This document shows, one piece after another, positions 1 to 64,000 of a stretch of DNA of 64,000 bases; within the stretch, counting starts at the first letter, position 1, and every line of letters starts with the position of its first letter. Under the pieces are notes generated by a model. It made no database searches, had not been told where the DNA came from, and saw only the letters and a program-made list of their open reading frames with translations. The position numbers and the translations under genes were made by a program. This stretch comes from Endozoicomonas montiporae CL-33 (GTDB lineage: Bacteria > Pseudomonadota > Gammaproteobacteria > Pseudomonadales > Endozoicomonadaceae): NCBI RefSeq assembly GCF_001583435.1, contig NZ_CP013251.1, positions 3,485,215 to 3,549,214 on the forward strand, given 5' to 3'.

Positions 1-2152
1 ATGTCATCACAATAACCGTATTGCGAAAATCAACAGTACGACCCTGCCCATCGGTCAGACGACCATCTTCCAACACCTGCAGCAGAATGTTAAACACGTC
101 AGGATGTGCCTTCTCGACTTCATCCATCAAGACCACTGAATACGGCTTACGACGCACGGCTTCGGTCAAATACCCGCCTTCTTCATAGCCCACGTAACCG
201 GGAGGTGCGCCCAGCAGACGAGAAACCGAATGTTTTTCCATAAATTCGGACATATCTATTCGGACTATGGCATCTTCCGTATCAAACAGAAACTGCGCCA
301 GTGCCTTACACAGTTCGGTTTTACCGACACCGGTAGGGCCAAGAAACATAAATGAACCATTGGGGCGGTTCGGGTCAGCCAGTCCGGCTCTGGAACGTCG
401 CACCGCATTGGACACCGCGACAATCGCTTCATCCTGACCAATCACCCGGTCATGTAAAGCTTCTTCCATGCGCAGTAGCTTGTCCCGTTCTCCTTCCAGC
501 ATTTTGGCAACCGGAATGCCTGTCCATTTAGAAACCACTTCGGCGATTTCTTCATCCGTGACCCGGTTTCTTAGCAGCTGTAAATCACCGGCATCGGCTG
601 CATCGGCCTGTTCGAGTTCTTTTTCCAGCTGAGGCAAGCGACCATACTGTATCTCGGACATTTTGGTCAGATCGCCCTGACGACGAGCCGCTTCCAGCTC
701 AATCAACAGCTGTTCTTTCTCTTCCCGCAGTTTTTGCGAACCGTGCAGAACGGTTTTCTCGGTTTTCCAGACGCCTTCCAGATCAGAATACTCACGCTCA
801 AGTTGGGCAACCTGTTCATTCAAACGACCAAGGCGTTCTTTAGAAGCGTTGTCGTCTTCTTTTTTCAGTGCTTCCTGTTCGATTTTGAGCTGAATCAAAC
901 GACGTTCAAGACGATCCATCGCTTCCGGTTTGGAATCCATCTCCATGCGAATGCGGCTCGCCGCTTCATCAATCAGATCAATCGCCTTGTCCGGCAACTG
1001 TCGATCGGTAATGTAGCGCTGGGATAACCTTGCTGCAGCAACAATCGCAGGATCGGTGATATCCACACCATGATGGACTTCGTAGCGTTCTTTCAAACCA
1101 CGCAGAATAGCAATAGCATCGGCTTCTGTTGGTTCATCCACCAGCACTTTCTGGAAACGCCGCTCAAGCGCCGCATCCTTTTCAATGTACTGGCGATATT
1201 CATCCAGTGTCGTCGCTCCCACGCAGTGCAGCTCACCACGAGCCAGTGCCGGTTTCAGCATATTACCGGCATCCATGGCACCATCAGCCTTGCCTGCCCC
1301 AACCATGGTATGTAGCTCATCAATAAACAGTATGATCTGGCCTTCCTGTTTAGACAGATCATTCAGCACGGCTTTCAGCCGTTCCTCAAACTCACCCCGG
1401 AATTTGGCACCGGCAATCAGCGAGCCCATATCCAGCGATAACAGCCGTTTACCTTTAATGCCTTCCGGCACCTCACCGTTAACAATACGCTGGGCAAGCC
1501 CTTCAACAATGGCTGTTTTACCCACACCCGGTTCACCAATAATCACCGGGTTATTTTTGGTGCGGCGCTGCAACACCTGAATCGTTCGACGGATTTCATC
1601 ATCACGACCAATGACCGGATCCAGCTTGCCTTCTTCAGCCAGTGCCGTTAAATCAACCGTGTATTTGCTGAGAGAGTTGCGATTATCTTCCGCATTCGGA
1701 TCATCAACGGTTTCGCCACCCCGGATGTTTTTAATGGCATTGTCCAGTGCCTGCCTGCTGACGCCCTGGCTATTGAGCAGTTTCGCCAGAGGTGTGTGAC
1801 CTTCCATCATGGCCAGCAGAACCGTTTCACTGGAAATAAACTGGTCGCCTTCCTGCTGGGCTTTTTTATCCGAAAGGTTAAGAATTCTGAGGGTATTCTG
1901 CGATGGCTGTATATCACCGGTAGGGTTCTGAATAACCGGGACCCGAGACAGTAACTGATTCAATTCTTCCGACAGTTGTTGAATATTAAATCCGGTTTGC
2001 ATTAACAGCGGCCTGACCGAGCCACCCTGTTGATCGATTAGCGCGATCAGCAGATGAACCGGCTCAATCTGGTTATGATCTTTGCCAATCGCCAGCGACT
2101 GCGCATCGGACAGCGCGGACTGTAATTTACTGGTTAGTCTGTCAGCTCGCAT
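1..2152 (-). CDS. clpB: ATP-dependent disaggregase ClpB (partial, 3' end outside window)
   Basis: Hsp100 AAA+ disaggregase that works with DnaK to resolubilise aggregated cytosolic proteins. The first 717 codons are present; the family is usually about 860 residues, so the C-terminal end lies left of the window. Visible in order are the N-domain starting [11 protein letters not shown], the first Walker A (GEPGVGKT), a middle domain rich in Glu/Lys/Arg heptads, the second Walker A (GPTGVGKT) and the second AAA+ pore loop (GYVGYEEGG). The start is the ATG at 2150–2152, with AGGAG a few bases upstream. A sigma-32-like promoter lies just upstream. In E. coli the order rluD–pgeF–clpB is contiguous; here an unrelated plus-strand gene separates clpB from pgeF. 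Confidence 0.97.
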
Positions 2153-2199
2153 TATTATTCTCCTGCGTCTGTCACCATTCTTTTAAGCTTCTGTTTTCT

Positions 2200-2227
2200 A
2201 TATGGCGTCATCGTTTTCATTTTCAAG
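2200..2227 (-). promoter_or_regulatory. Sigma-32 (heat shock) promoter of clpB
   Basis: On the minus strand CTTGAAA (2221–2227) is followed after 13 bases by CGCCATAT (2200–2207). This closely matches the known sigma-32 consensus (CTTGAAA, 13–15 nt, CCCCATNT) and sits about 50 bp upstream of the clpB ATG, where a heat-shock promoter is expected. Confidence 0.75.
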
Positions 2228-2318
2228 GCAGCAATAAACAGCTGACCATGACAAAAGCAGCTATTCTGGTTCAGCTCCATTGCGTGAGTAGCGGTAGGCG
2301 AAGAGAAGGTGTGTTAAG

Positions 2319-2993
2319 ATGCGTATAAGAACACTCTGGGTGATCTGCTCTCTATTGACTCTTACAGACAGTGCTTATGCACAACAGGCTGAAGAGTTCT
2401 GCGTTCGTCAGAACCACCAGTCAAATGCAACGTTATGCTTCTGCCCTCTTAAAGAGAGCGCTCCACAACTCGTTGAACTGCCTGACGACGCTTCACAGCC
2501 AATGAGCTACTTGTCTATGGCAGCTTATGGGTTTGGGAAGATTGGTAATGGCTATGAGTTCTGCGCCCGCTTCTATAATATTTTGAAAAGTCTCAGTAGC
2601 TATCTTACTGGCAACTACGATGAGGTATTTACCAAAGATTGGGTAAAAGATAATTTGATTTCAGGCACTGCGGAAATGTTCGACCACGGACTGGAAGTCG
2701 CCGACTGGTCACCACGAGAATATGCCCGGGATTTAGTCAGCACAACAATAAACGAAAAAGTTGGAGACACTGTTTACTTCATTGCAGGTGCAGGAAGAGC
2801 GGGCTTTCAACTATACACAATAAAGACAGACCTCAAGGGGTACCACCTTAGCAGGCAGTCCCTGTCATATTTTGGTTCTGTCAAGCAGCTGGGCCTGATT
2901 GCAGTAACAACCCGCAACCTTCTCAGCATGCTTTATGAAGACTTCGGGCATCTACTATCAGAACTGTTCAGGATGCTCTATCCAGCCAGATAA
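2319..2993 (+). CDS. Orphan secreted protein of unknown function
   Basis: A 224-residue protein that I do not recognise. The N-terminus (MRIRTLWVICSLLTLTDSAYA) is a good signal peptide with likely cleavage after AYA. The mature part begins with a small Cys cluster (FC, LCFC) and is otherwise a mixed alpha/beta-looking sequence with a Leu-rich C-terminus. It is convergent with pgeF and overlaps it by 26 bp at the 3' ends. It interrupts the otherwise conserved pgeF–clpB neighbourhood, which suggests acquisition after that order was fixed. The start is the first ATG; only a weak GAAGG-type ribosome site precedes it. Confidence 0.7.
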   Translation: MRIRTLWVICSLLTLTDSAYAQQAEEFCVRQNHQSNATLCFCPLKESAPQLVELPDDASQPMSYLSMAAYGFGKIGNGYEFCARFYNILKSLSSYLTGNYDEVFTKDWVKDNLISGTAEMFDHGLEVADWSPREYARDLVSTTINEKVGDTVYFIAGAGRAGFQLYTIKTDLKGYHLSRQSLSYFGSVKQLGLIAVTTRNLLSMLYEDFGHLLSELFRMLYPAR

Positions 2994-3720
2994 CACTGGC
3001 CAGTCTGCCTGACTCTTTTCCATCCCGACGATAAGAGAAAAATGCCTTTTGCTCTTCGAAGGTACAAAAGCCACCGCCATAAACAGCATTCACTCCGGCT
3101 GCTGCCAGCCGTTGCCGCGCTAACAGGTAAAGATCACCATGCCAGCGATCACCGGTTCCGGGAATAAAAGCAGCTTCGGCGGCAGGGTTTTGGTCGATGA
3201 AGGCTGTGCGTACTTCCGGCCCCACTTCAAAGTGTTTCTGACTGATAGCAGGCCCCAGCCATGCCATGACTTCGGAAGCCGGACACGACAATGCCTTCAG
3301 AGTGTTTTCCAGTACGCCGGCCTGTAGCCCTTTCCAGCCTGCATGGGCTGCAGCAACTCTGGTACCACTACGATTGCAGAATAATACCGGCAGGCAGTCT
3401 GCGGTCAGGATGGCACAGGGCTGCCCGGGCAAATCTGTCCATACGGCATCACCTTCCTTCTCTTGCCCTTTGCCGGAAGCTTTTACAACCTGAGTGCCAT
3501 GAACCTGCTTTAGCCATTGGGGGTCACAAGACCAGCCAAAGTCATTGTGCATTTGCTGACGGTTTGCCTGAACGTACTCAGGCGCATCGCCCGAGCGTGT
3601 ACCCATATTGAAGCTGGTAAAGTTGCCCTGACTAACACCGCCTTCCCGTCTGGTCACACAGGCTTTGACATGAGCAGGCACTGGCCAGTCGGGAATCAGA
3701 TAGCGGAGTTCAAAGGTCAT
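2968..3720 (-). CDS. pgeF: Peptidoglycan editing factor PgeF / polyphenol oxidase (YfiH family)
   Basis: A 250-residue YfiH/DUF152 protein. Family members act as purine nucleoside phosphorylase or laccase-like enzymes, and in E. coli PgeF keeps L-Ser out of peptidoglycan stems. The metal-binding signatures ILTADCLPVLF and AAHAGWKGL carry the expected Cys and His ligands, and a third His lies in VHGTQVV. It sits 15 bp downstream of rluD on the same strand, as in E. coli, so the two are probably co-transcribed. Its 3' end overlaps the convergent orphan gene. Confidence 0.93.
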   Translation of the reverse strand: MTFELRYLIPDWPVPAHVKACVTRREGGVSQGNFTSFNMGTRSGDAPEYVQANRQQMHNDFGWSCDPQWLKQVHGTQVVKASGKGQEKEGDAVWTDLPGQPCAILTADCLPVLFCNRSGTRVAAAHAGWKGLQAGVLENTLKALSCPASEVMAWLGPAISQKHFEVGPEVRTAFIDQNPAAEAAFIPGTGDRWHGDLYLLARQRLAAAGVNAVYGGGFCTFEEQKAFFSYRRDGKESGRLASVIWLDRAS

Positions 3721-3735
3721 CAGGGCAGCCTCGGT

Positions 3736-4695
3736 TTACTTCATTGAGCTGGCATCTTCTTCCAAAGTAGCCAGCAGGCTAACCATATCATCTGGCAGCG
3801 GCGCTTCCCACTCCATAAACTCACCGGTTGCCGGGTGGATAAGACCCAGACGACGGGCATGCAAAGCCTGACGACGGAACAGACGCAATTGGGCAATCAT
3901 CTCTTCTGTACAGCCTTTTGGCAGACGCAGACGACCCGCATAGGTTTCATCACCAAACAGCGGATAACGGATATGGCTCATATGTACGCGGATCTGGTGA
4001 GTACGACCGGTTTCCAGCTTACAACGGATATGAGTATGGTTTCTGTACTTCTGCAAAACACGGTAATGAGTGACGGAAGGTTTACCACCCGCTGTCACAG
4101 CCATCTTCAGCCGGTTAGTGGCATGACGACCAATGGGCTGATCAACGGTTCCACCGGCGGTCATCACACCGTAGGTGATCGCTTCATACTCACGACTGAC
4201 CGAGCGCTCCTGCAGCTGTGCCACCAGATCGGTGTGTGCCGCAAGGTTTTTAGCCACCACCATCAGGCCGGTAGTGTCTTTATCCAGTCGATGCACAATT
4301 CCGGCACGTGGCACTGAAGCCAGATCGGAGTAATGGAACAATAGTCCATTCAAAAGGGTACCACTGCGATTGCCCGCCGCCGGATGCACCACCAGCCCTG
4401 CAGGCTTGTTGATCACCAGAATATCATCATCTTCATAAACGATATCCAGCGGAATCTCTTCTGCTTCCCAATGTTCGGCATCCTCGACAACCACTGACAA
4501 TGACAGAGTCTCTCCACCAATCAGTTTTTCCTTGGGTTTACGTTTTTCCCCATTCACCAGCAAGTCACCGTTTTTGATCCACTCCTGCAGGCGTGCCCGG
4601 GAGAAATCGGGAAAACAGGCTGCAGCGATCTGATCGAAGCGTTTGGCACCTAACTCGTCAGGCACAACGACCTGCTGATCGAATTGTTCACTCAT
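3736..4695 (-). CDS. rluD: 23S rRNA pseudouridine synthase RluD
   Basis: A 319-residue RluA-family enzyme that makes pseudouridine 1911/1915/1917 in helix 69 of 23S rRNA. An N-terminal S4-like RNA-binding domain (ARLQEWIKNGDLLVNG) is followed by the catalytic domain with the hallmark GIVHRLDKDTTGLMVVAK, whose Asp is the catalytic nucleophile, and by the LETGRTHQIRVHM motif. It is transcribed divergently from bamD, with pgeF immediately downstream. This arrangement is conserved in gammaproteobacteria. Confidence 0.96.
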   Translation of the reverse strand: MSEQFDQQVVVPDELGAKRFDQIAAACFPDFSRARLQEWIKNGDLLVNGEKRKPKEKLIGGETLSLSVVVEDAEHWEAEEIPLDIVYEDDDILVINKPAGLVVHPAAGNRSGTLLNGLLFHYSDLASVPRAGIVHRLDKDTTGLMVVAKNLAAHTDLVAQLQERSVSREYEAITYGVMTAGGTVDQPIGRHATNRLKMAVTAGGKPSVTHYRVLQKYRNHTHIRCKLETGRTHQIRVHMSHIRYPLFGDETYAGRLRLPKGCTEEMIAQLRLFRRQALHARRLGLIHPATGEFMEWEAPLPDDMVSLLATLEEDASSMK

Positions 4696-4815
4696 TCAAC
4701 TGATACTCAAAAATAACACATCAGACAGATCACTATAGCGACGAATGCCACTATTCGAATGCCACTATTGTTTTGACCTGCGCAAAAAACCGGAAAGGTA
4801 TATACTGCACCCTCA

Positions 4816-4836
4816 AGAATCGGTGGTAGCGATTCT
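4816..4836. repeat. Short inverted repeat in the rluD–bamD divergent region
   Basis: AGAATCG (4816–4822) and CGATTCT (4830–4836) can form a 7-bp stem with a 7-nt loop. It lies 158 bp upstream of the chosen bamD start. No T-tract follows, so it is more likely an operator or leader hairpin than a terminator. Function unknown. Confidence 0.4.
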
Positions 4837-4993
4837 CCCGTGTACTTTCTTTCCGTTTCTGACGGACTGTGTTTAAATTAGACTGATTAACAAACTCGGT
4901 AGTTTATCATATCCACCGATGCAGATTAGGGTGAATCGCCGCCGATCCCTATCCGTAAAAATGCATGCCGGAGTACGGAAACCGATAAAAGTC

Positions 4994-5926
4994 ATGAGAA
5001 TATTCAAGTTCAATATTACCCGCATTCTGTCCGCCCTGTTTATTAGTGCGGCACTGGTGGGCTGTGCATCTTCTCCGGATGAAGAAGTGCCGGAGACGCT
5101 GTCTGAAGCCGAAATGTACAAAATGGCCACACAGTCCATTGACAGTGGCCGGTACGAAGAGGCGATCAAGACCCTTCGTACCCTGGAGTCCCGTTATCCA
5201 TTTGGCAGCTTTGCCGAGCAGTCACAACTGGATATTATTTATGCCTACTTCATGAACTACGAGCCAGAAGCCGTTCGTGCAGCGGCTGACCGCTTTATTC
5301 GTCTGCATCCCAATCATCCCAACGCAGATTATGCCCTGTACATGAAAGGACTAGCGTCCAACACCTCGGCAATGGGACTGCTTGAACGCTACCTGCCACT
5401 GGATTACACCAAACGAGATCCGGGTCAGGCACGCCAGTCCTTTGGTGAGTTTTCCGAATTGCTGAACCGTTATCCGGACAGCCGCTATGCACCCGACGCC
5501 CGTCAGCGCATGGTGGCCCTGCGTAACCGTCTGGCCGCCTACGAGATTCATGCTGCGAACTACTACATGAAGCGTAAAGCCTATGTGGCAGCCACCAATC
5601 GTGGTCGTTACGTGATAGAGAATCTGCAGAAAACCCCGGCGGTTCCGGAAGCTCTGGCGATCATGGTGGAAGGTTATCAGCGTATGGGACTGATTGAGCC
5701 AGCCAATGAAGCGCTGGAAGTTCTGCGCCTGAACTACCCCGAATCCGATGCACTTAACGAGAAAGGTGAGTTCATCGGCTATCAGTCATTTGGTGATGTA
5801 AACCCGTCACTGCTCTACACTCTGACTTTCGGACTGCTCGGGGATTCCGGAGTCGATCAGCAGCTGGAAAACATTCCTGCCCTCTCGGAAGAGCCCGCCC
5901 CTAAACCTCCGGCTCAGGATGACTGA
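4994..5926 (+). CDS. bamD: Outer membrane assembly lipoprotein BamD
   Basis: A 310-residue component of the Bam complex that folds beta-barrel proteins into the outer membrane. The start at 4994 gives a lipoprotein signal peptide ([24 protein letters not shown]) with the lipobox Cys in LVGC; an upstream in-frame ATG at 4919 would add 25 residues ahead of the signal and is less likely. TPR-type helices follow ([32 protein letters not shown]). The gene ends just before a strong terminator. Confidence 0.95.
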
Positions 5927-5950
5927 CAAAAGTCTTCACTGAACAGCTAA

Positions 5951-5976
5951 AGCCTCTGCATGTCAGAGGCTTTTTT
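5951..5976 (+). terminator. Rho-independent terminator of bamD
   Basis: AGCCTCTG (5951–5958) pairs perfectly with CAGAGGCT (5964–5971) across a 5-nt loop, followed by a run of six T. It lies 24 bp after the bamD stop codon. Confidence 0.9.
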
Positions 5977-6001
5977 AATGAAACTGGATTGATTGACCAC
6001 C

Positions 6002-6196
6002 ATGCCAACGACTGTTAAATGCCCCAACTGTAATAAGCCGGTTGAGTGGAAAAAGGAAAACAAATACCGCCCGTTCTGCTCCGAACGCTGCAAGCTGATT
6101 GATTTCGGTGCATGGGCCAATGAGGAGCATTCTATCCCGGGTCGTTCCGATTTCGATGACCTTATGTCGGACGAACTCGACCAACGAGAGCACTGA
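6002..6196 (+). CDS. yacG: DNA gyrase inhibitor YacG
   Basis: A 64-residue zinc-ribbon protein that binds GyrB in E. coli. The four Cys ligands are visible as CPNC near the N-terminus and CSERC later, followed by the family motif [11 protein letters not shown]. The ATG at 6002 is preferred over an in-frame TTG at 5993. Its 3' end overlaps the convergent kinase-like gene by 35 bp. Confidence 0.93.
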
Positions 6197-7445
6197 GAGT
6201 CCAGCGACCGGGCTCTTCCGGCCAGCGAAATTGTTCAGGATGAATAATAGCTTTCGCCTGGTCGCGCTTGAATTTTAAAATGGTAAACAGGGCTGAGCGA
6301 GCTTCCGGGTGATGTACATGCCCGACAAGGCTTTCAAGCTTCTTGTCACTCATGCCAGCGACCAAAGTCAGCCCCTTCTTCATCAATCCATCGACATCTT
6401 CATCAGCCCGTTCCATCGCCCTGATCACCGCATGAATCGTATGCCTGCCACGATACTGCAACCGATGCTTCAAGGAAGGTGTCATCATTTTGCTACGAAA
6501 TTGTTCAAACGTGCATTTCAGGGGAAGCTTGAAGCGATTGTAGAAAGACATGCCAAAATCAATATTCACCAAACGCTGTCTTGTATGAGCACCGACAGCT
6601 CGTTTGGACTCTCCGACAAACATATAGTTATCCAGCTTCAGATAATCTTCATCACCCAGCAAAAACCTCCGTATCACCAGATTAACAACAGGATTATGAC
6701 GCTTATGAAAACGTGTGTGATACACCGGCGAAGCACTGTTTGAAGGCTTGTTGACCAGACGATGTCCTTTTTCGTAGCCCTGAAGATGTCTGCTTGCAAT
6801 GCAGTGCCCATCGTCACCTGCCATGGTTTCCGCTTCACGCAGTGAGTAGCCAACCTGATAATCCCTGTTAAAACAACAATCACTTTCTGCACTCACCACC
6901 CCCCGGTAGACATTGGCCGCCAGTACTTCTTTCTGGGCAAGCAACTGCTTATTGTCGTAGTAGTCGGCTTTGTAGCGCTGCCCGGTAATCCAGTAAATCA
7001 TCTTCTGCAAATAGCGCTTAAGCTTTTCGCCGGTTGACTCACGACCCGGTGTTTTGACATGCCAGCTTCCGGAGTACTTTTGAGCCTCGGGCAACTCCGG
7101 ATTAACAAACATCATCTTGTGATCAACAGTATCGGTCTCACCTTTCTGCCCCTGTACCAGTTGCCAAAAATGACGATGAGGGCAGGCATTCATGGACGGA
7201 ATACTATCAGGGTCTGTCTGGCCAGTCTGAGTGTAGTAGTCATTTACCCGTGCCGGGTCATGGTGAGAAATGAGACGAACTTTAGATTCGGCATATGGAC
7301 TTTGTTGGCGCGGGATTTCAGTCTGTGGAGATGCCTCAGATACCTTTCGGAAATTGTGCTGACCTGCTTCCTGAGACTTTACATCCGATTTGCCCAGTCT
7401 GGAAAAACCATGACCTCTCGTGAATCTGCGAAGCTTGTCCAGCAT
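6162..7445 (-). CDS. Putative PI3/4-kinase- or HipA-type atypical kinase, effector-like
   Basis: A 427-residue protein with no clear core-genome family. The first 80 residues are polar and low in order. The centre carries a recognisable atypical-kinase pattern: a candidate nucleotide-binding Lys at 131 (SWHVKT), a helix [14 protein letters not shown] (171–184) with a Glu that could pair with it, a catalytic-loop-like [12 protein letters not shown] (262–273), and NIDFGMSF (294–301) resembling the metal-binding DFG. The spacing GDxD…N…DFG is that of PI3/4-kinase, HipA and some secreted bacterial effector kinases. A good AGGGA ribosome site supports the start. It lies between yacG and mutT, overlapping yacG. 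The kinase assignment is inference from motifs only. Confidence 0.55.
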
Positions 7446-7497
7446 GGCGTCCCTGCCTGTTGTGCAAAAGCGAAATAATGAAAGCCTATGTCATAGC

Positions 7498-8508
7498 TTA
7501 GCGAATCGACCAGAACGCACCTATTGCTGCAACCCCCTGGGCGCCGGATTCAACGGCCAGCTGTTCATCCGAACGACCCAAACCACCCAGCCAATAAACA
7601 GGCAGTTTACTGCCGCGGGTTAATTCTGTCGCTCTTTCCTGCCCCATGGATAAGCGCCCGGGATGAGATTTGGTTGGGCGCACCGGAGACAATGTCACAA
7701 AGTCCACCTCAGCGGCCTCAGCCTCAAGAAGCTGTTCTTCATTATGACAGGATGCAGCCAGCCATTGCCCTTCCCGGCGATACTTTTTCCATTCGGACGC
7801 CGGAACACTTAACTGGTCAGAGCGCAGATGAATACCATCACACCATGATTCCTGTAATAGCTCAGGATTTCCCTTTAACAGCAATTTTGCATTGAATGGC
7901 TGACAAAGATGATGCAACTCACGGGCAAGGTGCAGATACGGTTTTTCCTGAAGCCAGGGCGCTCTGAACTGAATCAGCCGCAATCCATTTTCAAGCTGAC
8001 GACTGACCTTTTCAATCAGCTCTGCGGCCGATGAAAACAGCCCGGTCACCATGTACTGCCTTGGCAGCAAAACCGCATTCACAATGGGACCGTTTGCCGG
8101 AGGGAAACTCAGAGTAGTCAGTTGCTCCGGCTCAACCCACTGTACTTCCTGTCCTTCGTTACCCTTTGGGGTGCCCTGAACACCCGACACCTTCCAGGTA
8201 TCAAGCAGGACCGTTTTTTCAGGATAACGATGCTGAATCGTAATCAGAGGCTCAAACTGACTGACACTGATATCCAGCTCTTCCTGCAACTCACGATTCA
8301 AAGCTGTTTTAAAATCTTCATCAGGCTCCACTTTACCACCGGGAAACTCCCATAAGCCTCCCATATGTTTGTCATCCGGTCGTTTGGCGATCAGTATTCG
8401 ACCGTCTTCGCCACGAATCACCGCCACTGCAACATGCACGACATCAGACTTTTTCTGACTGGAATCTCGTTCACTGAACTGCTGCTCTTGCACCATGGTA
8501 AAGCTCAT
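7498..8508 (-). CDS. mutT: MutT Nudix hydrolase fused to a ThiE-like domain
   Basis: A 336-residue two-domain protein. Residues about 20–150 are a MutT Nudix domain that hydrolyses 8-oxo-dGTP; the Nudix box starts GGLWEFPGGKVE and continues REL-QEEL. Residues about 150–336 resemble thiamine-phosphate synthase (LSPVRPTKSHPG, YWLGGL). This fusion is known in several gammaproteobacteria, and whether the ThiE part is active is unclear. It lies 80 bp downstream of argJ on the same strand, with a perfect hairpin between them. Confidence 0.9.
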   Translation of the reverse strand: MSFTMVQEQQFSERDSSQKKSDVVHVAVAVIRGEDGRILIAKRPDDKHMGGLWEFPGGKVEPDEDFKTALNRELQEELDISVSQFEPLITIQHRYPEKTVLLDTWKVSGVQGTPKGNEGQEVQWVEPEQLTTLSFPPANGPIVNAVLLPRQYMVTGLFSSAAELIEKVSRQLENGLRLIQFRAPWLQEKPYLHLARELHHLCQPFNAKLLLKGNPELLQESWCDGIHLRSDQLSVPASEWKKYRREGQWLAASCHNEEQLLEAEAAEVDFVTLSPVRPTKSHPGRLSMGQERATELTRGSKLPVYWLGGLGRSDEQLAVESGAQGVAAIGAFWSIR

Positions 8509-8534
8509 TTCATCGTAACGGATAAAGATTTAGA

Positions 8535-8562
8535 GTAGCCATAAATGATGCATTATGGCTAC
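8535..8562. repeat. Perfect 10-bp inverted repeat between argJ and mutT
   Basis: GTAGCCATAA (8535–8544) and TTATGGCTAC (8553–8562) form a 10-bp stem with an 8-nt loop. It lies 26 bp past the argJ stop and before mutT on the minus strand. No long T-tract follows. It could stabilise the argJ 3' end, act as a weak terminator or be an operator. Confidence 0.55.
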
Positions 8563-8588
8563 CGTGTGAAGGCAAATTCTGAATTGAT

Positions 8589-9806
8589 TTAGCTGCGATA
8601 CTCCGCATTAATGCGAACGTACTCATGGGAAAGGTCGGTGGTCCAGATCTGTTCTGTGATCTCTCCCGCCCCCAGAGACACCCGAATGGTAATCTCATCC
8701 TGATCCATGACAGCCTGCCCGGCAGCTTCCGTATAGGAAGCTGCCGGTTCACCATTTTCAACGATGCAGACATCATCAAGCCAGATGGTAATACGCTCCA
8801 TCACCAGCGAATCCACCTCTGCACGACCCACTGCTGCCAGTATTCGACCCCAGTTCGGATCAGAGGCAAACAGTGCCGTTTTGACCAGTGGCGAGTGAGC
8901 GATGGTATAAGCCACTTCCAGAGCATCAGCCACGGTATCAGCCTGCTCAATACTGACGGTAATAAACTTGGAAGCACCCTCGCCATCACGAACAATCGCC
9001 TGGGCCAGCTCAATGGCAACGTCATTCAGAGCCTGACGCAAACTAACGTATAAATCAGAAGCCTCGGAATTGACCGCTTCGGCTCCTGTTTGCCCTGTAG
9101 CCACCAGCATGCAACAGTCATTGGTGGAGGTATCACCATCAACCGAAATACGATTAAACGACAGATTTACTGCGTCATTCAGCAGCTTTTGCAACAGCGA
9201 TTGCTCTACTGCGGCATCAGTGGCGATAAAAGCCAGCATCGTCGCCATGTTTGGCCGGATCATTCCTGATCCCTTACTGATGCCTGATACGGTATAAACG
9301 ACACCATCGACTTCAAACTGACGACAGGCACCTTTGGGTCGCGTATCCGTGGTCAGAATCCCCTCACCGGCTTTATACCAACCATCCTCTGACAAATCTG
9401 CAGCGGCTGCGGGTAAACCTGCCAGCAGTCGATCAACAGGCAGTTGCTCCCCAATAACACCCGTAGAGAAAGGTAAAACCGACTCTGCAGGAATATTCAG
9501 CAATTCTGCAGCACCAGCAGCTGATTGCTTTGCAGCCTGCATTCCCTGCTGGCCGGTACCGGCATTGGCATTACCAGTATTAATAACAAAACAACGAGGA
9601 TTCTGATTCAGGCGAGCCTTGGCAAGGTGTACGGGTGCTGCACAGAATTTATTTTGAGTAAAAACGCCTGCAACGGTCGCGCCTTCATCCCAGTTCATTA
9701 CCACTAAATCGCGGCGATTTACTTTACGAATACCTGCTTCTGTCGTCCCCAGACGAAACCCCTTAACAGTTTTCAAATCTGGCCAGTCACCGGAACCAAC
9801 AGCCAT
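8589..9806 (-). CDS. argJ: Bifunctional glutamate N-acetyltransferase / N-acetylglutamate synthase ArgJ
   Basis: A 405-residue ornithine acetyltransferase of the cyclic arginine pathway, moving acetyl between N-acetylornithine and glutamate. The self-cleavage site lies in GSGMIRPNMATMLAFIATDA, where the Thr of ATML becomes the N-terminal nucleophile of the beta chain. The C-terminal motif SDPNWGR is also present. Length is normal for the family. It follows secA on the same strand but is separated from it by a terminator. Confidence 0.96.
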   Translation of the reverse strand: MAVGSGDWPDLKTVKGFRLGTTEAGIRKVNRRDLVVMNWDEGATVAGVFTQNKFCAAPVHLAKARLNQNPRCFVINTGNANAGTGQQGMQAAKQSAAGAAELLNIPAESVLPFSTGVIGEQLPVDRLLAGLPAAAADLSEDGWYKAGEGILTTDTRPKGACRQFEVDGVVYTVSGISKGSGMIRPNMATMLAFIATDAAVEQSLLQKLLNDAVNLSFNRISVDGDTSTNDCCMLVATGQTGAEAVNSEASDLYVSLRQALNDVAIELAQAIVRDGEGASKFITVSIEQADTVADALEVAYTIAHSPLVKTALFASDPNWGRILAAVGRAEVDSLVMERITIWLDDVCIVENGEPAASYTEAAGQAVMDQDEITIRVSLGAGEITEQIWTTDLSHEYVRINAEYRS

Positions 9807-9875
9807 AACGACTCCAATTTATTCTTTGTTCTGAAGTCGCTAAAGGTACCCCACTTTCTACTAAAAAAGAATTCC

Positions 9876-9923
9876 GCAAAAAGAAAACGGGCCGCCTGAC
9901 CATAAAGCCAGGGCGACCCGTTT
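9876..9923 (-). terminator. Rho-independent terminator of secA
   Basis: On the minus strand AAACGGGTCGCCCTG pairs with CAGGCGGCCCGTTTT around a loop of about 10 nt and is followed by a T-rich tract. It begins 40 bp after the secA stop and separates secA from argJ. Confidence 0.88.
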
Positions 9924-9962
9924 CTATGACTCAGTGTTTGAGTAGCTATTATAAGTAGCGAT

Positions 9963-12701
9963 TTAAGCTATTTTACCGTGACACTGCTTGTACTTTTTAC
10001 CGGAACCACAGGGGCAAGGCTCGTTACGACCGACCTTGCGCCCATCGCGGACGAATGGTTCCGGGTGAGGTGCTTCACCTTCCTTAGCTTCTTCAGGCCC
10101 TTCATCTCCAGAAGACATACCACCCGCCTGAGCGTGCTGGAACTGCATGCGGCGAGCCATTTCCTGACGACGACGCTCTTCTTCCTCTTCAGTACGGTCA
10201 TCCTGCTGAACCTGCACATGGGAAAGGATACGAATAGTGTCGCCTTTAATGTCTTCCAGCATGTGCTGGAACAGCTCAAAGGCTTCTCGCTTGTATTCCT
10301 GCTTAGGGTTCTTCTGGGCGTAACCACGCAGGTGAATACCCTGACGCAAATGATCCATAGTGGCCAGATGCTCTTTCCACTTGTCGTCCAGAATACGCAG
10401 CAGAATATGCTTCTCGAAGTTGCGCAGTGACTCTTCGCCAGCCAGCTCTTCTTTCTTCTTGTAGCTTTCTACTACAGATTCATGGATGCGCTGGCGCAGA
10501 CCTTCTTCGTCCAGACGATCGTCTTCATCCAGCCACTTCTGTACCGTCAGTTTTTCAGCCAGTTCAGTTTCAAGCTTTTTCTCCAGCCCCTTGATGTCCC
10601 ACTGCTCTTCAAGACTCTGCGGTGGAATGAACTCGGAGATCAGATCACTGACAACCTCTTCACGCATCACCTCAATATTCTCAACCACATCTTCGGCGTT
10701 CAGCAGCTCATCACGCTGGGTGTAAACCACTTTACGCTGATCGTTGGCTACGTCATCGTATTCCAGCAGCTGCTTACGAATATCAAAGTTACGACCTTCT
10801 ACTTTACGCTGAGCCTTTTCGATAGCGTTGGACACCATGCGGTGTTCAATCGCTTCACCCTTTTCCATACCCAGGGCTTTCATGAAGTTCTTCACCCGGT
10901 CAGAGGCAAAGATGCGCATGAGGTTATCTTCCAGAGACAGATAGAAGCGGGAAGAACCCGGGTCACCCTGACGACCGGCACGACCACGCAACTGGTTATC
11001 AATCCGGCGGGACTCGTGGCGCTCGGTACCGATGATATGCAGACCACCAGCATCAAGCACGCCTTTGTGGCGCTGCTGCCATTCAGCCTTAACCTGATCT
11101 TCCTGTTTTTTGGTCGGGTTCTCAATCTGGGCCAGCTCGGCTTCCCAGTTACCACCCAGAATGATATCGGTACCACGACCCGCCATATTGGTGGCAATGG
11201 TAACCGCGCCCGGCTTACCGGCCTGGGCAATAATTTCTGCTTCTTTTTCGTGGAACTTGGCGTTCAACACGCTGTGCTTGATGCCCGCTTTGTCCAGAGC
11301 AACAGACAGGTGCTCAGAAGCATCGATGGAAGCCGTACCCACCAGCGTCGGACGATTTTCGGCAACAGTCGCCTTGATGTCTTCAATGATGGCTTCGTAT
11401 TTTTCATCAATGGTCAGATAAACCAGGTCGTTATGATCCTTACGCACCATCTCTTTGTGGGTAGGAATCACCACCACGTCCAGACCGTAAATCTGACGCA
11501 GCTCGAACGCTTCGGTATCGGCTGTACCGGTCATACCGGACAGTTTTTCGTAGATACGGAAATAGTTCTGGAAAGTCGTAGACGCCATGGTCTGGCTTTC
11601 AGCCTGAATGCGCAGGTTCTCTTTTGCTTCCAGTGCCTGATGCAGACCTTCAGACAGGCGGCGACCCGGCATGGTACGACCGGTGTGCTCGTCAACCAGC
11701 AGGATTTCACCGTTCTGAACGATGTACTCAACATTGCGGGTAAACAGAACATGGGCTTTCAGTGCAGCATTAACGTGGTGCAGCATAGTCAGGTTGTGAG
11801 AGGAATACAGGCTTTCACCTTCAGGCAACAGGCCACCCTGTTGCAGCATTTCCTCGACAAACTGGTGACCCACTTCCGTCAGTTCAACCTGACGGGTTTT
11901 CTCGTCAACAGTGTAATGCTTGGTCGGCTCTTCATCTTCAGCCACTTCTTCAACCTGACGCTCCAGCTTTGGTGCCAGTTCATTCATCTTGCGATAGAGT
12001 TCAGAAGAGTCTTCAGCCGGACCGGAGATGATCAGAGGGGTTCGGGCTTCGTCAATCAGGATGGAGTCAACTTCATCGACAACAGCGAAGTGCAGCGGAC
12101 GCTGAAACTTGTCTTCCTTACGGAAGGCCATGTTGTCACGCAGGTAGTCAAAGCCAAATTCGTTATTGGTACCGTAAGTGATGTCGGCCTCATAGGCTGC
12201 ACGCTTTTCTTCAGGATCCTGCTGTGGCACTACCACACCAACCGTTAATCCCAAAAATTCGTACAGGGTGCGCATCCAGTTAGCATCACGGCGAGCCAGA
12301 TAGTCGTTAACGGTAACAACATGTACACCTTTGCTGGTAATCGCGTTCAGGTAAGCAGGCAGAGTTGCCATTAATGTCTTACCTTCACCAGTGCGCATCT
12401 CTGCCACACGACCTTCGTGCAGGGTAATACCACCAATCAGCTGTACGTCGAAATGACGCATACCCATGCTGCGCTTACCACCTTCACGGACCACCGCAAA
12501 AGCTTCAGGCAGAATGGCATCAAGGGTTTCCCCCTGCTGGTAGCGGTCTTTGAATTCCTGTGTCTTGGCACGCAACGCCTCATCAGACAGGCTTGAAATG
12601 CTGTCTTCCAGTGCATTTACGGCCTTAACCAGCTTGCGCATTCGTTTCAGCTGCCGGTCATTTCGGCTACCAATAATTTTTTTGACTAAAGAAGCAAACA
12701 T
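9963..12701 (-). CDS. secA: Preprotein translocase ATPase SecA
   Basis: A 912-residue motor of Sec export that pushes unfolded preproteins through SecYEG using ATP. Visible are the Walker [10 protein letters not shown] (102–110), Walker [12 protein letters not shown] around 210, helicase motif [10 protein letters not shown] around 580, a Glu/Arg-rich linker and the C-terminal zinc-binding SEC-C tail [13 protein letters not shown]. Length is normal. The 290-bp region upstream contains a hairpin but no recognisable secM; in E. coli secM lies between lpxC and secA. Here an M23 peptidase gene occupies that position. Confidence 0.98.
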
Positions 12702-12773
12702 ACTTGTGTGATTGACTATCTCTCAACCGGTTTACTGGGCTAAATCCGGCGAACTTAAACCGCATAAAATCTG

Positions 12774-12803
12774 CCAGGTGTCTGTTGTACTTAAGACGCC
12801 TGG
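12774..12803 (-). repeat. Stem-loop in the secA leader
   Basis: On the minus strand CCAGGCGTCT (12803–12794) and AGACACCTGG (12783–12774) form a 10-bp stem (one G·T) around a 10-nt loop, about 70 nt upstream of the secA ATG. No T-tract follows. It could be a leader regulatory hairpin or an operator. Confidence 0.45.
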
Positions 12804-12991
12804 TGCAGTCTGTGTGACTTAGCGACTCTAAATATCGTCAAATCACGACAGTGGACCAGATTCTATCCCCATCTTTATATATGAACACGTCGCCCGGTTT
12901 TCAATCCTTGCCGACTTAATTGCCGGTAAGAATGTAGTTCAGCTAAAAATGCAGTGCCACATTTCTTTGATCGAACTGCCGGATAGTGAGA

Positions 12992-13927
12992 TCACTTCGC
13001 AGATCGATACATATATCGCTGAGGGTCGACAGCCTTACCATTCTCCAGCACTTCAAGGTGCACATGAGGCCCGGTAGAACGGCCTGAACTTCCCATCTTG
13101 GCGATCACCTGTCCCCTTGTCACGATATCGCCCACTTTGACATCGTTAGAGTCGTTATGGGCGTAGCGGGTGACGTAGCCGTTACCATGGTTAATTTCAA
13201 CCATGGTGCCGTAACCCCACCGGTCACCGGACCAGACCACTACACCTGCACCCAGAGAGAGGATGTCGGTGCCGCGTGGTGCAGCATAATCAATACCATT
13301 ATGCCAACTGTCCTTACCGGTAAAGGGATCGGTTCGTGCACCAAAGCGGGATGACAACCAACCCTTTGCTGCAGGCAAACCACTGAGGAACGCTTCACCA
13401 TCAAGCGCTTTATTGGCAAGCAGGTTGTCCAGCAGCTGTAACTGCTGTTCACGATTGTCAATCTGCTCTGCCAGCTTATCCAGCGCATCGGTCAGGGAAG
13501 GTTTGGCAAATACCTGAAAACTGTCGGGCAATTCCTCCGGGCCACCCAATGCGGGGACCTGACTGAAATCAAACTCACCATCATCAAGACTGGACAGCAA
13601 CGTCAGTCGCTCACCCAGCGCATCAAGTCGGGTGATACGACCCTGCAATTCAGCAAGCCGTAATGTCAGGGCATCCAGCTGCCTTTCAGCATCTTCACGG
13701 ACAGAAGCCAGATCCTGTTTCTGCCCAAGCAGTGTCTGCTTCCAGTTCTCCAGACCTTCTTCGGTCAGAATCATGTCCGAATCATACTTCAGGAAGCCGT
13801 ACATCAGACCGCCACCCAACGACACTGACAAAGTAACAGCCAGCACAGCAGCTGCAGCCAGATGTCGCCCGCTAACCCGGAATGAGCGGGTACGGGAATG
13901 ATCCTGTTTGACAACGATGACTTTCAT
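12992..13927 (-). CDS. M23 (LytM-type) peptidoglycan endopeptidase or activator
   Basis: A 311-residue membrane-anchored protein (ATG at 13927; an in-frame ATG at 13948 would add 7 residues). A cytoplasmic N-terminus (MKVIVVKQDHSRTRSFR) precedes one membrane segment (LAAAAVLAVTLSVSLGGGL), a coiled coil of about 120 residues and a C-terminal LytM domain. The zinc and catalytic pattern is complete: HNGIDYAAPRG, then RYAHN, then HVHLEVLENG. It therefore looks like an active D,D-endopeptidase rather than a degenerate EnvC-type activator. A similar gene sits between lpxC and secA in pseudomonads. Confidence 0.88.
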   Translation of the reverse strand: MKVIVVKQDHSRTRSFRVSGRHLAAAAVLAVTLSVSLGGGLMYGFLKYDSDMILTEEGLENWKQTLLGQKQDLASVREDAERQLDALTLRLAELQGRITRLDALGERLTLLSSLDDGEFDFSQVPALGGPEELPDSFQVFAKPSLTDALDKLAEQIDNREQQLQLLDNLLANKALDGEAFLSGLPAAKGWLSSRFGARTDPFTGKDSWHNGIDYAAPRGTDILSLGAGVVVWSGDRWGYGTMVEINHGNGYVTRYAHNDSNDVKVGDIVTRGQVIAKMGSSGRSTGPHVHLEVLENGKAVDPQRYMYRSAK

Positions 13928-14161
13928 TGAAAAGCCCTGAGCTCCCATTTTTCAGGCACGGCCCTTACGCCTGTCCCGACCCGAACCGGTGACAGGGAAC
14001 GATGAACCAAGAGTTATAACAAGTGAAGGACTTTAGCACCGACGAACAAATCCCCGCAAGAATACAGATCAACAAACTACCACTGTTTAATCTGAAAACA
14101 GGAAAATAATCGAACTTTCACTTACAATTCAAGGAGTTACAAAAGCCCTAACCTGAATTAC

Positions 14162-14190
14162 AAAAAAAGGCCGCTTTAAAAGCGACCTTT
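14162..14190 (-). terminator. Rho-independent terminator of the dcw cluster after lpxC
   Basis: On the minus strand AAGGTCGCTTT pairs with AAAGCGGCCTT, followed by a run of seven T. It lies 36 bp after the lpxC stop and closes the cluster. Confidence 0.88.
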
Positions 14191-14225
14191 TCCAAGACAA
14201 CTCACCCCGGAGTACTGATACCGAC

Positions 14226-15140
14226 TCAGGCGGTAACAGCGACAGGCTTGAGGTAAGAAATAGGCGATACTTCCGCATCTTCGAAAGTGACCACTTCCCA
14301 CGCTTCCTGATTTTCCAGCAAATGGCGAACCAGCTTATTGTTCAGTTCATGACCGGATTTAAAACCGACAAACTGACCAATCAGGCTATTGCCCAGCAGA
14401 TACAGGTCACCAATGGCGTCCAGCATCTTGTGCTTTACAAATTCATCGTGATAACGCAGGCCATCCTCATTGAGAATACGGTAGTCATCCACCACCACCA
14501 CGTTATCCACACTGCCACCCAGAGCCAGGTTCTGGGAGCGAAGGTATTCAACGTCCCGCATAAAGCCGAACGTACGGGCCCGACTGACTTCTTTCACAAA
14601 GGATGTACTGGAGAAATCAATCGTTGCTGTCTGTGAACGACTTTTGAATACCGGATGATCAAAATCAATGGTAAAACTCACCTTGAAGCCGGCATAAGGC
14701 TTGAAGGTAGCGGTTTTATCACCGTCGGAAACCGTGACTTCCTTTTTGATCCGGATAAACTTCTTCGGTGCTTCCTGCTCCTGGATGCCCGCAGACTGAA
14801 CCAGGAAAACGAAAGGACCGGCACTACCGTCCATTATTGGCACTTCATGGGCACTGACTTCAACATAGGCATTATCAATACCCAGTCCTGCCAGAGCGGA
14901 CAGAAGATGCTCGACAGTATCTACGCGAATACCATCTTTCTGCAGAGATGTGCACAGCGTAGTCTGCCCCACATTCTCGGCGCGTGCGGGTATCTCTACA
15001 ACTGGGTCGAGATCCGTACGACAAAAGATGATACCTGTATCAACGGGAGCTGGCTTCAGGGTCAGGTAGACCTTTTCGCCAGAATGTAACCCTACTCCCG
15101 TGGCACGAATAATGTTTTTCAGGGTACGCTGTCTGATCAT
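14226..15140 (-). CDS. lpxC: UDP-3-O-acyl-N-acetylglucosamine deacetylase LpxC
   Basis: A 304-residue zinc deacetylase that catalyses the first committed step of lipid A synthesis. Metal ligands are visible as the His of VEHLLSAL and the [15 protein letters not shown] motif, which also holds catalytic residues. N-terminus [15 protein letters not shown] is canonical. It is the last gene of the cluster, 99 bp downstream of ftsZ, with a likely promoter of its own in that gap and a terminator behind it. Confidence 0.97.
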
Positions 15141-15193
15141 GATTACGCAATTCCGCGACCTGTAAGGTCCCTGTTATTTGAATGCAACGACTC

Positions 15194-15221
15194 ATTGTAA
15201 CAAAAGTTACATTTGACACAA
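15194..15221 (-). promoter_or_regulatory. Likely sigma-70 promoter of lpxC
   Basis: On the minus strand TTGTGT (15216–15221) and TACAAT (15194–15199) are 16 bp apart and lie 54 bp upstream of the lpxC ATG, in the ftsZ–lpxC gap. The spacer and -10 contain a small palindrome, GTAAC-AAAA-GTTAC, which could bind a regulator. Confidence 0.5.
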
Positions 15222-15239
15222 GTCGTAACAGGCACTCAA

Positions 15240-16463
15240 TTAATCTGCTTGCCGACGCAAAAACGCCGGAATATCCAAATAATCCACATTGTCAGTCGAT
15301 GCCGTCTGACGTTTTGCCGGTTCCGGCTCTGCTTCTGTGGTTACAGTCGCAGGTCTTCCAGCCTCTTCCGCCTCTTTGGTTCGATTGCGGATACTGGGTG
15401 GAATGTCCAGTGTTTTAAGATCCAGTGATCCATCATTGCGAGTAGTACGAGGGCGGGAACCATCAACCACTTTCAGGGCAGGATCTGCTTCAGAGTCCTC
15501 AGCCCCCAGCCCGGTTGCCACCACAGTGACACGCAATTCATCACTCATTTCGGTGTCGATGACCGCACCTACCACAATAGTGGCGTTCTCGGAAGCGTAC
15601 TCGGCTACCGTCTCGTTCACCTCGGTGTATTCGTTCAGACCCATATCAATGCCACCGGTAATGTTTACCAGTACACCACGGGCACCACGCAGATTGACGT
15701 TCTCCAGCAGCGGGCTGCGAATAGCGCGCTCTGCCGCTTCAACAGCACGGTTGCTACCAGTAGCAGAGCCGGTACCCATCATCGCCATGCCCATTTCAGA
15801 CATAACAGTGCGAACGTCCGCAAAGTCTACGTTAATCAGACCATCACGGGTAATCAACTCGGAAATACCCTGCACCGCACCGAGCAGTACATCGTTAGCC
15901 GCACCAAACGCATTCAGCAGGCTGACATCTTTACCCAGAACTGGCAACAGGTTCTGATTAGGAATACAGATGAGAGAGTCTACATTTTCCTGCAGTTCTT
16001 TAAGACCTTCTTCGGCCACAGTCATACGACGACGACCCTCAAAGGAGAAGGGCTTGGTCACCACCGCAACGGTCAAGGCTCCCATTTCACGGGCAATCTG
16101 AGCCACAATCGGTGCAGCACCCGTACCTGTACCACCACCCATACCGGCAGTGATAAACACCATGTCAGCACCCTGCAGCAGGTCGCTGATACGATCCCGA
16201 TCTTCCATGGCCGCTTCACGACCAATTTGCGGGTTGGCGCCGGCACCCAGACCACGAGTAATGCCAGCACCCAGCTGCAGGTGTGTGTGAGCCTGCATGT
16301 GTTGTTTCTTAAGAGCCTGAGCGTCAGTGTTAGCGCAGACAAACTCTACGCCCTCCAGCTGACTATTCAGCATGTGGCAGACAGCGTTGCCGCCACCACC
16401 GCCGACACCGATAACTTTAATGACCGCTTCCTGCGGCACGTTATCTTCCAACATTTCAAACAT
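15240..16463 (-). CDS. ftsZ: Cell division GTPase FtsZ
   Basis: A 407-residue tubulin homologue that forms the Z-ring. It shows the tubulin signature [12 protein letters not shown] (around 108–119), the T7 loop [11 protein letters not shown] and the conserved C-terminal peptide [12 protein letters not shown], which binds FtsA and ZipA. The linker before that peptide is rich in Glu, Pro and Thr. It lies 65 bp downstream of ftsA in the usual ftsQ–ftsA–ftsZ order. Confidence 0.98.
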
Positions 16464-16528
16464 GTGGCCCTCTCCTTATTCTCTCACCCTAAACAGGATA
16501 TTTTCTAAAAACTGGCAGTGGCGTTCAA

Positions 16529-17764
16529 TCAGAAGTTACCCTGAAACCACTGTTTTAACCGATTGAACACACCGTCCTCCTGCTTGCTGAATACAGCTTC
16601 CTTACGTCCTTCCTGCTGGACTTTAAGACCGTAATGCAAAAGCCCGACCCCTGTCGAATATATCGGATTACAAACGACATCGGCCAGACCACGCACCGAT
16701 TGTGGCATACCCAGCCTAACCGGCATATGGAATATTTCTTCTGCCAGCTCGACAACACCTTCCATTTTCGACGTTCCACCTGTCAGGACAATACCTGCAG
16801 GGACCAGCTCCTCAAAACCACTGCGACGAAGCTCCTGCTGTATCAGCGTAAAGAGCTCTTCATAGCGAGGCTCTACAACCTCCGCCAGCGACTGCCTGGA
16901 GAGTTCCCTGGCCGGACGATCACCGACACTGGGAACCTTGATCATGTCGTCTGCACCAGCCAGCTGAGTCAGTGCACAGGCGTATTTAATCTTCAGTTCT
17001 TCCGCATGCTGGGTAGGCGTCCGCAATGCCATGGCAATGTCGTTTGTTACCTGGTCCCCGGCGATAGGAATTACTGCAGTATGGCGAATAGCGCCATCTG
17101 TAAAAATGGCAATATCAGTGGTACCACCGCCAATATCCACCATACAGACACCCAGCTCCTTCTCATCCTCGGACAGAACGGAGTAGCTGGATGCCAGTTG
17201 CTCAAGAATGATGTCGTCAACTTCAAGTCCACAACGTCGTATACAATTTTCAATATTCTGGGCGGCATTGACCGCACAGGTGACAAGATGAACTCTGGAC
17301 TCCAGACGTACACCTGACATTCCCAGAGGCTCCTTGACTCCATCCTGAGAATCAATGACATATTCCTGAGGCAGGATATGAAGAATACGCTGGTCGGCAG
17401 GAATTGCTACTGCTTTTGCAGCATCAATAACCCGATCAATATCAGCTCTGGTTACTTCACGCTCCCTGATAGCTACAATACCATGAGAATTCAGACTGCG
17501 AATATGGTTACCGGCAATGCCGGCATAGACAGAATGGATCTGACAGCCAGCCATCAATTCGGCTTCTTCAATGGCCCGTTTCATAGCATGCACTGTGGAA
17601 TCGATATTCACAACAACTCCGCGCTTAAGACCCCTGGAAGTATGGGAACCGATACCAATGACCTCCAGTTCACCGTCTTCCAGAATCTCGCCGACGATGG
17701 CTACAACCTTGGAGGTGCCAATGTCTAACCCAACAATCAAATTCCCATTCTCTGCCGATGTCAT
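16529..17764 (-). CDS. ftsA: Cell division protein FtsA
   Basis: A 411-residue actin-like ATPase that tethers FtsZ to the membrane. The start is the ATG at 17764 (MTSAENGNLIVGLDIGTSKV), with AGGAAG upstream; an in-frame TTG further upstream is rejected. Phosphate-binding motifs GLDIGTSK and VDIGGGTTDIA are present, and the last residues (FNRLKQWFQGNF) form the amphipathic membrane-targeting helix. Confidence 0.96.
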   Translation of the reverse strand: MTSAENGNLIVGLDIGTSKVVAIVGEILEDGELEVIGIGSHTSRGLKRGVVVNIDSTVHAMKRAIEEAELMAGCQIHSVYAGIAGNHIRSLNSHGIVAIREREVTRADIDRVIDAAKAVAIPADQRILHILPQEYVIDSQDGVKEPLGMSGVRLESRVHLVTCAVNAAQNIENCIRRCGLEVDDIILEQLASSYSVLSEDEKELGVCMVDIGGGTTDIAIFTDGAIRHTAVIPIAGDQVTNDIAMALRTPTQHAEELKIKYACALTQLAGADDMIKVPSVGDRPARELSRQSLAEVVEPRYEELFTLIQQELRRSGFEELVPAGIVLTGGTSKMEGVVELAEEIFHMPVRLGMPQSVRGLADVVCNPIYSTGVGLLHYGLKVQQEGRKEAVFSKQEDGVFNRLKQWFQGNF

Positions 17765-17885
17765 GGCATTAATCTTCCTAAACCGCAAAAGCTACCGTAG
17801 TGAGCACAAATAATAGTGAGCACAAATAATCAGCGCGCTGATTCCACCGCCCCTGTTTGCCTTTCCTTTCGCCACTGGCGAAAAA

Positions 17886-18728
17886 CTAATTCTGCCGCCA
17901 GGAGACAGACGCACCATTGAGATAGCGCATATCCACGCGCTCCACCTCACTCCAGCGACTGTCTAACCGGGCATGGTACAGACGGATAAACCGCTGTAAC
18001 CGTTCCATACGCCGATCACGTCCTACATAAACGGTTACGTGATCCACTTTAAACCGCCAGGAGCCCGCTGAACCCAGCTGCAGCTCACTGACTGACAACC
18101 CCATGGGTCGCAACAACTGACTGATCGACAGGTATTGCTGCATGACCTCAAGTGCCTCGTCATCCAATCCGGATAACAATGGCAATAATGCAAACTTATC
18201 TACCGAGTCAGGCGCAAATACAACACCTTCTCCGGTGATTAACTTATCCTGCTTCCACCGCGCTACCGCCTGACGCTCCTGCAGAGATACCTCCAGACGG
18301 TCAGGCCAGCGTCGCCTGAGGCTGGCCTCGCGAACCCAGGGCATCAGCAGTAGCGTCTGACGCATCGCCTCGAGATCAAGATGAAAGAAGCGATTCACCA
18401 GAAACGGCTCAAGCTCGGCTTCCACATCAACCCGATCGAGAGACTCAAAGCCGGCATGAATCTCCACACGTGCTATCGGCCGGTTCAGCCAGTTCATCAA
18501 CGACGGCCAGAGCCATAGAACCGCTGCCAAACTGATAACGCCTGCCACCACCCGGGCTATTTGCCACCCGTTGCGTGAATGCGTAGAGAAAAAAGCCCTG
18601 ATCCGCCCGGAAGGAGGCGACTGCCGCCTCCTTCTGATCTGTACGGTATCCATCTGACTGCGCGAACGCTCAGACCGGGTCGGCTTCCGCTTCAGCAACA
18701 ATCTGGCTTTCCCTTTCTTGATCTGCAT
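17886..18728 (-). CDS. ftsQ: Cell division protein FtsQ
   Basis: Up to 280 residues; a bitopic divisome scaffold that recruits FtsB and FtsL. An Arg-rich cytoplasmic N-terminus precedes one membrane segment (VAGVISLAAVLWLWPSLM), then a POTRA domain and the FtsQ domain (RWPDRLEVSLQERQAVARW). The start at 18728 overlaps ddlB by 59 bp; a second in-frame ATG at 18653 would remove the overlap and is equally possible because neither has a strong ribosome site. Confidence 0.9.
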   Translation of the reverse strand: MQIKKGKARLLLKRKPTRSERSRSQMDTVQIRRRRQSPPSGRIRAFFSTHSRNGWQIARVVAGVISLAAVLWLWPSLMNWLNRPIARVEIHAGFESLDRVDVEAELEPFLVNRFFHLDLEAMRQTLLLMPWVREASLRRRWPDRLEVSLQERQAVARWKQDKLITGEGVVFAPDSVDKFALLPLLSGLDDEALEVMQQYLSISQLLRPMGLSVSELQLGSAGSWRFKVDHVTVYVGRDRRMERLQRFIRLYHARLDSRWSEVERVDMRYLNGASVSWRQN

Positions 18729-19743
18729 CCATTATTACCGGACTACTGTCTGGCATTGAAGATTTCAGAACTTCCAGCACCAGTGCATCAAAATCCAGCC
18801 CCACCGCTTTCGCGGCCATAGGCACCAGGCTGTGCTCGGTCATGCCTGGAATCGTATTCACTTCCAGCAACCAGAAACGCCCGCGCTGATCTTCCATAAA
18901 GTCCACTCGCCCCCAGCCAGAGCAGCCTATCGTCTCAAACGCTGTCAGGGCAATTGCCTGCATCTCCTGCTCACGGGTTTTGCTCAGACCCGATGGCAAA
19001 CGATAGCCAGTATCATCGGACAAATACTTGGCTTCGTAATCATAAAACTCGTTCTGCGCTTCAATGCGAATGACTGGCAGGGCTTCACCATTCAAAATGG
19101 CAACAGTGTACTCCGGCCCGTCTATAAACTGCTCGACCAGAACCGAACTGTTGTGTCCGGACGCTTTCTCAAAAGCGGGCAGCAGATCCTGTTCACGATC
19201 CACCCTGGCCACCCCGACACTAGAGCCTTCCAGGCTGGGCTTCACAAACACCGGCAACAGTTCAGCACAATATTCCAGCATGTCAGGCGTCTCGACCAGA
19301 CGAAAGTCCGGAGTTGGTAATCCGACAGCTTGCCACAGCAGTTTTGTGCGGTATTTATCCATTGCCAGCGCCGACGCCAGAACACCACTACCCTGATAAG
19401 GAATCCCCATGGACTCCAGCAGCCCCTGAACGGTGCCATCCTCACCACCACGACCATGCAGGGCAATAAATGCCCGATCCGGCTGGTAAGCTGCAAGCTG
19501 ACCCATCAGGTCATCCGCCGGATCAATCATTTTGCAGTCCACACCGCTACGAACCAGTGCCGCATAAATCCGGTCACCGCTCACCAGACTGACTTCCCTC
19601 TCGGCAGAGGCTCCACCGAGAAGGACTGCCACTTTACCAAACGCCCGGGGATCAAACGGGTCTTGATGCCGACCTGTAGTTACGTTGGTGTTGGATTCAT
19701 TCATTCCTGTAAGACCTGCTTGTGGCATGGACTTCACTCTCAT
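18670..19743 (-). CDS. ddlB: D-alanine–D-alanine ligase DdlB
   Basis: About 357 residues; an ATP-grasp ligase that makes D-Ala-D-Ala for the muropeptide stem. It shows the N-terminal VAVLLGGASAEREVSLVSG, ALHGRGGEDG, KPSLEGSSVGV and the metal-binding EVNTIPGMTEHS. The N-terminus is about 35 residues longer than typical, and internal starts at 19728 or 19704 are possible. The C-terminus also extends past the usual end into the start of ftsQ. Confidence 0.93.
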   Translation of the reverse strand: MRVKSMPQAGLTGMNESNTNVTTGRHQDPFDPRAFGKVAVLLGGASAEREVSLVSGDRIYAALVRSGVDCKMIDPADDLMGQLAAYQPDRAFIALHGRGGEDGTVQGLLESMGIPYQGSGVLASALAMDKYRTKLLWQAVGLPTPDFRLVETPDMLEYCAELLPVFVKPSLEGSSVGVARVDREQDLLPAFEKASGHNSSVLVEQFIDGPEYTVAILNGEALPVIRIEAQNEFYDYEAKYLSDDTGYRLPSGLSKTREQEMQAIALTAFETIGCSGWGRVDFMEDQRGRFWLLEVNTIPGMTEHSLVPMAAKAVGLDFDALVLEVLKSSMPDSSPVIMDADQERESQIVAEAEADPV

Positions 19744-19755
19744 CAGGCCGGTAAA

Positions 19756-21207
19756 TTATACCGGCTCTCCTAATTTTTCACTCAGTTTCAACGACAGCGC
19801 GCCAATATCACCAGCGCCCTGGGTCAAAAGTAAATCGCCGCCGAGCAAGACGCCGGAAAGAATATCATCGAGTGATTCCGGATCGGATACAAAAATCGGA
19901 TCCAGCTGCCCCCGCTGGCGAATACTTCGACACAGGCTGCGACTATCGGCTCCGGGCACAGGCTCTTCGCCTGCGGCATAGACTTCCATCAGCAGCAGCA
20001 CATCCACCCTGGACAGCACATCCACAAAGTCTTCATACAGGTCGCGGGTACGCGAATAACGGTGCGGCTGATACAGCATCACCAGTCGTTTATCTTTCCA
20101 GCCACTGCGAATCGCATTAACCGTTGCCGCCACTTCTGTCGGGTGGTGACCATAGTCATCCACCAACATAATATTGCCTGTATCACCGGCACTGTTTGTA
20201 TGCCGATAATGCCCCTGCACCTGAAAGCGACGCCCAACACCCTGAAACTGTCGTAAACCTTCACGAATGGCAGAATCTTTGATGCCTTCATCCGACGCTA
20301 CCGCAAAGGTTGCCAGGGCGTTTAATACATTGTGATGCCCCGGAATATTCAGCTCCATATCAATGGTCTCACCGGACTGGGTGCGTATCAGGTCAAAACG
20401 GGTCTTCATGCCATCCTGACGAATATTCACCGCGCGGATATCAGCATCTTCGCTCACACCGTAAGTGATAACTTGTCGTTTAATTGACGGTAACAGTTCA
20501 CGCACAACAGGACAATCGATACATACGACAGCCAGCCCGTAAAAAGGCAGGTTGTGCAGAAAGTCCACAAAGGTTTTCTTCAGCTTGCCAAAATCACCTT
20601 CATAAGTGGCCATATGGTCGGCATCGATATTGGTGACGATGGATACCATAGGCTGCAGATGCAAAAAGGAAGCGTCCGACTCATCCGCTTCAGCAATCAG
20701 ATAACGACTGCCTCCCAGCTTGGCATTGGTACCTGCAGAATTCAGGCGTCCACCAATAACAAAGGTCGGGTCAAGGTCGGCATAACCAAACACCGACGCC
20801 AGCAAGCTCGTTGTCGTTGTTTTACCATGAGTACCCGCCACGGCAATACCATGCCGGTAACGCATCAGCTCCGCCAGCATCTCTGCCCGCGGTACAATCG
20901 GCAGACGTAACGCTTTTGCTTCTGTCACCTCTGGATTCTCACTGGCAACCGCCGTTGACGTTACCACTACATCCGCACCACGAACATGATCTGCATCATG
21001 TCCGATGAATACCTTGATACCCTGCCCTTCCAAACGACGGGTGACAGGTGACTGCCGAATATCCGATCCGGATATTTCATAGCCCTGATTGCACAGAACT
21101 TCCGCAATACCACACATTCCGGTGCCACCGATACCGACAAAATGAATACGACGAATACGACGCATTTCCGGAACCGGTGTCACTGGAAACATTCGATTAT
21201 CAGACAT
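19756..21207 (-). CDS. murC: UDP-N-acetylmuramate–L-alanine ligase MurC
   Basis: A 483-residue Mur ligase adding L-Ala to UDP-MurNAc. The Rossmann-type UDP site ([17 protein letters not shown]), ATP site ([15 protein letters not shown]) and C-terminal YQPHRYSRT are all present. Its start overlaps the murG stop by 8 bp, indicating translational coupling. Confidence 0.97.
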
Positions 21208-22354
21208 TCACCACCTCCAGACAGTGCTCTGCCACCTGTCGGGTTGATTCCGGCAGAGCAATAGACCGGGCCGCTGCCCCCATCTGCTCAAGCCGTGAAC
21301 GATTTGCAACTAAATCCTGTAACATTCGGGCCAAACTGCCTTTGTTAAATTCGCTTTGCTGGATCATCAGAGCCGCGCTCTGTTCAACCAGATAATGTCC
21401 ATTCGCGGTTTGATGGTCATCAACCGCCCAGGGATAGGGCACCAGGATGGAAGGGCGACCGGCAATAGCCAACTCTGATACGGTTAACGCACCAGACCGG
21501 CAAAGAATCAGGTCTGCCCAATCGTAGGTTTCTGCCATATCATCAATAAATTCTTCAACCCGCCCCTCAACGCCATGGTCACGATACAGCTGTCGGGTTG
21601 CTTCAAGGTTACCCTTGCCTGTCTGGTGCCAAATCTGAACCGAAGGCACACCTTCTGACTCGGATAGCAATGCCAGCGCCTCGGGAACTGTCTGGTTAAA
21701 CACCTGAGCGCCACGACTGCCACCAACAACCAGCAACCGAACCGGAGCATCGCCCCGTTGTTCAAGCGGTTGTACGGCGTTTTGAATATCGGCTCTGACC
21801 GGGTTACCAGTGTGAAACACTTTTTCAGTCTTCATACCGGCTTTTTTAAACGTTCCCGGAAAAGCCTCCAGCACCCGGCTCGAGATTCTCGCCAGCACTT
21901 TATTCGTCAGTCCGGCAATGGCATTCTGCTCATGAATCACCAGCGGAACGCCTAACAGACGGGCAGCAAGACCACCCGGCCCTGTCACATAACCGCCCAT
22001 GCCCAACACGCAAACGGGCTTGTGACGCCTTAAAGCCCTGACTGCCCGCAACAGAGAAACTGAAACTCGCCAGGGCGCTTTTAACAAAAAGCCAAGCCCC
22101 TTACCCCTCAGTCCGGTCACCGGCAAAAAGCTGATGTCGAAACCGTGCTTCGGCACCAGTTCGGCTTCCATACTGTTGGGTGTACCCAGCCAGTGGATAT
22201 TAAATCCTCTGGACTTCAGTTCCCGGGCTGTCGCCAGAGCCGGAAAAATATGACCACCCGTACCACCCGCCATCACAACAATCGTTGGCTGATGGGCTGG
22301 CTGACGTGCTGGCTGACGTGCTGGCTGAATAGCGGCCGGAGAATGTTCAGGCAT
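21200..22354 (-). CDS. murG: Lipid II glycosyltransferase MurG
   Basis: A 384-residue GT28 enzyme that adds GlcNAc to lipid I on the inner membrane face. The ATG at 22354 has an excellent GGGGAGG site and overlaps the ftsW stop, so it is chosen over an upstream ATG inside ftsW. The catalytic core starts at [14 protein letters not shown] and the donor site [11 protein letters not shown] follows. Residues about 8–23 are an extra repeat ([14 protein letters not shown]) encoded by 12-bp tandem units, absent from typical MurG. Confidence 0.96.
22285..22332. repeat. 12-bp tandem repeat inside the murG N-terminus
   Basis: Four in-frame 12-bp units run from 22285 to 22332; the two central ones are identical (CTGGCTGACGTG) and the outer two diverge. 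They encode the Pro/Ala/Arg/Gln repeat ahead of the MurG core. Confidence 0.85.
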
Positions 22355-23555
22355 GCTGACCTCCCCGGCTGACGGCCCTCCTGCGTCGTTCTGCAGGCTT
22401 CTCTTTAACCTTGAACAAGCGTCGCTCATAATCAATTCGTAACAACAACCCAAACGCGAGGCAGTTAATCAACAGACTACTGCCACCATAACTGATTAAC
22501 GGTAACGCCAGACCTTTAGTCGGGAGCAGACCGGTATTCACGCCAATATTAATCAATGCCTGTCCGCCGAATAACAGAGCGAACCCGTAGGCAACATAGG
22601 CGTGAAACAACAAACCTTTCTGTTCACAACGGAAACCAATCTGCAAAACCCGCCAGGAAATAAACAGGAACAGCAGCACAACCACTGAACAGCCAAACAC
22701 ACCAAACTCTTCAGCAAGAACGGCAAACACAAAATCGGTATGCGCTTCTGGCAGATAGAACAACTTCTGGATACTGTTACCCAGACCCACGCCAAACCAC
22801 TCACCGCGACCAAAAGCGATTAACGCCTGCGTTAACTGATAACCACTGCCAAAAGCATTACCCCAGGGATCAAGGTAAGACGTCAGGCGTGCCATTCGAT
22901 AAGGTTCAATCCAGATCAGCAAACCAACAGCAACACCCAGCAGAATAAGTAATACGGTGAACTGCATTTTCCGGGCACCGGCCATAAAGATCATGCCCAT
23001 GGATGCGGTCATCAACACAACCACTGCCCCCAGATCCGGCTCAAGCAACAGCAAAACGGCTGAGGTAATAAGAATCAGCAGCGGCTTCAAAAAGCCACCC
23101 CATTGGGTTCTGACTTCATCAAGGCGACGTACAAGGTAGGCCGCCAGATATACAACGATGCACACCTTTGCCGCTTCCGATGCCTGCAAATTGAACACGC
23201 CAAGCGGTATCCAACGAACACTGCCGTTAATCTCCCGCCCCACAATCAGCACCAGCACCAGCAGTGAAAGACCAAGAAACAACGATGCCCAGCTGTATCG
23301 CTCTATTTTTTTAACGGGTATCAGCATCATAAACAGCATGCAGAACAGACCGGCTCCAATAAACAGGCACTGCTTCAGCATGATGTACATCGGATTACCG
23401 TATATACTGTCGGATTCTCCCATGGACGCCGAGCTGACCATCATCAGTCCGATCACCAGAAGTGTCAGAATGGCACCCAGCAGAGGCAAATCAACCATGC
23501 TGGCTTTTGTACCTTTACTGTTGAACTCCTGAAGCAGCTTCTGGTGAATGGTCAT
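22347..23555 (-). CDS. ftsW: Septal peptidoglycan glycosyltransferase FtsW
   Basis: A 402-residue SEDS-family polytopic membrane protein that polymerises lipid II at the septum together with FtsI. About ten hydrophobic segments are visible, along with the family motif LPLISYGGSSLL near the C-terminus and LLEPDLGAVVV in the middle. It overlaps murD by 4 bp and murG by 8 bp, consistent with tight coupling. Confidence 0.96.
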   Translation of the reverse strand: MTIHQKLLQEFNSKGTKASMVDLPLLGAILTLLVIGLMMVSSASMGESDSIYGNPMYIMLKQCLFIGAGLFCMLFMMLIPVKKIERYSWASLFLGLSLLVLVLIVGREINGSVRWIPLGVFNLQASEAAKVCIVVYLAAYLVRRLDEVRTQWGGFLKPLLILITSAVLLLLEPDLGAVVVLMTASMGMIFMAGARKMQFTVLLILLGVAVGLLIWIEPYRMARLTSYLDPWGNAFGSGYQLTQALIAFGRGEWFGVGLGNSIQKLFYLPEAHTDFVFAVLAEEFGVFGCSVVVLLFLFISWRVLQIGFRCEQKGLLFHAYVAYGFALLFGGQALINIGVNTGLLPTKGLALPLISYGGSSLLINCLAFGLLLRIDYERRLFKVKEKPAERRRRAVSRGGQHA

Positions 23556-24931
23556 GGGAGCTCCTGACGATCTATGCCGAGAAACTCAACCACTTGTTGA
23601 CGGAATAAATCTCCGCGCTGTTCAAAGCTGGCAAACATATCAAAGCTGGCACAGGCCGGTGCCAGCAGTACAATATCACCCGGCTGACTGGCTCTGGCTG
23701 ACGCGGCAATCGCCTCTCCAAGATCACGTGCATATTCGGATGACACAGAATGCTCCACTGCCTGCTCAATTGCGGGCGCATCACGCCCCATTAAAACCAG
23801 TGTTCTGACATACTGACTGACCGGCTGTTCCAGATCGGAGAAATCGGCATCTTTGCCATCTCCTCCGGCAATCAGAACCAGCTTTCCTTTAATCGTACTG
23901 CCAAGTCCTTCAATCGCTGCCACAGTCGCGCCGACATTGGTGGCCTTTGAGTCATTAATCCAGACCACACCATCGCGCTCAGCCACCCATTCACAACGGT
24001 GTTTCAGACCAGTAAAGCGTTTGAGTACTTCCAACATCGCACTCAGAGGAATGCCAACCTGCTCACCCAGAGCCAGTGCTGACAGAGCATTGGTCTGATT
24101 ATGTTGCCCACACAGCTTCATCTGCGAACAGTCGAGCAACCTTTCAACGCCCTTGCACAACCAGGTGGTATCACCTTCCTGCAACAGACCATAGTCGTTC
24201 AGATCAGGCTTACCCGCTGTAAATGCCACACCACTGACCGCAACAGGCAACAAAGGTGTCGTCAGAGCGTCCTGCTTGTTGTAAACCGCACTTTTGCAGC
24301 CTTTATAGATGCGTTGCTTGGCTTGATGATATTCAACCATGGACGGATAGCGATCCATGTGGTCCGGGCTCAGGTTCAGCACTGTCGCAGCCGCAGCTTC
24401 CAGCGAATGCGTCGTTTCAAGCTGGAAGCTGGACAATTCAAGGATGTAGAGCTCTTTGCCACCGTCTTCGAGGAGTTCAAGTGCCGGTATGCCAATATTG
24501 CCTCCCACCCCAACTGAAAGACCGGCTTCCTCAGCCATTTCACCCAGCAGAGTGGTCACCGTGCTTTTACCGTTTGAACCGGTGATTGCAACGATGGGTG
24601 CCTTTGCCTCACGGCAAAACAGTTCGATATCACCGACAACGTGCGCGCCTGCAACTATTGCCTCGGCAATCGCCGGTTCGGCCACCGCAATACCGGGACT
24701 CACTACCAGCTCATCAGCACTGTTCAGCCAGTTCTGATTAAAACCGCCAGTATGCACTTCGACATCCGGAAATTCTTTGCGCAGCTGGTCGATACCCGGA
24801 GGCTGGTCACGGGTATCCATTACCTTGAACGGCAACTGCTTTGAGGACAGATAGCGCACACAGGACAGCCCCGTCTTTCCCAGACCAACGACAACCCGTG
24901 AACAACTCGAAGCTATCAGTTCCGAACCCAT
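23552..24931 (-). CDS. murD: UDP-N-acetylmuramoyl-L-alanine–D-glutamate ligase MurD
   Basis: A 459-residue Mur ligase adding D-Glu. The N-terminal Rossmann segment VVVGLGKTGLSCVRYL, ATP loop GSNGKSTVTTLLGEM and C-terminal DSKATNVGAT and LLAPACASFDMF motifs are complete. It follows mraY by 16 bp. Confidence 0.97.
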   Translation of the reverse strand: MGSELIASSCSRVVVGLGKTGLSCVRYLSSKQLPFKVMDTRDQPPGIDQLRKEFPDVEVHTGGFNQNWLNSADELVVSPGIAVAEPAIAEAIVAGAHVVGDIELFCREAKAPIVAITGSNGKSTVTTLLGEMAEEAGLSVGVGGNIGIPALELLEDGGKELYILELSSFQLETTHSLEAAAATVLNLSPDHMDRYPSMVEYHQAKQRIYKGCKSAVYNKQDALTTPLLPVAVSGVAFTAGKPDLNDYGLLQEGDTTWLCKGVERLLDCSQMKLCGQHNQTNALSALALGEQVGIPLSAMLEVLKRFTGLKHRCEWVAERDGVVWINDSKATNVGATVAAIEGLGSTIKGKLVLIAGGDGKDADFSDLEQPVSQYVRTLVLMGRDAPAIEQAVEHSVSSEYARDLGEAIAASARASQPGDIVLLAPACASFDMFASFEQRGDLFRQQVVEFLGIDRQELP

Positions 24932-24947
24932 ATACCTGCCTTAATCC

Positions 24948-26030
24948 TTAGCGGAGCTTCAGTGTTGCCAGACCGATCAGCACCAATACCAGCGTGATGA
25001 TCCAGAAACGAACAATAACACGGGGCTCCGGCCAGCCTTTCAGTTCAAAATGATGGTGAATAGGCGCCATCCGGAAAATACGACGACCGGTCAGCTTAAA
25101 CGAAGCCACCTGCAAAATCACCGACACTGTTTCCATCACGAACACACCGCCCATAATGATCAGAACAATTTCCTGCCGGACAATCACCGCGATGGTACCC
25201 AGTGCCGCACCCAGCGCCAGCGCGCCAACATCACCCATGAAAACCTGAGCCGGATAGGTGTTAAACCAGAGAAAACCAAGACCGGCACCTGCGATGGCTC
25301 CGCAGAACACAATCAGCTCACCACTACCGGAAATAAACGGAATATGCAGATACTGGGCAAAATTGGCATGACCGCTCAGATACGCAAAAATAGCCAGTGC
25401 CGAAGCCACCATCACGGTTGGCATAATCGCCAGACCATCCAGACCATCTGTCAGGTTGACCGCATTACTGGTTCCAACAATGGTCAGATAGGTGATCACA
25501 ACAAAAAACGGCCCCAGAGCAATGGTGAAGTTTTTAAAGAAGGGCACAATCAGAGTGGTCTCTGCAGCACCCGGCGCAGTCATGAACAAAAACATAGCGG
25601 CACCAAACCCTGCCACGGACTGCCAGAAAAATTTCCAGCGCGCAGGCAAACCACGGGAATTTTTCTCCACCACCTTGCGGTAGTCATCCACCCAGCCAAC
25701 GATGCCAAATACGGCCGTTGTCAACAGAACAACCCAGATATAACGATTTTCCAGATTCGCCCACAACAGGGTGCTGATGGCAATACACACCAGAATCAGG
25801 GCGCCACCCATGGTGGGCGTACCCGCTTTACTGAGGTGCGATTTAGGCCCGTCATCACGAACAGACTGACCGATCTGGTGATAACTCAGACGACGAATCA
25901 TGTGCGGCCCAAGCCAGAGGCTCAGCGCCAGAGCGGTCAGTACGCCAAGGATGCCCCTGAGCGTTAAATATTGAAACACGGCAAAACCGTGGTAGTACTG
26001 GGATAAAAAATCCGCCAGCCAGAGCAGCAT
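24948..26030 (-). CDS. mraY: Phospho-MurNAc-pentapeptide translocase MraY
   Basis: A 360-residue integral membrane enzyme that forms lipid I from UDP-MurNAc-pentapeptide and undecaprenyl phosphate. Ten or so membrane segments are visible, together with the catalytic Asp motifs VDDYRKV and [10 protein letters not shown] and the [11 protein letters not shown] loop. The C-terminal half contains the PIHHHFE segment. It starts 2 bp after murF. Confidence 0.97.
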
Positions 26031-26032
26031 TG

Positions 26033-27430
26033 TCAGCGCTCTCCCTTATAGTCAGACCCCACCAGGGACCTTACGATATCCAACATTCCCATCCCCCGTG
26101 AACCTTTCACCAGCACAGTCACTGCCGGAACATCCAGTTCTGACAGCAAAGACCGTAACCCGCTCACAAGAGAGGCTTTCGTTTCAAAATGACGTCCGTC
26201 ACGACCATAGGCAGACACCGCCTGTCGGGAAGCGTCGCCCAATGCAATAAAGGTCTCAATACCCCTGTCACGGGCATAGGCACCCACATCGTGATGCCTC
26301 TGTTGTGACACAGCACCCAGATCCAGCATATCCCCAAGCACCATAATCCGGTGACCTTCACACTCGGCCAGCTGATCAACAGCGGCCAGCGTTGCCTTGG
26401 GGTTGGCATTGTAGGTTTCGTCAATCACCAGCGTCCGGTCGTCTAATGCAAAACGTTGTCCACGACGCTGGTAAGGGCGGGCATTTTCCAGACCCTGAAC
26501 GATCTTGTCCAGTCCGATTCCTGCCGCAGAGGCGGCAACTGCGGCACAACAGGCGTTCTGTACCTGATGCTGCCCCCAGAAGGCAATCCGAAGTGTTCGT
26601 TTCTGTCCGTTCAGATTCAGAGTAAAACGCATGCCTTCTGTCGTGGTTTCAATATCACTGCCATAGCTGTCTGCCTGAGAATTGTTCAAGCTGAAAGATC
26701 GCACCCGACGCTGCTCACTCCCTGATAACGTCCGTTGCTGCCAGTCATTAAAAAAGTCATCATCCAGATTTAATATCGCTGTTCCTGAAGGTGACAGGGA
26801 GTCCAGAATAAAACCCTTTTCCTGCGCAACACCAGCAACATCGACCAGACCATCAAGGTGCGTTTCGGCGGCATTGGTAATGACCGACACATCAGGGCGA
26901 GTCAGTTCCGAGATATAACCAATTTCGCCCGGCGAACTGGTTCCCAGCTCTATAACAGCAAACTGATTGCCTGCCTCAACAGAGAACAGAGTCAGTGGGA
27001 CGCCAAAGGCATTATTCAGATTGCCGTGCGTAGCCAGCGTCGAGCCTTCCTGATCAAGAATGGCTGCCAGCATTTCCTTAACGGATGTTTTTCCACAGGA
27101 CCCGGTGATCGCCAGAAAAGGGATATCGGTCTGATGGCGATTGAATGCGCCAAGCTGACCCAGCGCTTCTGATGTGTCGTCTACCAGAATGTAGCTAAAG
27201 CTATCGGGATTGACAGGCTGCTCCTGCACCAGTACCGCTGCAGCACCCGATTCAATAGCCTTATCCACATAAGCATGCCCGTCAAAATTAGGCCCTTTGA
27301 TGGCAATAAACAACTCACCGGACTGCACCGAGCGGGAATCAATACTGATTCCGGAAACACTCAGGTTCTGGCCGTTTAAACGTCCACCCAGTTCTGCCGC
27401 CAGTTCTGATAACTGATAAGCCCGGATCAT
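26033..27430 (-). CDS. murF: UDP-MurNAc-tripeptide–D-Ala-D-Ala ligase MurF
   Basis: A 465-residue Mur ligase adding the D-Ala-D-Ala dipeptide. The ATP loop is [12 protein letters not shown] and the C-terminal domain carries [11 protein letters not shown]. The ATG at 27430 overlaps the murE stop as ATGA, so it is chosen over an upstream in-frame ATG. Confidence 0.97.
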
Positions 27431-29004
27431 AATGCACTCCACCCTGTCAACGCGCGAGAAACATGATCCCTGTCGTCAAACGGAAAACGTTTACCTTTTA
27501 CTTCCTGATAATCTTCATGCCCCTTGCCCGCTACCACAACAATTTCACTCACTTGTGCTTCAGCGATGGTGTTGGCAATGGCCTTGCCACGATCCAGTTC
27601 AGTAACAATCGTCACATTACCCACATCAACACCCTTAACGGCATCAGCAATGATTTGTCCGGGGTCTTCACTGCGTGGGTTATCACTGGTTACCACAACT
27701 TTGTCAGCTACCTTGATGGCCGCCTGTGTCATCAAAGGGCGCTTGCCGCGATCACGATCTCCGCCACAGCCAAACACACAGGTTAAACGACTGGCGCCGT
27801 GCTCACGCAACGCAACCAGAACACTTTCCAGCGCATCCGGCGTATGGGCATAATCAACCACAACAATGGGCTTTCCGTGTCCACCAAAACGCTGCATACG
27901 TCCCGGCACTGTCGTCAACTGAGTCATCAACGGCAACACTTGCTCAAAAGCATATCCCTGAATGCAGACACTACCGAGAACAGCCAAGAGATTTTCCAGA
28001 TTAAAACGCCCCAACAGCGGAGTGCGCAACTGACCGCTACCCCAGGGAGTACGAACCTGACTCACCAGACCAGCAGCCTTCAGTTCAATGGTTTCTGCGA
28101 ACACATCCGCTTCCGGGTTGGACACCGAATAAGTTAAAACCTCTGTCTGATGACCACAAGCAGACAGCATCATACCACTGTAGTTATCATCAAGATTGAT
28201 AACGGCCTGCTTTACCCGACCACCAGCAAACAGTAGTGACTTGGCTTTTGCATACGCATCCAGCGTGGCGTGGTAATCCAGATGATCGCGACTGATATTG
28301 GTAAACACGCCAACATCGAAGTGAACGCTATCAACCCGTCCCTGATCAAGACCATGGGAAGAGACTTCCATGGCTATAGCGTTCACACCGTCCGCTTTCA
28401 GATCAGCCATATACTGATGCAGGGAAACGCCATCAGCCGTAGTGTTCAGGCAGGGCTCCAGCGACGGCGGAACCCCTTTACCAATGGTGCCCATGATGGC
28501 ACAGGGCTGCTGCAGCAAAGACAAAAGCTGGGCAATAAACCAACAACAGGAGGTTTTACCATTGGTTCCGGTCACTCCTACCACATTCAAGTTTGCAGAC
28601 GGCTGCCGATAGAAACGATCAGCGAGAAAACCAATCCGGTCTTTCAGCCCTGAAACAAAAATAACCGGTACTCTTTCTTTAACAGCACCTTCTTTAACAG
28701 CACCTTCTTCAGCAGCACTTTCTTCAGCAGCACTTTCTTCTGCAGTACCAGCCCAATGAACAGCCTCATACCCGACTTCTGAGTCCTGAGCTTCCGCCAG
28801 CACAGCAGATGCACCAGCAGAAACCGCAGCCTCTATAAAGCGCCGACCATCCACTGCGAATCCGGGAACCGCCAGAAACAACTCACCCCCGATCAACTTT
28901 CTGCTGTCGAGGGCTAATCCTGATATCGGCCTGTCTATCTCGACCGACGGGTAGTCTAGAACCGCCAGTACATCGTTGATTGTATTTAATGGGCTATCAG
29001 CCAT
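27427..29004 (-). CDS. murE: UDP-MurNAc-L-Ala-D-Glu–meso-DAP ligase MurE
   Basis: A 525-residue Mur ligase, roughly 25–30 residues longer than usual. The ATP loop is GTNGKTSCCWFIAQLL, and the DNPR motif (SDNPRSEDPG) indicates meso-diaminopimelate as the added amino acid. The extra length comes from an insertion at residues about 86–110 (ESAAE, ESAAE, EGAVK-type pentapeptides) encoded by 15-bp tandem units within the N-terminal UDP-binding domain. Confidence 0.97.
   Translation of the reverse strand: MADSPLNTINDVLAVLDYPSVEIDRPISGLALDSRKLIGGELFLAVPGFAVDGRRFIEAAVSAGASAVLAEAQDSEVGYEAVHWAGTAEESAAEESAAEEGAVKEGAVKERVPVIFVSGLKDRIGFLADRFYRQPSANLNVVGVTGTNGKTSCCWFIAQLLSLLQQPCAIMGTIGKGVPPSLEPCLNTTADGVSLHQYMADLKADGVNAIAMEVSSHGLDQGRVDSVHFDVGVFTNISRDHLDYHATLDAYAKAKSLLFAGGRVKQAVINLDDNYSGMMLSACGHQTEVLTYSVSNPEADVFAETIELKAAGLVSQVRTPWGSGQLRTPLLGRFNLENLLAVLGSVCIQGYAFEQVLPLMTQLTTVPGRMQRFGGHGKPIVVVDYAHTPDALESVLVALREHGASRLTCVFGCGGDRDRGKRPLMTQAAIKVADKVVVTSDNPRSEDPGQIIADAVKGVDVGNVTIVTELDRGKAIANTIAEAQVSEIVVVAGKGHEDYQEVKGKRFPFDDRDHVSRALTGWSAL
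28675..28749. repeat. 15-bp tandem repeat inside murE
   Basis: Five consecutive 15-bp units lie at 28675, 28690, 28705, 28720 and 28735. The first two are identical (TTCTTTAACAGCACC), the next two are identical to each other (TTCTTCAGCAGCACT), and the last diverges. They are in frame and encode acidic/Ala-rich pentapeptides. Confidence 0.9.
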
Positions 29005-29084
29005 TACTTTCCTGCTTATTCACGGGCTCGCTTTCATGGAGCACCTGCCTTTGAACAGTCATAAAAGACTCTTCTTTAAAATGT

Positions 29085-30854
29085 CTAACCCGCATCATTG
29101 AGAACATATCTGAACCAGCCCCCCGTCTTTGCGGTCAGCACATCGTTATGCTTGGGCTTAACGCCCAACATCCGAAGCGCCTGAGCATTCACTTTGGAAA
29201 AGACAGGGGCGGCAGTGAAACTTCCGTAATAATTCTCACCGGACGGGTCATCAATAATAACAACCGTTGCCAGTCTGGGGTTATCAGCCGGTACAACACC
29301 AGCAAACAAGCCGATATGGCGATCATCATAGTAGCCACTGCCACCCACTTTGCGCACTGTTCCCGTTTTACCCGCCACCGGATAAGACGGAATACCTGCT
29401 CTGCGTCCGGAACCTCGTCGAACAACAGCACTCAGCATATCCAGCACTTCACTGGCAATATGCTCATCAATGACACGTTTGCCCTGGGGCGGAACATCGC
29501 GCTTAATCAACGAAACCGGCCGCAGGATACCCCCAGCCCCCAGAACCATATAAGCCTGAGCCAATTGTAAAGGTGTCACCGTCAAACCGTAACCAAAGGA
29601 AAGTGTTGATAAATCAAAATCACTCCAGCGATCCTGATAGGGCAGAAACCCGGTTCGTTCACCGGGAAACCCTGTTCCAATACTTTGACCTATACCAACC
29701 CGACGCAAAACGCTGACCAGACTGTCAGCACCTATATCCATGGCAATCTTGCTAACCCCGATATTACTGGAGCGAACCAGAATGGTTTCCATATCGATGG
29801 TTCCGTACCCACCAAGGTCACGAACGGCATTTCGCCCGACCCGCATATAACCATTGCCGGTGTTAATTTCGGTATCCCGGTTGTATCGTCCGGATTCCAG
29901 ACCCGCCACCACCGTGAAAGGTTTCAGAGTAGACCCCGGCTCAAACAAATCGGTCATCACCCGGTTACGCATCCTGTACGCCTGCATGCCGGAACGGTTA
30001 TTGGGGTTGTATGAAGGTTGATTCACCATCGCCAGCACTTCACCGGTTTCGATATCCAGCATCACCAGCGAACCCGAACTGGCTTTCAGCTCGGTGACTG
30101 CTCTTTTCAATTCCCGATAAGCCATATACTGAAGCCGAAGATCGATGCTGAGCATGATCTCCTTGCCCGGCTCGGCACTTTTGATCACTTCCGCTTCTTT
30201 GGCCAGTCGCCCACGCCGGTCCTTCAAGGTTCGACGAGTACCGGATTGTCCTGTCAGCCAGCTGTCATAACCCAGCTCGAGACCTTCCTGCCCCTTGTCA
30301 TCAATACCGGTAATACCCACCAGATGCGCCGCCACCTCACCCATTGGGTAGTAACGTTTGTGTTCGTCGTAACTGTTAACACCGGGAATATTCAGATTAA
30401 GAACAGTCATGCCCTCTTCGGGCGTAACCTGTCGCTTGAGATAGATGAATTCTTTGCTGCTGTTGTTCCGAATCCGGGTTGCCAGCTCGGATGTCTGGAT
30501 ATCAAGAACTCTGGCGAGGGTTGGCCAATGCTCCTGCTGATCAACCAGAACTCGGGGATCACCCCAGATCGTCATCACCGGAGCACTGACTGCCAGCATC
30601 TTACCGTTGCGGTCAAAAATAACACCCCGGTGGGCAGGAATCGATTCGTGACGTATCGCTCTTTTGTCGCCTTCTTGCTGTAGAAAACGACTATCGTACA
30701 CCTGCAAGTACATAACCCGTGACAGAATCACGAGTCCGGCAAGTGCAAACAAACCTTTGAGAATTCGATAACGGGCAGGATAGCCTTGCAGGTTTCCCCC
30801 GGCCTTCGCATTTTTTTTAGAATTTTTGTCGTTTCTGCGAGTATTGGCCATCAT
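29085..30854 (-). CDS. ftsI: Septal peptidoglycan transpeptidase FtsI (PBP3)
   Basis: A 589-residue bitopic class B penicillin-binding protein that crosslinks septal peptidoglycan with FtsW. The membrane anchor ILKGLFALAGLVILSRVMYL is followed by the pedestal domain and the transpeptidase domain with the active-site Ser of GSTLKPF, the SSN motif and AGKTGT. It overlaps ftsL by 4 bp. Confidence 0.97.
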   Translation of the reverse strand: MMANTRRNDKNSKKNAKAGGNLQGYPARYRILKGLFALAGLVILSRVMYLQVYDSRFLQQEGDKRAIRHESIPAHRGVIFDRNGKMLAVSAPVMTIWGDPRVLVDQQEHWPTLARVLDIQTSELATRIRNNSSKEFIYLKRQVTPEEGMTVLNLNIPGVNSYDEHKRYYPMGEVAAHLVGITGIDDKGQEGLELGYDSWLTGQSGTRRTLKDRRGRLAKEAEVIKSAEPGKEIMLSIDLRLQYMAYRELKRAVTELKASSGSLVMLDIETGEVLAMVNQPSYNPNNRSGMQAYRMRNRVMTDLFEPGSTLKPFTVVAGLESGRYNRDTEINTGNGYMRVGRNAVRDLGGYGTIDMETILVRSSNIGVSKIAMDIGADSLVSVLRRVGIGQSIGTGFPGERTGFLPYQDRWSDFDLSTLSFGYGLTVTPLQLAQAYMVLGAGGILRPVSLIKRDVPPQGKRVIDEHIASEVLDMLSAVVRRGSGRRAGIPSYPVAGKTGTVRKVGGSGYYDDRHIGLFAGVVPADNPRLATVVIIDDPSGENYYGSFTAAPVFSKVNAQALRMLGVKPKHNDVLTAKTGGWFRYVLNDAG

Positions 30855-31147
30855 GGTGCCACCACTTCTATACGCCCGGAATCCGGAACATTCATTCCCA
30901 ATTCACCCCTGGCTAATGATTCAATACGCCCCGGTGATGTCAGCATGCCGTGCTCAAGCAGCAGCTTGCCCCACTTTATCTGGGCGGTATTCAAATTCTC
31001 CTGCTCCTGCTGGAGAACATTATGGAGCCGCCTGTTTTCATGGCCGACAAAGCTGACGGCCACACCCGACGCCAGCACCAGCAGAAGCAAACCTGCTACC
31101 AGTGCATTGGTACGATTAAACAACGCTAATAACGGCTCTTTATCCAT
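30851..31147 (-). CDS. ftsL: Cell division protein FtsL
   Basis: A 98-residue bitopic divisome protein. It has a short cytoplasmic segment, one membrane span (NALVAGLLLLVLASGVAVSF) and a periplasmic coiled coil (NRRLHNVLQQEQENLNTAQ) that pairs with FtsB. It sits between rsmH and ftsI with minimal spacing, as is standard. Confidence 0.93.
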   Translation of the reverse strand: MDKEPLLALFNRTNALVAGLLLLVLASGVAVSFVGHENRRLHNVLQQEQENLNTAQIKWGKLLLEHGMLTSPGRIESLARGELGMNVPDSGRIEVVAP

Positions 31148-31151
31148 AGGA

Positions 31152-32078
31152 TCAAACCAGTTTTTCGGCCACCCTCATCACGGCGCTACGCGCTCGCGGG
31201 TTAGCATCCACCTCTGCTTTGCCAGGCTTGATCGCCTTGCCCAGAGGTTTCATCCGCTTGTTCAGCTGGTCTTCGCGCACCGGTAACCAGCTGGGCAATT
31301 CATCACCTTTGGCATGCTTGCGGATAAAGCGTTTGGCAATGCGATCTTCCAGTGAATGGAAGCTGATCACAACCAGTCGCCCACCCGGCTTCAAAACTTC
31401 CAGCGCCTTATCCAGACATTCAATCAAGTCATCCAGTTCACGATTAATGTGAATACGGATTGCCTGAAACGCCCTGGTAGCAGGATGCTTGCCCTTTTCG
31501 CGCGTCGGGCAGGCAGCGGCAATAATCTCGGCAAGACGCCGGGTTGTGGTGATCGGCGCTTCCTCCCGGGCTGCCACGATGGCTCTCGCCATACGCCGGG
31601 AAAAGCGATCTTCACCGTACTCCCAGATCACCTTGCTGATCTCCTGCTCTTCAGCCCGATTAATCCAGTCTGCGGCACTCTCACCTTCAGTGGTGTTCAT
31701 GCGCATATCCAGAGGACCATCGTGCATAAAGCTAAACCCACGCTCAGGAGAGTCCAGCTGTGGAGACGACACTCCAAGATCCAGCAGCACACCATCTACC
31801 TGTGTGCCTTCCAGCATTTCATCCAGCTCAATAAACGAACCGTGATGAATGGCAAAACGCCTGTCACGCTCAGCCAGCTCTGTGCCAACGGCTATTGCCC
31901 GCGGGTCTTTGTCGATACCGTATAACCGGCCTTCATCAGCCAGCCCGTCCAGAATCGCCCTGCTGTGACCTCCCCTGCCAAACGTGCCATCCACATAGAC
32001 ACCTTGGGGGTCAGTTAACACAGCCTCTACGGCTTCATCCAACAGCACGGTAATGTGCTTGTCTGTATTACCCATCAC
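31152..32078 (-). CDS. rsmH: 16S rRNA (cytosine-1402-N4)-methyltransferase RsmH
   Basis: A 308-residue SAM-dependent methyltransferase modifying C1402 of 16S rRNA; formerly MraW. The SAM-binding [16 protein letters not shown] and the [10 protein letters not shown] and ISFHSLEDR motifs are present. It is the second gene of the cluster, 54 bp after mraZ. Confidence 0.97.
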
Positions 32079-32132
32079 TTACTACGGTTACTCTTTACGC
32101 CAACCGGCTCTTGCCAGCCAGAGTTAAATCAA

Positions 32133-32588
32133 TCAAAGGGATAAAGACTGTAGCTCAACCGGAACCTCTTCGGCGTCGCTGGCTTCCCTCAGGTAGTCAT
32201 CCCGGCGCTGATTCCAGCAGTCTTCATCCCAGAGTTCAAACTTTTTGCCCTGCCCGAGCAAAATGCATTTTTTGCCCAGCCCGGCATAATCCCTTAGCAG
32301 TGGGGGCACCAAAACCCGACCATTGCCATCCATATCCAGATCAGTAGCATGGCCGATCAGAAGTCTTTGTATGCGGCGGGTCATGGGATGAAAGCTGGGC
32401 AGTGCTTCGATTTTTTTCTGAATGATATCCCACTCATCAACCGGATAAATGAGAATACACGGTTCATCGGTATCAATGGTTGCCACCAGACTTCCGGCGC
32501 AACGATCCCTCAAACCCTGCCGATAGCGGGTAGGAATAGCCAATCGTCCCTTGGCATCGAGATTGATAGCGTTAACACCGCGAAACAA
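32133..32588 (-). CDS. mraZ: Transcriptional regulator MraZ
   Basis: A 151-residue regulator with two tandem AbrB-like DNA-binding motifs, DAKGRLAIPTRYR near the N-terminus and DGNGRVLVPPLLR in the middle. In E. coli MraZ represses its own cluster. It is the first gene of the dcw cluster, and a set of MraZ-like operator repeats lies about 150 bp upstream. Confidence 0.96.
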   Translation of the reverse strand: MFRGVNAINLDAKGRLAIPTRYRQGLRDRCAGSLVATIDTDEPCILIYPVDEWDIIQKKIEALPSFHPMTRRIQRLLIGHATDLDMDGNGRVLVPPLLRDYAGLGKKCILLGQGKKFELWDEDCWNQRRDDYLREASDAEEVPVELQSLSL

Positions 32589-32734
32589 ATCTCTCTCCTT
32601 AATTCCAGAACTTTCCCTACAGGCAGCTTCCGGCTAACAACAACACTGAACCCCAAATGCTACTTTTTCAGAAAAATCACGTTTTTATGGCTGCTGTGTA
32701 TGACCGGGAAAAAACTCCACCAGATCGGACAATA

Positions 32735-32759
32735 AACCAATTAAACCCACTTTTATCCA
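32735..32759 (-). promoter_or_regulatory. Putative MraZ operator repeats
   Basis: Read on the minus strand, TGGAT, TGGGT and TGGTT recur with an exact 10-bp period (32755–32759, 32745–32749, 32735–32739). Known MraZ operators are TGGG(A/G)-type direct repeats separated by about 5 nt, so the spacing fits, although only the middle repeat keeps TGGG. They lie about 150 bp upstream of mraZ; no convincing promoter was located between. Confidence 0.5.
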
Positions 32760-32996
32760 CAATACGCCACTCAAGCACACTATAGAAATCTGGAAAACCC
32801 ACGTCAAGCAGGGCAACTACGAACTACGTCAGGAATTTGTCAATCTGTGAATAACATGACAAACCCAAACTACTGAAAAAGTCTTTATAAATTAACAAGC
32901 TATCTCGATAGCTGAAGGCACTGAACAAAAATAGCCGGATAAAAAGAGATGACAGGAAGTTGTGGAAAAGTTGCTGTGGATATTATTTTTTCCACA
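32753..32996. promoter_or_regulatory. DnaA-box-like cluster upstream of mraZ
   Basis: The gene-free stretch between rnpB and mraZ is AT-rich. It holds one perfect DnaA box, TTATCCACA (32753–32761, overlapping a MraZ-like repeat), and three one-mismatch boxes packed within 36 bp: TGTGGAAAA (32961–32969), TGTGGATAT (32975–32983) and TTTTCCACA (32988–32996). The arrangement could serve DnaA-dependent regulation or titration. No dnaA/dnaN or gid genes are nearby, so a chromosomal origin is not claimed. Confidence 0.45.
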
Positions 32997-33136
32997 AGCT
33001 GATAAGAAATGCTGACAACAACAGACAGCGCAAATAAAAAGTACTGCTTATTGTTTCAATAACAATTGATGACAACCTGACCAGAATCATCGTTCTCAAA
33101 CAAAGAACCCAACCCTGAACAAGCAAGAATGATCTG

Positions 33137-33159
33137 AAAAAAGCATTCACACAAGAATG
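33137..33159 (-). terminator. Terminator of rnpB
   Basis: On the minus strand CATTC-TTGTGT-GAATG is followed by C and six T, about 10 nt after the 3' end of the RNase P RNA. The stem is only 5 bp. Confidence 0.6.
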
Positions 33160-33166
33160 AAAAGAA

Positions 33167-33571
<405 letters not shown>

Positions 33572-33602
33572 CGGCGAATATTATAGAGCTAACGGCGTCG
33601 AA

Positions 33603-34442
33603 TCAAGCTTTCATTGTCAAAGCCAGGTTATAAAGCTCTTTTTTACGGTAATCCGTAATATCAGCGATAACAGCCGCGGCTTTTTTTGGCGGCAACTCTT
33701 CAATAAGCCGTTGAAGCAAACGAGCGGTTTGCGAATCAATATCACTGGCCTTTTCCTCTTTGCAGCCTTCGACCAGCACAACAAATTCACCACGACACTG
33801 GTTTGAATCCTCCTGAAGAATGGCTTCAACTTCTGCCACAGTACCCGCCAACACCGTTTCAAAGGTCTTGGTCAACTCTCTTGCCAGCACAATATATCGA
33901 TCAGCCCCGAGCACCTGATTAAAGTCAGCAAGACTGTCCAAAATTCGGTGCGTCGATTCATAAACCGCCCAGGTAGCCGTCAGCTCGGATAAAGCCTCCA
34001 GCTTTTTACGGCGCCCTGACGACTTGGCAGGCAAAAAACCTTCAAAGTAAAACCGGTCCGTTGCCAGTCCGCTCACCGACAGAGCTGCAATCAGGGCACA
34101 GGCTCCCAACACGGGCACTACGCGGTAACCCGCCTCCCGCACTTCACGCACAAGAAAATAACCCGGGTCCGAAATCAGGGGCGTACCGGCATCGCTGACC
34201 AGCGCCACCGCCTCACCTTTTGCCAGACGCGCAAGCAGGCTTACTGTCTGCTGTCGCTCGTTATGGTCATGACAGGGCACCATGGGCGTCGTGATACCAA
34301 AATGGTTCATCAGTTTTTTACTGTGACGGGTATCCTCAGCCGCAATCACATCGACCTGTTGGAGCACTTCAATGGCTCTGGGCGTCATATCCCCGAGATT
34401 CCCAATCGGTGTGGCTACAACATACAGCGTACTTTCAGACAT
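33603..34442 (-). CDS. rsmI: 16S rRNA (cytidine-1402-2'-O)-methyltransferase RsmI
   Basis: About 279 residues; a tetrapyrrole-methylase-fold SAM enzyme that 2'-O-methylates C1402, the same nucleotide RsmH modifies. It has the N-terminal YVVATPIGNLGDMTPRA, AEDTRHSKKL and SDAGTPLISDPG motifs. The ATG at 34442 is chosen; an ATG at 34454 is possible. It is divergent from lpoA, a widely conserved arrangement. Confidence 0.96.
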   Translation of the reverse strand: MSESTLYVVATPIGNLGDMTPRAIEVLQQVDVIAAEDTRHSKKLMNHFGITTPMVPCHDHNERQQTVSLLARLAKGEAVALVSDAGTPLISDPGYFLVREVREAGYRVVPVLGACALIAALSVSGLATDRFYFEGFLPAKSSGRRKKLEALSELTATWAVYESTHRILDSLADFNQVLGADRYIVLARELTKTFETVLAGTVAEVEAILQEDSNQCRGEFVVLVEGCKEEKASDIDSQTARLLQRLIEELPPKKAAAVIADITDYRKKELYNLALTMKA

Positions 34443-34670
34443 GCTATTGATCATCAAGACAGTTAACTAGATGCGGAAGTCTACAGCGACACTCGACATC
34501 GGCACAATCGATGGCAACACCATTCAACACGTTGCAAAAGCGAAACCCTGACAGTTTTTACAATAAATTCATATTGAAATATTATTCACGGCAATCACAG
34601 TTAAGGTACAATGTTCGATCTACTGAAAAGACCACTGTGCTTGTCAGCTCTCATTAATAATGAGGATTTT

Positions 34671-36656
34671 ATGAGGGACAACCCTTCCAGACTCAGACCG
34701 ATCACAGCCCTGATCATCACTGCCATCCTGGCAGGCTGTTCTTCTCAACCACCTCAGCAGGTCATTCAACAACCCCTGCCAACGGTGGACACTACCCCAA
34801 GGACAGCGGATCAACTTCTGGTTCAGGCAGAGCGTGCCAGTTTTCCACAAAGTGCAGAACTGAAAATTACCGCCGCTGAACAACTACTGACTGAACAGTC
34901 TTACCGCGCCCAAAATATACTGGAAAGCATACCCTACGATGAGCTTCCCTCTGACCTGCAGGCCAGACTGTCCCTGCTGAGAGCCGAAATCGCCGAGCAC
35001 AGCGGACAGAACTGGGAAGTCTTCCACTGGCTGGATCGTGAACCGGTCATTAACAGCACTGACCCCGGACTGATCTCCCGTTCACATATTCTGCGCGCTA
35101 AAGCCTTCAACCGCTACGGTGAATATCTGGCAGCACTGGACGAATGGTTGTCAGCCATGCCGAATCTGCAACCGGAGCAACAGGAGCCACTTTACCACGA
35201 CTTCTGGGCAACCCTGCTGCACACACCCCATGAGCGTTTAATGTCGCTAAACGCGCAGACCAGAGATAACAACCTCAAGGGCTGGCTGGAACTGGCCATG
35301 ATTTACAGCCCGGGCAAGGCACTTGACCGACAACTGGAAAATCTGACCCAGTGGCAAAATCACTGGAGCGACCATCCGGCACGAAAATTTCTGCCAGACA
35401 ACCTCGACAGCCTGACGGCAGAAGCCGTCCGACACCCACAAAAAATAGCTTTACTGCTCCCGACCAGCGGCCCCCTTGCCACAGCAGGCAAGTCAGTACG
35501 GGACGGCTTTATGGCCGCGTACTATTCATCCAACAAGAATTCATCCAACAAGAATTCATCCAACAAGAATTCATCCAACAAGAATAAGAATTCGTCCAAC
35601 AACAATGCAACCAGCAGCAATACAGGCGAACAATCAATCCCCGAGGTTTTGTTCTTTGACACCTACAAAGCCGACATTGTTCAGCTGGCTGAACAAGCCA
35701 GAGATTCAGGTGCCGAACTGATTGTCGGCCCACTGGACAAAAGCAATGTCATCCGGTTGAAACAGTCTCCACCAGAAGGCGTCACCATTCTTGCCCTGAA
35801 TTACGCAGACACTGGCTCAGAAGACAATCCAACACAACCGGCAAAAGGCCCCTCAACCGACGGCTTTTACCAGTTTGGCCTATCTACGGAAGACGAAGCC
35901 AGACTGGCCGCCCAGAGAGGCATACTGGACGGGCACCGTCGTGCACTCATCTTTACCTCCAATGCTTCATGGAGTCAGCGAGCCGTTGAAAGCTTCACCA
36001 ATGAGTGGAAAAAGCTGGAAGGCGAAGTAGCTGGCATCAGCCAGTTTGACAACAAGACTGAATACAGCAAGCTGGCCGGAGAAGCCTTACTGGTCAATAA
36101 TAGCCAGCAACGCGCCAGACAGATTAGCCGGTTACTGAGACAGCAGATAGGCTTCGAGCCCCGTCGCCGACAGGATATTGATATGATTTTCATGGCCACT
36201 TCACCGGAAGAGGCCAGACAAATCAAGCCGGCACTGGCCTACCAATACGCAGGCAACGTTCCTGCTTATGCCACCTCTAACGCCTACTCCGGACAGACAA
36301 ACAGAAGCAGGGATCAGGATCTGAACTTTCTCAGGGTTCCGATCATGCCGTGGAATGCGCCCGGAAAAAGCTCATCTCTCAAGCAGTCCATCACCGGCAC
36401 CTGGCCCACAGCCCGTGGCCAATACGGTAGCTTGTTCGCCCTGGGAGCCGACAGTTATAACTTGCACCCAAGATTACAACAACTGCGAAGCCTGAGCGGC
36501 AGCCGGATTGACGGGCTGACCGGCTGGCTGAGCATAGACGACCATGGCCGCGTCAGCAGGGAACTGTCATGGCAGATTTTCCGCAATGGCCAACTGACTC
36601 CCCTCCCCATCCCTGTACAGAACACTGATGTACTGGCGTCTCAGTCTTCGGAATAA
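34671..36656 (+). CDS. lpoA: Penicillin-binding protein activator lipoprotein LpoA
   Basis: A 661-residue outer-membrane lipoprotein that activates PBP1A from the outside. The ATG at 34671 with TGAGGA upstream gives a clean lipoprotein signal (lipobox LAGC); an ATG at 34611 is rejected. The N-terminal half is TPR-like and the C-terminal half is a periplasmic-binding-protein fold (KIALLLPTSGPLATAGKSVRDGF). Between residues about 285 and 311 an Asn/Ser/Lys repeat encoded by 15-bp units interrupts the second domain just after its first helix. Confidence 0.94.
   Translation: MRDNPSRLRPITALIITAILAGCSSQPPQQVIQQPLPTVDTTPRTADQLLVQAERASFPQSAELKITAAEQLLTEQSYRAQNILESIPYDELPSDLQARLSLLRAEIAEHSGQNWEVFHWLDREPVINSTDPGLISRSHILRAKAFNRYGEYLAALDEWLSAMPNLQPEQQEPLYHDFWATLLHTPHERLMSLNAQTRDNNLKGWLELAMIYSPGKALDRQLENLTQWQNHWSDHPARKFLPDNLDSLTAEAVRHPQKIALLLPTSGPLATAGKSVRDGFMAAYYSSNKNSSNKNSSNKNSSNKNKNSSNNNATSSNTGEQSIPEVLFFDTYKADIVQLAEQARDSGAELIVGPLDKSNVIRLKQSPPEGVTILALNYADTGSEDNPTQPAKGPSTDGFYQFGLSTEDEARLAAQRGILDGHRRALIFTSNASWSQRAVESFTNEWKKLEGEVAGISQFDNKTEYSKLAGEALLVNNSQQRARQISRLLRQQIGFEPRRRQDIDMIFMATSPEEARQIKPALAYQYAGNVPAYATSNAYSGQTNRSRDQDLNFLRVPIMPWNAPGKSSSLKQSITGTWPTARGQYGSLFALGADSYNLHPRLQQLRSLSGSRIDGLTGWLSIDDHGRVSRELSWQIFRNGQLTPLPIPVQNTDVLASQSSE
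35525..35604. repeat. 15-bp tandem repeat inside lpoA
   Basis: Four perfect copies of TTCATCCAACAAGAA begin at 35525, 35540, 35555 and 35570. A degenerate copy starts at 35590 after a 5-bp gap. They are in frame and encode repeated Asn-Ser-Ser-Asn-Lys. Confidence 0.95.
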
Positions 36657-37038
36657 AACCGGTGCCCGGGCCGAGCACCGGGCATTACATCACCTCAAAG
36701 CAAACCGACTGAAACTGGTTGACCGTAACTATGCCTGCCGGTCAGGGGAGCTGGATCTGATCATGCTGGATGGTGAGACACTGGTTTTTATCGAAGTACG
36801 GAGTCGCAACAGTCTGGCGTTTGGCGGTGCCTCCGCCAGCATCACTCCGAAAAAACAGCAGAAAATGCGGCAAACAGCGGCTCATTTCCTGCAAAATCAC
36901 AGAAAGCACCAACACCGTCACTGCCGGTTCGACGCCGTTCTGATTTTTAACCCAACCGGAAACGTTACGAGCAACGCTATAAGTAGCAATGACGAACGAC
37001 TGCCAAAACCGATAGAATGGCTACAAGGTATTTTTTAA
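36628..37038 (+). CDS. yraN: YraN family endonuclease-fold protein (UPF0102)
   Basis: A 136-residue UPF0102 protein with a restriction-endonuclease-like core: an N-terminal helix (GARAEHRALHHLKANRL), then GELDLIMLDGETLVFIEVRSR, whose Asp, Glu and Lys/Arg spacing is that of the PD-(D/E)xK fold. Cellular role is poorly known. It overlaps the lpoA 3' end by 29 bp and precedes diaA, as in E. coli. Confidence 0.93.
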   Translation: MYWRLSLRNKTGARAEHRALHHLKANRLKLVDRNYACRSGELDLIMLDGETLVFIEVRSRNSLAFGGASASITPKKQQKMRQTAAHFLQNHRKHQHRHCRFDAVLIFNPTGNVTSNAISSNDERLPKPIEWLQGIF

Positions 37039-37061
37039 CGGTTTTCTAAAGGCGTTTATAA

Positions 37062-37664
<603 letters not shown>

Positions 37665-37812
37665 ACAACAAGCGCCTTTTATCCGCACAGTTCGCAAACT
37701 GACAATCTGCGGTTGAGATAAACGAACAATGGCAACACCCAGTGAAGGAAATATTTTTCGTCACACCCCATGATGAAAGGTTTTCACAGCAAACTATGCA
37801 AAGGAGTATCGA

Positions 37813-38400
37813 GTGAAACGCACCCATCGAGTATTTTTCGCCAGCCTGCTAGCCGGACTCTTAGTGCTCACAACCGGCTGCGCCACCGTTGTGGACAGCG
37901 TCAATGAAGACCCGATTCAACAAGACCCCACGGAGCGCTCCTGGGGCAACTGGCTTGACGACCAGACGATTGAAACCGTAGCTGAAGTCAATATTAACAA
38001 GTCCAGTGACGAGTTCAGACGCAACAGCCGCATCAAAGTCATCAGCTTTAACGGGATTGTGCTGATTATCGGACAGGTTCCCAACCAGTCAATGAAAGAC
38101 GAAGCGACCCGAATTGTCACGCCAATACAGAATGTGCGCAAAGTGTATAACGAGCTGACCATTGGCCCACGAGCCAGTGTTATGGAGCACAGTAGCGACG
38201 CATGGCTGACGACCAAAATCAAAACCAAACTGATTCAGGATGAAATCGTTTCCGCCGACAAAATCAAAGTCAATACAGAAAAAGGCACTGTATTCCTGAT
38301 GGGACTGGCTACACCCAAAGAAGCCAGCAACGCCGTTGAAGCCGCCAGAAATACAAGAGGCGTACAGAAAGTGGTCAAAATTTTTGAATATGTGCGCTAA
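37813..38400 (+). CDS. dolP: Outer membrane lipoprotein DolP (YraP), BON domains
   Basis: A 195-residue lipoprotein supporting outer-membrane integrity and BamA function in E. coli. The start is a GTG with AAGGAG 7 nt upstream. The signal ends in LTTGC. Two BON domains follow (about 50–120 and 125–195), each ending in a V-x-x-V segment (NVRKVYNELTIG, GVQKVVKIFEYV). The stop codon TAA is also the first triplet of a 163-bp palindrome. Confidence 0.94.
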   Translation: MKRTHRVFFASLLAGLLVLTTGCATVVDSVNEDPIQQDPTERSWGNWLDDQTIETVAEVNINKSSDEFRRNSRIKVISFNGIVLIIGQVPNQSMKDEATRIVTPIQNVRKVYNELTIGPRASVMEHSSDAWLTTKIKTKLIQDEIVSADKIKVNTEKGTVFLMGLATPKEASNAVEAARNTRGVQKVVKIFEYVR

Positions 38401-38560
38401 GTACTCGGCCATACGGAATCGAATATTTCTGGCTTATTGGGCAGGTGCTCTGCAAGGCGCAACGACGGGAGCATAGCAAGCTATGTGACCAGAGTTGCAA
38501 CGCAGTCAGAGTGACTGATCAATGAGTCAGAAAATATGATTTCGTATGGTTGAGTACTTA
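38398..38560. repeat. 163-bp near-perfect palindrome at the dolP 3' end
   Basis: The left arm starting TAAGTACTCGGCCATACG (38398) is mirrored by the right arm ending CGTATGGTTGAGTACTTA (38560), with exact symmetry about 38478–38479 (CATAGC-AA-GCTATG). The arms match over almost their full length with scattered mismatches. No reading frame is inside. It looks like a dispersed palindromic unit or MITE that also provides an mRNA 3' hairpin for the lpoA–dolP transcript. Confidence 0.85.
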
Positions 38561-38660
38561 ACAGAAGCAGCTTTTAAAGGCCGCTCTATACTGCCTGCAG
38601 ACACCACTCTATGAAACCGTTCCGGCGGCGGATCGGTTTTATTCAACAAAAGAGACAAAC

Positions 38661-39251
38661 ATGACCAGCAAAGCGATTGCCATCATCAACTGCGGCAGCG
38701 ATAAACTCCCAAAGATTATCGACATCGTTAAGCACCAAGGCTACAACCCCATCAATATTGAACTACAGGACGCCAACCGCTGGAACTTTGCCGAATCCAC
38801 AGCCGTCATCCTCTCTGGCGGCCCTCATCTTTTCACCGACAGCCAACAGAAGCATGATGAACTGATGCAGTCCTTTCAGTTCCTGAAGCATCTGGAACAC
38901 CCAACCCTGGGCATCTGCCTCGGTCATCAGGCCATCGCTTTGACATTTGGTGCTGAGGTCTATCTGGGTGAGGAACGAAGGACTGACGACGAGATAGAGA
39001 TTACAACACCTCATCCCGTTTTCGACAACCTGCCTTCAAGACGCTTCTCCGAAGACCACTGCGAAGGTATTCATCCCTGTGACAACATGCATGTTCTGGC
39101 ACAGTCAGACTACTACAGCGTGGAAGCGTTCGAGATCATCAACCGGCCATTCATTGGAGTACAGTTCCATCCTGAAACATCAGGCACAGCCGGCTCGCAA
39201 CTCATAAGCAACTTCCTGCACTGGGCCGAAAAACAACACTCGATTACCTGA
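38661..39251 (+). CDS. Class I glutamine amidotransferase-like protein
   Basis: A 196-residue single-domain class I glutaminase resembling the GuaA amidotransferase domain. The nucleophile elbow is LGICLGHQAI, the oxyanion region VILSGGPHLF, and the catalytic His/Glu pair GVQFHPETSG. There is no synthetase domain. Its partner or substrate cannot be deduced; neighbours are unrelated. It converges with and overlaps the rhodanese gene by 8 bp. Confidence 0.85.
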   Translation: MTSKAIAIINCGSDKLPKIIDIVKHQGYNPINIELQDANRWNFAESTAVILSGGPHLFTDSQQKHDELMQSFQFLKHLEHPTLGICLGHQAIALTFGAEVYLGEERRTDDEIEITTPHPVFDNLPSRRFSEDHCEGIHPCDNMHVLAQSDYYSVEAFEIINRPFIGVQFHPETSGTAGSQLISNFLHWAEKQHSIT

Positions 39252-39765
39252 CCAGCTCAAAACCTTCACCCTGCCAGGCTTCAACCCCGCCCGGGTGACG
39301 CAACACTCGACGATACCCTAGCCGAACCGCCCACAAGGCAGCATTATGCCCCCGCTCACAACGGGTTCTGCTACAACTGAACACCAACAACCGGTTCCGA
39401 TCAGGCCCCAGCAGCTGGAGAAGCTCTTCGCTGGTGTGCCCCATCATCAACGAATCTTCCCAGCCCTCATCCATGATAACCCCTTTGGGAAAGGTAAAAT
39501 TTCTGGCTGAGCGAATATGACCTTTTCCGAAGTCAGACGGTCTTCGGGTATCCACCAGCATCACTGAAGGATCCCTTTTCAACAAAGTAGCCAGTTCCTG
39601 AGAAGTAATCAGGCCATAACCTGACAGTTCAGCCTGTCTGGCCAGCGACACACTGGCCGACTCAAGAGCGGCTTCAAGCTTATAGCGATCATTGCGCTCA
39701 CAGCCAGACACCCCTGCCAAGATCAGCAAGGCAGCGTAAAACATAAACACTGTGTTTAAATTCAT
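39244..39765 (-). CDS. Rhodanese-domain lipoprotein
   Basis: A 173-residue protein with a lipoprotein signal (LLILAGVSGC) followed by one rhodanese domain (MLVDTRRPSDFGKGHIRSARN). The active-site loop is CSRTRCERG, with the Cys in the expected place, so sulfur or persulfide transfer in the periplasm is possible. Physiological substrate unknown. Confidence 0.85.
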   Translation of the reverse strand: MNLNTVFMFYAALLILAGVSGCERNDRYKLEAALESASVSLARQAELSGYGLITSQELATLLKRDPSVMLVDTRRPSDFGKGHIRSARNFTFPKGVIMDEGWEDSLMMGHTSEELLQLLGPDRNRLLVFSCSRTRCERGHNAALWAVRLGYRRVLRHPGGVEAWQGEGFELVR

Positions 39766-39938
39766 AGAAAGCCAGTCTCTGAATACCGGTTAAGTGCTTA
39801 TTATTCGGTTCTTAAAAACAACCTTTCGCTGTTGCAGCAACAAAGAGGCCGCAACAGAGAGGCTGTAACAGAGAGCAAGCCTAGTAAAGAATGACCCGTT
39901 TTCAATGCCAGAGACATTCAACGATTCATTCTCATTGA

Positions 39939-40541
39939 TTACATACCATTTCTAAAGGTTTTATGATCCACTACGCCACTGGCTCTTACCTGACGTAACG
40001 CCTTTGAATACTCACCCAGCAACTTCAGGGCATAATCCGCCCGATCCTGTAGCAGAGCATCAGCTGCCGGATCTTCCCCGTTCAAAGCTGACTCAACACC
40101 CCTGACAATCAGATGTTCCGGAATAAAGCACAGTCTGGCATTTTTATAGCTGCTCATCCTTAACTCAGCCACCGGATAAGAGCCCCCCTGACCGGAGGAA
40201 ACAGCCGTAATCAGCGCGGGCTTGTGCCCCAACTCCAGCGCACCAAACAAAAGAAAGAAGTTTTTCAGGGCAGACGGCACCATACCATTCCACTCGGGTG
40301 ATACCACAACAAATGCGTCACTCTCTCTAAGCTTCTGTTTCAGCGGAGACAACAGAGCTTTCCATTGCTCATCACCACTAAAAATCACTTCATCCCAGAG
40401 CGGCAAAGGGTTGCCCGACAAACTGAACACCTCACATTCATCAAACAGCCCGAGCGCTGCAACCCGCTCAGACAGAACATGCCCTATTCGCTCACTCTGA
40501 GATTCCCGACGATGACTACCCGTTATTATTGTTAACTTCAT
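39939..40541 (-). CDS. NADPH-dependent FMN reductase family protein
   Basis: A 200-residue flavodoxin-fold protein. The ATG at 40541 has GAGGG upstream; a longer frame to 40604 would run into the sspB terminator and is rejected. FMN-binding motifs are TIITGSHRRESQS and SPEWNGMVPSALKNFF, followed by SSGQGGSYPVAELR. It is likely a quinone or flavin reductase. Confidence 0.87.
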   Translation of the reverse strand: MKLTIITGSHRRESQSERIGHVLSERVAALGLFDECEVFSLSGNPLPLWDEVIFSGDEQWKALLSPLKQKLRESDAFVVVSPEWNGMVPSALKNFFLLFGALELGHKPALITAVSSGQGGSYPVAELRMSSYKNARLCFIPEHLIVRGVESALNGEDPAADALLQDRADYALKLLGEYSKALRQVRASGVVDHKTFRNGM

Positions 40542-40565
40542 AGCACCCTCATGACAGTGTTTTGT

Positions 40566-40604
40566 GATAAAAAAAATGCCCCGGACCTTCATGACACGGG
40601 GCAT
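40566..40604 (-). terminator. Terminator of sspAB
   Basis: On the minus strand ATGCCCCG and CGGGGCAT form an 8-bp stem around a longer loop, followed by a run of T. It starts about 15 bp after the sspB stop. Confidence 0.88.
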
Positions 40605-40619
40605 GATTTGTCTACAACC

Positions 40620-41099
40620 TTACTTGACCACCTTCAAGTGCGGTCGCCCCGGTTTCTTAGGCTTTTTATCATCAGACTCGTCAGACTGATCAGTATCGGC
40701 AGGCTTTACTTCAGCAGGCTTGGACTCAGAAGTCACTTCCACCAGACCAATTTCGGCTTCCTGCTCTTCTGGCTCGTCCACCTGAGGCTCAACCTCAAAC
40801 ACCATACCCTGACCATTTTCACGGGCATAAATAGCCATAAGCGCATCGGAGGGAACCGTAATATTCAACGCCTCGCCACCAAAGCGACCGCTAAAGGTAA
40901 TCATGTCATTATCCATCTGCAAAGCCCGCACAGCAGATGGAGAAATATTCAGCACAATCTGACCGTCCTTGACGAATTCACAAGGCACTTCAACACCGCG
41001 GCGAGCAGCGTCCACCAAAATATAAGGTGTACAGTCGTTATCAAGAATCCATTCATACAATGCGCGGGCAATGTATGGACGACTACTGGTCATTGTCAT
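40620..41099 (-). CDS. sspB: ClpXP adaptor SspB
   Basis: A 159-residue adaptor that delivers ssrA-tagged proteins to ClpXP. The substrate-binding domain (SSRPYIARALYEWILDND, FSGRFGGEALNITVP) is followed by an acidic, disordered linker and the ClpX-binding tail GRPHLKVVK. It follows sspA in the usual order. Confidence 0.95.
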   Translation of the reverse strand: MTMTSSRPYIARALYEWILDNDCTPYILVDAARRGVEVPCEFVKDGQIVLNISPSAVRALQMDNDMITFSGRFGGEALNITVPSDALMAIYARENGQGMVFEVEPQVDEPEEQEAEIGLVEVTSESKPAEVKPADTDQSDESDDKKPKKPGRPHLKVVK

Positions 41100-41208
41100 A
41101 TCTGTCTCCGAATTAAAGAATCGGCAACAGCTTTAACTCCGTTGCCGATCAGAAGCACCCGACCAGACGAAGCATAACTTCGCTTAGTTGAGTGCTTATA
41201 AAGCCCGA

Positions 41209-41838
41209 TTATTCGCGCATTTCTTTTTCGATTTCGGACAGACTTTCCTGGAAAGACTCCCGTGCAAACAGTCGCTCAGCGTATTGCAGAATCGGCTTGC
41301 CCTGCTTAGGCAATTCAATACCCATAGCCGGCAGACGCCACAGGATAGGCGCTACACAGCAATCCACCAGAGTAAACTCTTCACTCATAAAGTACGGCTT
41401 TTCAGCAAAAATCGGGGCGATAGCCAGCAGGCTTTCACGAAGTTCTTTGCGCGCACGATTGGCAGGTGTTTCTTTGGTGTTAGGGTTCATGATGATATCA
41501 ACCAGAGCACACCAGTCTTTCTGGATGCGGTGCATCATCAGACGGTTCTGTGCTCGACTCACCGGATAAACAGGCAGCAACGGCGGATGAGGAAAACGCT
41601 CATCAAGGTATTCCATCATCACGTTTGGTTCATACAGCACCAGCTCACGATCAACCAGAGTTGGCAGCGTGTTGTAAGGATTCATATCCGACAATTCTTG
41701 CGGAAGGTTTTCAGGATTGACATTCTGGATGTCAACCGCGACGCCTTTTTCCGCCAGAACAATACGAACCCGGTGACAGTAATGATCAGCCGGATCCGAG
41801 AAAAAAATCATGGATGACTTTTTGGCAACTACAGCCAT
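41209..41838 (-). CDS. sspA: Stringent starvation protein A
   Basis: A 209-residue GST-fold protein that binds RNA polymerase and modulates stationary-phase transcription. The N-terminal thioredoxin-like domain ([25 protein letters not shown]) and a helical C-terminal domain ([18 protein letters not shown]) are visible. It is upstream of sspB with about 110 bp between. Confidence 0.95.
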
Positions 41839-42203
41839 GAAGTACCCCCGCCCTCATGCAAGGTTGAGTGATTTCGACCTTCCTGAACATGTCTACCTGG
41901 CACTGTACAGATCAGACAAACCGTCGCCTGCCAGCTCGAACACACAGGAAAACCGGTCGATTCGCGAAATAACGGGGTATGTTAGCAAATTTTACCGGCT
42001 TCAGGACAGAGGCAAGAATCACTTTACGAACAGAACATTCGAAATTGTTCAACATATAACCAGCATGTTTACTATTTGTACTGCGGTTTCTATTTATTTC
42101 AATGATGTTGACCGCGATCAATACTTAACCGCTTAACATGATAAATAATCAGGTCGTAATTTATTCAATTTCCCTCTGGTTCTATTTCTTAAGTAGTCGT
42201 TTC
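41839..42203. other. Intergenic region between sspA and the C4-dicarboxylate transporter
   Basis: About 365 bp holding the promoters of the two divergent genes. I see no RNA gene, strong hairpin or convincing coding frame; a 108-codon open frame has no ribosome site and no protein-like composition. Confidence 0.5.
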
Positions 42204-43523
42204 ATGTTAATTCTTCAGTTCATTTTTCTTCTCCTGATGCTCTATCTGGGCAGCCGCTTTGGCGGTATTGGTCTGGGTGTTGTTTCCGGCATTGGCCTGA
42301 TGGTCAAAGTGTTTATTTTCAAAATGGCACCGGGGTCCCCTCCGGTGGACGTTATGCTGATCATCATGGCAGTGGTGACCTGTGCTTCCATTCTGGAAGC
42401 CGCTGGCGGTCTGAAATACATGCTTCAGGTGGCTGAGCGTATTCTGCGCAAGCACCCTGAGCGCGTTACGATTATCGCACCAATTGTGACCTACACCATG
42501 ACCCTGATGCTGGGTACCGGCCACGCCGTTTACAGCATCATGCCGATCATTGGTGACGTCGCCCTGAAAAACAAAATCCGTCCCGAGCGCCCCATGGCAG
42601 CGGCTTCCGTTGCTTCCCAGATGGGTATCACGGCCAGCCCCCTGTCTGCGGCTGTGGTGTTCTACCTGACCTCCATGAGCGAGCTGAGCAGCAGCATTAC
42701 CCTGTTCCATATTCTGGGCGTGACCATTCCTGCCACCTTCCTGGGAACCATGCTGATGTCTCTGTACAGCATGCGTCGAGGTGTTGAACTGGAAGACGAC
42801 AAAGAATACCAGCGTCGTATGCAAGATCCGGATATGCGCGAGAAGATCCTGTCTACCACAGCGACCTCTCTGGACGAAACACTGCCAGCTTCCGCCAGAA
42901 ACTCCGTTATGTTGTTTCTGCTGGCTCTGGCCTGCATTGTCGCAGTGGCCATGTTCCCGGCCGTGCGTACCGTACAGGGTGCTACCATTGGCATGTCCAC
43001 CATCATTCAAATGATGATGCTGGCCTTTGGCGGTATTATTCTACTGGTCACAAAAACACCGACATCCAAGGTACCTGAAGGCGTTGTCTTCAAGTCGGGC
43101 ATGGTTGCTGCCCTGGCTATCTTTGGTATTGCCTGGATGAGTGATACCTATTTCCGCCACGCCATGCCAACCTTCGAAACCAGCATTGTCGGCATGGTGC
43201 AGAACTACCCGTGGACATTTGCCCTGGCGATGTTTGTGGTATCAGTTGTAGTGAACTCTCAGGCTGCAGTTTGTCGCATGATGCTGCCTGTGGGCATGGC
43301 AATGGGTCTCCCGCCTGCGGTTCTGGTGGGCCTGATGCCTTCTTCCTACGGTTACTTCTTCATTCCGAACTACCCTTCCGATATCGCCACCTGTAACTTC
43401 GATGCTTCAGGTACTACCCGCATCGGTAAGTTCTACTTCAACCACAGCTTCATGGTGCCGGGTATCATCTCTGTCGGTTCCGCCTGTGTGATTGGCTACT
43501 TTATTGCCAACGCTATTTTCTGA
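42204..43523 (+). CDS. Anaerobic C4-dicarboxylate transporter, DcuA/DcuB family
   Basis: A 439-residue polytopic membrane protein of the Dcu family, exchanging fumarate, malate or aspartate for succinate. The ATG at 42204 matches the family N-terminus (MLILQFIFLLLMLYLGSRFGG). Family signatures include PPVDVMLIIMAVV, GTGHAVYSIMPIIGDVA, IRPERPMAAASVASQMGITASP and FIPNYPSDIATCNFDASGTT. Choice between DcuA and DcuB is not possible from sequence alone, although the PPVDVML region looks more DcuB-like. Confidence 0.92.
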   Translation: MLILQFIFLLLMLYLGSRFGGIGLGVVSGIGLMVKVFIFKMAPGSPPVDVMLIIMAVVTCASILEAAGGLKYMLQVAERILRKHPERVTIIAPIVTYTMTLMLGTGHAVYSIMPIIGDVALKNKIRPERPMAAASVASQMGITASPLSAAVVFYLTSMSELSSSITLFHILGVTIPATFLGTMLMSLYSMRRGVELEDDKEYQRRMQDPDMREKILSTTATSLDETLPASARNSVMLFLLALACIVAVAMFPAVRTVQGATIGMSTIIQMMMLAFGGIILLVTKTPTSKVPEGVVFKSGMVAALAIFGIAWMSDTYFRHAMPTFETSIVGMVQNYPWTFALAMFVVSVVVNSQAAVCRMMLPVGMAMGLPPAVLVGLMPSSYGYFFIPNYPSDIATCNFDASGTTRIGKFYFNHSFMVPGIISVGSACVIGYFIANAIF

Positions 43524-43548
43524 TAAACTCTGCCTTATTGTGCCTGGG

Positions 43549-43578
43549 TGCCCGGGTCTGCTTAGTCAGATCCGGGCA
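43549..43578 (+). terminator. Hairpin after the Dcu-family transporter gene
   Basis: TGCCCGGGTCTG (43549–43560) pairs with CAGATCCGGGCA (43567–43578) around a 6-nt loop, 26 bp after the stop. The stem is strong but no T-run follows, so termination may be incomplete. Confidence 0.55.
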
Positions 43579-43655
43579 ATGCTGCTACTTGCATTTGAAG
43601 ATTTCCCTGAAGAAACTGTGTAGGATAAAAAATACACCGTCAGAAGGGCTCTACC

Positions 43656-44432
43656 ATGTTCAAAGCAGCACGGATCGCTGTACTTCTTCTCATTCTTATT
43701 GTGGTGGGTGGTAAAACCTGGCTGACACAAAAGCACAGCATAAGCTGGGAACACCCCCTTTATGTCGCTGTTCATCCATTCAGCGGTGACAATTCGGAAA
43801 AAACCAAACGCTACATTGCACAACTGGACCCGATAGATTTTGCTGGCATGGAGAGATTTCTGGCAAAGCAGGCGCAAGCCTACGGTGTCGATATTGATCA
43901 GCCTATTTCAATGTATCTTGCAGAACCATTGAGCAGCAGCCCTCCGGAACAGCCGGACAGAAGCAGCACACTGGCTATCATGCTCTGGTCATTAAAGTTC
44001 CGCTACTGGAACTGGCAAACCAAAAGAAACAGTTCCCAGGCAGACGCAGACATTCATCTTTATGTCGTCTATTTTGACCCCGATTCAACCCCTGTCCTGC
44101 AACATTCCATTGGCATGCAAAAAAGTATGGCTGGCATTGTCAACGCCTATGGCGACAGACGTTATACCGGCAGCAACCATGTGGTGATGACACATGAATT
44201 ACTGCACACCCTCGGCGCTACCGATAAATACAACCTGCAAACCGGCTTACCTCAATTCCCTGAAGGCTATGCCGAACCCGGGAAAAAGCCGCTGTACCCG
44301 CAACGCTACGCAGAGATCATGGGCGGACACATTCCAATTGATACAAACAACAAGAAGATGCCCACAAGCCTGAGACAAATCACGATTGGCTGGCATACCG
44401 CCAGAGAGATCAACTGGGTTCAGGCGGAATAG
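43656..44432 (+). CDS. Membrane-anchored or secreted HExxH zinc metallopeptidase-like protein
   Basis: A 258-residue protein with an N-terminal hydrophobic segment (IAVLLLILIVVGG) acting as signal or anchor. The zinc motif HELLH is at 180–184, followed by LGATDKY with an acidic residue at 190 that could be the third ligand. The chain around it (VVMTHELLHTLGATDKY) is convincing for a zincin. Family not identified; substrate unknown. It is convergent with, and overlaps by 23 bp, the truncated orphan gene. Confidence 0.7.
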   Translation: MFKAARIAVLLLILIVVGGKTWLTQKHSISWEHPLYVAVHPFSGDNSEKTKRYIAQLDPIDFAGMERFLAKQAQAYGVDIDQPISMYLAEPLSSSPPEQPDRSSTLAIMLWSLKFRYWNWQTKRNSSQADADIHLYVVYFDPDSTPVLQHSIGMQKSMAGIVNAYGDRRYTGSNHVVMTHELLHTLGATDKYNLQTGLPQFPEGYAEPGKKPLYPQRYAEIMGGHIPIDTNNKKMPTSLRQITIGWHTAREINWVQAE

Positions 44433-45540
44433 AGTCCAATTTAATGGTTTTATAAAGATTTAATCGATAGGCATTTAAAATATCGACCAACCTGCGAACC
44501 AGCCAATCGATTTGATCTTTGCTGATCTGATACCACGTACTGTCCGATGAAAGTTGAAGCACTGCAGAGTCAGGGGCAGAACCCGGACAAAAGTTCATAT
44601 AGGCCACAGCATTCCCAAAGGCATCTTCTGCCTCAAAAGACAATAGAAAACAATGCTTCATTTCGCTCAGCTTCGTCATTGTTTGACCGCAAGTCTGATC
44701 ATACAAAGTACAGGTAGGCGTAACTTTTGCCAGATTCTTCTTTTCAGCACCGGTAAAAAGCGTATTATCAAAAGTCGTCTCAGCCTTTTGCAACTTCACC
44801 AAAGCCGTACTGTTTACAAATGCAAGAATAAGATGATTGAACAACGCCATATCCAGTGAAATTTTAAAGTACTCTTTAGCTGGATAACCAAAAGAAACCT
44901 CTGAATTAGCCTGAGCCTGATGGAAGCCGTATAAAAAACTACCGCAATAGGAATAATTGTCCAGAAATACGTCTTGTCCTGTATATTTCCTTAAAAAATA
45001 ATAATAAGCGCCTTTGTCACCAAGCATCGAGTCCGATAGAGTTTTCAGTGCATAGCCAGCTATCACCCATGCTCCACTATTTTTTAATGATGAAGCTAAA
45101 ACACTCAGATCGTGGCTATTCTTTTTAAAAACGCCATCTACTTTATAATTTGTTATTTTTTTACCAAATGTTTCAATAGGCTTTCTCTTTATATACCAGC
45201 CTTCAATGTCACCTAGCTCTCTTTTTACGATTACTCTGACCGCCGCATACTTTGCCACCTTAAATGCTGAACGAAGCTCCTGATGATACATAAAACCGTT
45301 GTAGCCAATAAATCCAAGAGCAGCCAGAGCTGCGTTATCCCAGTGATGATAAATAAACTCTGACCAGGACATATTGATTTTTGAAAAAGCGTAAGAAAGA
45401 TCCCTGGCCTCATCAACACTTAAGCAACCACCGGATGCACAATCACTTTGAGTAAGCATTGAAAGGCCATTTTTAACATCAGATGAAAGAGATAATGAGT
45501 CAAGAAACTCTGTTCGAACATCATCGTCTAATTTGTGCCT
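44410..45540 (-). pseudogene. Orphan protein gene, 5'-truncated by an ISNCY-like element
   Basis: An open frame of about 376 codons of unknown function. The first ATG is at 45459 (349 residues), but the same frame stays open for 24 more protein-like codons (ending DVRTEFLDSLSLSSDVKNG) up to the left end of the insertion sequence. The real N-terminus has therefore probably been lost. There are two Cys-rich spots (SDCASGGC near the start, CTLYDQTCGQ near residue 255) and one weakly hydrophobic helix (NAALAALGFIGYNGF). No matching 5' part is found beyond the element. Confidence 0.6.
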
Positions 45541-47114
45541 GTCCGGAAACCCTCAAGCACTTGAATACAGAAGCCTGCAGCCCCATATAGTTCATGAAGA
45601 TTTCCCAAAACAGGCTGTTTTTCTCAATTTATGCGCCAAACCATCAACCCACAAATGCAGCTGGGAGAGATTGATATCTCTGCCATCACCTTCGACGCCA
45701 AATCGAGGGACGATATTCCCCGGCTATTGCGGGCTTTACAGCACATATGGACAAATATCGAACTGCGTAATCAGGTTTTTCAGGTACTCGATACCATGAC
45801 CACCACTGACCAGAACAATGGTCGTCCCGGTATGGAGTTCTGGAAAATACTGGTGCTTGGCACACTTCGTTTGGTTACTAACTGCGACTACGACCGTCTG
45901 AGAGAGCTTGCCAATGAACATGGTTCTCTTAGACAAATGCTTGGCCACGGTCCTTACTGTACGCGCTCTTACCATATACAGACATTGCAGGATAATATCA
46001 GCCACTTCACCCCTGAAATTCTCGATCAGATCAATCAGGTCGTCGTGGCAGCAGGCCATATGCTGGTTAAAAAAAAGACGAACCGTTACATGGCCGTGCC
46101 GATTCGTTCGTAGTTAAAACCGATGTCCACTTCCCTACGGATATCAGCCTGTTGAGCGATGCTTGCCGTAAAAGTATCGAGTTTGCATCAACCCTTGCTG
46201 AACAATACCAGCTTCCGGGGTGGCGCCAGCGTGAATATCTCAAGAATCAACACCGTAAGCGTTACCACAAAGCGCGGAACCTGAAACACTCCGGCGCTTC
46301 CTGTGAGCTGAAAAAGCGCCTGCGACAGCACGATATTGAGATGGCTCATGTTGAGTACATCAAGTACAGCAGCGCCGTTCTGCACAAGGCGGAAGTGACC
46401 TTGTCTTTGTTGGTGAAGAAACAACCCGATGAACCAAGGCTGGAAAATCTCAAATACCACATTGCTCACGGCAAGCACCAGATAGCTCTGATTTACCGGC
46501 GAGTTATTGAGCACGAACAGATTCCCCATAGCGAGAAGATATTCTCGATTTTTGAACCACACACCGAGTGGATCAGCAAAGGCAAGGCCGGTACACCGGT
46601 AGAACTGGGGCTACGAGTTTGCGTGCTACAGGATCAATTTGGTTTTACTTTGCATCATCAGGTCATGCAAAAGCAAACAGACGACCAGGTTACTGTACCT
46701 ATGGCAGAAGATGCTAAAAAGCGGTTTCCAGCATTGAATCAGGTGAGCTACGACAAGGGTTTCTGGAGCCCGGACAATCTTGAGAAGTTGGAAGCTCTTC
46801 TTGAACGTCCGGTTCTGCCCAAGAAAGGCAGACTGTCAGCCAGTGACAAAAAGCGTGAAACCCATCTGGAATTTATCCGGGCAAAAAGAAAACACTCAGC
46901 CGTGGAGTCGGATATAAATGCATTGGAATCCAACGGCCTCGATAAGTGTCCGGATAAAGGCATTGAGGGCTTTAAGCGATACGTTGCACTGGCTGTTGTT
47001 GCCGGCAATCTGAAACGGTTGGGCAAACTTCTTCTGACCAGAGATCGTCAATAGCTTTTCAGCCAGCTACCGGTCAGTTTTTGTTTTATCACGCCTGGCA
47101 TGAGGGTTTTGCAC
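45540..47114 (+). mobile_element. ISNCY-like insertion sequence
   Basis: About 1.57 kb carrying a two-frame transposase. Similar inverted end sequences are seen: AAACCCTCAAGC at 45547–45558 and, on the opposite strand, AAACCCTCATGC around 47097–47108. Exact ends and target duplication were not resolved. It cuts the orphan gene to its left. Confidence 0.65.
45631..47054 (+). CDS. ISNCY-type transposase in two frames (possible -1 frameshifting)
   Basis: The first part (45631–46113) has the ISNCY N-terminus (MRQTINPQMQLGEIDISAI, SRDDIPRLLRALQHI, PGMEFWKILVLGTLRL). The second part, continuing in the -1 frame to 47054, is the catalytic half (ISLLSDACRKSIEF, IFEPHTEWISKGKAGTP, SYDKGFWSPDN, NLKRLGKLLL). 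The join is at an A8 run: zero-frame codons AAA AAA AAG at 46069–46077 contain the slippery heptamer A-AAA-AAG, and the -1 frame then reads KKDEPLHGRADSFVVK, which is intact transposase. It is either programmed frameshifting or an A-tract indel. Confidence 0.8.
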
Positions 47115-47143
47115 GCTTCAGAAGTGGCATTTTTGCTTTTACT

Positions 47144-47370
47144 TCACGCTGCTGAGTACAAAAAATAGCCTCTACTTGCCATAACAGTAGAATTCAGCTG
47201 CGATGGGTGCATGACAGCCAGAATTCGCTGCGAATTTTCTGAGGTTTTCTGAAAGGCACTACTTAACGAACCTTTAGGCCGACCCGCCTGTCTCCCCTGT
47301 GCTTTCGCCCGTGCAAGCCCTTCTTTTGTGCGTTCAGAAATCAAATCCCGCTCAACTTGGGGTATCGGGC
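47144..47370 (-). pseudogene. Serine recombinase (resolvase/invertase) remnant
   Basis: The minus strand encodes IPQVERDLISERTKEGLARA and KAQGRQAGRPKGS, the distal end of the catalytic domain and the hinge of small serine recombinases. The N-terminal catalytic Ser region is missing and the normal helix-turn-helix is replaced by unrelated sequence. It is therefore a fragment without function. Confidence 0.7.
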
Positions 47371-47473
47371 GCTTAGTATCAGTTAAATGTATACCGAAAA
47401 ACCTGATTCACACGTCGCTCTAAGGTTTAGAGACTATTTTTTGATTGGTGTATACACCAAAGCGATACCCCAA
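47357..47473. repeat. 11-bp inverted repeats bounding 117 bp
   Basis: TTGGGGTATCG (47357–47367) and CGATACCCCAA (47463–47473) are perfect inverted repeats around a non-coding AT-rich interior. The left copy lies where the resolvase frame breaks off. This could be a small non-autonomous element or transposon end. Confidence 0.45.
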
Positions 47474-47499
47474 TTAAAAACCCCCCTGCAAGCCTTTAG

Positions 47500-47892
47500 T
47501 ACCAAGGGTTAATCAGTGAAAGTTCATCAGGAAGACCGATAAACCAGCCTTGTTTGGGGTACTTTTCGGTACTAGCAATAAGGGCGCGCATTGCCAAGAA
47601 GGCGATTAAGAAGTTTACTCTGGTATCAATGGAAAAGGAGCCCAAAGCGGTACAAGGAACTGCGAAAGTAGGGAATCAGTGACAAACTGACAAGGCAAAC
47701 GGTAGCTTCAGGAAAAGGGCACTGGCGAATGAGCCGGAGTCCAGCTCTACATATGGCGCTACCGAATAGTTGGTTTGACGGGTTAGGATTGATCAGGTTG
47801 TTGGCTGCTTAACTGGCCGAACCGCGTAGTACGGACCCGTACGCTGCGTGGTGTGGGAGGAGCGTAGCTGTGAGGCTACGCCCTATCCCGAT
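47500..47892 (+). ncRNA. Group II intron 3' remnant (domains V and VI, no ORF)
   Basis: At 47819–47853 a 34-nt segment starting GAACCGCGTAGTACGG folds exactly like group II domain V: a lower helix of 8 pairs, a 2-nt bulge (GC), and a 5-bp upper helix closed by a tetraloop. It is followed by GGTGTGGGAGG and a domain VI-like hairpin (GCGTAG/CTACGC) ending CCCTATCCCGATT, as at the 3' ends of bacterial group II introns. No reverse transcriptase or maturase frame is present upstream; the 5' limit is uncertain. Confidence 0.6.
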
Positions 47893-48062
47893 TAGCTCTT
47901 GAGTAGTTCGCAGCAAGCTGCGGGGAATTAGACCCAAGGCTTCGCATTAAAAAACGAATGAAACAAAGGAACTTTACTGAAATCAGCCAATCTATACCTC
48001 CGTCAGGCAAGATCTGCTTATCTTGCCCTGAACCTGACATTAAGAGATTAAGGAGAATAACG
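47893..48062. other. Spacer upstream of the split orphan gene
   Basis: It contains a small palindrome (CGCAGC-AA-GCTGCG, 47909–47922) just after the intron remnant and the leader of the next gene, with AGGAG at about 48051. I see no other gene in it. Confidence 0.4.
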
Positions 48063-49393
48063 ATGTCATTTCCTATTTCAAGCCATTGTGACTCAATCTA
48101 TGGTTGTTCTGGTACTCTACCAGAACAACCCACCGAATTTGACGAAGAAAAACGATGGGATTGCCGAAAGGTAAGAAAAAACATTCCCAGCAAAAACAGT
48201 AAAATAAAACCGCCTGCAGTCCGTGGTAAAAACTTTTCTGATATGTCGATAACAGAGCGCTTCGTTTTTGTTCTTAGTCTTTTGTCAGGTTTACAGTGCG
48301 TGTCTGCACAGAGCAGTAGAAAAAGTGACATTTGCAGTGTGGCCACCCCAACTAACAGTGAACTCAACACTTGCCCAAAAGCTGGCTTTTCAGACTGGGT
48401 CGCAACGTTAGAGAAAACCGGCCGAAAAGATGATTCACTGGCAGAGTATCTGGCAGATAAGTGCTCAGCATCCAAAGTAACAACCCGCAAAAAAAGATCT
48501 GCACCTAAAAGAAAAAGTCAGCCTCAATCCTGTCTCAAACCAGACCTGATGGAGCAGATCGGTCCAGTGGGCAGAATGACCGGTGTATATAAAAAGTCAG
48601 ATGAGACCAGCATAGTGCTTGGCATTAAGAACCCTGAAACAGTTCATGTGATGAAAAAATATAAAGACCTTGTCAGTCTGGAATTCAAGACATTACAGTT
48701 AAAAAAGATTCTGGAACAGATTAATCAATACATCACTCAGAACAACAATGATTTTGGAATGCTTTCTTACGATGAGAAAGAACACGTTGTTAAAAATATG
48801 TACTATACCTTTCCTTTAACTACCTGTGTAAAAGGCCTATTTGATGAACTCGACAGCTACGATACGGCATTAAAAGAAATTTTCATGTACCAGAAAGAAT
48901 TAGGAGATTATAAAGCCTATGCCAAAGAACTGGATGGATTAATAAAAGGACGCAATGTCGTATTGTCGAGATTATTAAAATCATTAAAAAATGATCTTAA
49001 TACATTGAAAAGATATACATCAGCCGCATTAAAATTTAATAGCGACAGTAAAGGAAGTAATTTTAAAAAACACAAAAAATACATTGATTCTCAGTTTAAA
49101 AAATTAGAAGCTGTTATTAGTCCTGCAGAAATAAAAAGGCTTTTCCAACAATGCTTGAAGAATCAAAAAAAATGCCATGACGAGAAAAAGCAGGCTGAAG
49201 CCAAAGAGATTGCTGAAAGAGTCAGAGCCAGGAGAGAAGCAAACAAGAAGAGCCTTGGTATGAAGTTACTTAATTTATTTTCTGTAACTTACTTAGTATC
49301 TCTGATGAGCCTGATAGGTTCTTCACTTGTAATAATTCCTTTACCAAGAAAAATAACCCGTTACTTCGCCTCCAGAAAAAAAATAGATACTAG
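48063..49393 (+). pseudogene. Orphan membrane protein, 5' segment (interrupted by IS1380-type copy 1)
   Basis: The first 443 codons of an unrecognised gene. The ATG at 48063 has a clear AGGAG site; an in-frame ATG at 48243 would give a classical signal peptide (MSITERFVFVLSLLSGLQCVSA). A Lys-rich helical region with coiled-coil character fills the centre, and a membrane segment (LVSLMSLIGSSLVIIPL) lies near the end. The frame continues into the insertion sequence and stops at its TAA. Removing the element and one CTAG copy joins this segment in frame to 51118. The region is AT-rich compared with the core genes. Confidence 0.75.
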
Positions 49394-51113
49394 CCCGAAT
49401 ATTTCATAAAAGGAGGCAAGTTCCGCCCAATCACTTGATATAATTGGGTCGAACAAAAGAAAGCTTCGGAAGAAGCAAACCGGAACTTGCCATGCCCAAA
49501 TCTACACAAGAACAGCTTCGTTTTCATCCCTCAAATGGAAAAACCATCCGGGCAGACTTCAATGGTGGGGAGTTATCTTCTGACTTTGGCACTCTGCTGC
49601 TACGGGAAACCATTCTGCAGAGCGGTCTTATCTGCAAAATGACTGATGCCATCAATGACAGACGCCATCAATCCTATATCGACCACTCCCTGAAAGAACT
49701 TCTGGTTCAGCGGGTTCTGCAAATGGCCTGCGGCTATGAAGATGCCAACGACAGTAACCGTTTGCGTAAAGACCCTATGTTCAAACTGGCCACTGGTCGC
49801 AATCCGTTGGACAGCGATAACCATCTCGCATCAGCGCCCACTTTTACCCGGCTGGGACAATCTATGACCCGCTCCGACATTTACAGGATGGCTGAAGCAT
49901 TTGTGCATCACTTTATCAGCAGTTACAAGCTGCCACCTCCGGTGATCGTTATCGATCTTGATCATACACCGGCCATTACTCATGGTGGCCAGCAGATGAA
50001 CCTGTTTAATGCCAAATATCAGGACTACTGCTACTTGCCCCTGATGATTTTTGAGGGACTCAGCGGCAAGCTGATTACGGCGATTCTTCGTCCGGGGAAA
50101 ACCCCAACGGGCAAGGAAAATGCAGCCATTCTCGAACGGGTCATTCGGCTGCTTCGGAAAAAGTGGCCGAAAACCCATCTACTGGTTCGGGGAGACAGCC
50201 ACTTCGCTCAACCGGAGTTAATGTGGGTGGTTCAGAATGCCCCTCATTCGGATTATGTCCTGGGCAAAGGTGCAGGCCACAAAACGGCTTTGCGGCCAAA
50301 AGCCAAAGAGTTGTTGGATGAAGCGCGTCAAGCTCTGAAGGTCAAGACTGAGCTGGCAAGACTGAACAACATGCCAGAACCTGATCGGCTCAGACTTTAC
50401 GGGGAAGCAGAATACCAGGCCAAGAGCTGGAAAGGTCTCGATACCCGGATAATTTACAAGGCGGAGGTCAACCAAAAAGGCGACAACCCTCGTTTCATTG
50501 TGACGTCGATGAAGGAAGCTTCTCCAGAGGTAATTTATGAAGAGCTTTACTGTCCAAGAGGACAGGATGAGAACTTCATCAAACATCTGAAAAGTGATCT
50601 GTCCGGCGACAGATTGTCCGATCAGGGCTTTTTGGCTAACCATTTGAGAATGTTTTATGCCTGTGCCGCTTATGTTTTGCACTATGAGTTAAGAACCAAG
50701 ACTTTGAAAGGTACGGAGCTGGAAAAAGCGCAGCCATCAACGGTGATCATGAAGCTCTGTAAAGTTGCAGTCAAAGTGGTTGAATATAAAGACCGAATTA
50801 AACTTCATCTGCCGCGTAGCTGCCCATTCAAGAGGCTTTTGCAGCATGTGACAGAAGTCTTTTACCAGATGCCGATACTTCGACCGGGGTAGCAACTTTC
50901 ATAAGACTCAATCAAGGTACATAGCAACCAGATGAAAGAGCCTTGGGGCTTTCCGTTATCCTGAAATAGCAGGATTCGTTGATTAGCGTCTAATCTGTAA
51001 GCAAGTATGGGCTGCAATGTCTTTCACATGGTTAACAGAGCAACAGGCTTGCGGAAAAGTCCAAAATTAAGAGGATGGGATGGTAGTTGCTGCTTGTTTA
51101 TGAAATATCCGGG
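49394..51113 (+). mobile_element. IS1380-type insertion sequence, copy 1
   Basis: 1,720 bp with terminal inverted repeats CCCGAATATTTCATAAA (left) and CCCGGATATTTCATAAA (right, reversed). It is flanked by the 4-bp duplication CTAG at 49390–49393 and 51114–51117. Family and duplication length agree with IS1380. It is nearly identical to copy 2. Confidence 0.93.
49492..50892 (+). CDS. IS1380-family transposase (copy 1)
   Basis: 466 residues from the ATG at 49492; an in-frame TTG at 49444 would add 16. The DDE-type core is visible: VIDLDHTPAITHGGQQ, LLVRGDSHFAQPELM and the C-terminal QDENFIKHLKSDLSGDRLS with the final Glu. It ends inside the right end region of the element. The frame is intact. 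Confidence 0.92.
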   Translation: MPKSTQEQLRFHPSNGKTIRADFNGGELSSDFGTLLLRETILQSGLICKMTDAINDRRHQSYIDHSLKELLVQRVLQMACGYEDANDSNRLRKDPMFKLATGRNPLDSDNHLASAPTFTRLGQSMTRSDIYRMAEAFVHHFISSYKLPPPVIVIDLDHTPAITHGGQQMNLFNAKYQDYCYLPLMIFEGLSGKLITAILRPGKTPTGKENAAILERVIRLLRKKWPKTHLLVRGDSHFAQPELMWVVQNAPHSDYVLGKGAGHKTALRPKAKELLDEARQALKVKTELARLNNMPEPDRLRLYGEAEYQAKSWKGLDTRIIYKAEVNQKGDNPRFIVTSMKEASPEVIYEELYCPRGQDENFIKHLKSDLSGDRLSDQGFLANHLRMFYACAAYVLHYELRTKTLKGTELEKAQPSTVIMKLCKVAVKVVEYKDRIKLHLPRSCPFKRLLQHVTEVFYQMPILRPG

Positions 51114-51117
51114 CTAG

Positions 51118-51315
51118 TCGTATATTGAAAAAAATAATCGAAGATACGAAAACAAAGATACCAAAAAACTTTGAAAAATCTATGAATGAGTGTGATCGTG
51201 CAGAAGCAACAAAAAATATAAACCCGGCAAGCAGTAATTTAAAGCTGTATCCTGAGGGCTGGAAGCAGGCAAGTCTATCGAAATATCTTGATGTACGACA
51301 GGCTAAGCCAAAAAA
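51118..51315 (+). pseudogene. Orphan membrane protein, middle segment
   Basis: 66 codons (SRILKKIIEDTKTKIPKN onward to DVRQAKPKK) that continue the frame of 48063–49393 once IS copy 1 is removed. It then runs into the 133-bp MITE, whose TIR supplies a premature TAA. Basic and helical in character. Confidence 0.75.
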
Positions 51316-51448
51316 GGGGTGCAATTAAAAGTGTTCCTGACATGTTAGGTTTTCCATTTTTTAAAGCCCTAACCCTGCAGAAATGCTCGGAACAAAATTC
51401 CGAAAAATCATGATTTCAGCATTCTCGGAACACTTTTAATTGCACCCC
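51316..51448. mobile_element. 133-bp MITE with 22-bp terminal repeats
   Basis: The ends are perfect 22-bp inverted repeats (left 51316–51337 beginning GGGGTGCAATTAAAAG; right 51427–51448). The element is flanked by the 7-bp duplication CAAAAAA (51309–51315 and 51449–51455). There is no coding capacity. It belongs to no element whose transposase is visible in this window. Confidence 0.88.
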
Positions 51449-51455
51449 CAAAAAA

Positions 51456-51921
51456 GCGTCCCAAGCGAGGTCTTCGGGCAATAACTGAGAAACTTAAGGA
51501 TATTGTTATGCCAAAAGACAAGGTGCCTCAAATGCCATGGAAAGCGGATATACCAATAAATCACCAATGCATTAAACCTATTTACAGAAAAGGCTTGAAT
51601 CCATCAAGCCAACAAACTGATCCAAAAAACATTGTTGCCTATGCCTATTTTGACCCTTCATCAGATGCAATCAAAAGCACAATATCCGATGATGCCATTC
51701 AAAAAATGCAAAGCATTCATGAAGATGGTCGTTATGCGTCGCATGAGAAAAGCGCTACAGGCTACAAATGCTTTAAATATAAAAAAGAGCTTTTATGGGA
51801 GTTTAAAGTGGCTGGAGAAGAACGAGTGTATGGCTTAACGATTCCAGCGAACGAAGAGGGGAGACAAGCGGGCGTCGCTCCCCTGGTTATATTCGACACA
51901 ACATTGAATAAAAAATTATAA
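51456..51921 (+). pseudogene. Orphan membrane protein, 3' segment
   Basis: 154 codons plus stop that continue in frame from 51315 when the MITE and one CAAAAAA copy are removed (KRPKRGLRAITEKLKDIVMP onward). An ATG at 51508 could start a separate 137-residue product (MPKDKVPQMPWKADIP), but it has no good ribosome site. The C-terminal part (ELLWEFKVAGEERVYGL) is strand-rich and soluble-looking. Function unknown. Confidence 0.7.
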
Positions 51922-51989
51922 ACGACAACCGGCACTTATACTGTATGCGCCAATAAAAGTAGCGTCATAGCCAACTCACACAGACAGGC

Positions 51990-52110
51990 TTATTCTTGAG
52001 ATGCCTTCACTGCCCAAGGTAGAAGCTGCTCCAGTTTCTCAACTGTGTCAGCATAAGGCAGCTCTTTTAGAATGTGGCCTAGTGCTGGAAAGCTCAAATA
52101 TCCATACACT
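51990..52110 (-). pseudogene. IS66-family transposase C-terminal remnant
   Basis: The minus strand encodes GHILKELPYADTVEKLEQ and LLPWAVKASQE followed by TAA, matching the C-terminal end of IS66 TnpC (…LPxAxTxExxEALLPWN). Nothing else of the element remains. Confidence 0.6.
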
Positions 52111-52111
52111 C

Positions 52112-52217
52112 TTATGCTTGCAGAGGCCGAGCCCGATAAGTCCACTTAAAAGGCTTGGCCATCCGCTCATTGAAGAAATCTACAAAACCATGAAGTCTGG
52201 TTTTTAGGTCTTCAGTT
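52112..52217 (-). pseudogene. IS630-family transposase C-terminal remnant
   Basis: The minus strand encodes LKTRLHGFVDFFNERMAKP and FKWTYRARPLQA then TAA, the typical IS630 C-terminus. It is cut on its 5' side by the left end of the ISKra4-type element and abuts the IS66 remnant on the other. Confidence 0.7.
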
Positions 52218-53612
52218 GGGTGCTCTCTCTGACTGATTGAAACAAAAGTACGCATTTTAAGCGACTATTATGAAGACAACTTATTATCGCTAAATCCTGC
52301 CATCATGCCTGCATCCGTCATTGCCCGTCAGTCAAAAACTATCGTACTGCAAATTGAAGTACCCATTGAATCTAACAACATGCTGAGTCTTGAAGATGGA
52401 TTGCAGCGAGCGTTGAATGAGGCAGGAGTACTTGGCACTCAAGAATTATTAAAGTTGTTTGAACCACCCAACAACGAACCTATTGTCCTTAACCAGCAAA
52501 AATGGAGCTATAAGGGGAAAGTGCTAAAGCACTACGAAACCCTTTACGGATGCGTGCCCATGGAACGCTCTGTCTATCAGGGTGTCAGAGGTGGAGTCAC
52601 TCTGGCTCCGCTTGATTATCACTCTGGGATTGTTGGCTCAGCTACGCCCAAATTTGCAAAAACTCTCGCCTGGAAGTACAGCCAGATGCCTGCTCCCGCA
52701 GTAAAAGAAGATTTTGAAACCAACCATCAAAGAGTGTTGTCAAACTCCTATATCAAGCACTTATCCGACAGGGTCTGTGCATTAATTGAAGATCAAAAAA
52801 AGACTCGTTATGATTTACCGCCGTTACCAGAGGCAGTGGAAACCATTGCTATAGGACTTGATGGCACCTGCATGCTGCTTTGCGAAGAAGGCTGGCGAGA
52901 AGCCATGTGTGGAACCTTAAGCCTTTATTCTGCCAATGGCGACAGACTTCACACAATCTACACCGCCAGTTCGCCTGAATATGGTAAACAAAGCTTTATG
53001 AACAAGCTGGACGATGAGATTGCGGATCTCAAACGTCTCTATCCGCAAGCAACATACATTGGCGTAGCCGATGGAGCTAAAGAAAACTGGCGATACCTGA
53101 AGCAGCATACCTCAGCTCAAATACTCGATTTTTTTCATGCCTCAGAGTATCTGGGAGGAGTGGCAGAAGCGTTGTTTCCGAGCAGTAAAGCCAAGAGAAA
53201 GCAGTGGCTTGAAGACAAGCTCCACAACCTGAAAAACAAGCGAGGGGCAGCCAAAAAAATACTGAAAGAAATTGAATCTGCCGAACTCCCGAAAAAGACT
53301 ACTGCACTGATAGAGAAGCGTTACAAGGCGGTGACCTATTTTACGAACAACCATCATTTGATGAAATACCATCAAGCCCTGAAACATAACTGGCCGATAG
53401 GCTCTGGAGTGACAGAAGCTGCTTGTAAGACATTGGTCAAACAACGGCTGTGTGGTTCAGGTATGAGGTGGAAACCAGCAGGTGCAGAAGTTCTTCTTGA
53501 AACGAGGTCTTTGATCCAGAGTAAAGGGCGTTGGAATCAACTTTGGTCTAGCTTTATGTCAGGCAGGATGATAGTTGATTTTTGAATCAACTATCAAATT
53601 GAGAGAGCACCC
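52218..53612 (+). mobile_element. ISKra4-type insertion sequence
   Basis: 1,395 bp bounded by the inverted ends GGGTGCTCTCTC (52218–52229) and GAGAGAGCACCC (53601–53612). It carries one intact transposase. No direct target duplication was recognised. Confidence 0.85.
52305..53585 (+). CDS. ISKra4-family transposase
   Basis: A 426-residue transposase with the family features: the catalytic Asp region AIGLDGTCMLLCEEGWREA, IGVADGAKENW, DFFHASEYLGGVAEAL and the C-terminal WPIGSGVTEAACKTLVKQRL holding the last acidic residue. The frame is intact. The start is the first ATG in a plausible frame; its ribosome site is weak. Confidence 0.88.
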   Translation: MPASVIARQSKTIVLQIEVPIESNNMLSLEDGLQRALNEAGVLGTQELLKLFEPPNNEPIVLNQQKWSYKGKVLKHYETLYGCVPMERSVYQGVRGGVTLAPLDYHSGIVGSATPKFAKTLAWKYSQMPAPAVKEDFETNHQRVLSNSYIKHLSDRVCALIEDQKKTRYDLPPLPEAVETIAIGLDGTCMLLCEEGWREAMCGTLSLYSANGDRLHTIYTASSPEYGKQSFMNKLDDEIADLKRLYPQATYIGVADGAKENWRYLKQHTSAQILDFFHASEYLGGVAEALFPSSKAKRKQWLEDKLHNLKNKRGAAKKILKEIESAELPKKTTALIEKRYKAVTYFTNNHHLMKYHQALKHNWPIGSGVTEAACKTLVKQRLCGSGMRWKPAGAEVLLETRSLIQSKGRWNQLWSSFMSGRMIVDF

Positions 53613-53913
53613 AGCTCTTGAGACCCCCGAAGCCAATACAGCATCAACTCCGGATGACAGTGTCGCCACCAGCGGACTCAACACCTCGCCCAAGCCCAAA
53701 ACAATGCTCGATGTTCTGCAAGCCATTGGAGCCAAAGCCACCCAGAGCAGGCAGGACAATCAATGCTTTAATACTAGCGAAAGCCTGACCGGAAGACACA
53801 GAGTCGAAGAGCTGGATAGCTATACATCACTCGACAGCTCACATAACTACCCTTACTTTTCTTACAATACCTGCAATTTTCAGACAGTCACCCCTCTGTC
53901 AGAGGTGCTCTGA
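53613..53913 (+). pseudogene. C-terminal fragment of an unidentified protein
   Basis: About 99 codons open from the right end of the ISKra4-type element to a TGA at 53911–53913 (ALETPEANTASTPDDSVATS onward). It is Ser/Thr-rich, polar and looks disordered, ending in an aromatic stretch. The start is provided only by the insertion sequence, so this is the tail of a gene destroyed by it. The 5' part was not found in the window. Confidence 0.55.
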
Positions 53914-53926
53914 ATGGTGCTCACAC

Positions 53927-53960
53927 AAAAAAGCCCCCTGTCATTACTGACAGAGGGCTT
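53927..53960 (-). terminator. Terminator of metNIQ
   Basis: On the minus strand AAGCCCTCTGTCA-GTAA-TGACAGGGGGCTT followed by T's forms a long stem with one mismatch, 28 bp after the metQ stop. Confidence 0.9.
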
Positions 53961-53988
53961 CGTCAAAAACTAACAGCACTGGTTAATA

Positions 53989-54807
53989 TTATTTCCAACC
54001 AGCCACTGCGCCGCCCTTGAACAGTTCTTCCGCTTTCGCTTCAACAGGCTCAGACTGGAAAGACTTCACCAGCTTGGCAATGCGCTCGTCTTCTTTGTTG
54101 TCTTCACGACTGACAATGATGTTCACATAAGGAGAATCCTTACCTTCCACCAGCAGAGCATCGCGGGTTGGCAGCAAACCTGCAGCTACAGAATAAGTGG
54201 AGTTAATGAATGCCAGATCAACATCATCCATGGAACGTGGCAACTGGGCTGCATCCAGCTCGATAAAACGCAGATTTTTAGGGTTCTCGATGATATCAGC
54301 CGGGGTCGCTTCCAGATTGTTCACATCTCTCAGCGTGATCAGACCTTCATTGTGCAGCAGGATCAGCGTACGACCTTCGTTACTTGGGTCGTTAGGAATG
54401 GACACACGAGCACCATCTTTCAGTTCGCTGATATCACTGATCTTGTTGGAGTAAGCACCGATCGGATAAACAAAGGTGTTGCCCACTACCGCCAGGTCAA
54501 AACCACGGTCGTTCACCATGCTGTCCAGATAAGGGCGATGCTGGAACGCATTGGCATCAATGGAACCATCAGCCAGAGCCATGTTCGGTGAAATGTAGTC
54601 AGAAAACTCTACCAGTTCGACCTTTACACCGTAATCCGCTTCAGCATTGGCAGCAGCCACTTTCATTACGTCCGCTTCAGGACCGGCAATCACACCGACT
54701 TTCAGGGCACCGTCTGCTGAATCACTGCCACCGCAGCCTGCCAGCATGGCGCTGGCGGCAATCACTACTGTACCGGCCAAAGCTTTTAATTGTTTGATAG
54801 CCTTCAT
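53989..54807 (-). CDS. metQ: Methionine-binding lipoprotein MetQ
   Basis: A 272-residue NlpA/MetQ-family substrate-binding lipoprotein for D- and L-methionine uptake. The lipobox is MLAGC. Typical segments are GPEADVMKVAAANAE, NAFQHRPYLD and the ISIPNDPSN-like RVSIPNDPSNEGR. It is the last gene of metN–metI–metQ and precedes a terminator. Confidence 0.95.
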   Translation of the reverse strand: MKAIKQLKALAGTVVIAASAMLAGCGGSDSADGALKVGVIAGPEADVMKVAAANAEADYGVKVELVEFSDYISPNMALADGSIDANAFQHRPYLDSMVNDRGFDLAVVGNTFVYPIGAYSNKISDISELKDGARVSIPNDPSNEGRTLILLHNEGLITLRDVNNLEATPADIIENPKNLRFIELDAAQLPRSMDDVDLAFINSTYSVAAGLLPTRDALLVEGKDSPYVNIIVSREDNKEDERIAKLVKSFQSEPVEAKAEELFKGGAVAGWK

Positions 54808-54853
54808 TGCTACTCCTCCAAATGAGTGCTTTTATAGTTAATGACTTTTTGAG

Positions 54854-55510
54854 TTAATGACTTCTGTCGAAATACGTCTGCAAACGATCACCGGCAGACT
54901 GAACCAGCTGTACCAGCACAATCAGAACGACAACTGTCGCCAGCATGATCACGCCGTCAAAGCGTTGATAACCGTAACGAATACCCAGATCACCCAGACC
55001 GCCACCACCAATGGCACCCGCCATAGCTGAATAGCCAACCAGCGTCACCAGAGTAATGGTCATACCATTAATCAGGCCCGGACGGGCTTCAGGCAACAGT
55101 ACCCGGGTAATAATTTGCAGAGGTGTCGCCCCCATGGCCTGTGCTGCTTCAATCAGGCCACCCGGCACTTCATTGATGGCACCTTCAGCAATACGTGCCA
55201 CAAACGGAATAGCAGCCAGCGTCAGCGGTACAATCGCTGCCGTGGTTCCGATGGAAGTACCCACCAGCATTCGGGTCAGTGGAATAATCGCCACCATCAA
55301 AATAATAAACGGCACAGAACGTGTTGCATTGACCACCGCACCCAGAACCATATTAATCAACGGACTGGCCATAAAACGGCCTGGCTTGGTGATGTACAGC
55401 AGCACCCCCAACGGGATACCAAACACAAAACTCATCAGACCGGACAGACCGGTCATATAAATCGTTTCCCAGAGTGAACGAGCCAGTAATGCCCAGGAAT
55501 CAGCCGACAT
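54854..55510 (-). CDS. metI: Methionine ABC transporter permease MetI
   Basis: A 218-residue permease with five membrane segments and the coupling motif EAAQAMGATPLQIITRVLLPEA, which contacts the MetN ATPase. It overlaps metN by 11 bp and is followed by metQ after 46 bp. Confidence 0.95.
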   Translation of the reverse strand: MSADSWALLARSLWETIYMTGLSGLMSFVFGIPLGVLLYITKPGRFMASPLINMVLGAVVNATRSVPFIILMVAIIPLTRMLVGTSIGTTAAIVPLTLAAIPFVARIAEGAINEVPGGLIEAAQAMGATPLQIITRVLLPEARPGLINGMTITLVTLVGYSAMAGAIGGGGLGDLGIRYGYQRFDGVIMLATVVVLIVLVQLVQSAGDRLQTYFDRSH

Positions 55511-56531
55511 AACCTACCACCTCTACTTGTACATTTTCGCTCAGGAAATCCAGAGACGCTTCAATGGAGGGTTCGTCTCCTGTTACCTCGACCATCAGGA
55601 AGCCCATCACCTTGTCATGAACGGTTTCAATATCCGCCTGAAGAATGACAAAATCCGTATCGAACTTTCTTGCTGCCTGAGTAATCAGGGGCTCAACCAC
55701 TCGCTGACCCACAAATGTAATGCGAATCACCGGATTGGCTCCGGGTGTTTTCTCCTGCTGGAAACGGCTTTCCACTTCAGCCACAGGTTTCTCATGAATC
55801 GCACTGCGAACGAACTCACGAGCCAGTTCGGTTTTCGGATTCAGGAAAAACTGTTCAACGTCGTTTTCTTCAATCAGACAACCATGGCTTAGAATGGCTA
55901 CACGATCACAAATGCTTTTCACCACATCCATTTCGTGAGTAATGATCAGTACGGTGATTTTCAGCTGACGATTAATGTCTTTCAGCAGAGCCAGAATCGA
56001 AGCAGTGGTCTGCGGGTCGAGCGCCGAAGTCGCCTCGTCGCACAACAGTACTTTAGGCTTGCTGGCCAGCGCACGGGCAATGGCTACCCTTTGTTTTTGA
56101 CCACCGGATAACTGGGACGGATAGCTGTCGCGCTTGTCCGACAAACCGGTCAGTTCCAGCAACGGCAGCACCGCCTCATCAATCGCCTGACGACTGGCAC
56201 CAGCCAGTTCCAGAGGCAGTGCGATGTTGTCAAACACCGTACGACTGGACAGCAGGTTGAAGTGCTGGAAGATCATGCCAATATTGCGACGGGCATCGCG
56301 CAACTGCCGGTCATTGAGCTGCATCAGATCCTGACCATCGACCATGACCTGACCCGACGTAGGCCGTTCCAGCAGATTGACACAGCGAATCAGCGTACTT
56401 TTACCGGCTCCACTGGAGCCAATAACGCCGTAAATAGAGCCTTCCGGTACTGACAGGTTGATGCCGTCCACGGCCTTCACCTCTTTGTTGCCAGCCTTGA
56501 AGACTTTGTTGAGATTTTTCAGTTCTATCAT
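55500..56531 (-). CDS. metN: Methionine ABC transporter ATP-binding protein MetN
   Basis: A 343-residue ABC ATPase. The ATG at 56531 has AGGAG upstream and gives the canonical MIELKNLNKVF; an upstream in-frame start at 56588 is rejected. Walker A GSSGAGKST, signature LSGGQKQRVAIARAL and Walker B VLLCDEATSALD are intact, and the C-terminal NIL regulatory domain that senses methionine (ITFVGQRVVEPLI) is present. No SAM riboswitch or convincing MetJ box was recognised upstream. Confidence 0.95.
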   Translation of the reverse strand: MIELKNLNKVFKAGNKEVKAVDGINLSVPEGSIYGVIGSSGAGKSTLIRCVNLLERPTSGQVMVDGQDLMQLNDRQLRDARRNIGMIFQHFNLLSSRTVFDNIALPLELAGASRQAIDEAVLPLLELTGLSDKRDSYPSQLSGGQKQRVAIARALASKPKVLLCDEATSALDPQTTASILALLKDINRQLKITVLIITHEMDVVKSICDRVAILSHGCLIEENDVEQFFLNPKTELAREFVRSAIHEKPVAEVESRFQQEKTPGANPVIRITFVGQRVVEPLITQAARKFDTDFVILQADIETVHDKVMGFLMVEVTGDEPSIEASLDFLSENVQVEVVGYVG

Positions 56532-56661
56532 TGTTGCTCCTGCCTTTACCAAGCTCTGGCTCTTTACAGCATCACTTCGGCAGATCATTCAGGTTAGGGC
56601 TTGGCTGGAGCAGCAAACTAAACTGCAGACTCCGGTCGAGGGCAGGACGTCCATCCCGGAC

Positions 56662-56697
56662 AAAAAAAAACCACTCTGGCTAAACAGAGTGGTTTTT
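56662..56697 (-). terminator. Terminator of the TSUP permease gene (symmetrical)
   Basis: AACCACTCTG (56669–56678) and CAGAGTGGTT pair around a short loop, with an A-run on the left and a T-run on the right, so it could terminate in both directions. It lies upstream of metN and separates it from the permease gene. Confidence 0.88.
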
Positions 56698-56828
56698 CAT
56701 GAATTCTTTCGATAAACCCTTCTTTTAGCGGTATTTTTAGTGCGCCCGCAAGCCAAGACAAATCAGCGCATGGGCGCAATTTATGCAATTTCGGTAGGGG
56801 ATGTCAACTGTAAATCAGAAATAGCCCG

Positions 56829-57548
56829 TCAGATCGCCGAAATAATTGCGCTGATACCTGCCACAGAACACAGCAAAAGTAACGCTTTGCGAATCATAGC
56901 CTGATTGACGTGAGGCACCAGTTTTCTTGCCACCAGATTGCCTGCCAGCACACAGGGCACGAACATCAGGCCATATTTCAACTGCACCCAGCCAAACTGA
57001 CCACTGTAGGTAAGAATCGACAATGAAATCACTGCACTGGCAACAAAATAGGCAGAAAGGTTGGCACGGATGCGTTCGCTGCTCTGGTTTTGCATCACCA
57101 GTGCCATGGGAGGCCCGCCAATGGATGAGGCCGTCCCCATGATTCCCGACACCAGTCCAGCCGAGAACAGCGTTTTGCCATTGGCCTGAACTTTATAAGG
57201 GCTGAGGCTGGCCATCACCGCAAATAACACCGACCCGCCCATAAACAACCCCATGGTGCGTTGTGAAGCAACGGTCAACAAAGCAGCCCCCAACAACGAA
57301 CCCGGAATACGCCCCATGATCGCTGATTTGAGATCACTCAGCTCCACCGCATGAAGATTACGTTTTGCGGTCAGCCCACCCACCAGCATTGCCATCAGGA
57401 TAATGGAGCCGGGCACCAGCTCGGGTGTGACCAGATAAAGAATCGGCGCGGCGACGATAGCCAGGCCAAAACCGATAGTTCCCTGAACCAGGGCACCAAA
57501 GAAAATCGCAACAAAAACCGTGAGTAATTCAAATAACGAAAAATCCAT
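56829..57548 (-). CDS. TSUP (TauE/SafE) family permease
   Basis: A 239-residue membrane protein of the sulfite exporter TauE/SafE family. Two repeat halves are visible, each with Gly-rich membrane motifs (FGALVQGTIGFGLAIVAAP and GLVSGIMGTASSIGGPPMAL). It probably exports or imports a small sulfur- or carboxylate-containing anion. The substrate is not deducible; proximity to metNIQ may be coincidental because a terminator separates them. Confidence 0.88.
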   Translation of the reverse strand: MDFSLFELLTVFVAIFFGALVQGTIGFGLAIVAAPILYLVTPELVPGSIILMAMLVGGLTAKRNLHAVELSDLKSAIMGRIPGSLLGAALLTVASQRTMGLFMGGSVLFAVMASLSPYKVQANGKTLFSAGLVSGIMGTASSIGGPPMALVMQNQSSERIRANLSAYFVASAVISLSILTYSGQFGWVQLKYGLMFVPCVLAGNLVARKLVPHVNQAMIRKALLLLCSVAGISAIISAI

Positions 57549-57641
57549 TTAACCAGATGCTATCGATAGGTAAATAGCTATTTTATACCGTTATAAAAAA
57601 GGAATCTGCTGCGGATTGTGCGAGGATTCAGCCTATTTAAA

Positions 57642-58223
57642 TCACTGTTCCAGTAATTCTTTGTAGTGCTTTCTGCAAACCGACAGGTAAGTATCGTTAC
57701 CTCCGATCTGTACTTGGGAACCCGATTTAACCGGACGACCATCGCCGTCCAATCGTAACTGCATGATGGCTTTCTTCTCGCACTTTTTGCAGATACTCTT
57801 TATTTCAGACAATTCATCTGCAACGGCCAGTAACACTTTGCTACCTGGGAAAGCTTCTCCAAAAGCATCCGTGCGCAAACCAAAACACAGCACCGGAATG
57901 CCCAGCTGATCAACCACTGCCGACAGTTCCCATACCTGCTGTTCACTAAGAAACTGCGCCTCATCGACCATGACACAGGTTAAACGTGACTCGTCGTGTT
58001 CATGACGGATCTGCTGCAACAGGTTTTCATTGCCGGATATAGCAACGGCCTCTTTCTGCAGTCCAATGCGAGAAGTAATTTTTCCAACACCAAAGCGGTC
58101 ATCAACCATTGGCGTCAGCAGAAGTACACGCTTACCCGCCGACTCGTAATTATGAGCCGCTTGCAGCAGGTATGTGCTTTTTCCGGAGTCCATGGAAGAA
58201 TAATAGAAATACAGCGAAGCCAT
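57642..58223 (-). CDS. tdk: Thymidine kinase
   Basis: A 193-residue type II thymidine kinase of the pyrimidine salvage pathway. The P-loop is YYSSMDSGKSTYLL, the catalytic Glu is in MVDEAQFL, and the zinc ligands are CKKCEKKA plus the C-terminal CRKHY. Length is normal. The initial MASLYFYYSS is typical of gammaproteobacteria. Confidence 0.95.
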   Translation of the reverse strand: MASLYFYYSSMDSGKSTYLLQAAHNYESAGKRVLLLTPMVDDRFGVGKITSRIGLQKEAVAISGNENLLQQIRHEHDESRLTCVMVDEAQFLSEQQVWELSAVVDQLGIPVLCFGLRTDAFGEAFPGSKVLLAVADELSEIKSICKKCEKKAIMQLRLDGDGRPVKSGSQVQIGGNDTYLSVCRKHYKELLEQ

Positions 58224-58308
58224 CTAAGAGCACCATCAACAAGATGGTACTATAGTAACTCGCTAGCGGTACGGATTCTGTCCGTGAATATGCGGTTAAA
58301 CAGGCAGC

Positions 58309-59256
58309 TTATAACTGTGAGCAAAGATTAAGTTCAAGATCGGAAAACAGCGATGACCTCAAGGCGGCTGGAGCAGCAAATGAAGAACCGATCAGCAATT
58401 TCCAGTATTTTTGCGGCCACTGTTTATCAACATCGGGGGTGTCAGCAGTGGCACTGGACAGACGCTCCTTACTGATATCAACACAATGATCACCATTAAT
58501 GTCATAGCCCAGTACATTACCTTCAAAGTCATCCACCCGCTTAAGTTCGTAGGCGGCCTGAGCATGAACATCCACAAAGGGGTTATCCGCAACATAGTGA
58601 CGAAGTTCGTACTCACTAGCACCCACTGTCACCACACCTTCAGCAAATGAAAACGTGTTGACCATCCCGCGTCCACCATTGCCAGAAATGGTGTAAACAG
58701 CCACTCCATAATTCACTATTTTTTCCAGCAGCAGAATAATTTCATAAGTATCATTCCACACAGGATCTTCACGTCCCATGGCGTGAATCTGTTTTTTATA
58801 CCGATCAACGCTTGAGCGTTTCAGCGGTTGATCAAACGCACTGATCAAGGTGGACGACTCCCATGACAACACCAGTGCATCAAGCGGCTGAATCTGCAAC
58901 CGTGCATTAATTTTCTGAAGATTACGACGAATCTCACTCATGGGTGAACGATCGTCCTGAATAGGATAAGTGATGAATGTGATGCGGGGGTGGGCAGCAA
59001 TCATGCGAACAATGTCGCCATGATAGAAAGGTTCTTTGACTTCATCGTTATCGATATCCACCATGCCATACAGCCAGCTGTGGCTGGTGCGGTCTTCATC
59101 CGAGCCAAAACCATTTAGCCGTGGATAGAATCGATCCAGTATCGCGACTTTATAAATTTTTTGTCCTGGTGCAGGTAAAGATTGAGCCTGCAAATTGGTC
59201 TGAACATTAACGATCAAAAGCAGCAGAAAGATGGCCAGTCGCACTCTTACCTCCAC
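58309..59256 (-). CDS. Secreted S8 (subtilisin)-like serine peptidase
   Basis: A 315-residue protein with a signal peptide (RLAIFLLLLIVNVQTNLQA) and a divergent subtilase pattern: Asp41 in VAILDRFY, His79 in FYHGDIVRM, the oxyanion Asn193 in TISGNGGRG, and Ser292 in GSSFAAPAAL, with VVTVGA before it. All catalytic positions are present, but the protein is smaller than usual and lacks the HGTHVA wording around the His. It could be an active protease or a relative. It lies 70 bp downstream of the broken orphan gene on the same strand. Confidence 0.7.
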   Translation of the reverse strand: MEVRVRLAIFLLLLIVNVQTNLQAQSLPAPGQKIYKVAILDRFYPRLNGFGSDEDRTSHSWLYGMVDIDNDEVKEPFYHGDIVRMIAAHPRITFITYPIQDDRSPMSEIRRNLQKINARLQIQPLDALVLSWESSTLISAFDQPLKRSSVDRYKKQIHAMGREDPVWNDTYEIILLLEKIVNYGVAVYTISGNGGRGMVNTFSFAEGVVTVGASEYELRHYVADNPFVDVHAQAAYELKRVDDFEGNVLGYDINGDHCVDISKERLSSATADTPDVDKQWPQKYWKLLIGSSFAAPAALRSSLFSDLELNLCSQL

Positions 59257-59326
59257 AGCTAAAACAAACCCGAATAAAAGTCATCGGCTGTTACCCGGGC
59301 TTCTTCACAATGTGGAAAAGTAATTT

Positions 59327-60856
59327 TTAATTGTTCTCCAGCTCGCTGACAGAATCCGTAACCTTAGCCGTAATATCCTGCTTCCACGCCAGAGCCGGCA
59401 TAACCAGTTTCTTTGTCAGCAGTTTCCATGCCTTATAGCGATCGCCTGGCTGTTTGCTGCCCTCCAGAGCTTGCAAAGGGAAGAAGATATAACTGTAGGA
59501 CGACGGCTGGTTGACCTCACTGACCCTGAACAGTTTATCAACAGACAACATAATGTCGTAATCTGTCCGGTCTTCCAGAGTTTGGAATGCTTTTTTTGAT
59601 ACAGACCAGCGCCCGGTGCGCCCATTAAACTGTTCAAGCCTGTACGGCTTCTCAGGCTTAAGCCCTTTAAGCTTGACTTTGTGGGTCCAGAGTTTGCTCT
59701 GATTATTCACATAAGTGACGCGAAGGCCGACTTTTTCTGATTTACAACAAAGTCGGCCACCCGTTGATTTCCAAGGTCTAGAGGAAAATATATTGCACAT
59801 AAGTACATTAAAAATACAGCAAAATCGACGCATTTGGACGACACATGTCTTTCGAAATGCGGCAAATTAATGTTGTAACATGGTGCTATTTTCTTATCTA
59901 AGCCTTGGGAATTCTGAAAAGTCCGAATTTTGGCATTTACAGTAAAAGTCGGTCTTCGCGTATAAGTGCCTGCAAGGTATTCTTTACCATTAACCTGAAC
60001 AATGGGTAAAACCGATAGATATTGAGACAGTTGACCAGATCGATCAGGATCGATTTGCCAGCCTCTGGCCAGTCTGGCGGATGCCGAATGTCCTTTTTTA
60101 CTTTTTGGAGGGCTGTCCGCCAACAAAACAGGCGTTATCTCGTTTGTATAACCTAATACCTGCTCCCAGACCGGCTGTTTATCGGACTGAAGCTTAGTAA
60201 TGACATGATCCATACAATCTCTGGCTTTTTCACCACAGGAAACATCGCAAACCGACATCAACAAATGCATGACTTTCCAGCGCTCATTAATGATGCCAGC
60301 CTGATCAACAACGTCGAACAGGTAAGTCAGCCAGTCAGCATCTTTTTCCGTCAACTCATTTAAGCGACGACGGTCACCAGATACCAGATAAAACTGATTG
60401 CTATTGTAGTGATGGTTATCCAAAAGATATTGATTACGTTCTACCTGGGAAACACAGGCACCCTTGAACGAACTGCCAATATTCGTGACTTTGGACCGGT
60501 TTCCATAAAAAGGGTGATACTTAGTCACCAAAATATCTTCAGGGGCATTATGACGGGTCAGCTCAAACAGCTCGCTCAGCAAATCCAGAGACTCTCTTTT
60601 ATGCAGCGTATTGCAAAGCCCATTGCTGATACCAATGCCAAAATGAGCAGAACAGCTCTCTTTTGAAACCTGTTGGCCGGAAAGTTTTCTGACATGACTG
60701 CTGGTAGAGGCATACAGAAGAGGCAGCGATTCATACAATGGTACCTTGATCTCCTTATAAGGGTTGTGATGATTCAAAATAAACTGATCGCCTTGACCAT
60801 CCTTCTGTTCCCTACGTAGAATCGCAGCCCCCGAAGGCAGAAATGGAACCATGTTC
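59327..60856 (-). pseudogene. Orphan protein, distal segment with frameshift (interrupted by IS1380-type copy 2)
   Basis: This segment contains two overlapping frames. The upstream one starts at 60852 and runs 381 codons, ending in VADFVVNQKKSAFASLM. The downstream one continues VGLRVTYVNNQSKLWTHKV to the stop at 59327. They join if the five-A run near 59740 originally had six A's. The upstream frame joins in frame to 62585–62876 when IS copy 2 and one TTAG copy are removed. The reconstructed protein is about 608 residues, Cys-containing, with no recognised domain. Confidence 0.7.
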
Positions 60857-60860
60857 TTAG

Positions 60861-62580
60861 CCCGAATATTTCATAAAAGGAGGCAAGTTCCGCCCAATCA
60901 CTTGATATAATTGGGTCGACCAAAAGAAAGCTTCGGAAGAAGCAAACCGGAACTTGCCATGCCCAAATCTACACAAGAACAGCTTCGTTTTCATCCCTCA
61001 AATGGAAAAACCATCCGGGCAGACTTCAATGGTGGGGAGTTATCTTCTGACTTTGGCACTCTGCTGCTACGGGAAACCATTCTGCAGAGCGGTCTTATCT
61101 GCAAAATGACTGATGCCATCAATGACAGACGCCATCAATCCTATATCGACCACTCCCTGAAAGAACTTCTGGTTCAGCGGGTTCTGCAAATGGCCTGCGG
61201 CTATGAAGATGCCAACGACAGTAACCGTTTGCGTAAAGACCCTATGTTCAAACTGGCCACTGGTCGCAATCCGTTGGACAGCGATAACCATCTCGCATCA
61301 GCGCCCACTTTTACCCGGCTGGGACAATCTATGACCCGCTCCGACATTTACAGGATGGCTGAAGCATTTGTGCATCACTTTATCAGCAGTTACAAGCTGC
61401 CACCCCCGGTGATCGTTATCGATCTTGATCATACACCGGCCATTACTCATGGTGGCCAGCAGATGAACCTGTTTAATGCCAAATATCAGGACTACTGCTA
61501 CTTGCCCCTGATGATTTTTGAGGGACTCAGCGGCAAGCTGATTACGGCGATTCTTCGTCCGGGGAAAACCCCAACGGGCAAGGAAAATGCAGCTATTCTC
61601 GAACGGGTCATTCGGCTGCTTCGGAAAAAGTGGCCGAAAACCCATCTACTGGTTCGGGGAGACAGCCACTTCGCTCAACCAGAGTTAATGTGGGTGGTTC
61701 AGAATGCCCCTCATTCGGATTATGTCCTGGGCAAAGGTGCAGGCCACAAAACGGCTTTGCGGCCAAAAGCCAAAGAGTTGTTGGATGAAGCGCGTCAAGC
61801 TCTGAAGGTCAAGACTGAGCTGGCAAGACTGAACAACATGCCAGAACCTGATCGGCTCAGACTTTACGGGGAAGCAGAATACCAGGCCAAGAGCTGGAAA
61901 GGTCTCGATACCCGGATAATTTACAAGGCGGAGGTCAACCAAAAAGGCGACAACCCTCGTTTCATTGTGACGTCGATGAAGGAAGCTTCTCCAGAGGTAA
62001 TTTATGAAGAGCTTTACTGTCCAAGAGGACAGGATGAGAACTTCATCAAACATCTGAAAAGTGATCTGTCCGGCGACAGATTGTCCGATCAGGGCTTTTT
62101 GGCTAACCATTTGAGAATGTTTTATGCCTGTGCCGCTTATGTTTTGCACTATGAGTTAAGAACCAAGACTTTGAAAGGTACGGAGCTGGAAAAAGCGCAG
62201 CCATCAACGGTGATCATGAAGCTCTGTAAAGTTGCAGTCAAAGTGGTTGAATATAAAGACCGAATTAAACTTCATCTGCCGCGTAGCTGCCCATTCAAGA
62301 GGCTTTTGCAGCATGTGACAGAAGTCTTTTACCAGATGCCGATACTTCGACCGGGGTAGCAACTTTCATAAGACTCAATCAAGGTACATAGCAACCAGAT
62401 GAAAGAGCCTTGGGGCTTTCCGTTATCCTGAAATAGCAGGATTCGTTGATTAGCGTCTAATCTGTAAGCAAGTATGGGCTGCAATGTCTTTCACATGGTT
62501 AACAGAGCAACAGGCTTGCGGAAAAGTCCAAAATTAAGAGGATGGGATGGTAGTTGCTGCTTGTTTATGAAATATCCGGG
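60861..62580 (+). mobile_element. IS1380-type insertion sequence, copy 2
   Basis: 1,720 bp, the same ends as copy 1, flanked by the 4-bp duplication TTAG (60857–60860 and 62581–62584). I count about four base differences from copy 1 (for example 60923 region Thr/Pro codon, 61403, 61595, 61681). Confidence 0.93.
60959..62359 (+). CDS. IS1380-family transposase (copy 2)
   Basis: 466 residues, with the same protein sequence as copy 1 from the ATG at 60959; the only amino-acid difference lies in the possible upstream extension from 60911. The catalytic motifs VIDLDHTPAITHGG and VRGDSHFAQPEL are intact, so both copies should be able to supply transposase. Confidence 0.92.
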   Translation: MPKSTQEQLRFHPSNGKTIRADFNGGELSSDFGTLLLRETILQSGLICKMTDAINDRRHQSYIDHSLKELLVQRVLQMACGYEDANDSNRLRKDPMFKLATGRNPLDSDNHLASAPTFTRLGQSMTRSDIYRMAEAFVHHFISSYKLPPPVIVIDLDHTPAITHGGQQMNLFNAKYQDYCYLPLMIFEGLSGKLITAILRPGKTPTGKENAAILERVIRLLRKKWPKTHLLVRGDSHFAQPELMWVVQNAPHSDYVLGKGAGHKTALRPKAKELLDEARQALKVKTELARLNNMPEPDRLRLYGEAEYQAKSWKGLDTRIIYKAEVNQKGDNPRFIVTSMKEASPEVIYEELYCPRGQDENFIKHLKSDLSGDRLSDQGFLANHLRMFYACAAYVLHYELRTKTLKGTELEKAQPSTVIMKLCKVAVKVVEYKDRIKLHLPRSCPFKRLLQHVTEVFYQMPILRPG

Positions 62581-62876
62581 TTAGTGTGATCAAAAGAAAA
62601 AACCGTAAACTGAAGTAATTTATTCAAAAGATAAATGTTGTAGCGTCCTTCTTTCAGACCATCAATAACAACATTAACTTCTCTGTGGATGCGATCCGAA
62701 GCGGTTACCATCTGGCCAGATAATCCAGAAACATGGATGGGGAAAACAACGGGTGACGATAAACTTAAATCGCCTCTAACCTGTCGTAGTAGTGCAAGCC
62801 CCGGACCTTCTGCTTTATTATTTTTTTCTCGTTTTGCGATGGTCATCAGGTACTTTGCAATATCTGTCGAAAGCAA
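62581..62876 (-). pseudogene. Orphan protein, proximal segment
   Basis: About 98 codons of the gene cut by IS copy 2. The only start codons are a TTG at 62876 (LSTDIAKYLMTIAKREKN) and a CTG just upstream, with a TAG before them; no good ribosome site is seen. The original start may be degenerate or lost. The segment ends TVFSFDHT, then AA of the next codon, which joins to G at 60856 to give Lys. Confidence 0.65.
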
Positions 62877-63026
62877 CCAGTTCAGCTAATCCCGCACAAC
62901 ATACGCCTTAAGTCGTATTAAAACTGATTGGTCGTACAGATAATTGATGAGCACATAAAAACTGCCTCACGCTTTTCGTGCTCCTTTTCCAGTTTGTTTA
63001 CCCTGAAACCCCGGCTACGATGATCG
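62877..63026. other. Junction between the broken orphan gene and the right-edge transposase
   Basis: 150 bp without a convincing gene. It presumably contains one end of the right-edge insertion sequence, but no inverted repeat could be matched because the other end is outside the window. Confidence 0.3.
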
Positions 63027-64000
63027 CTATGATGTGTCGAACTGGATCTTTCTTGCAGCAGTACCGTGAATGATCGCTTGGAACATCTCCTCCCAACTCT
63101 CAATCAGCCAGGAAAGAAAGTAACGCAGAATCAATTTCCAGAGATAGGTGCGTGTTCCACGCGCCCTTAGTTTCAGGGCTTTCTGGAAGACCGGGCAACA
63201 TAGTTGCTGTATTTGATCCACCAGGAAAGCCAGGAAGGTCAGGTAAGCCAGATTGGTTGCCAGGTGCTGCTCACCGTGACCATAGTTGTGTTCAAGTTCG
63301 TAGCCTTGGTTCTTCAGGGTATTGAAGGTTTCATTTTCTATGTGCCAACGACATCTTCCTCCTTCGGCTGTGGGGAGTACAGTTTCTTCGGTTAACGGGA
63401 TGTCGGTTATCCAGCCCCAGGTGTGCCGTTTGCCTTTCTTGTCTGTTTCGACGTAATCAAGCACATTGACGATTTCAACCGGTTCAGTCTTGTTCAGGGG
63501 AACCCCATTGGCATAACGGCACCAGTGTTTGGCACCGTTGCCGTCAGTCATCTCAAATCGTTTGACATCGCCCTTCTGATCCAGCGCATCCATAGCCTCA
63601 ATCATCGAAGTGTGATTGCCATCTTTGGCAACAATGATGTAGTGCCACCCATAACTTCTTATCAGTCGAACTGTCGGGCCATCAGCGTAGAGACCGTCCA
63701 GCACAATAACCAGCTTCAATTGTGGGTGATCTCGCTTGATGTCTGAAAGGAGACGTTTGAGGGCATTTTTTTCACAGTCATTCTTGGTTGTGCCATCTTG
63801 GTGAACAATGGGCTCGGGGGCCAGAGGCAATACGGTTTCTCTGTCAGGATGGACAATGCAGGCGGCCAGCATCTGGTGATAGTAAGCTTCATTGGCCTTA
63901 CCTTCATTTTTTATACAGCACTCCTGACAGCGGCACTTGCCTGAGTAGTAAAGCCCTGTCCCATCAATGGCTAACAGGTAATGATCCTTCAGGCCGGCGC
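63027..64000 (-). CDS. DDE transposase, IS4-like (partial, 5' end outside window)
   Basis: The frame is open from the right window edge to the stop at 63027. Catalytic positions are visible: Asp in LLAIDGTGLYYSG, Asp in VIVLDGLYADG, and the Glu of CRWHIENETFNTLK, whose R-x(3)-E-x(6)-K spacing is that of IS4-type enzymes. A Cys cluster (CRCQECC) follows the first Asp. An internal ATG at 63872 is not the true start. Exact family not assigned. Confidence 0.8.
   Translation of the reverse strand, partial: AGLKDHYLLAIDGTGLYYSGKCRCQECCIKNEGKANEAYYHQMLAACIVHPDRETVLPLAPEPIVHQDGTTKNDCEKNALKRLLSDIKRDHPQLKLVIVLDGLYADGPTVRLIRSYGWHYIIVAKDGNHTSMIEAMDALDQKGDVKRFEMTDGNGAKHWCRYANGVPLNKTEPVEIVNVLDYVETDKKGKRHTWGWITDIPLTEETVLPTAEGGRCRWHIENETFNTLKNQGYELEHNYGHGEQHLATNLAYLTFLAFLVDQIQQLCCPVFQKALKLRARGTRTYLWKLILRYFLSWLIESWEEMFQAIIHGTAARKIQFDTS

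What the first reader, a model, noticed from the sequence alone, without database searches (positions are those of the whole stretch)
48063..51921. A 664-codon orphan membrane-protein gene split by two independent insertions can be rebuilt exactly in frame
Removing the IS1380-type element plus one CTAG copy, and the 133-bp MITE plus one CAAAAAA copy, leaves 1331+198+466 = 1995 nt, exactly 665 codons, with one uninterrupted frame from the ATG at 48063 to the stop at 51921. That both junctions restore the frame is strong evidence that three apparently separate small genes are pieces of one. The parent has a signal-like N-terminus, a Lys-rich coiled-coil-like middle, a membrane segment and a soluble C-terminal domain, and I recognise no family. 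It may be host-interaction cargo under decay.
Basis: partly seen in the sequence, partly recalled or inferred. Interest (0 to 1): 0.75.

Follow-up and report, generated by a model that had tools for sequence, protein, structure and literature searches.

The report
Coral-symbiont gene broken by two insertions
A gene for an uncharacterised, probably membrane-bound protein, seen so far only in Endozoicomonas-type bacteria, has been split in three in this genome by two mobile elements that look recently active, while intact copies survive in related species; what the protein does is not known.

Summary
One reading frame (48063-51921) is interrupted by a 1720-bp IS1380-family element (CTAG duplication) and by a short non-autonomous element. 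The short element is corrected here: 131 bp with a 9-bp duplication CCAAAAAAG, not 133 bp with 7 bp, and derived from a 1411-bp ISKra4-type element held elsewhere in the genome. Net length is unchanged, so the 1995-nt sum stands. The decisive evidence is orthology: intact single-frame orthologues (664-681 aa) in 4 of 9 other same-genus genomes carry all three pieces in order. The genome is most likely Endozoicomonas montiporae CL-33, for which a published study already counts 56 genes inactivated by insertions. The family was found in 8 of 37 Endozoicomonadaceae genomes and, of 369 genomes drawn from the class, only in the window's own; no Pfam, NCBIfam or PADLOC family matches above cut-off. 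It has a basic N-terminus, a predicted helical bundle, usually one membrane segment, and a strongly conserved C-terminal domain whose RelE/HigB-like fold is a weak, unproven lead. A promoter-like block upstream is conserved across species. Function is inferred, not shown. The pseudogene is ordinary; the unnamed family is modestly interesting.

The parts
47968..47996 (+). promoter-like block GGAACTTTACTG-N8-CAATCTATA
   Evidence: Nearly identical upstream of all 5 same-genus copies while the flanks diverge (93-96 nt from block start to ATG, from the places); also upstream of the two distant copies in G020 and G026 with 3 and 2 mismatches; not seen by eye upstream of the two G017 copies. The ECF/sigma-E reading is recalled, not tested.
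48063..49393 (+). piece A: first two thirds of the gene (native 1331 nt); the ORF now runs to a stop at 49409 (448 aa)
   Evidence: 300 of 445 aligned positions identical (67%) to residues 1-445 of the intact 664-aa orthologue P0007; profile positions 1-443; AAGGAG upstream of the ATG
48246..48317 (+). weak hydrophobic segment (residues 62-85) in a conserved stretch
   Evidence: Kyte-Doolittle maximum 1.38 here; the 1.2 threshold is reached at this place in only 3 of 10 other family members. F59, M62, V69 and L72 (orthologue numbering) are invariant.
48588..49247 (+). predicted helical bundle (orthologue residues 177-396)
49281..49337 (+). predicted membrane segment (residues 407-425)
   Evidence: Kyte-Doolittle maximum 1.94; a segment above 1.2 at the matching place in 9 of 10 other family members, none in L030; low model confidence here
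49390..49393 (.). CTAG target duplication, left copy
49394..51113 (+). IS1380-family insertion element, 1720 bp
49444..50892 (+). IS1380 transposase ORF (482 aa)
   Evidence: PF13701 E 9.1e-139; NF033539 E 3.8e-109
51114..51117 (.). CTAG target duplication, right copy
51118..51316 (+). piece B of the gene (native 199 nt, including the first CCAAAAAAG)
   Evidence: 26 of 64 positions identical (41%) to residues 448-511 of P0007, E 3e-13; profile positions 439-510
51308..51316 (.). CCAAAAAAG target duplication, left copy
51317..51447 (.). 131-bp non-autonomous element (MITE) with 21-bp inverted repeats, apparently derived from an ISKra4-type element
   Evidence: 6 copies in the genome, 9-bp duplication in 6 of 6; termini shared with two 1411-bp elements, one of which was scanned and carries an ISKra4-like transposase
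51448..51456 (.). CCAAAAAAG target duplication, right copy
51457..51921 (+). piece C: 3' end of the gene with the conserved C-terminal domain and the stop
   Evidence: 122 of 155 positions identical (79%) to residues 511-664 of P0007; profile positions 508-660
51496..51510 (+). possible internal translation start (AAGGAT, then ATG at 51508 opening the 137-aa frame)
   Evidence: AAG GAT in the same register in 5 of 5 same-genus copies, followed by ATG in 4 and GTG in 1; crude chance about 1 in 20
51631..51918 (+). C-terminal alpha/beta domain with RelE/HigB-like order of elements (unproven)
   Evidence: AlphaFold model of piece C, mean pLDDT 74.7, pTM 0.70, 6 sequences; weak structural matches

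Best explanation
Shown: the region is a pseudogenised copy of one gene. An IS1380-family element inserted about 18 codons after the predicted membrane segment, and an ISKra4-derived MITE inserted further 3'; their order is unknown and both look recent. The intact gene encodes a protein of about 665 aa found so far only in Endozoicomonadaceae. Inferred: the protein is held in a membrane by the segment near residues 407-427 (a second anchor near 62-85 is doubtful). It carries a helical bundle before that segment and, after it, a C-terminal alpha/beta domain, the part under the strongest constraint, which acts as the functional head. It is made from its own promoter, which stays with the gene in several different neighbourhoods. 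The likeliest role is at the bacterial envelope or in the animal host cell, with the C-terminal head binding or cutting a macromolecule in the manner of RelE-fold proteins. In this genome the gene's own promoter could drive only a tail-less 448-aa fragment, so the function is most likely lost. The confidence given is for the pseudogene and its family; for the function taken alone I would give about 0.3.
For: Intact orthologues in 4 of 9 other same-genus genomes, single open frames. Pieces A, B and C align to residues 1-445, 448-511 and 511-664 of one intact protein. Both inserts have exact target duplications and near-identical copies elsewhere in the genome: at least 23 full-length IS1380 copies, 6 MITE copies. 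No stop or frameshift in the native pieces, and dN/dS in A and C like that among the intact copies. dN/dS over all pairs 0.18-0.33 in piece C against 0.32-0.65 in piece A. Membrane segment in 9 of 10 other members. Conserved upstream block. 12 of the 22 structural rows shown for the C-terminal model are toxin-antitoxin toxins: 9 named HigB, RelJK or YoeB/ParE, and 3 (4lsy, 8yxv, 1z8m) that I assign partly from recall.
Confidence: 0.8

Rival explanations
1. The protein is an effector injected by the type III secretion system into coral or other invertebrate host cells. The N-terminus is the secretion signal, the hydrophobic segment inserts in a host membrane, and the C-terminal domain acts in the host cytoplasm.
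For: Family seen only in Endozoicomonadaceae in genome searches (that these are mostly host-associated is recalled). Patchy presence (5 of 10 genomes of the genus) and differing neighbourhoods. An ADP-ribosyltransferase-like gene sits beside the intact copy in G004, and a relative of it about 5 kb away in G003. A type III system and 242 predicted effectors are reported for E. montiporae (PMC4781883, passages).
Against: No secretion-signal predictor was available and the paper's effector table could not be read. Neighbours of several intact copies look like housekeeping genes (nap genes in G002 and G003, a miaB-like and a phoH-like gene in G020 and G026, names recalled from the translations). 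The upstream block was not found on other genes above control.
Confidence: 0.3
2. The protein is a bacterial inner-membrane protein of the envelope, induced by an extracytoplasmic-function sigma factor such as sigma-E, with a bundle on one side and the C-terminal head on the other.
For: A GGAACTTT-spacer-TCTATA block is conserved upstream in 5 of 5 same-genus copies and a similar one lies upstream of two distant copies. Basic residues follow the membrane segment (at least 5 K/R in the 15 residues after its strongest stretch in the 9 members where it was called). Four cysteines are invariant in the 7-sequence alignment (C130, C256, C372, C470), the last three also in the 10-sequence alignment.
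Against: The sigma-E consensus is recalled, and no sigma factor gene was sought. No regulon was detected at this stringency. Two G017 copies lack the block.
Confidence: 0.3
3. Piece A (448 aa) and the 137-aa 3' frame are separate functional genes, and the apparent continuity is chance.
For: Both are open; the 137-aa frame has an AAGGAT sequence before its ATG.
Against: The homologues found with piece A (in 7 relatives) all carry piece C too; no short free relative of piece C exists among 13 candidates; both junctions are exact target duplications.
Confidence: 0.02

Closest known systems
Uncharacterised proteins of about 665 aa of Endozoicomonas (sp. 4G, 2B-B, 8E, ISHI1, E. gorgoniicola) and longer ones (E. 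ascidiicola and others), 'hypothetical protein'
   Same: Same gene, full length, all three pieces in order
   Different: Theirs are intact; the window copy carries two insertions. P0007, P0009, P0011 and P0013 came without a name in the search tables
Insertion-inactivated genes of E. montiporae CL-33 (PMC4781883: 56 genes inactivated by insertions, at least 452 mobile elements; passages read)
   Same: Same genome by size (5,430,256 against 5,430,252 bp) and same process
   Different: Whether this gene is in that paper's Table S2 was not checked (no supplement look-ups); the passages read call IS1-like elements most active and name neither a MITE nor this family
RelE/HigB/YoeB/ParE toxin fold
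   Different: Fused to a membrane protein of about 500 aa; no sequence-family match; one extra strand before the WEFK strand; no antitoxin partner known (not properly searched)
IS1380 family
   Same: Transposase model above cut-off, 4-bp duplications
   Different: None seen
ISKra4 family and its non-autonomous derivatives
   Same: Termini and 9-bp duplications shared with a 1411-bp element whose transposase hits NF033572 at E 3.7e-60
   Different: The partner scores 204.2 against a cut-off of 205, just under; one base differs in one of its inverted repeats

Membership tests
Endozoicomonadaceae 665-aa family (defined here) | All three native pieces match consecutive parts of one full-length family profile | tested here: met
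   Model positions 1-443, 439-510, 508-660 in order
Endozoicomonadaceae 665-aa family (defined here) | Single uninterrupted frame | tested here: not met
   Interrupted by two elements in the window; so a pseudogene of the family
IS1380 | Transposase of the family | tested here: met
   NF033539 365.1 bits, cut-off 180
IS1380 | 4-bp target duplication | tested here: met
   11 of the 12 copies read, of at least 23 full-length
ISKra4-derived MITE | Same termini and duplication length as an autonomous ISKra4-type element | tested here: met
   21-bp inverted repeats shared with the 1411-bp elements (one mismatch at one end); 9-bp duplications in 6 of 6 MITE copies and 2 of 2 partners
ISKra4-derived MITE | Partner transposase reaches the family cut-off | tested here: inconclusive
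   204.2 bits against 205 for the one partner scanned
RelE/HigB toxin superfamily | Fold of the C-terminal domain | tested here: inconclusive
RelE/HigB toxin superfamily | Match to a sequence family of the superfamily | tested here: not met
   None of 6 C-terminal sequences hits such a Pfam model; hhalign with HigB not above decoys (18 of 100), with Gp49 2 of 100; the same test is also weak between Gp49 and HigB
RelE/HigB toxin superfamily | Antitoxin gene next door | not tested
   Only ORFs of 90 aa or more were listed around the intact copies, too long a limit for many antitoxins
Type III secretion effector | N-terminal secretion signal and translocation into host cells | not testable with these tools
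   No predictor; experiment needed

The most novel reading that the evidence does not exclude
The intact gene makes two products: a membrane-held full-length protein and, from a conserved internal start (AAGGAT followed by ATG or GTG), the free C-terminal domain with a RelE-like fold that acts as a ribonuclease-type effector head. Insertions in E. montiporae have destroyed the membrane-held form but left the free domain readable. That would be a new architecture for the RelE fold and a lineage-specific symbiosis factor.
Probability: 0.06. Interest if true: 0.6.

Novelty: new member of a known kind. Interest (0 to 1): 0.3.

Why it matters
As a broken gene it is one more case of the insertion-driven erosion already published for this coral symbiont. 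Its use is twofold. It shows that several small ORFs of this genome are pieces of one gene, and it brings out a protein family, seen so far only in Endozoicomonadaceae, that the libraries searched do not describe. The family has a strongly conserved C-terminal domain and, in 7 of the 9 copies found in genome searches, a conserved block upstream. If it acts in the envelope or in the host, it would be a handle on how these bacteria live in invertebrates.

Tried and rejected
Tried without result: Pfam, NCBIfam, PADLOC and PHROGs scans of pieces and intact orthologues (only matches under cut-off, such as PilO E 0.027 and CadC_C1 E 0.012, each in a single protein; DUF2396 E 0.024 and DA_C E 0.032, each in 1 of 6); PDB sequence search with profiles (none at E 10 and E 1); Foldseek against PDB and viral models (none below 0.001; best 1.1, 0.56, 0.47); the C-terminal profile in 37 family genomes, which gave the known copies and three weak hits in G017 and G025 (E 0.012-0.98), so no second architecture; plasmid and phage records and viral contigs, no relative; literature searches for Endozoicomonas with IS1380, ISKra4 and miniature inverted-repeat, none; Txp40 with crystal structure, listing only.

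Dropped before counts: the Gp49 set was picked by a motif filter (10 proteins from the 30 loci), 21 of the 30 HigB loci were used (near full-length matches). One search scored only the 7995 candidates that share most words. In one search two distant matches show one stop inside; by position it is the genes' own end.
Full report
What was checked. The window lies in a single-contig genome of 5,430,256 bases. By size, and by the Endozoicomonas names on its nearest relatives (sp. 4G, 8E, 2B-B, E. gorgoniicola), it is most likely Endozoicomonas montiporae CL-33, published at 5,430,252 bp (PMC4781883, passages read); this name is an inference. The three native segments sum to 1995 nt, whether its element ends (1331+198+466) or the corrected ones (1331+199+465) are used.

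The inserts. The first insert, 49394-51113, is an IS1380-family element: transposase model NF033539 at 365.1 bits against a cut-off of 180, CTAG on both sides, at least 23 full-length copies that print as 100% identical in the genome (40 of 54 candidates scored), and a 4-bp duplication at 11 of the 12 copies read. The second is a MITE. The outermost base differs between copies, so the element is 131 bp (51317-51447) with 21-bp inverted repeats and a 9-bp duplication, CCAAAAAAG here, seen at 6 of 6 copies. Its termini recur, with one base changed at one end, on two 1411-bp elements that also have 9-bp duplications, 2 of 2. The one scanned carries an ISKra4-type transposase (E 3.7e-60, 204.2 bits against a cut-off of 205). 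The MITE is therefore most simply a derivative mobilised by that element.

Why the pieces are one gene. The frame sum alone is modest evidence; orthology is strong. Searched apart, piece A and piece C each hit the same 8 of 57 genomes (the own genome and 7 relatives), and in the four same-genus relatives they lie in one open frame. P0007 (664 aa) aligns to piece A over residues 1-445, to piece B over 448-511 and to piece C over 511-664. A profile of ten intact members hits the window three times, in order, with overlaps of a few positions only. Free-standing relatives of piece C were sought among 13 candidates and only the window's own ORF was found. The truncated 448-aa protein and the 137-aa ORF are each reported on two contigs in the protein collection. 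That speaks against an assembly error, but both contigs may come from one strain.

Age of the break. The native pieces contain no stop or frameshift over 443, 65 and 154 codons. dN/dS between the window copy and the four intact ones (A 0.32-0.57, C 0.19-0.32) is like that among the intact ones (A 0.35-0.65, C 0.18-0.33). Piece B is small and diverged: 37-48% identity to intact copies, which are 44-74% identical to each other, with dS above 1 in the window pairs. This is the one result that could mean relaxed constraint. With the near-identical insert copies, a recent break is the simplest reading.

The family. 8 of 37 Endozoicomonadaceae genomes, the own included, have it; of 369 genomes drawn from the class only the own one does. 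Within the genus it is present in 5 of 10 genomes. One more relative, P0013 (703 aa, source unnamed), came from a separate protein search. Neighbourhoods differ: nap genes beside the copies in G002 and G003, an ADP-ribosyltransferase-like gene beside that in G004, a miaB-like and a phoH-like gene in G020 and G026 (most of these names are recalled from the translations). No Pfam, NCBIfam, PADLOC or PHROGs family matches above cut-off or convincingly, and no PDB sequence matches.

Expression. A block GGAACTTTAYTG-N8-CAATCTATA is nearly identical upstream of all five same-genus copies and recognisable upstream of the two distant copies in G020 and G026, though not the two in G017. It resembles an extracytoplasmic-function sigma promoter (recalled consensus). 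A search of 37 genomes with up to 3 mismatches found 16 places: 7 are these genes and 9 others do not exceed the control of 12. So it travels with the gene and no regulon was detected at this stringency. Inside the gene, AAG GAT followed by ATG (GTG in one genome) is invariant in 5 of 5 same-genus copies before the start of the 137-aa frame. Among 28 invariant lysines 3 are AAG in all five, and among 13 invariant aspartates 6 are GAT (pieces A and C), so the crude chance is about 1 in 20. An internal start is possible, not shown.

How it works, and verdict. Committed reading: a membrane-held protein with a conserved soluble head, used at the envelope or towards the animal host, lost in this genome by two recent insertions. 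The pseudogene and family membership are shown; membrane placement is a prediction; the role and the RelE-like head are inferred (about 0.3 each for host effector and for envelope protein). The published account of this genome already reports 56 genes inactivated by insertions and active mobile elements, so the event is of a known kind. Whether this locus is on that list was not checked. Searches for IS1380, ISKra4 and miniature inverted-repeat elements with Endozoicomonas found no paper in the library held.

Noticed in passing
window 60861-62580: A second full-length copy of the same IS1380 element lies in the window, 9.7 kb downstream.
   Followed up: partly
window 45631-47054: An ISNCY-type transposase gene is split into two frames (160 and 300 aa, 125.0 and 292.4 bits, each below the cut-off of 325) just upstream of the finding.
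   Followed up: no
window 52305-53585: An ISKra4-family transposase (212.2 bits, cut-off 205) lies just downstream; it is a different protein (426 aa) from the 347-aa transposase of the MITE's partner.
   Followed up: partly
L142 (own genome), 100-1650: A MITE copy and a full 1411-bp partner element lie side by side with the same 9-bp target sequence (TATCGACAC, GTGTCGATA on the other strand), as if both went into one site.
   Followed up: partly
L024 11168-12091 (-); L025 15956-16870 (-): Next to the intact orthologue in G004, and about 5 kb from it in G003, lies a gene resembling an ADP-ribosyltransferase (weak NCBIfam match of the G004 copy, E 3.7e-5, below cut-off; the two copies 75% identical); described only.
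   Followed up: no
window 44410-45459 (-), 59707-60852 (-): Two ORFs of 349 and 381 aa without any Pfam match above cut-off, possible further lineage-specific genes.
   Followed up: no
window 33164-33568 (-): Bacterial class A RNase P RNA, complete.
   Followed up: no
L033 5359 and L034 5725: The listed GTG starts of the distant orthologues (786 and 777 aa) run through the conserved upstream block. A database version of the first starts 43 residues later (P0011, 743 aa), while the second keeps the long start there (P0012, 777 aa); if the block is a promoter, the longer starts are wrong.
   Followed up: partly
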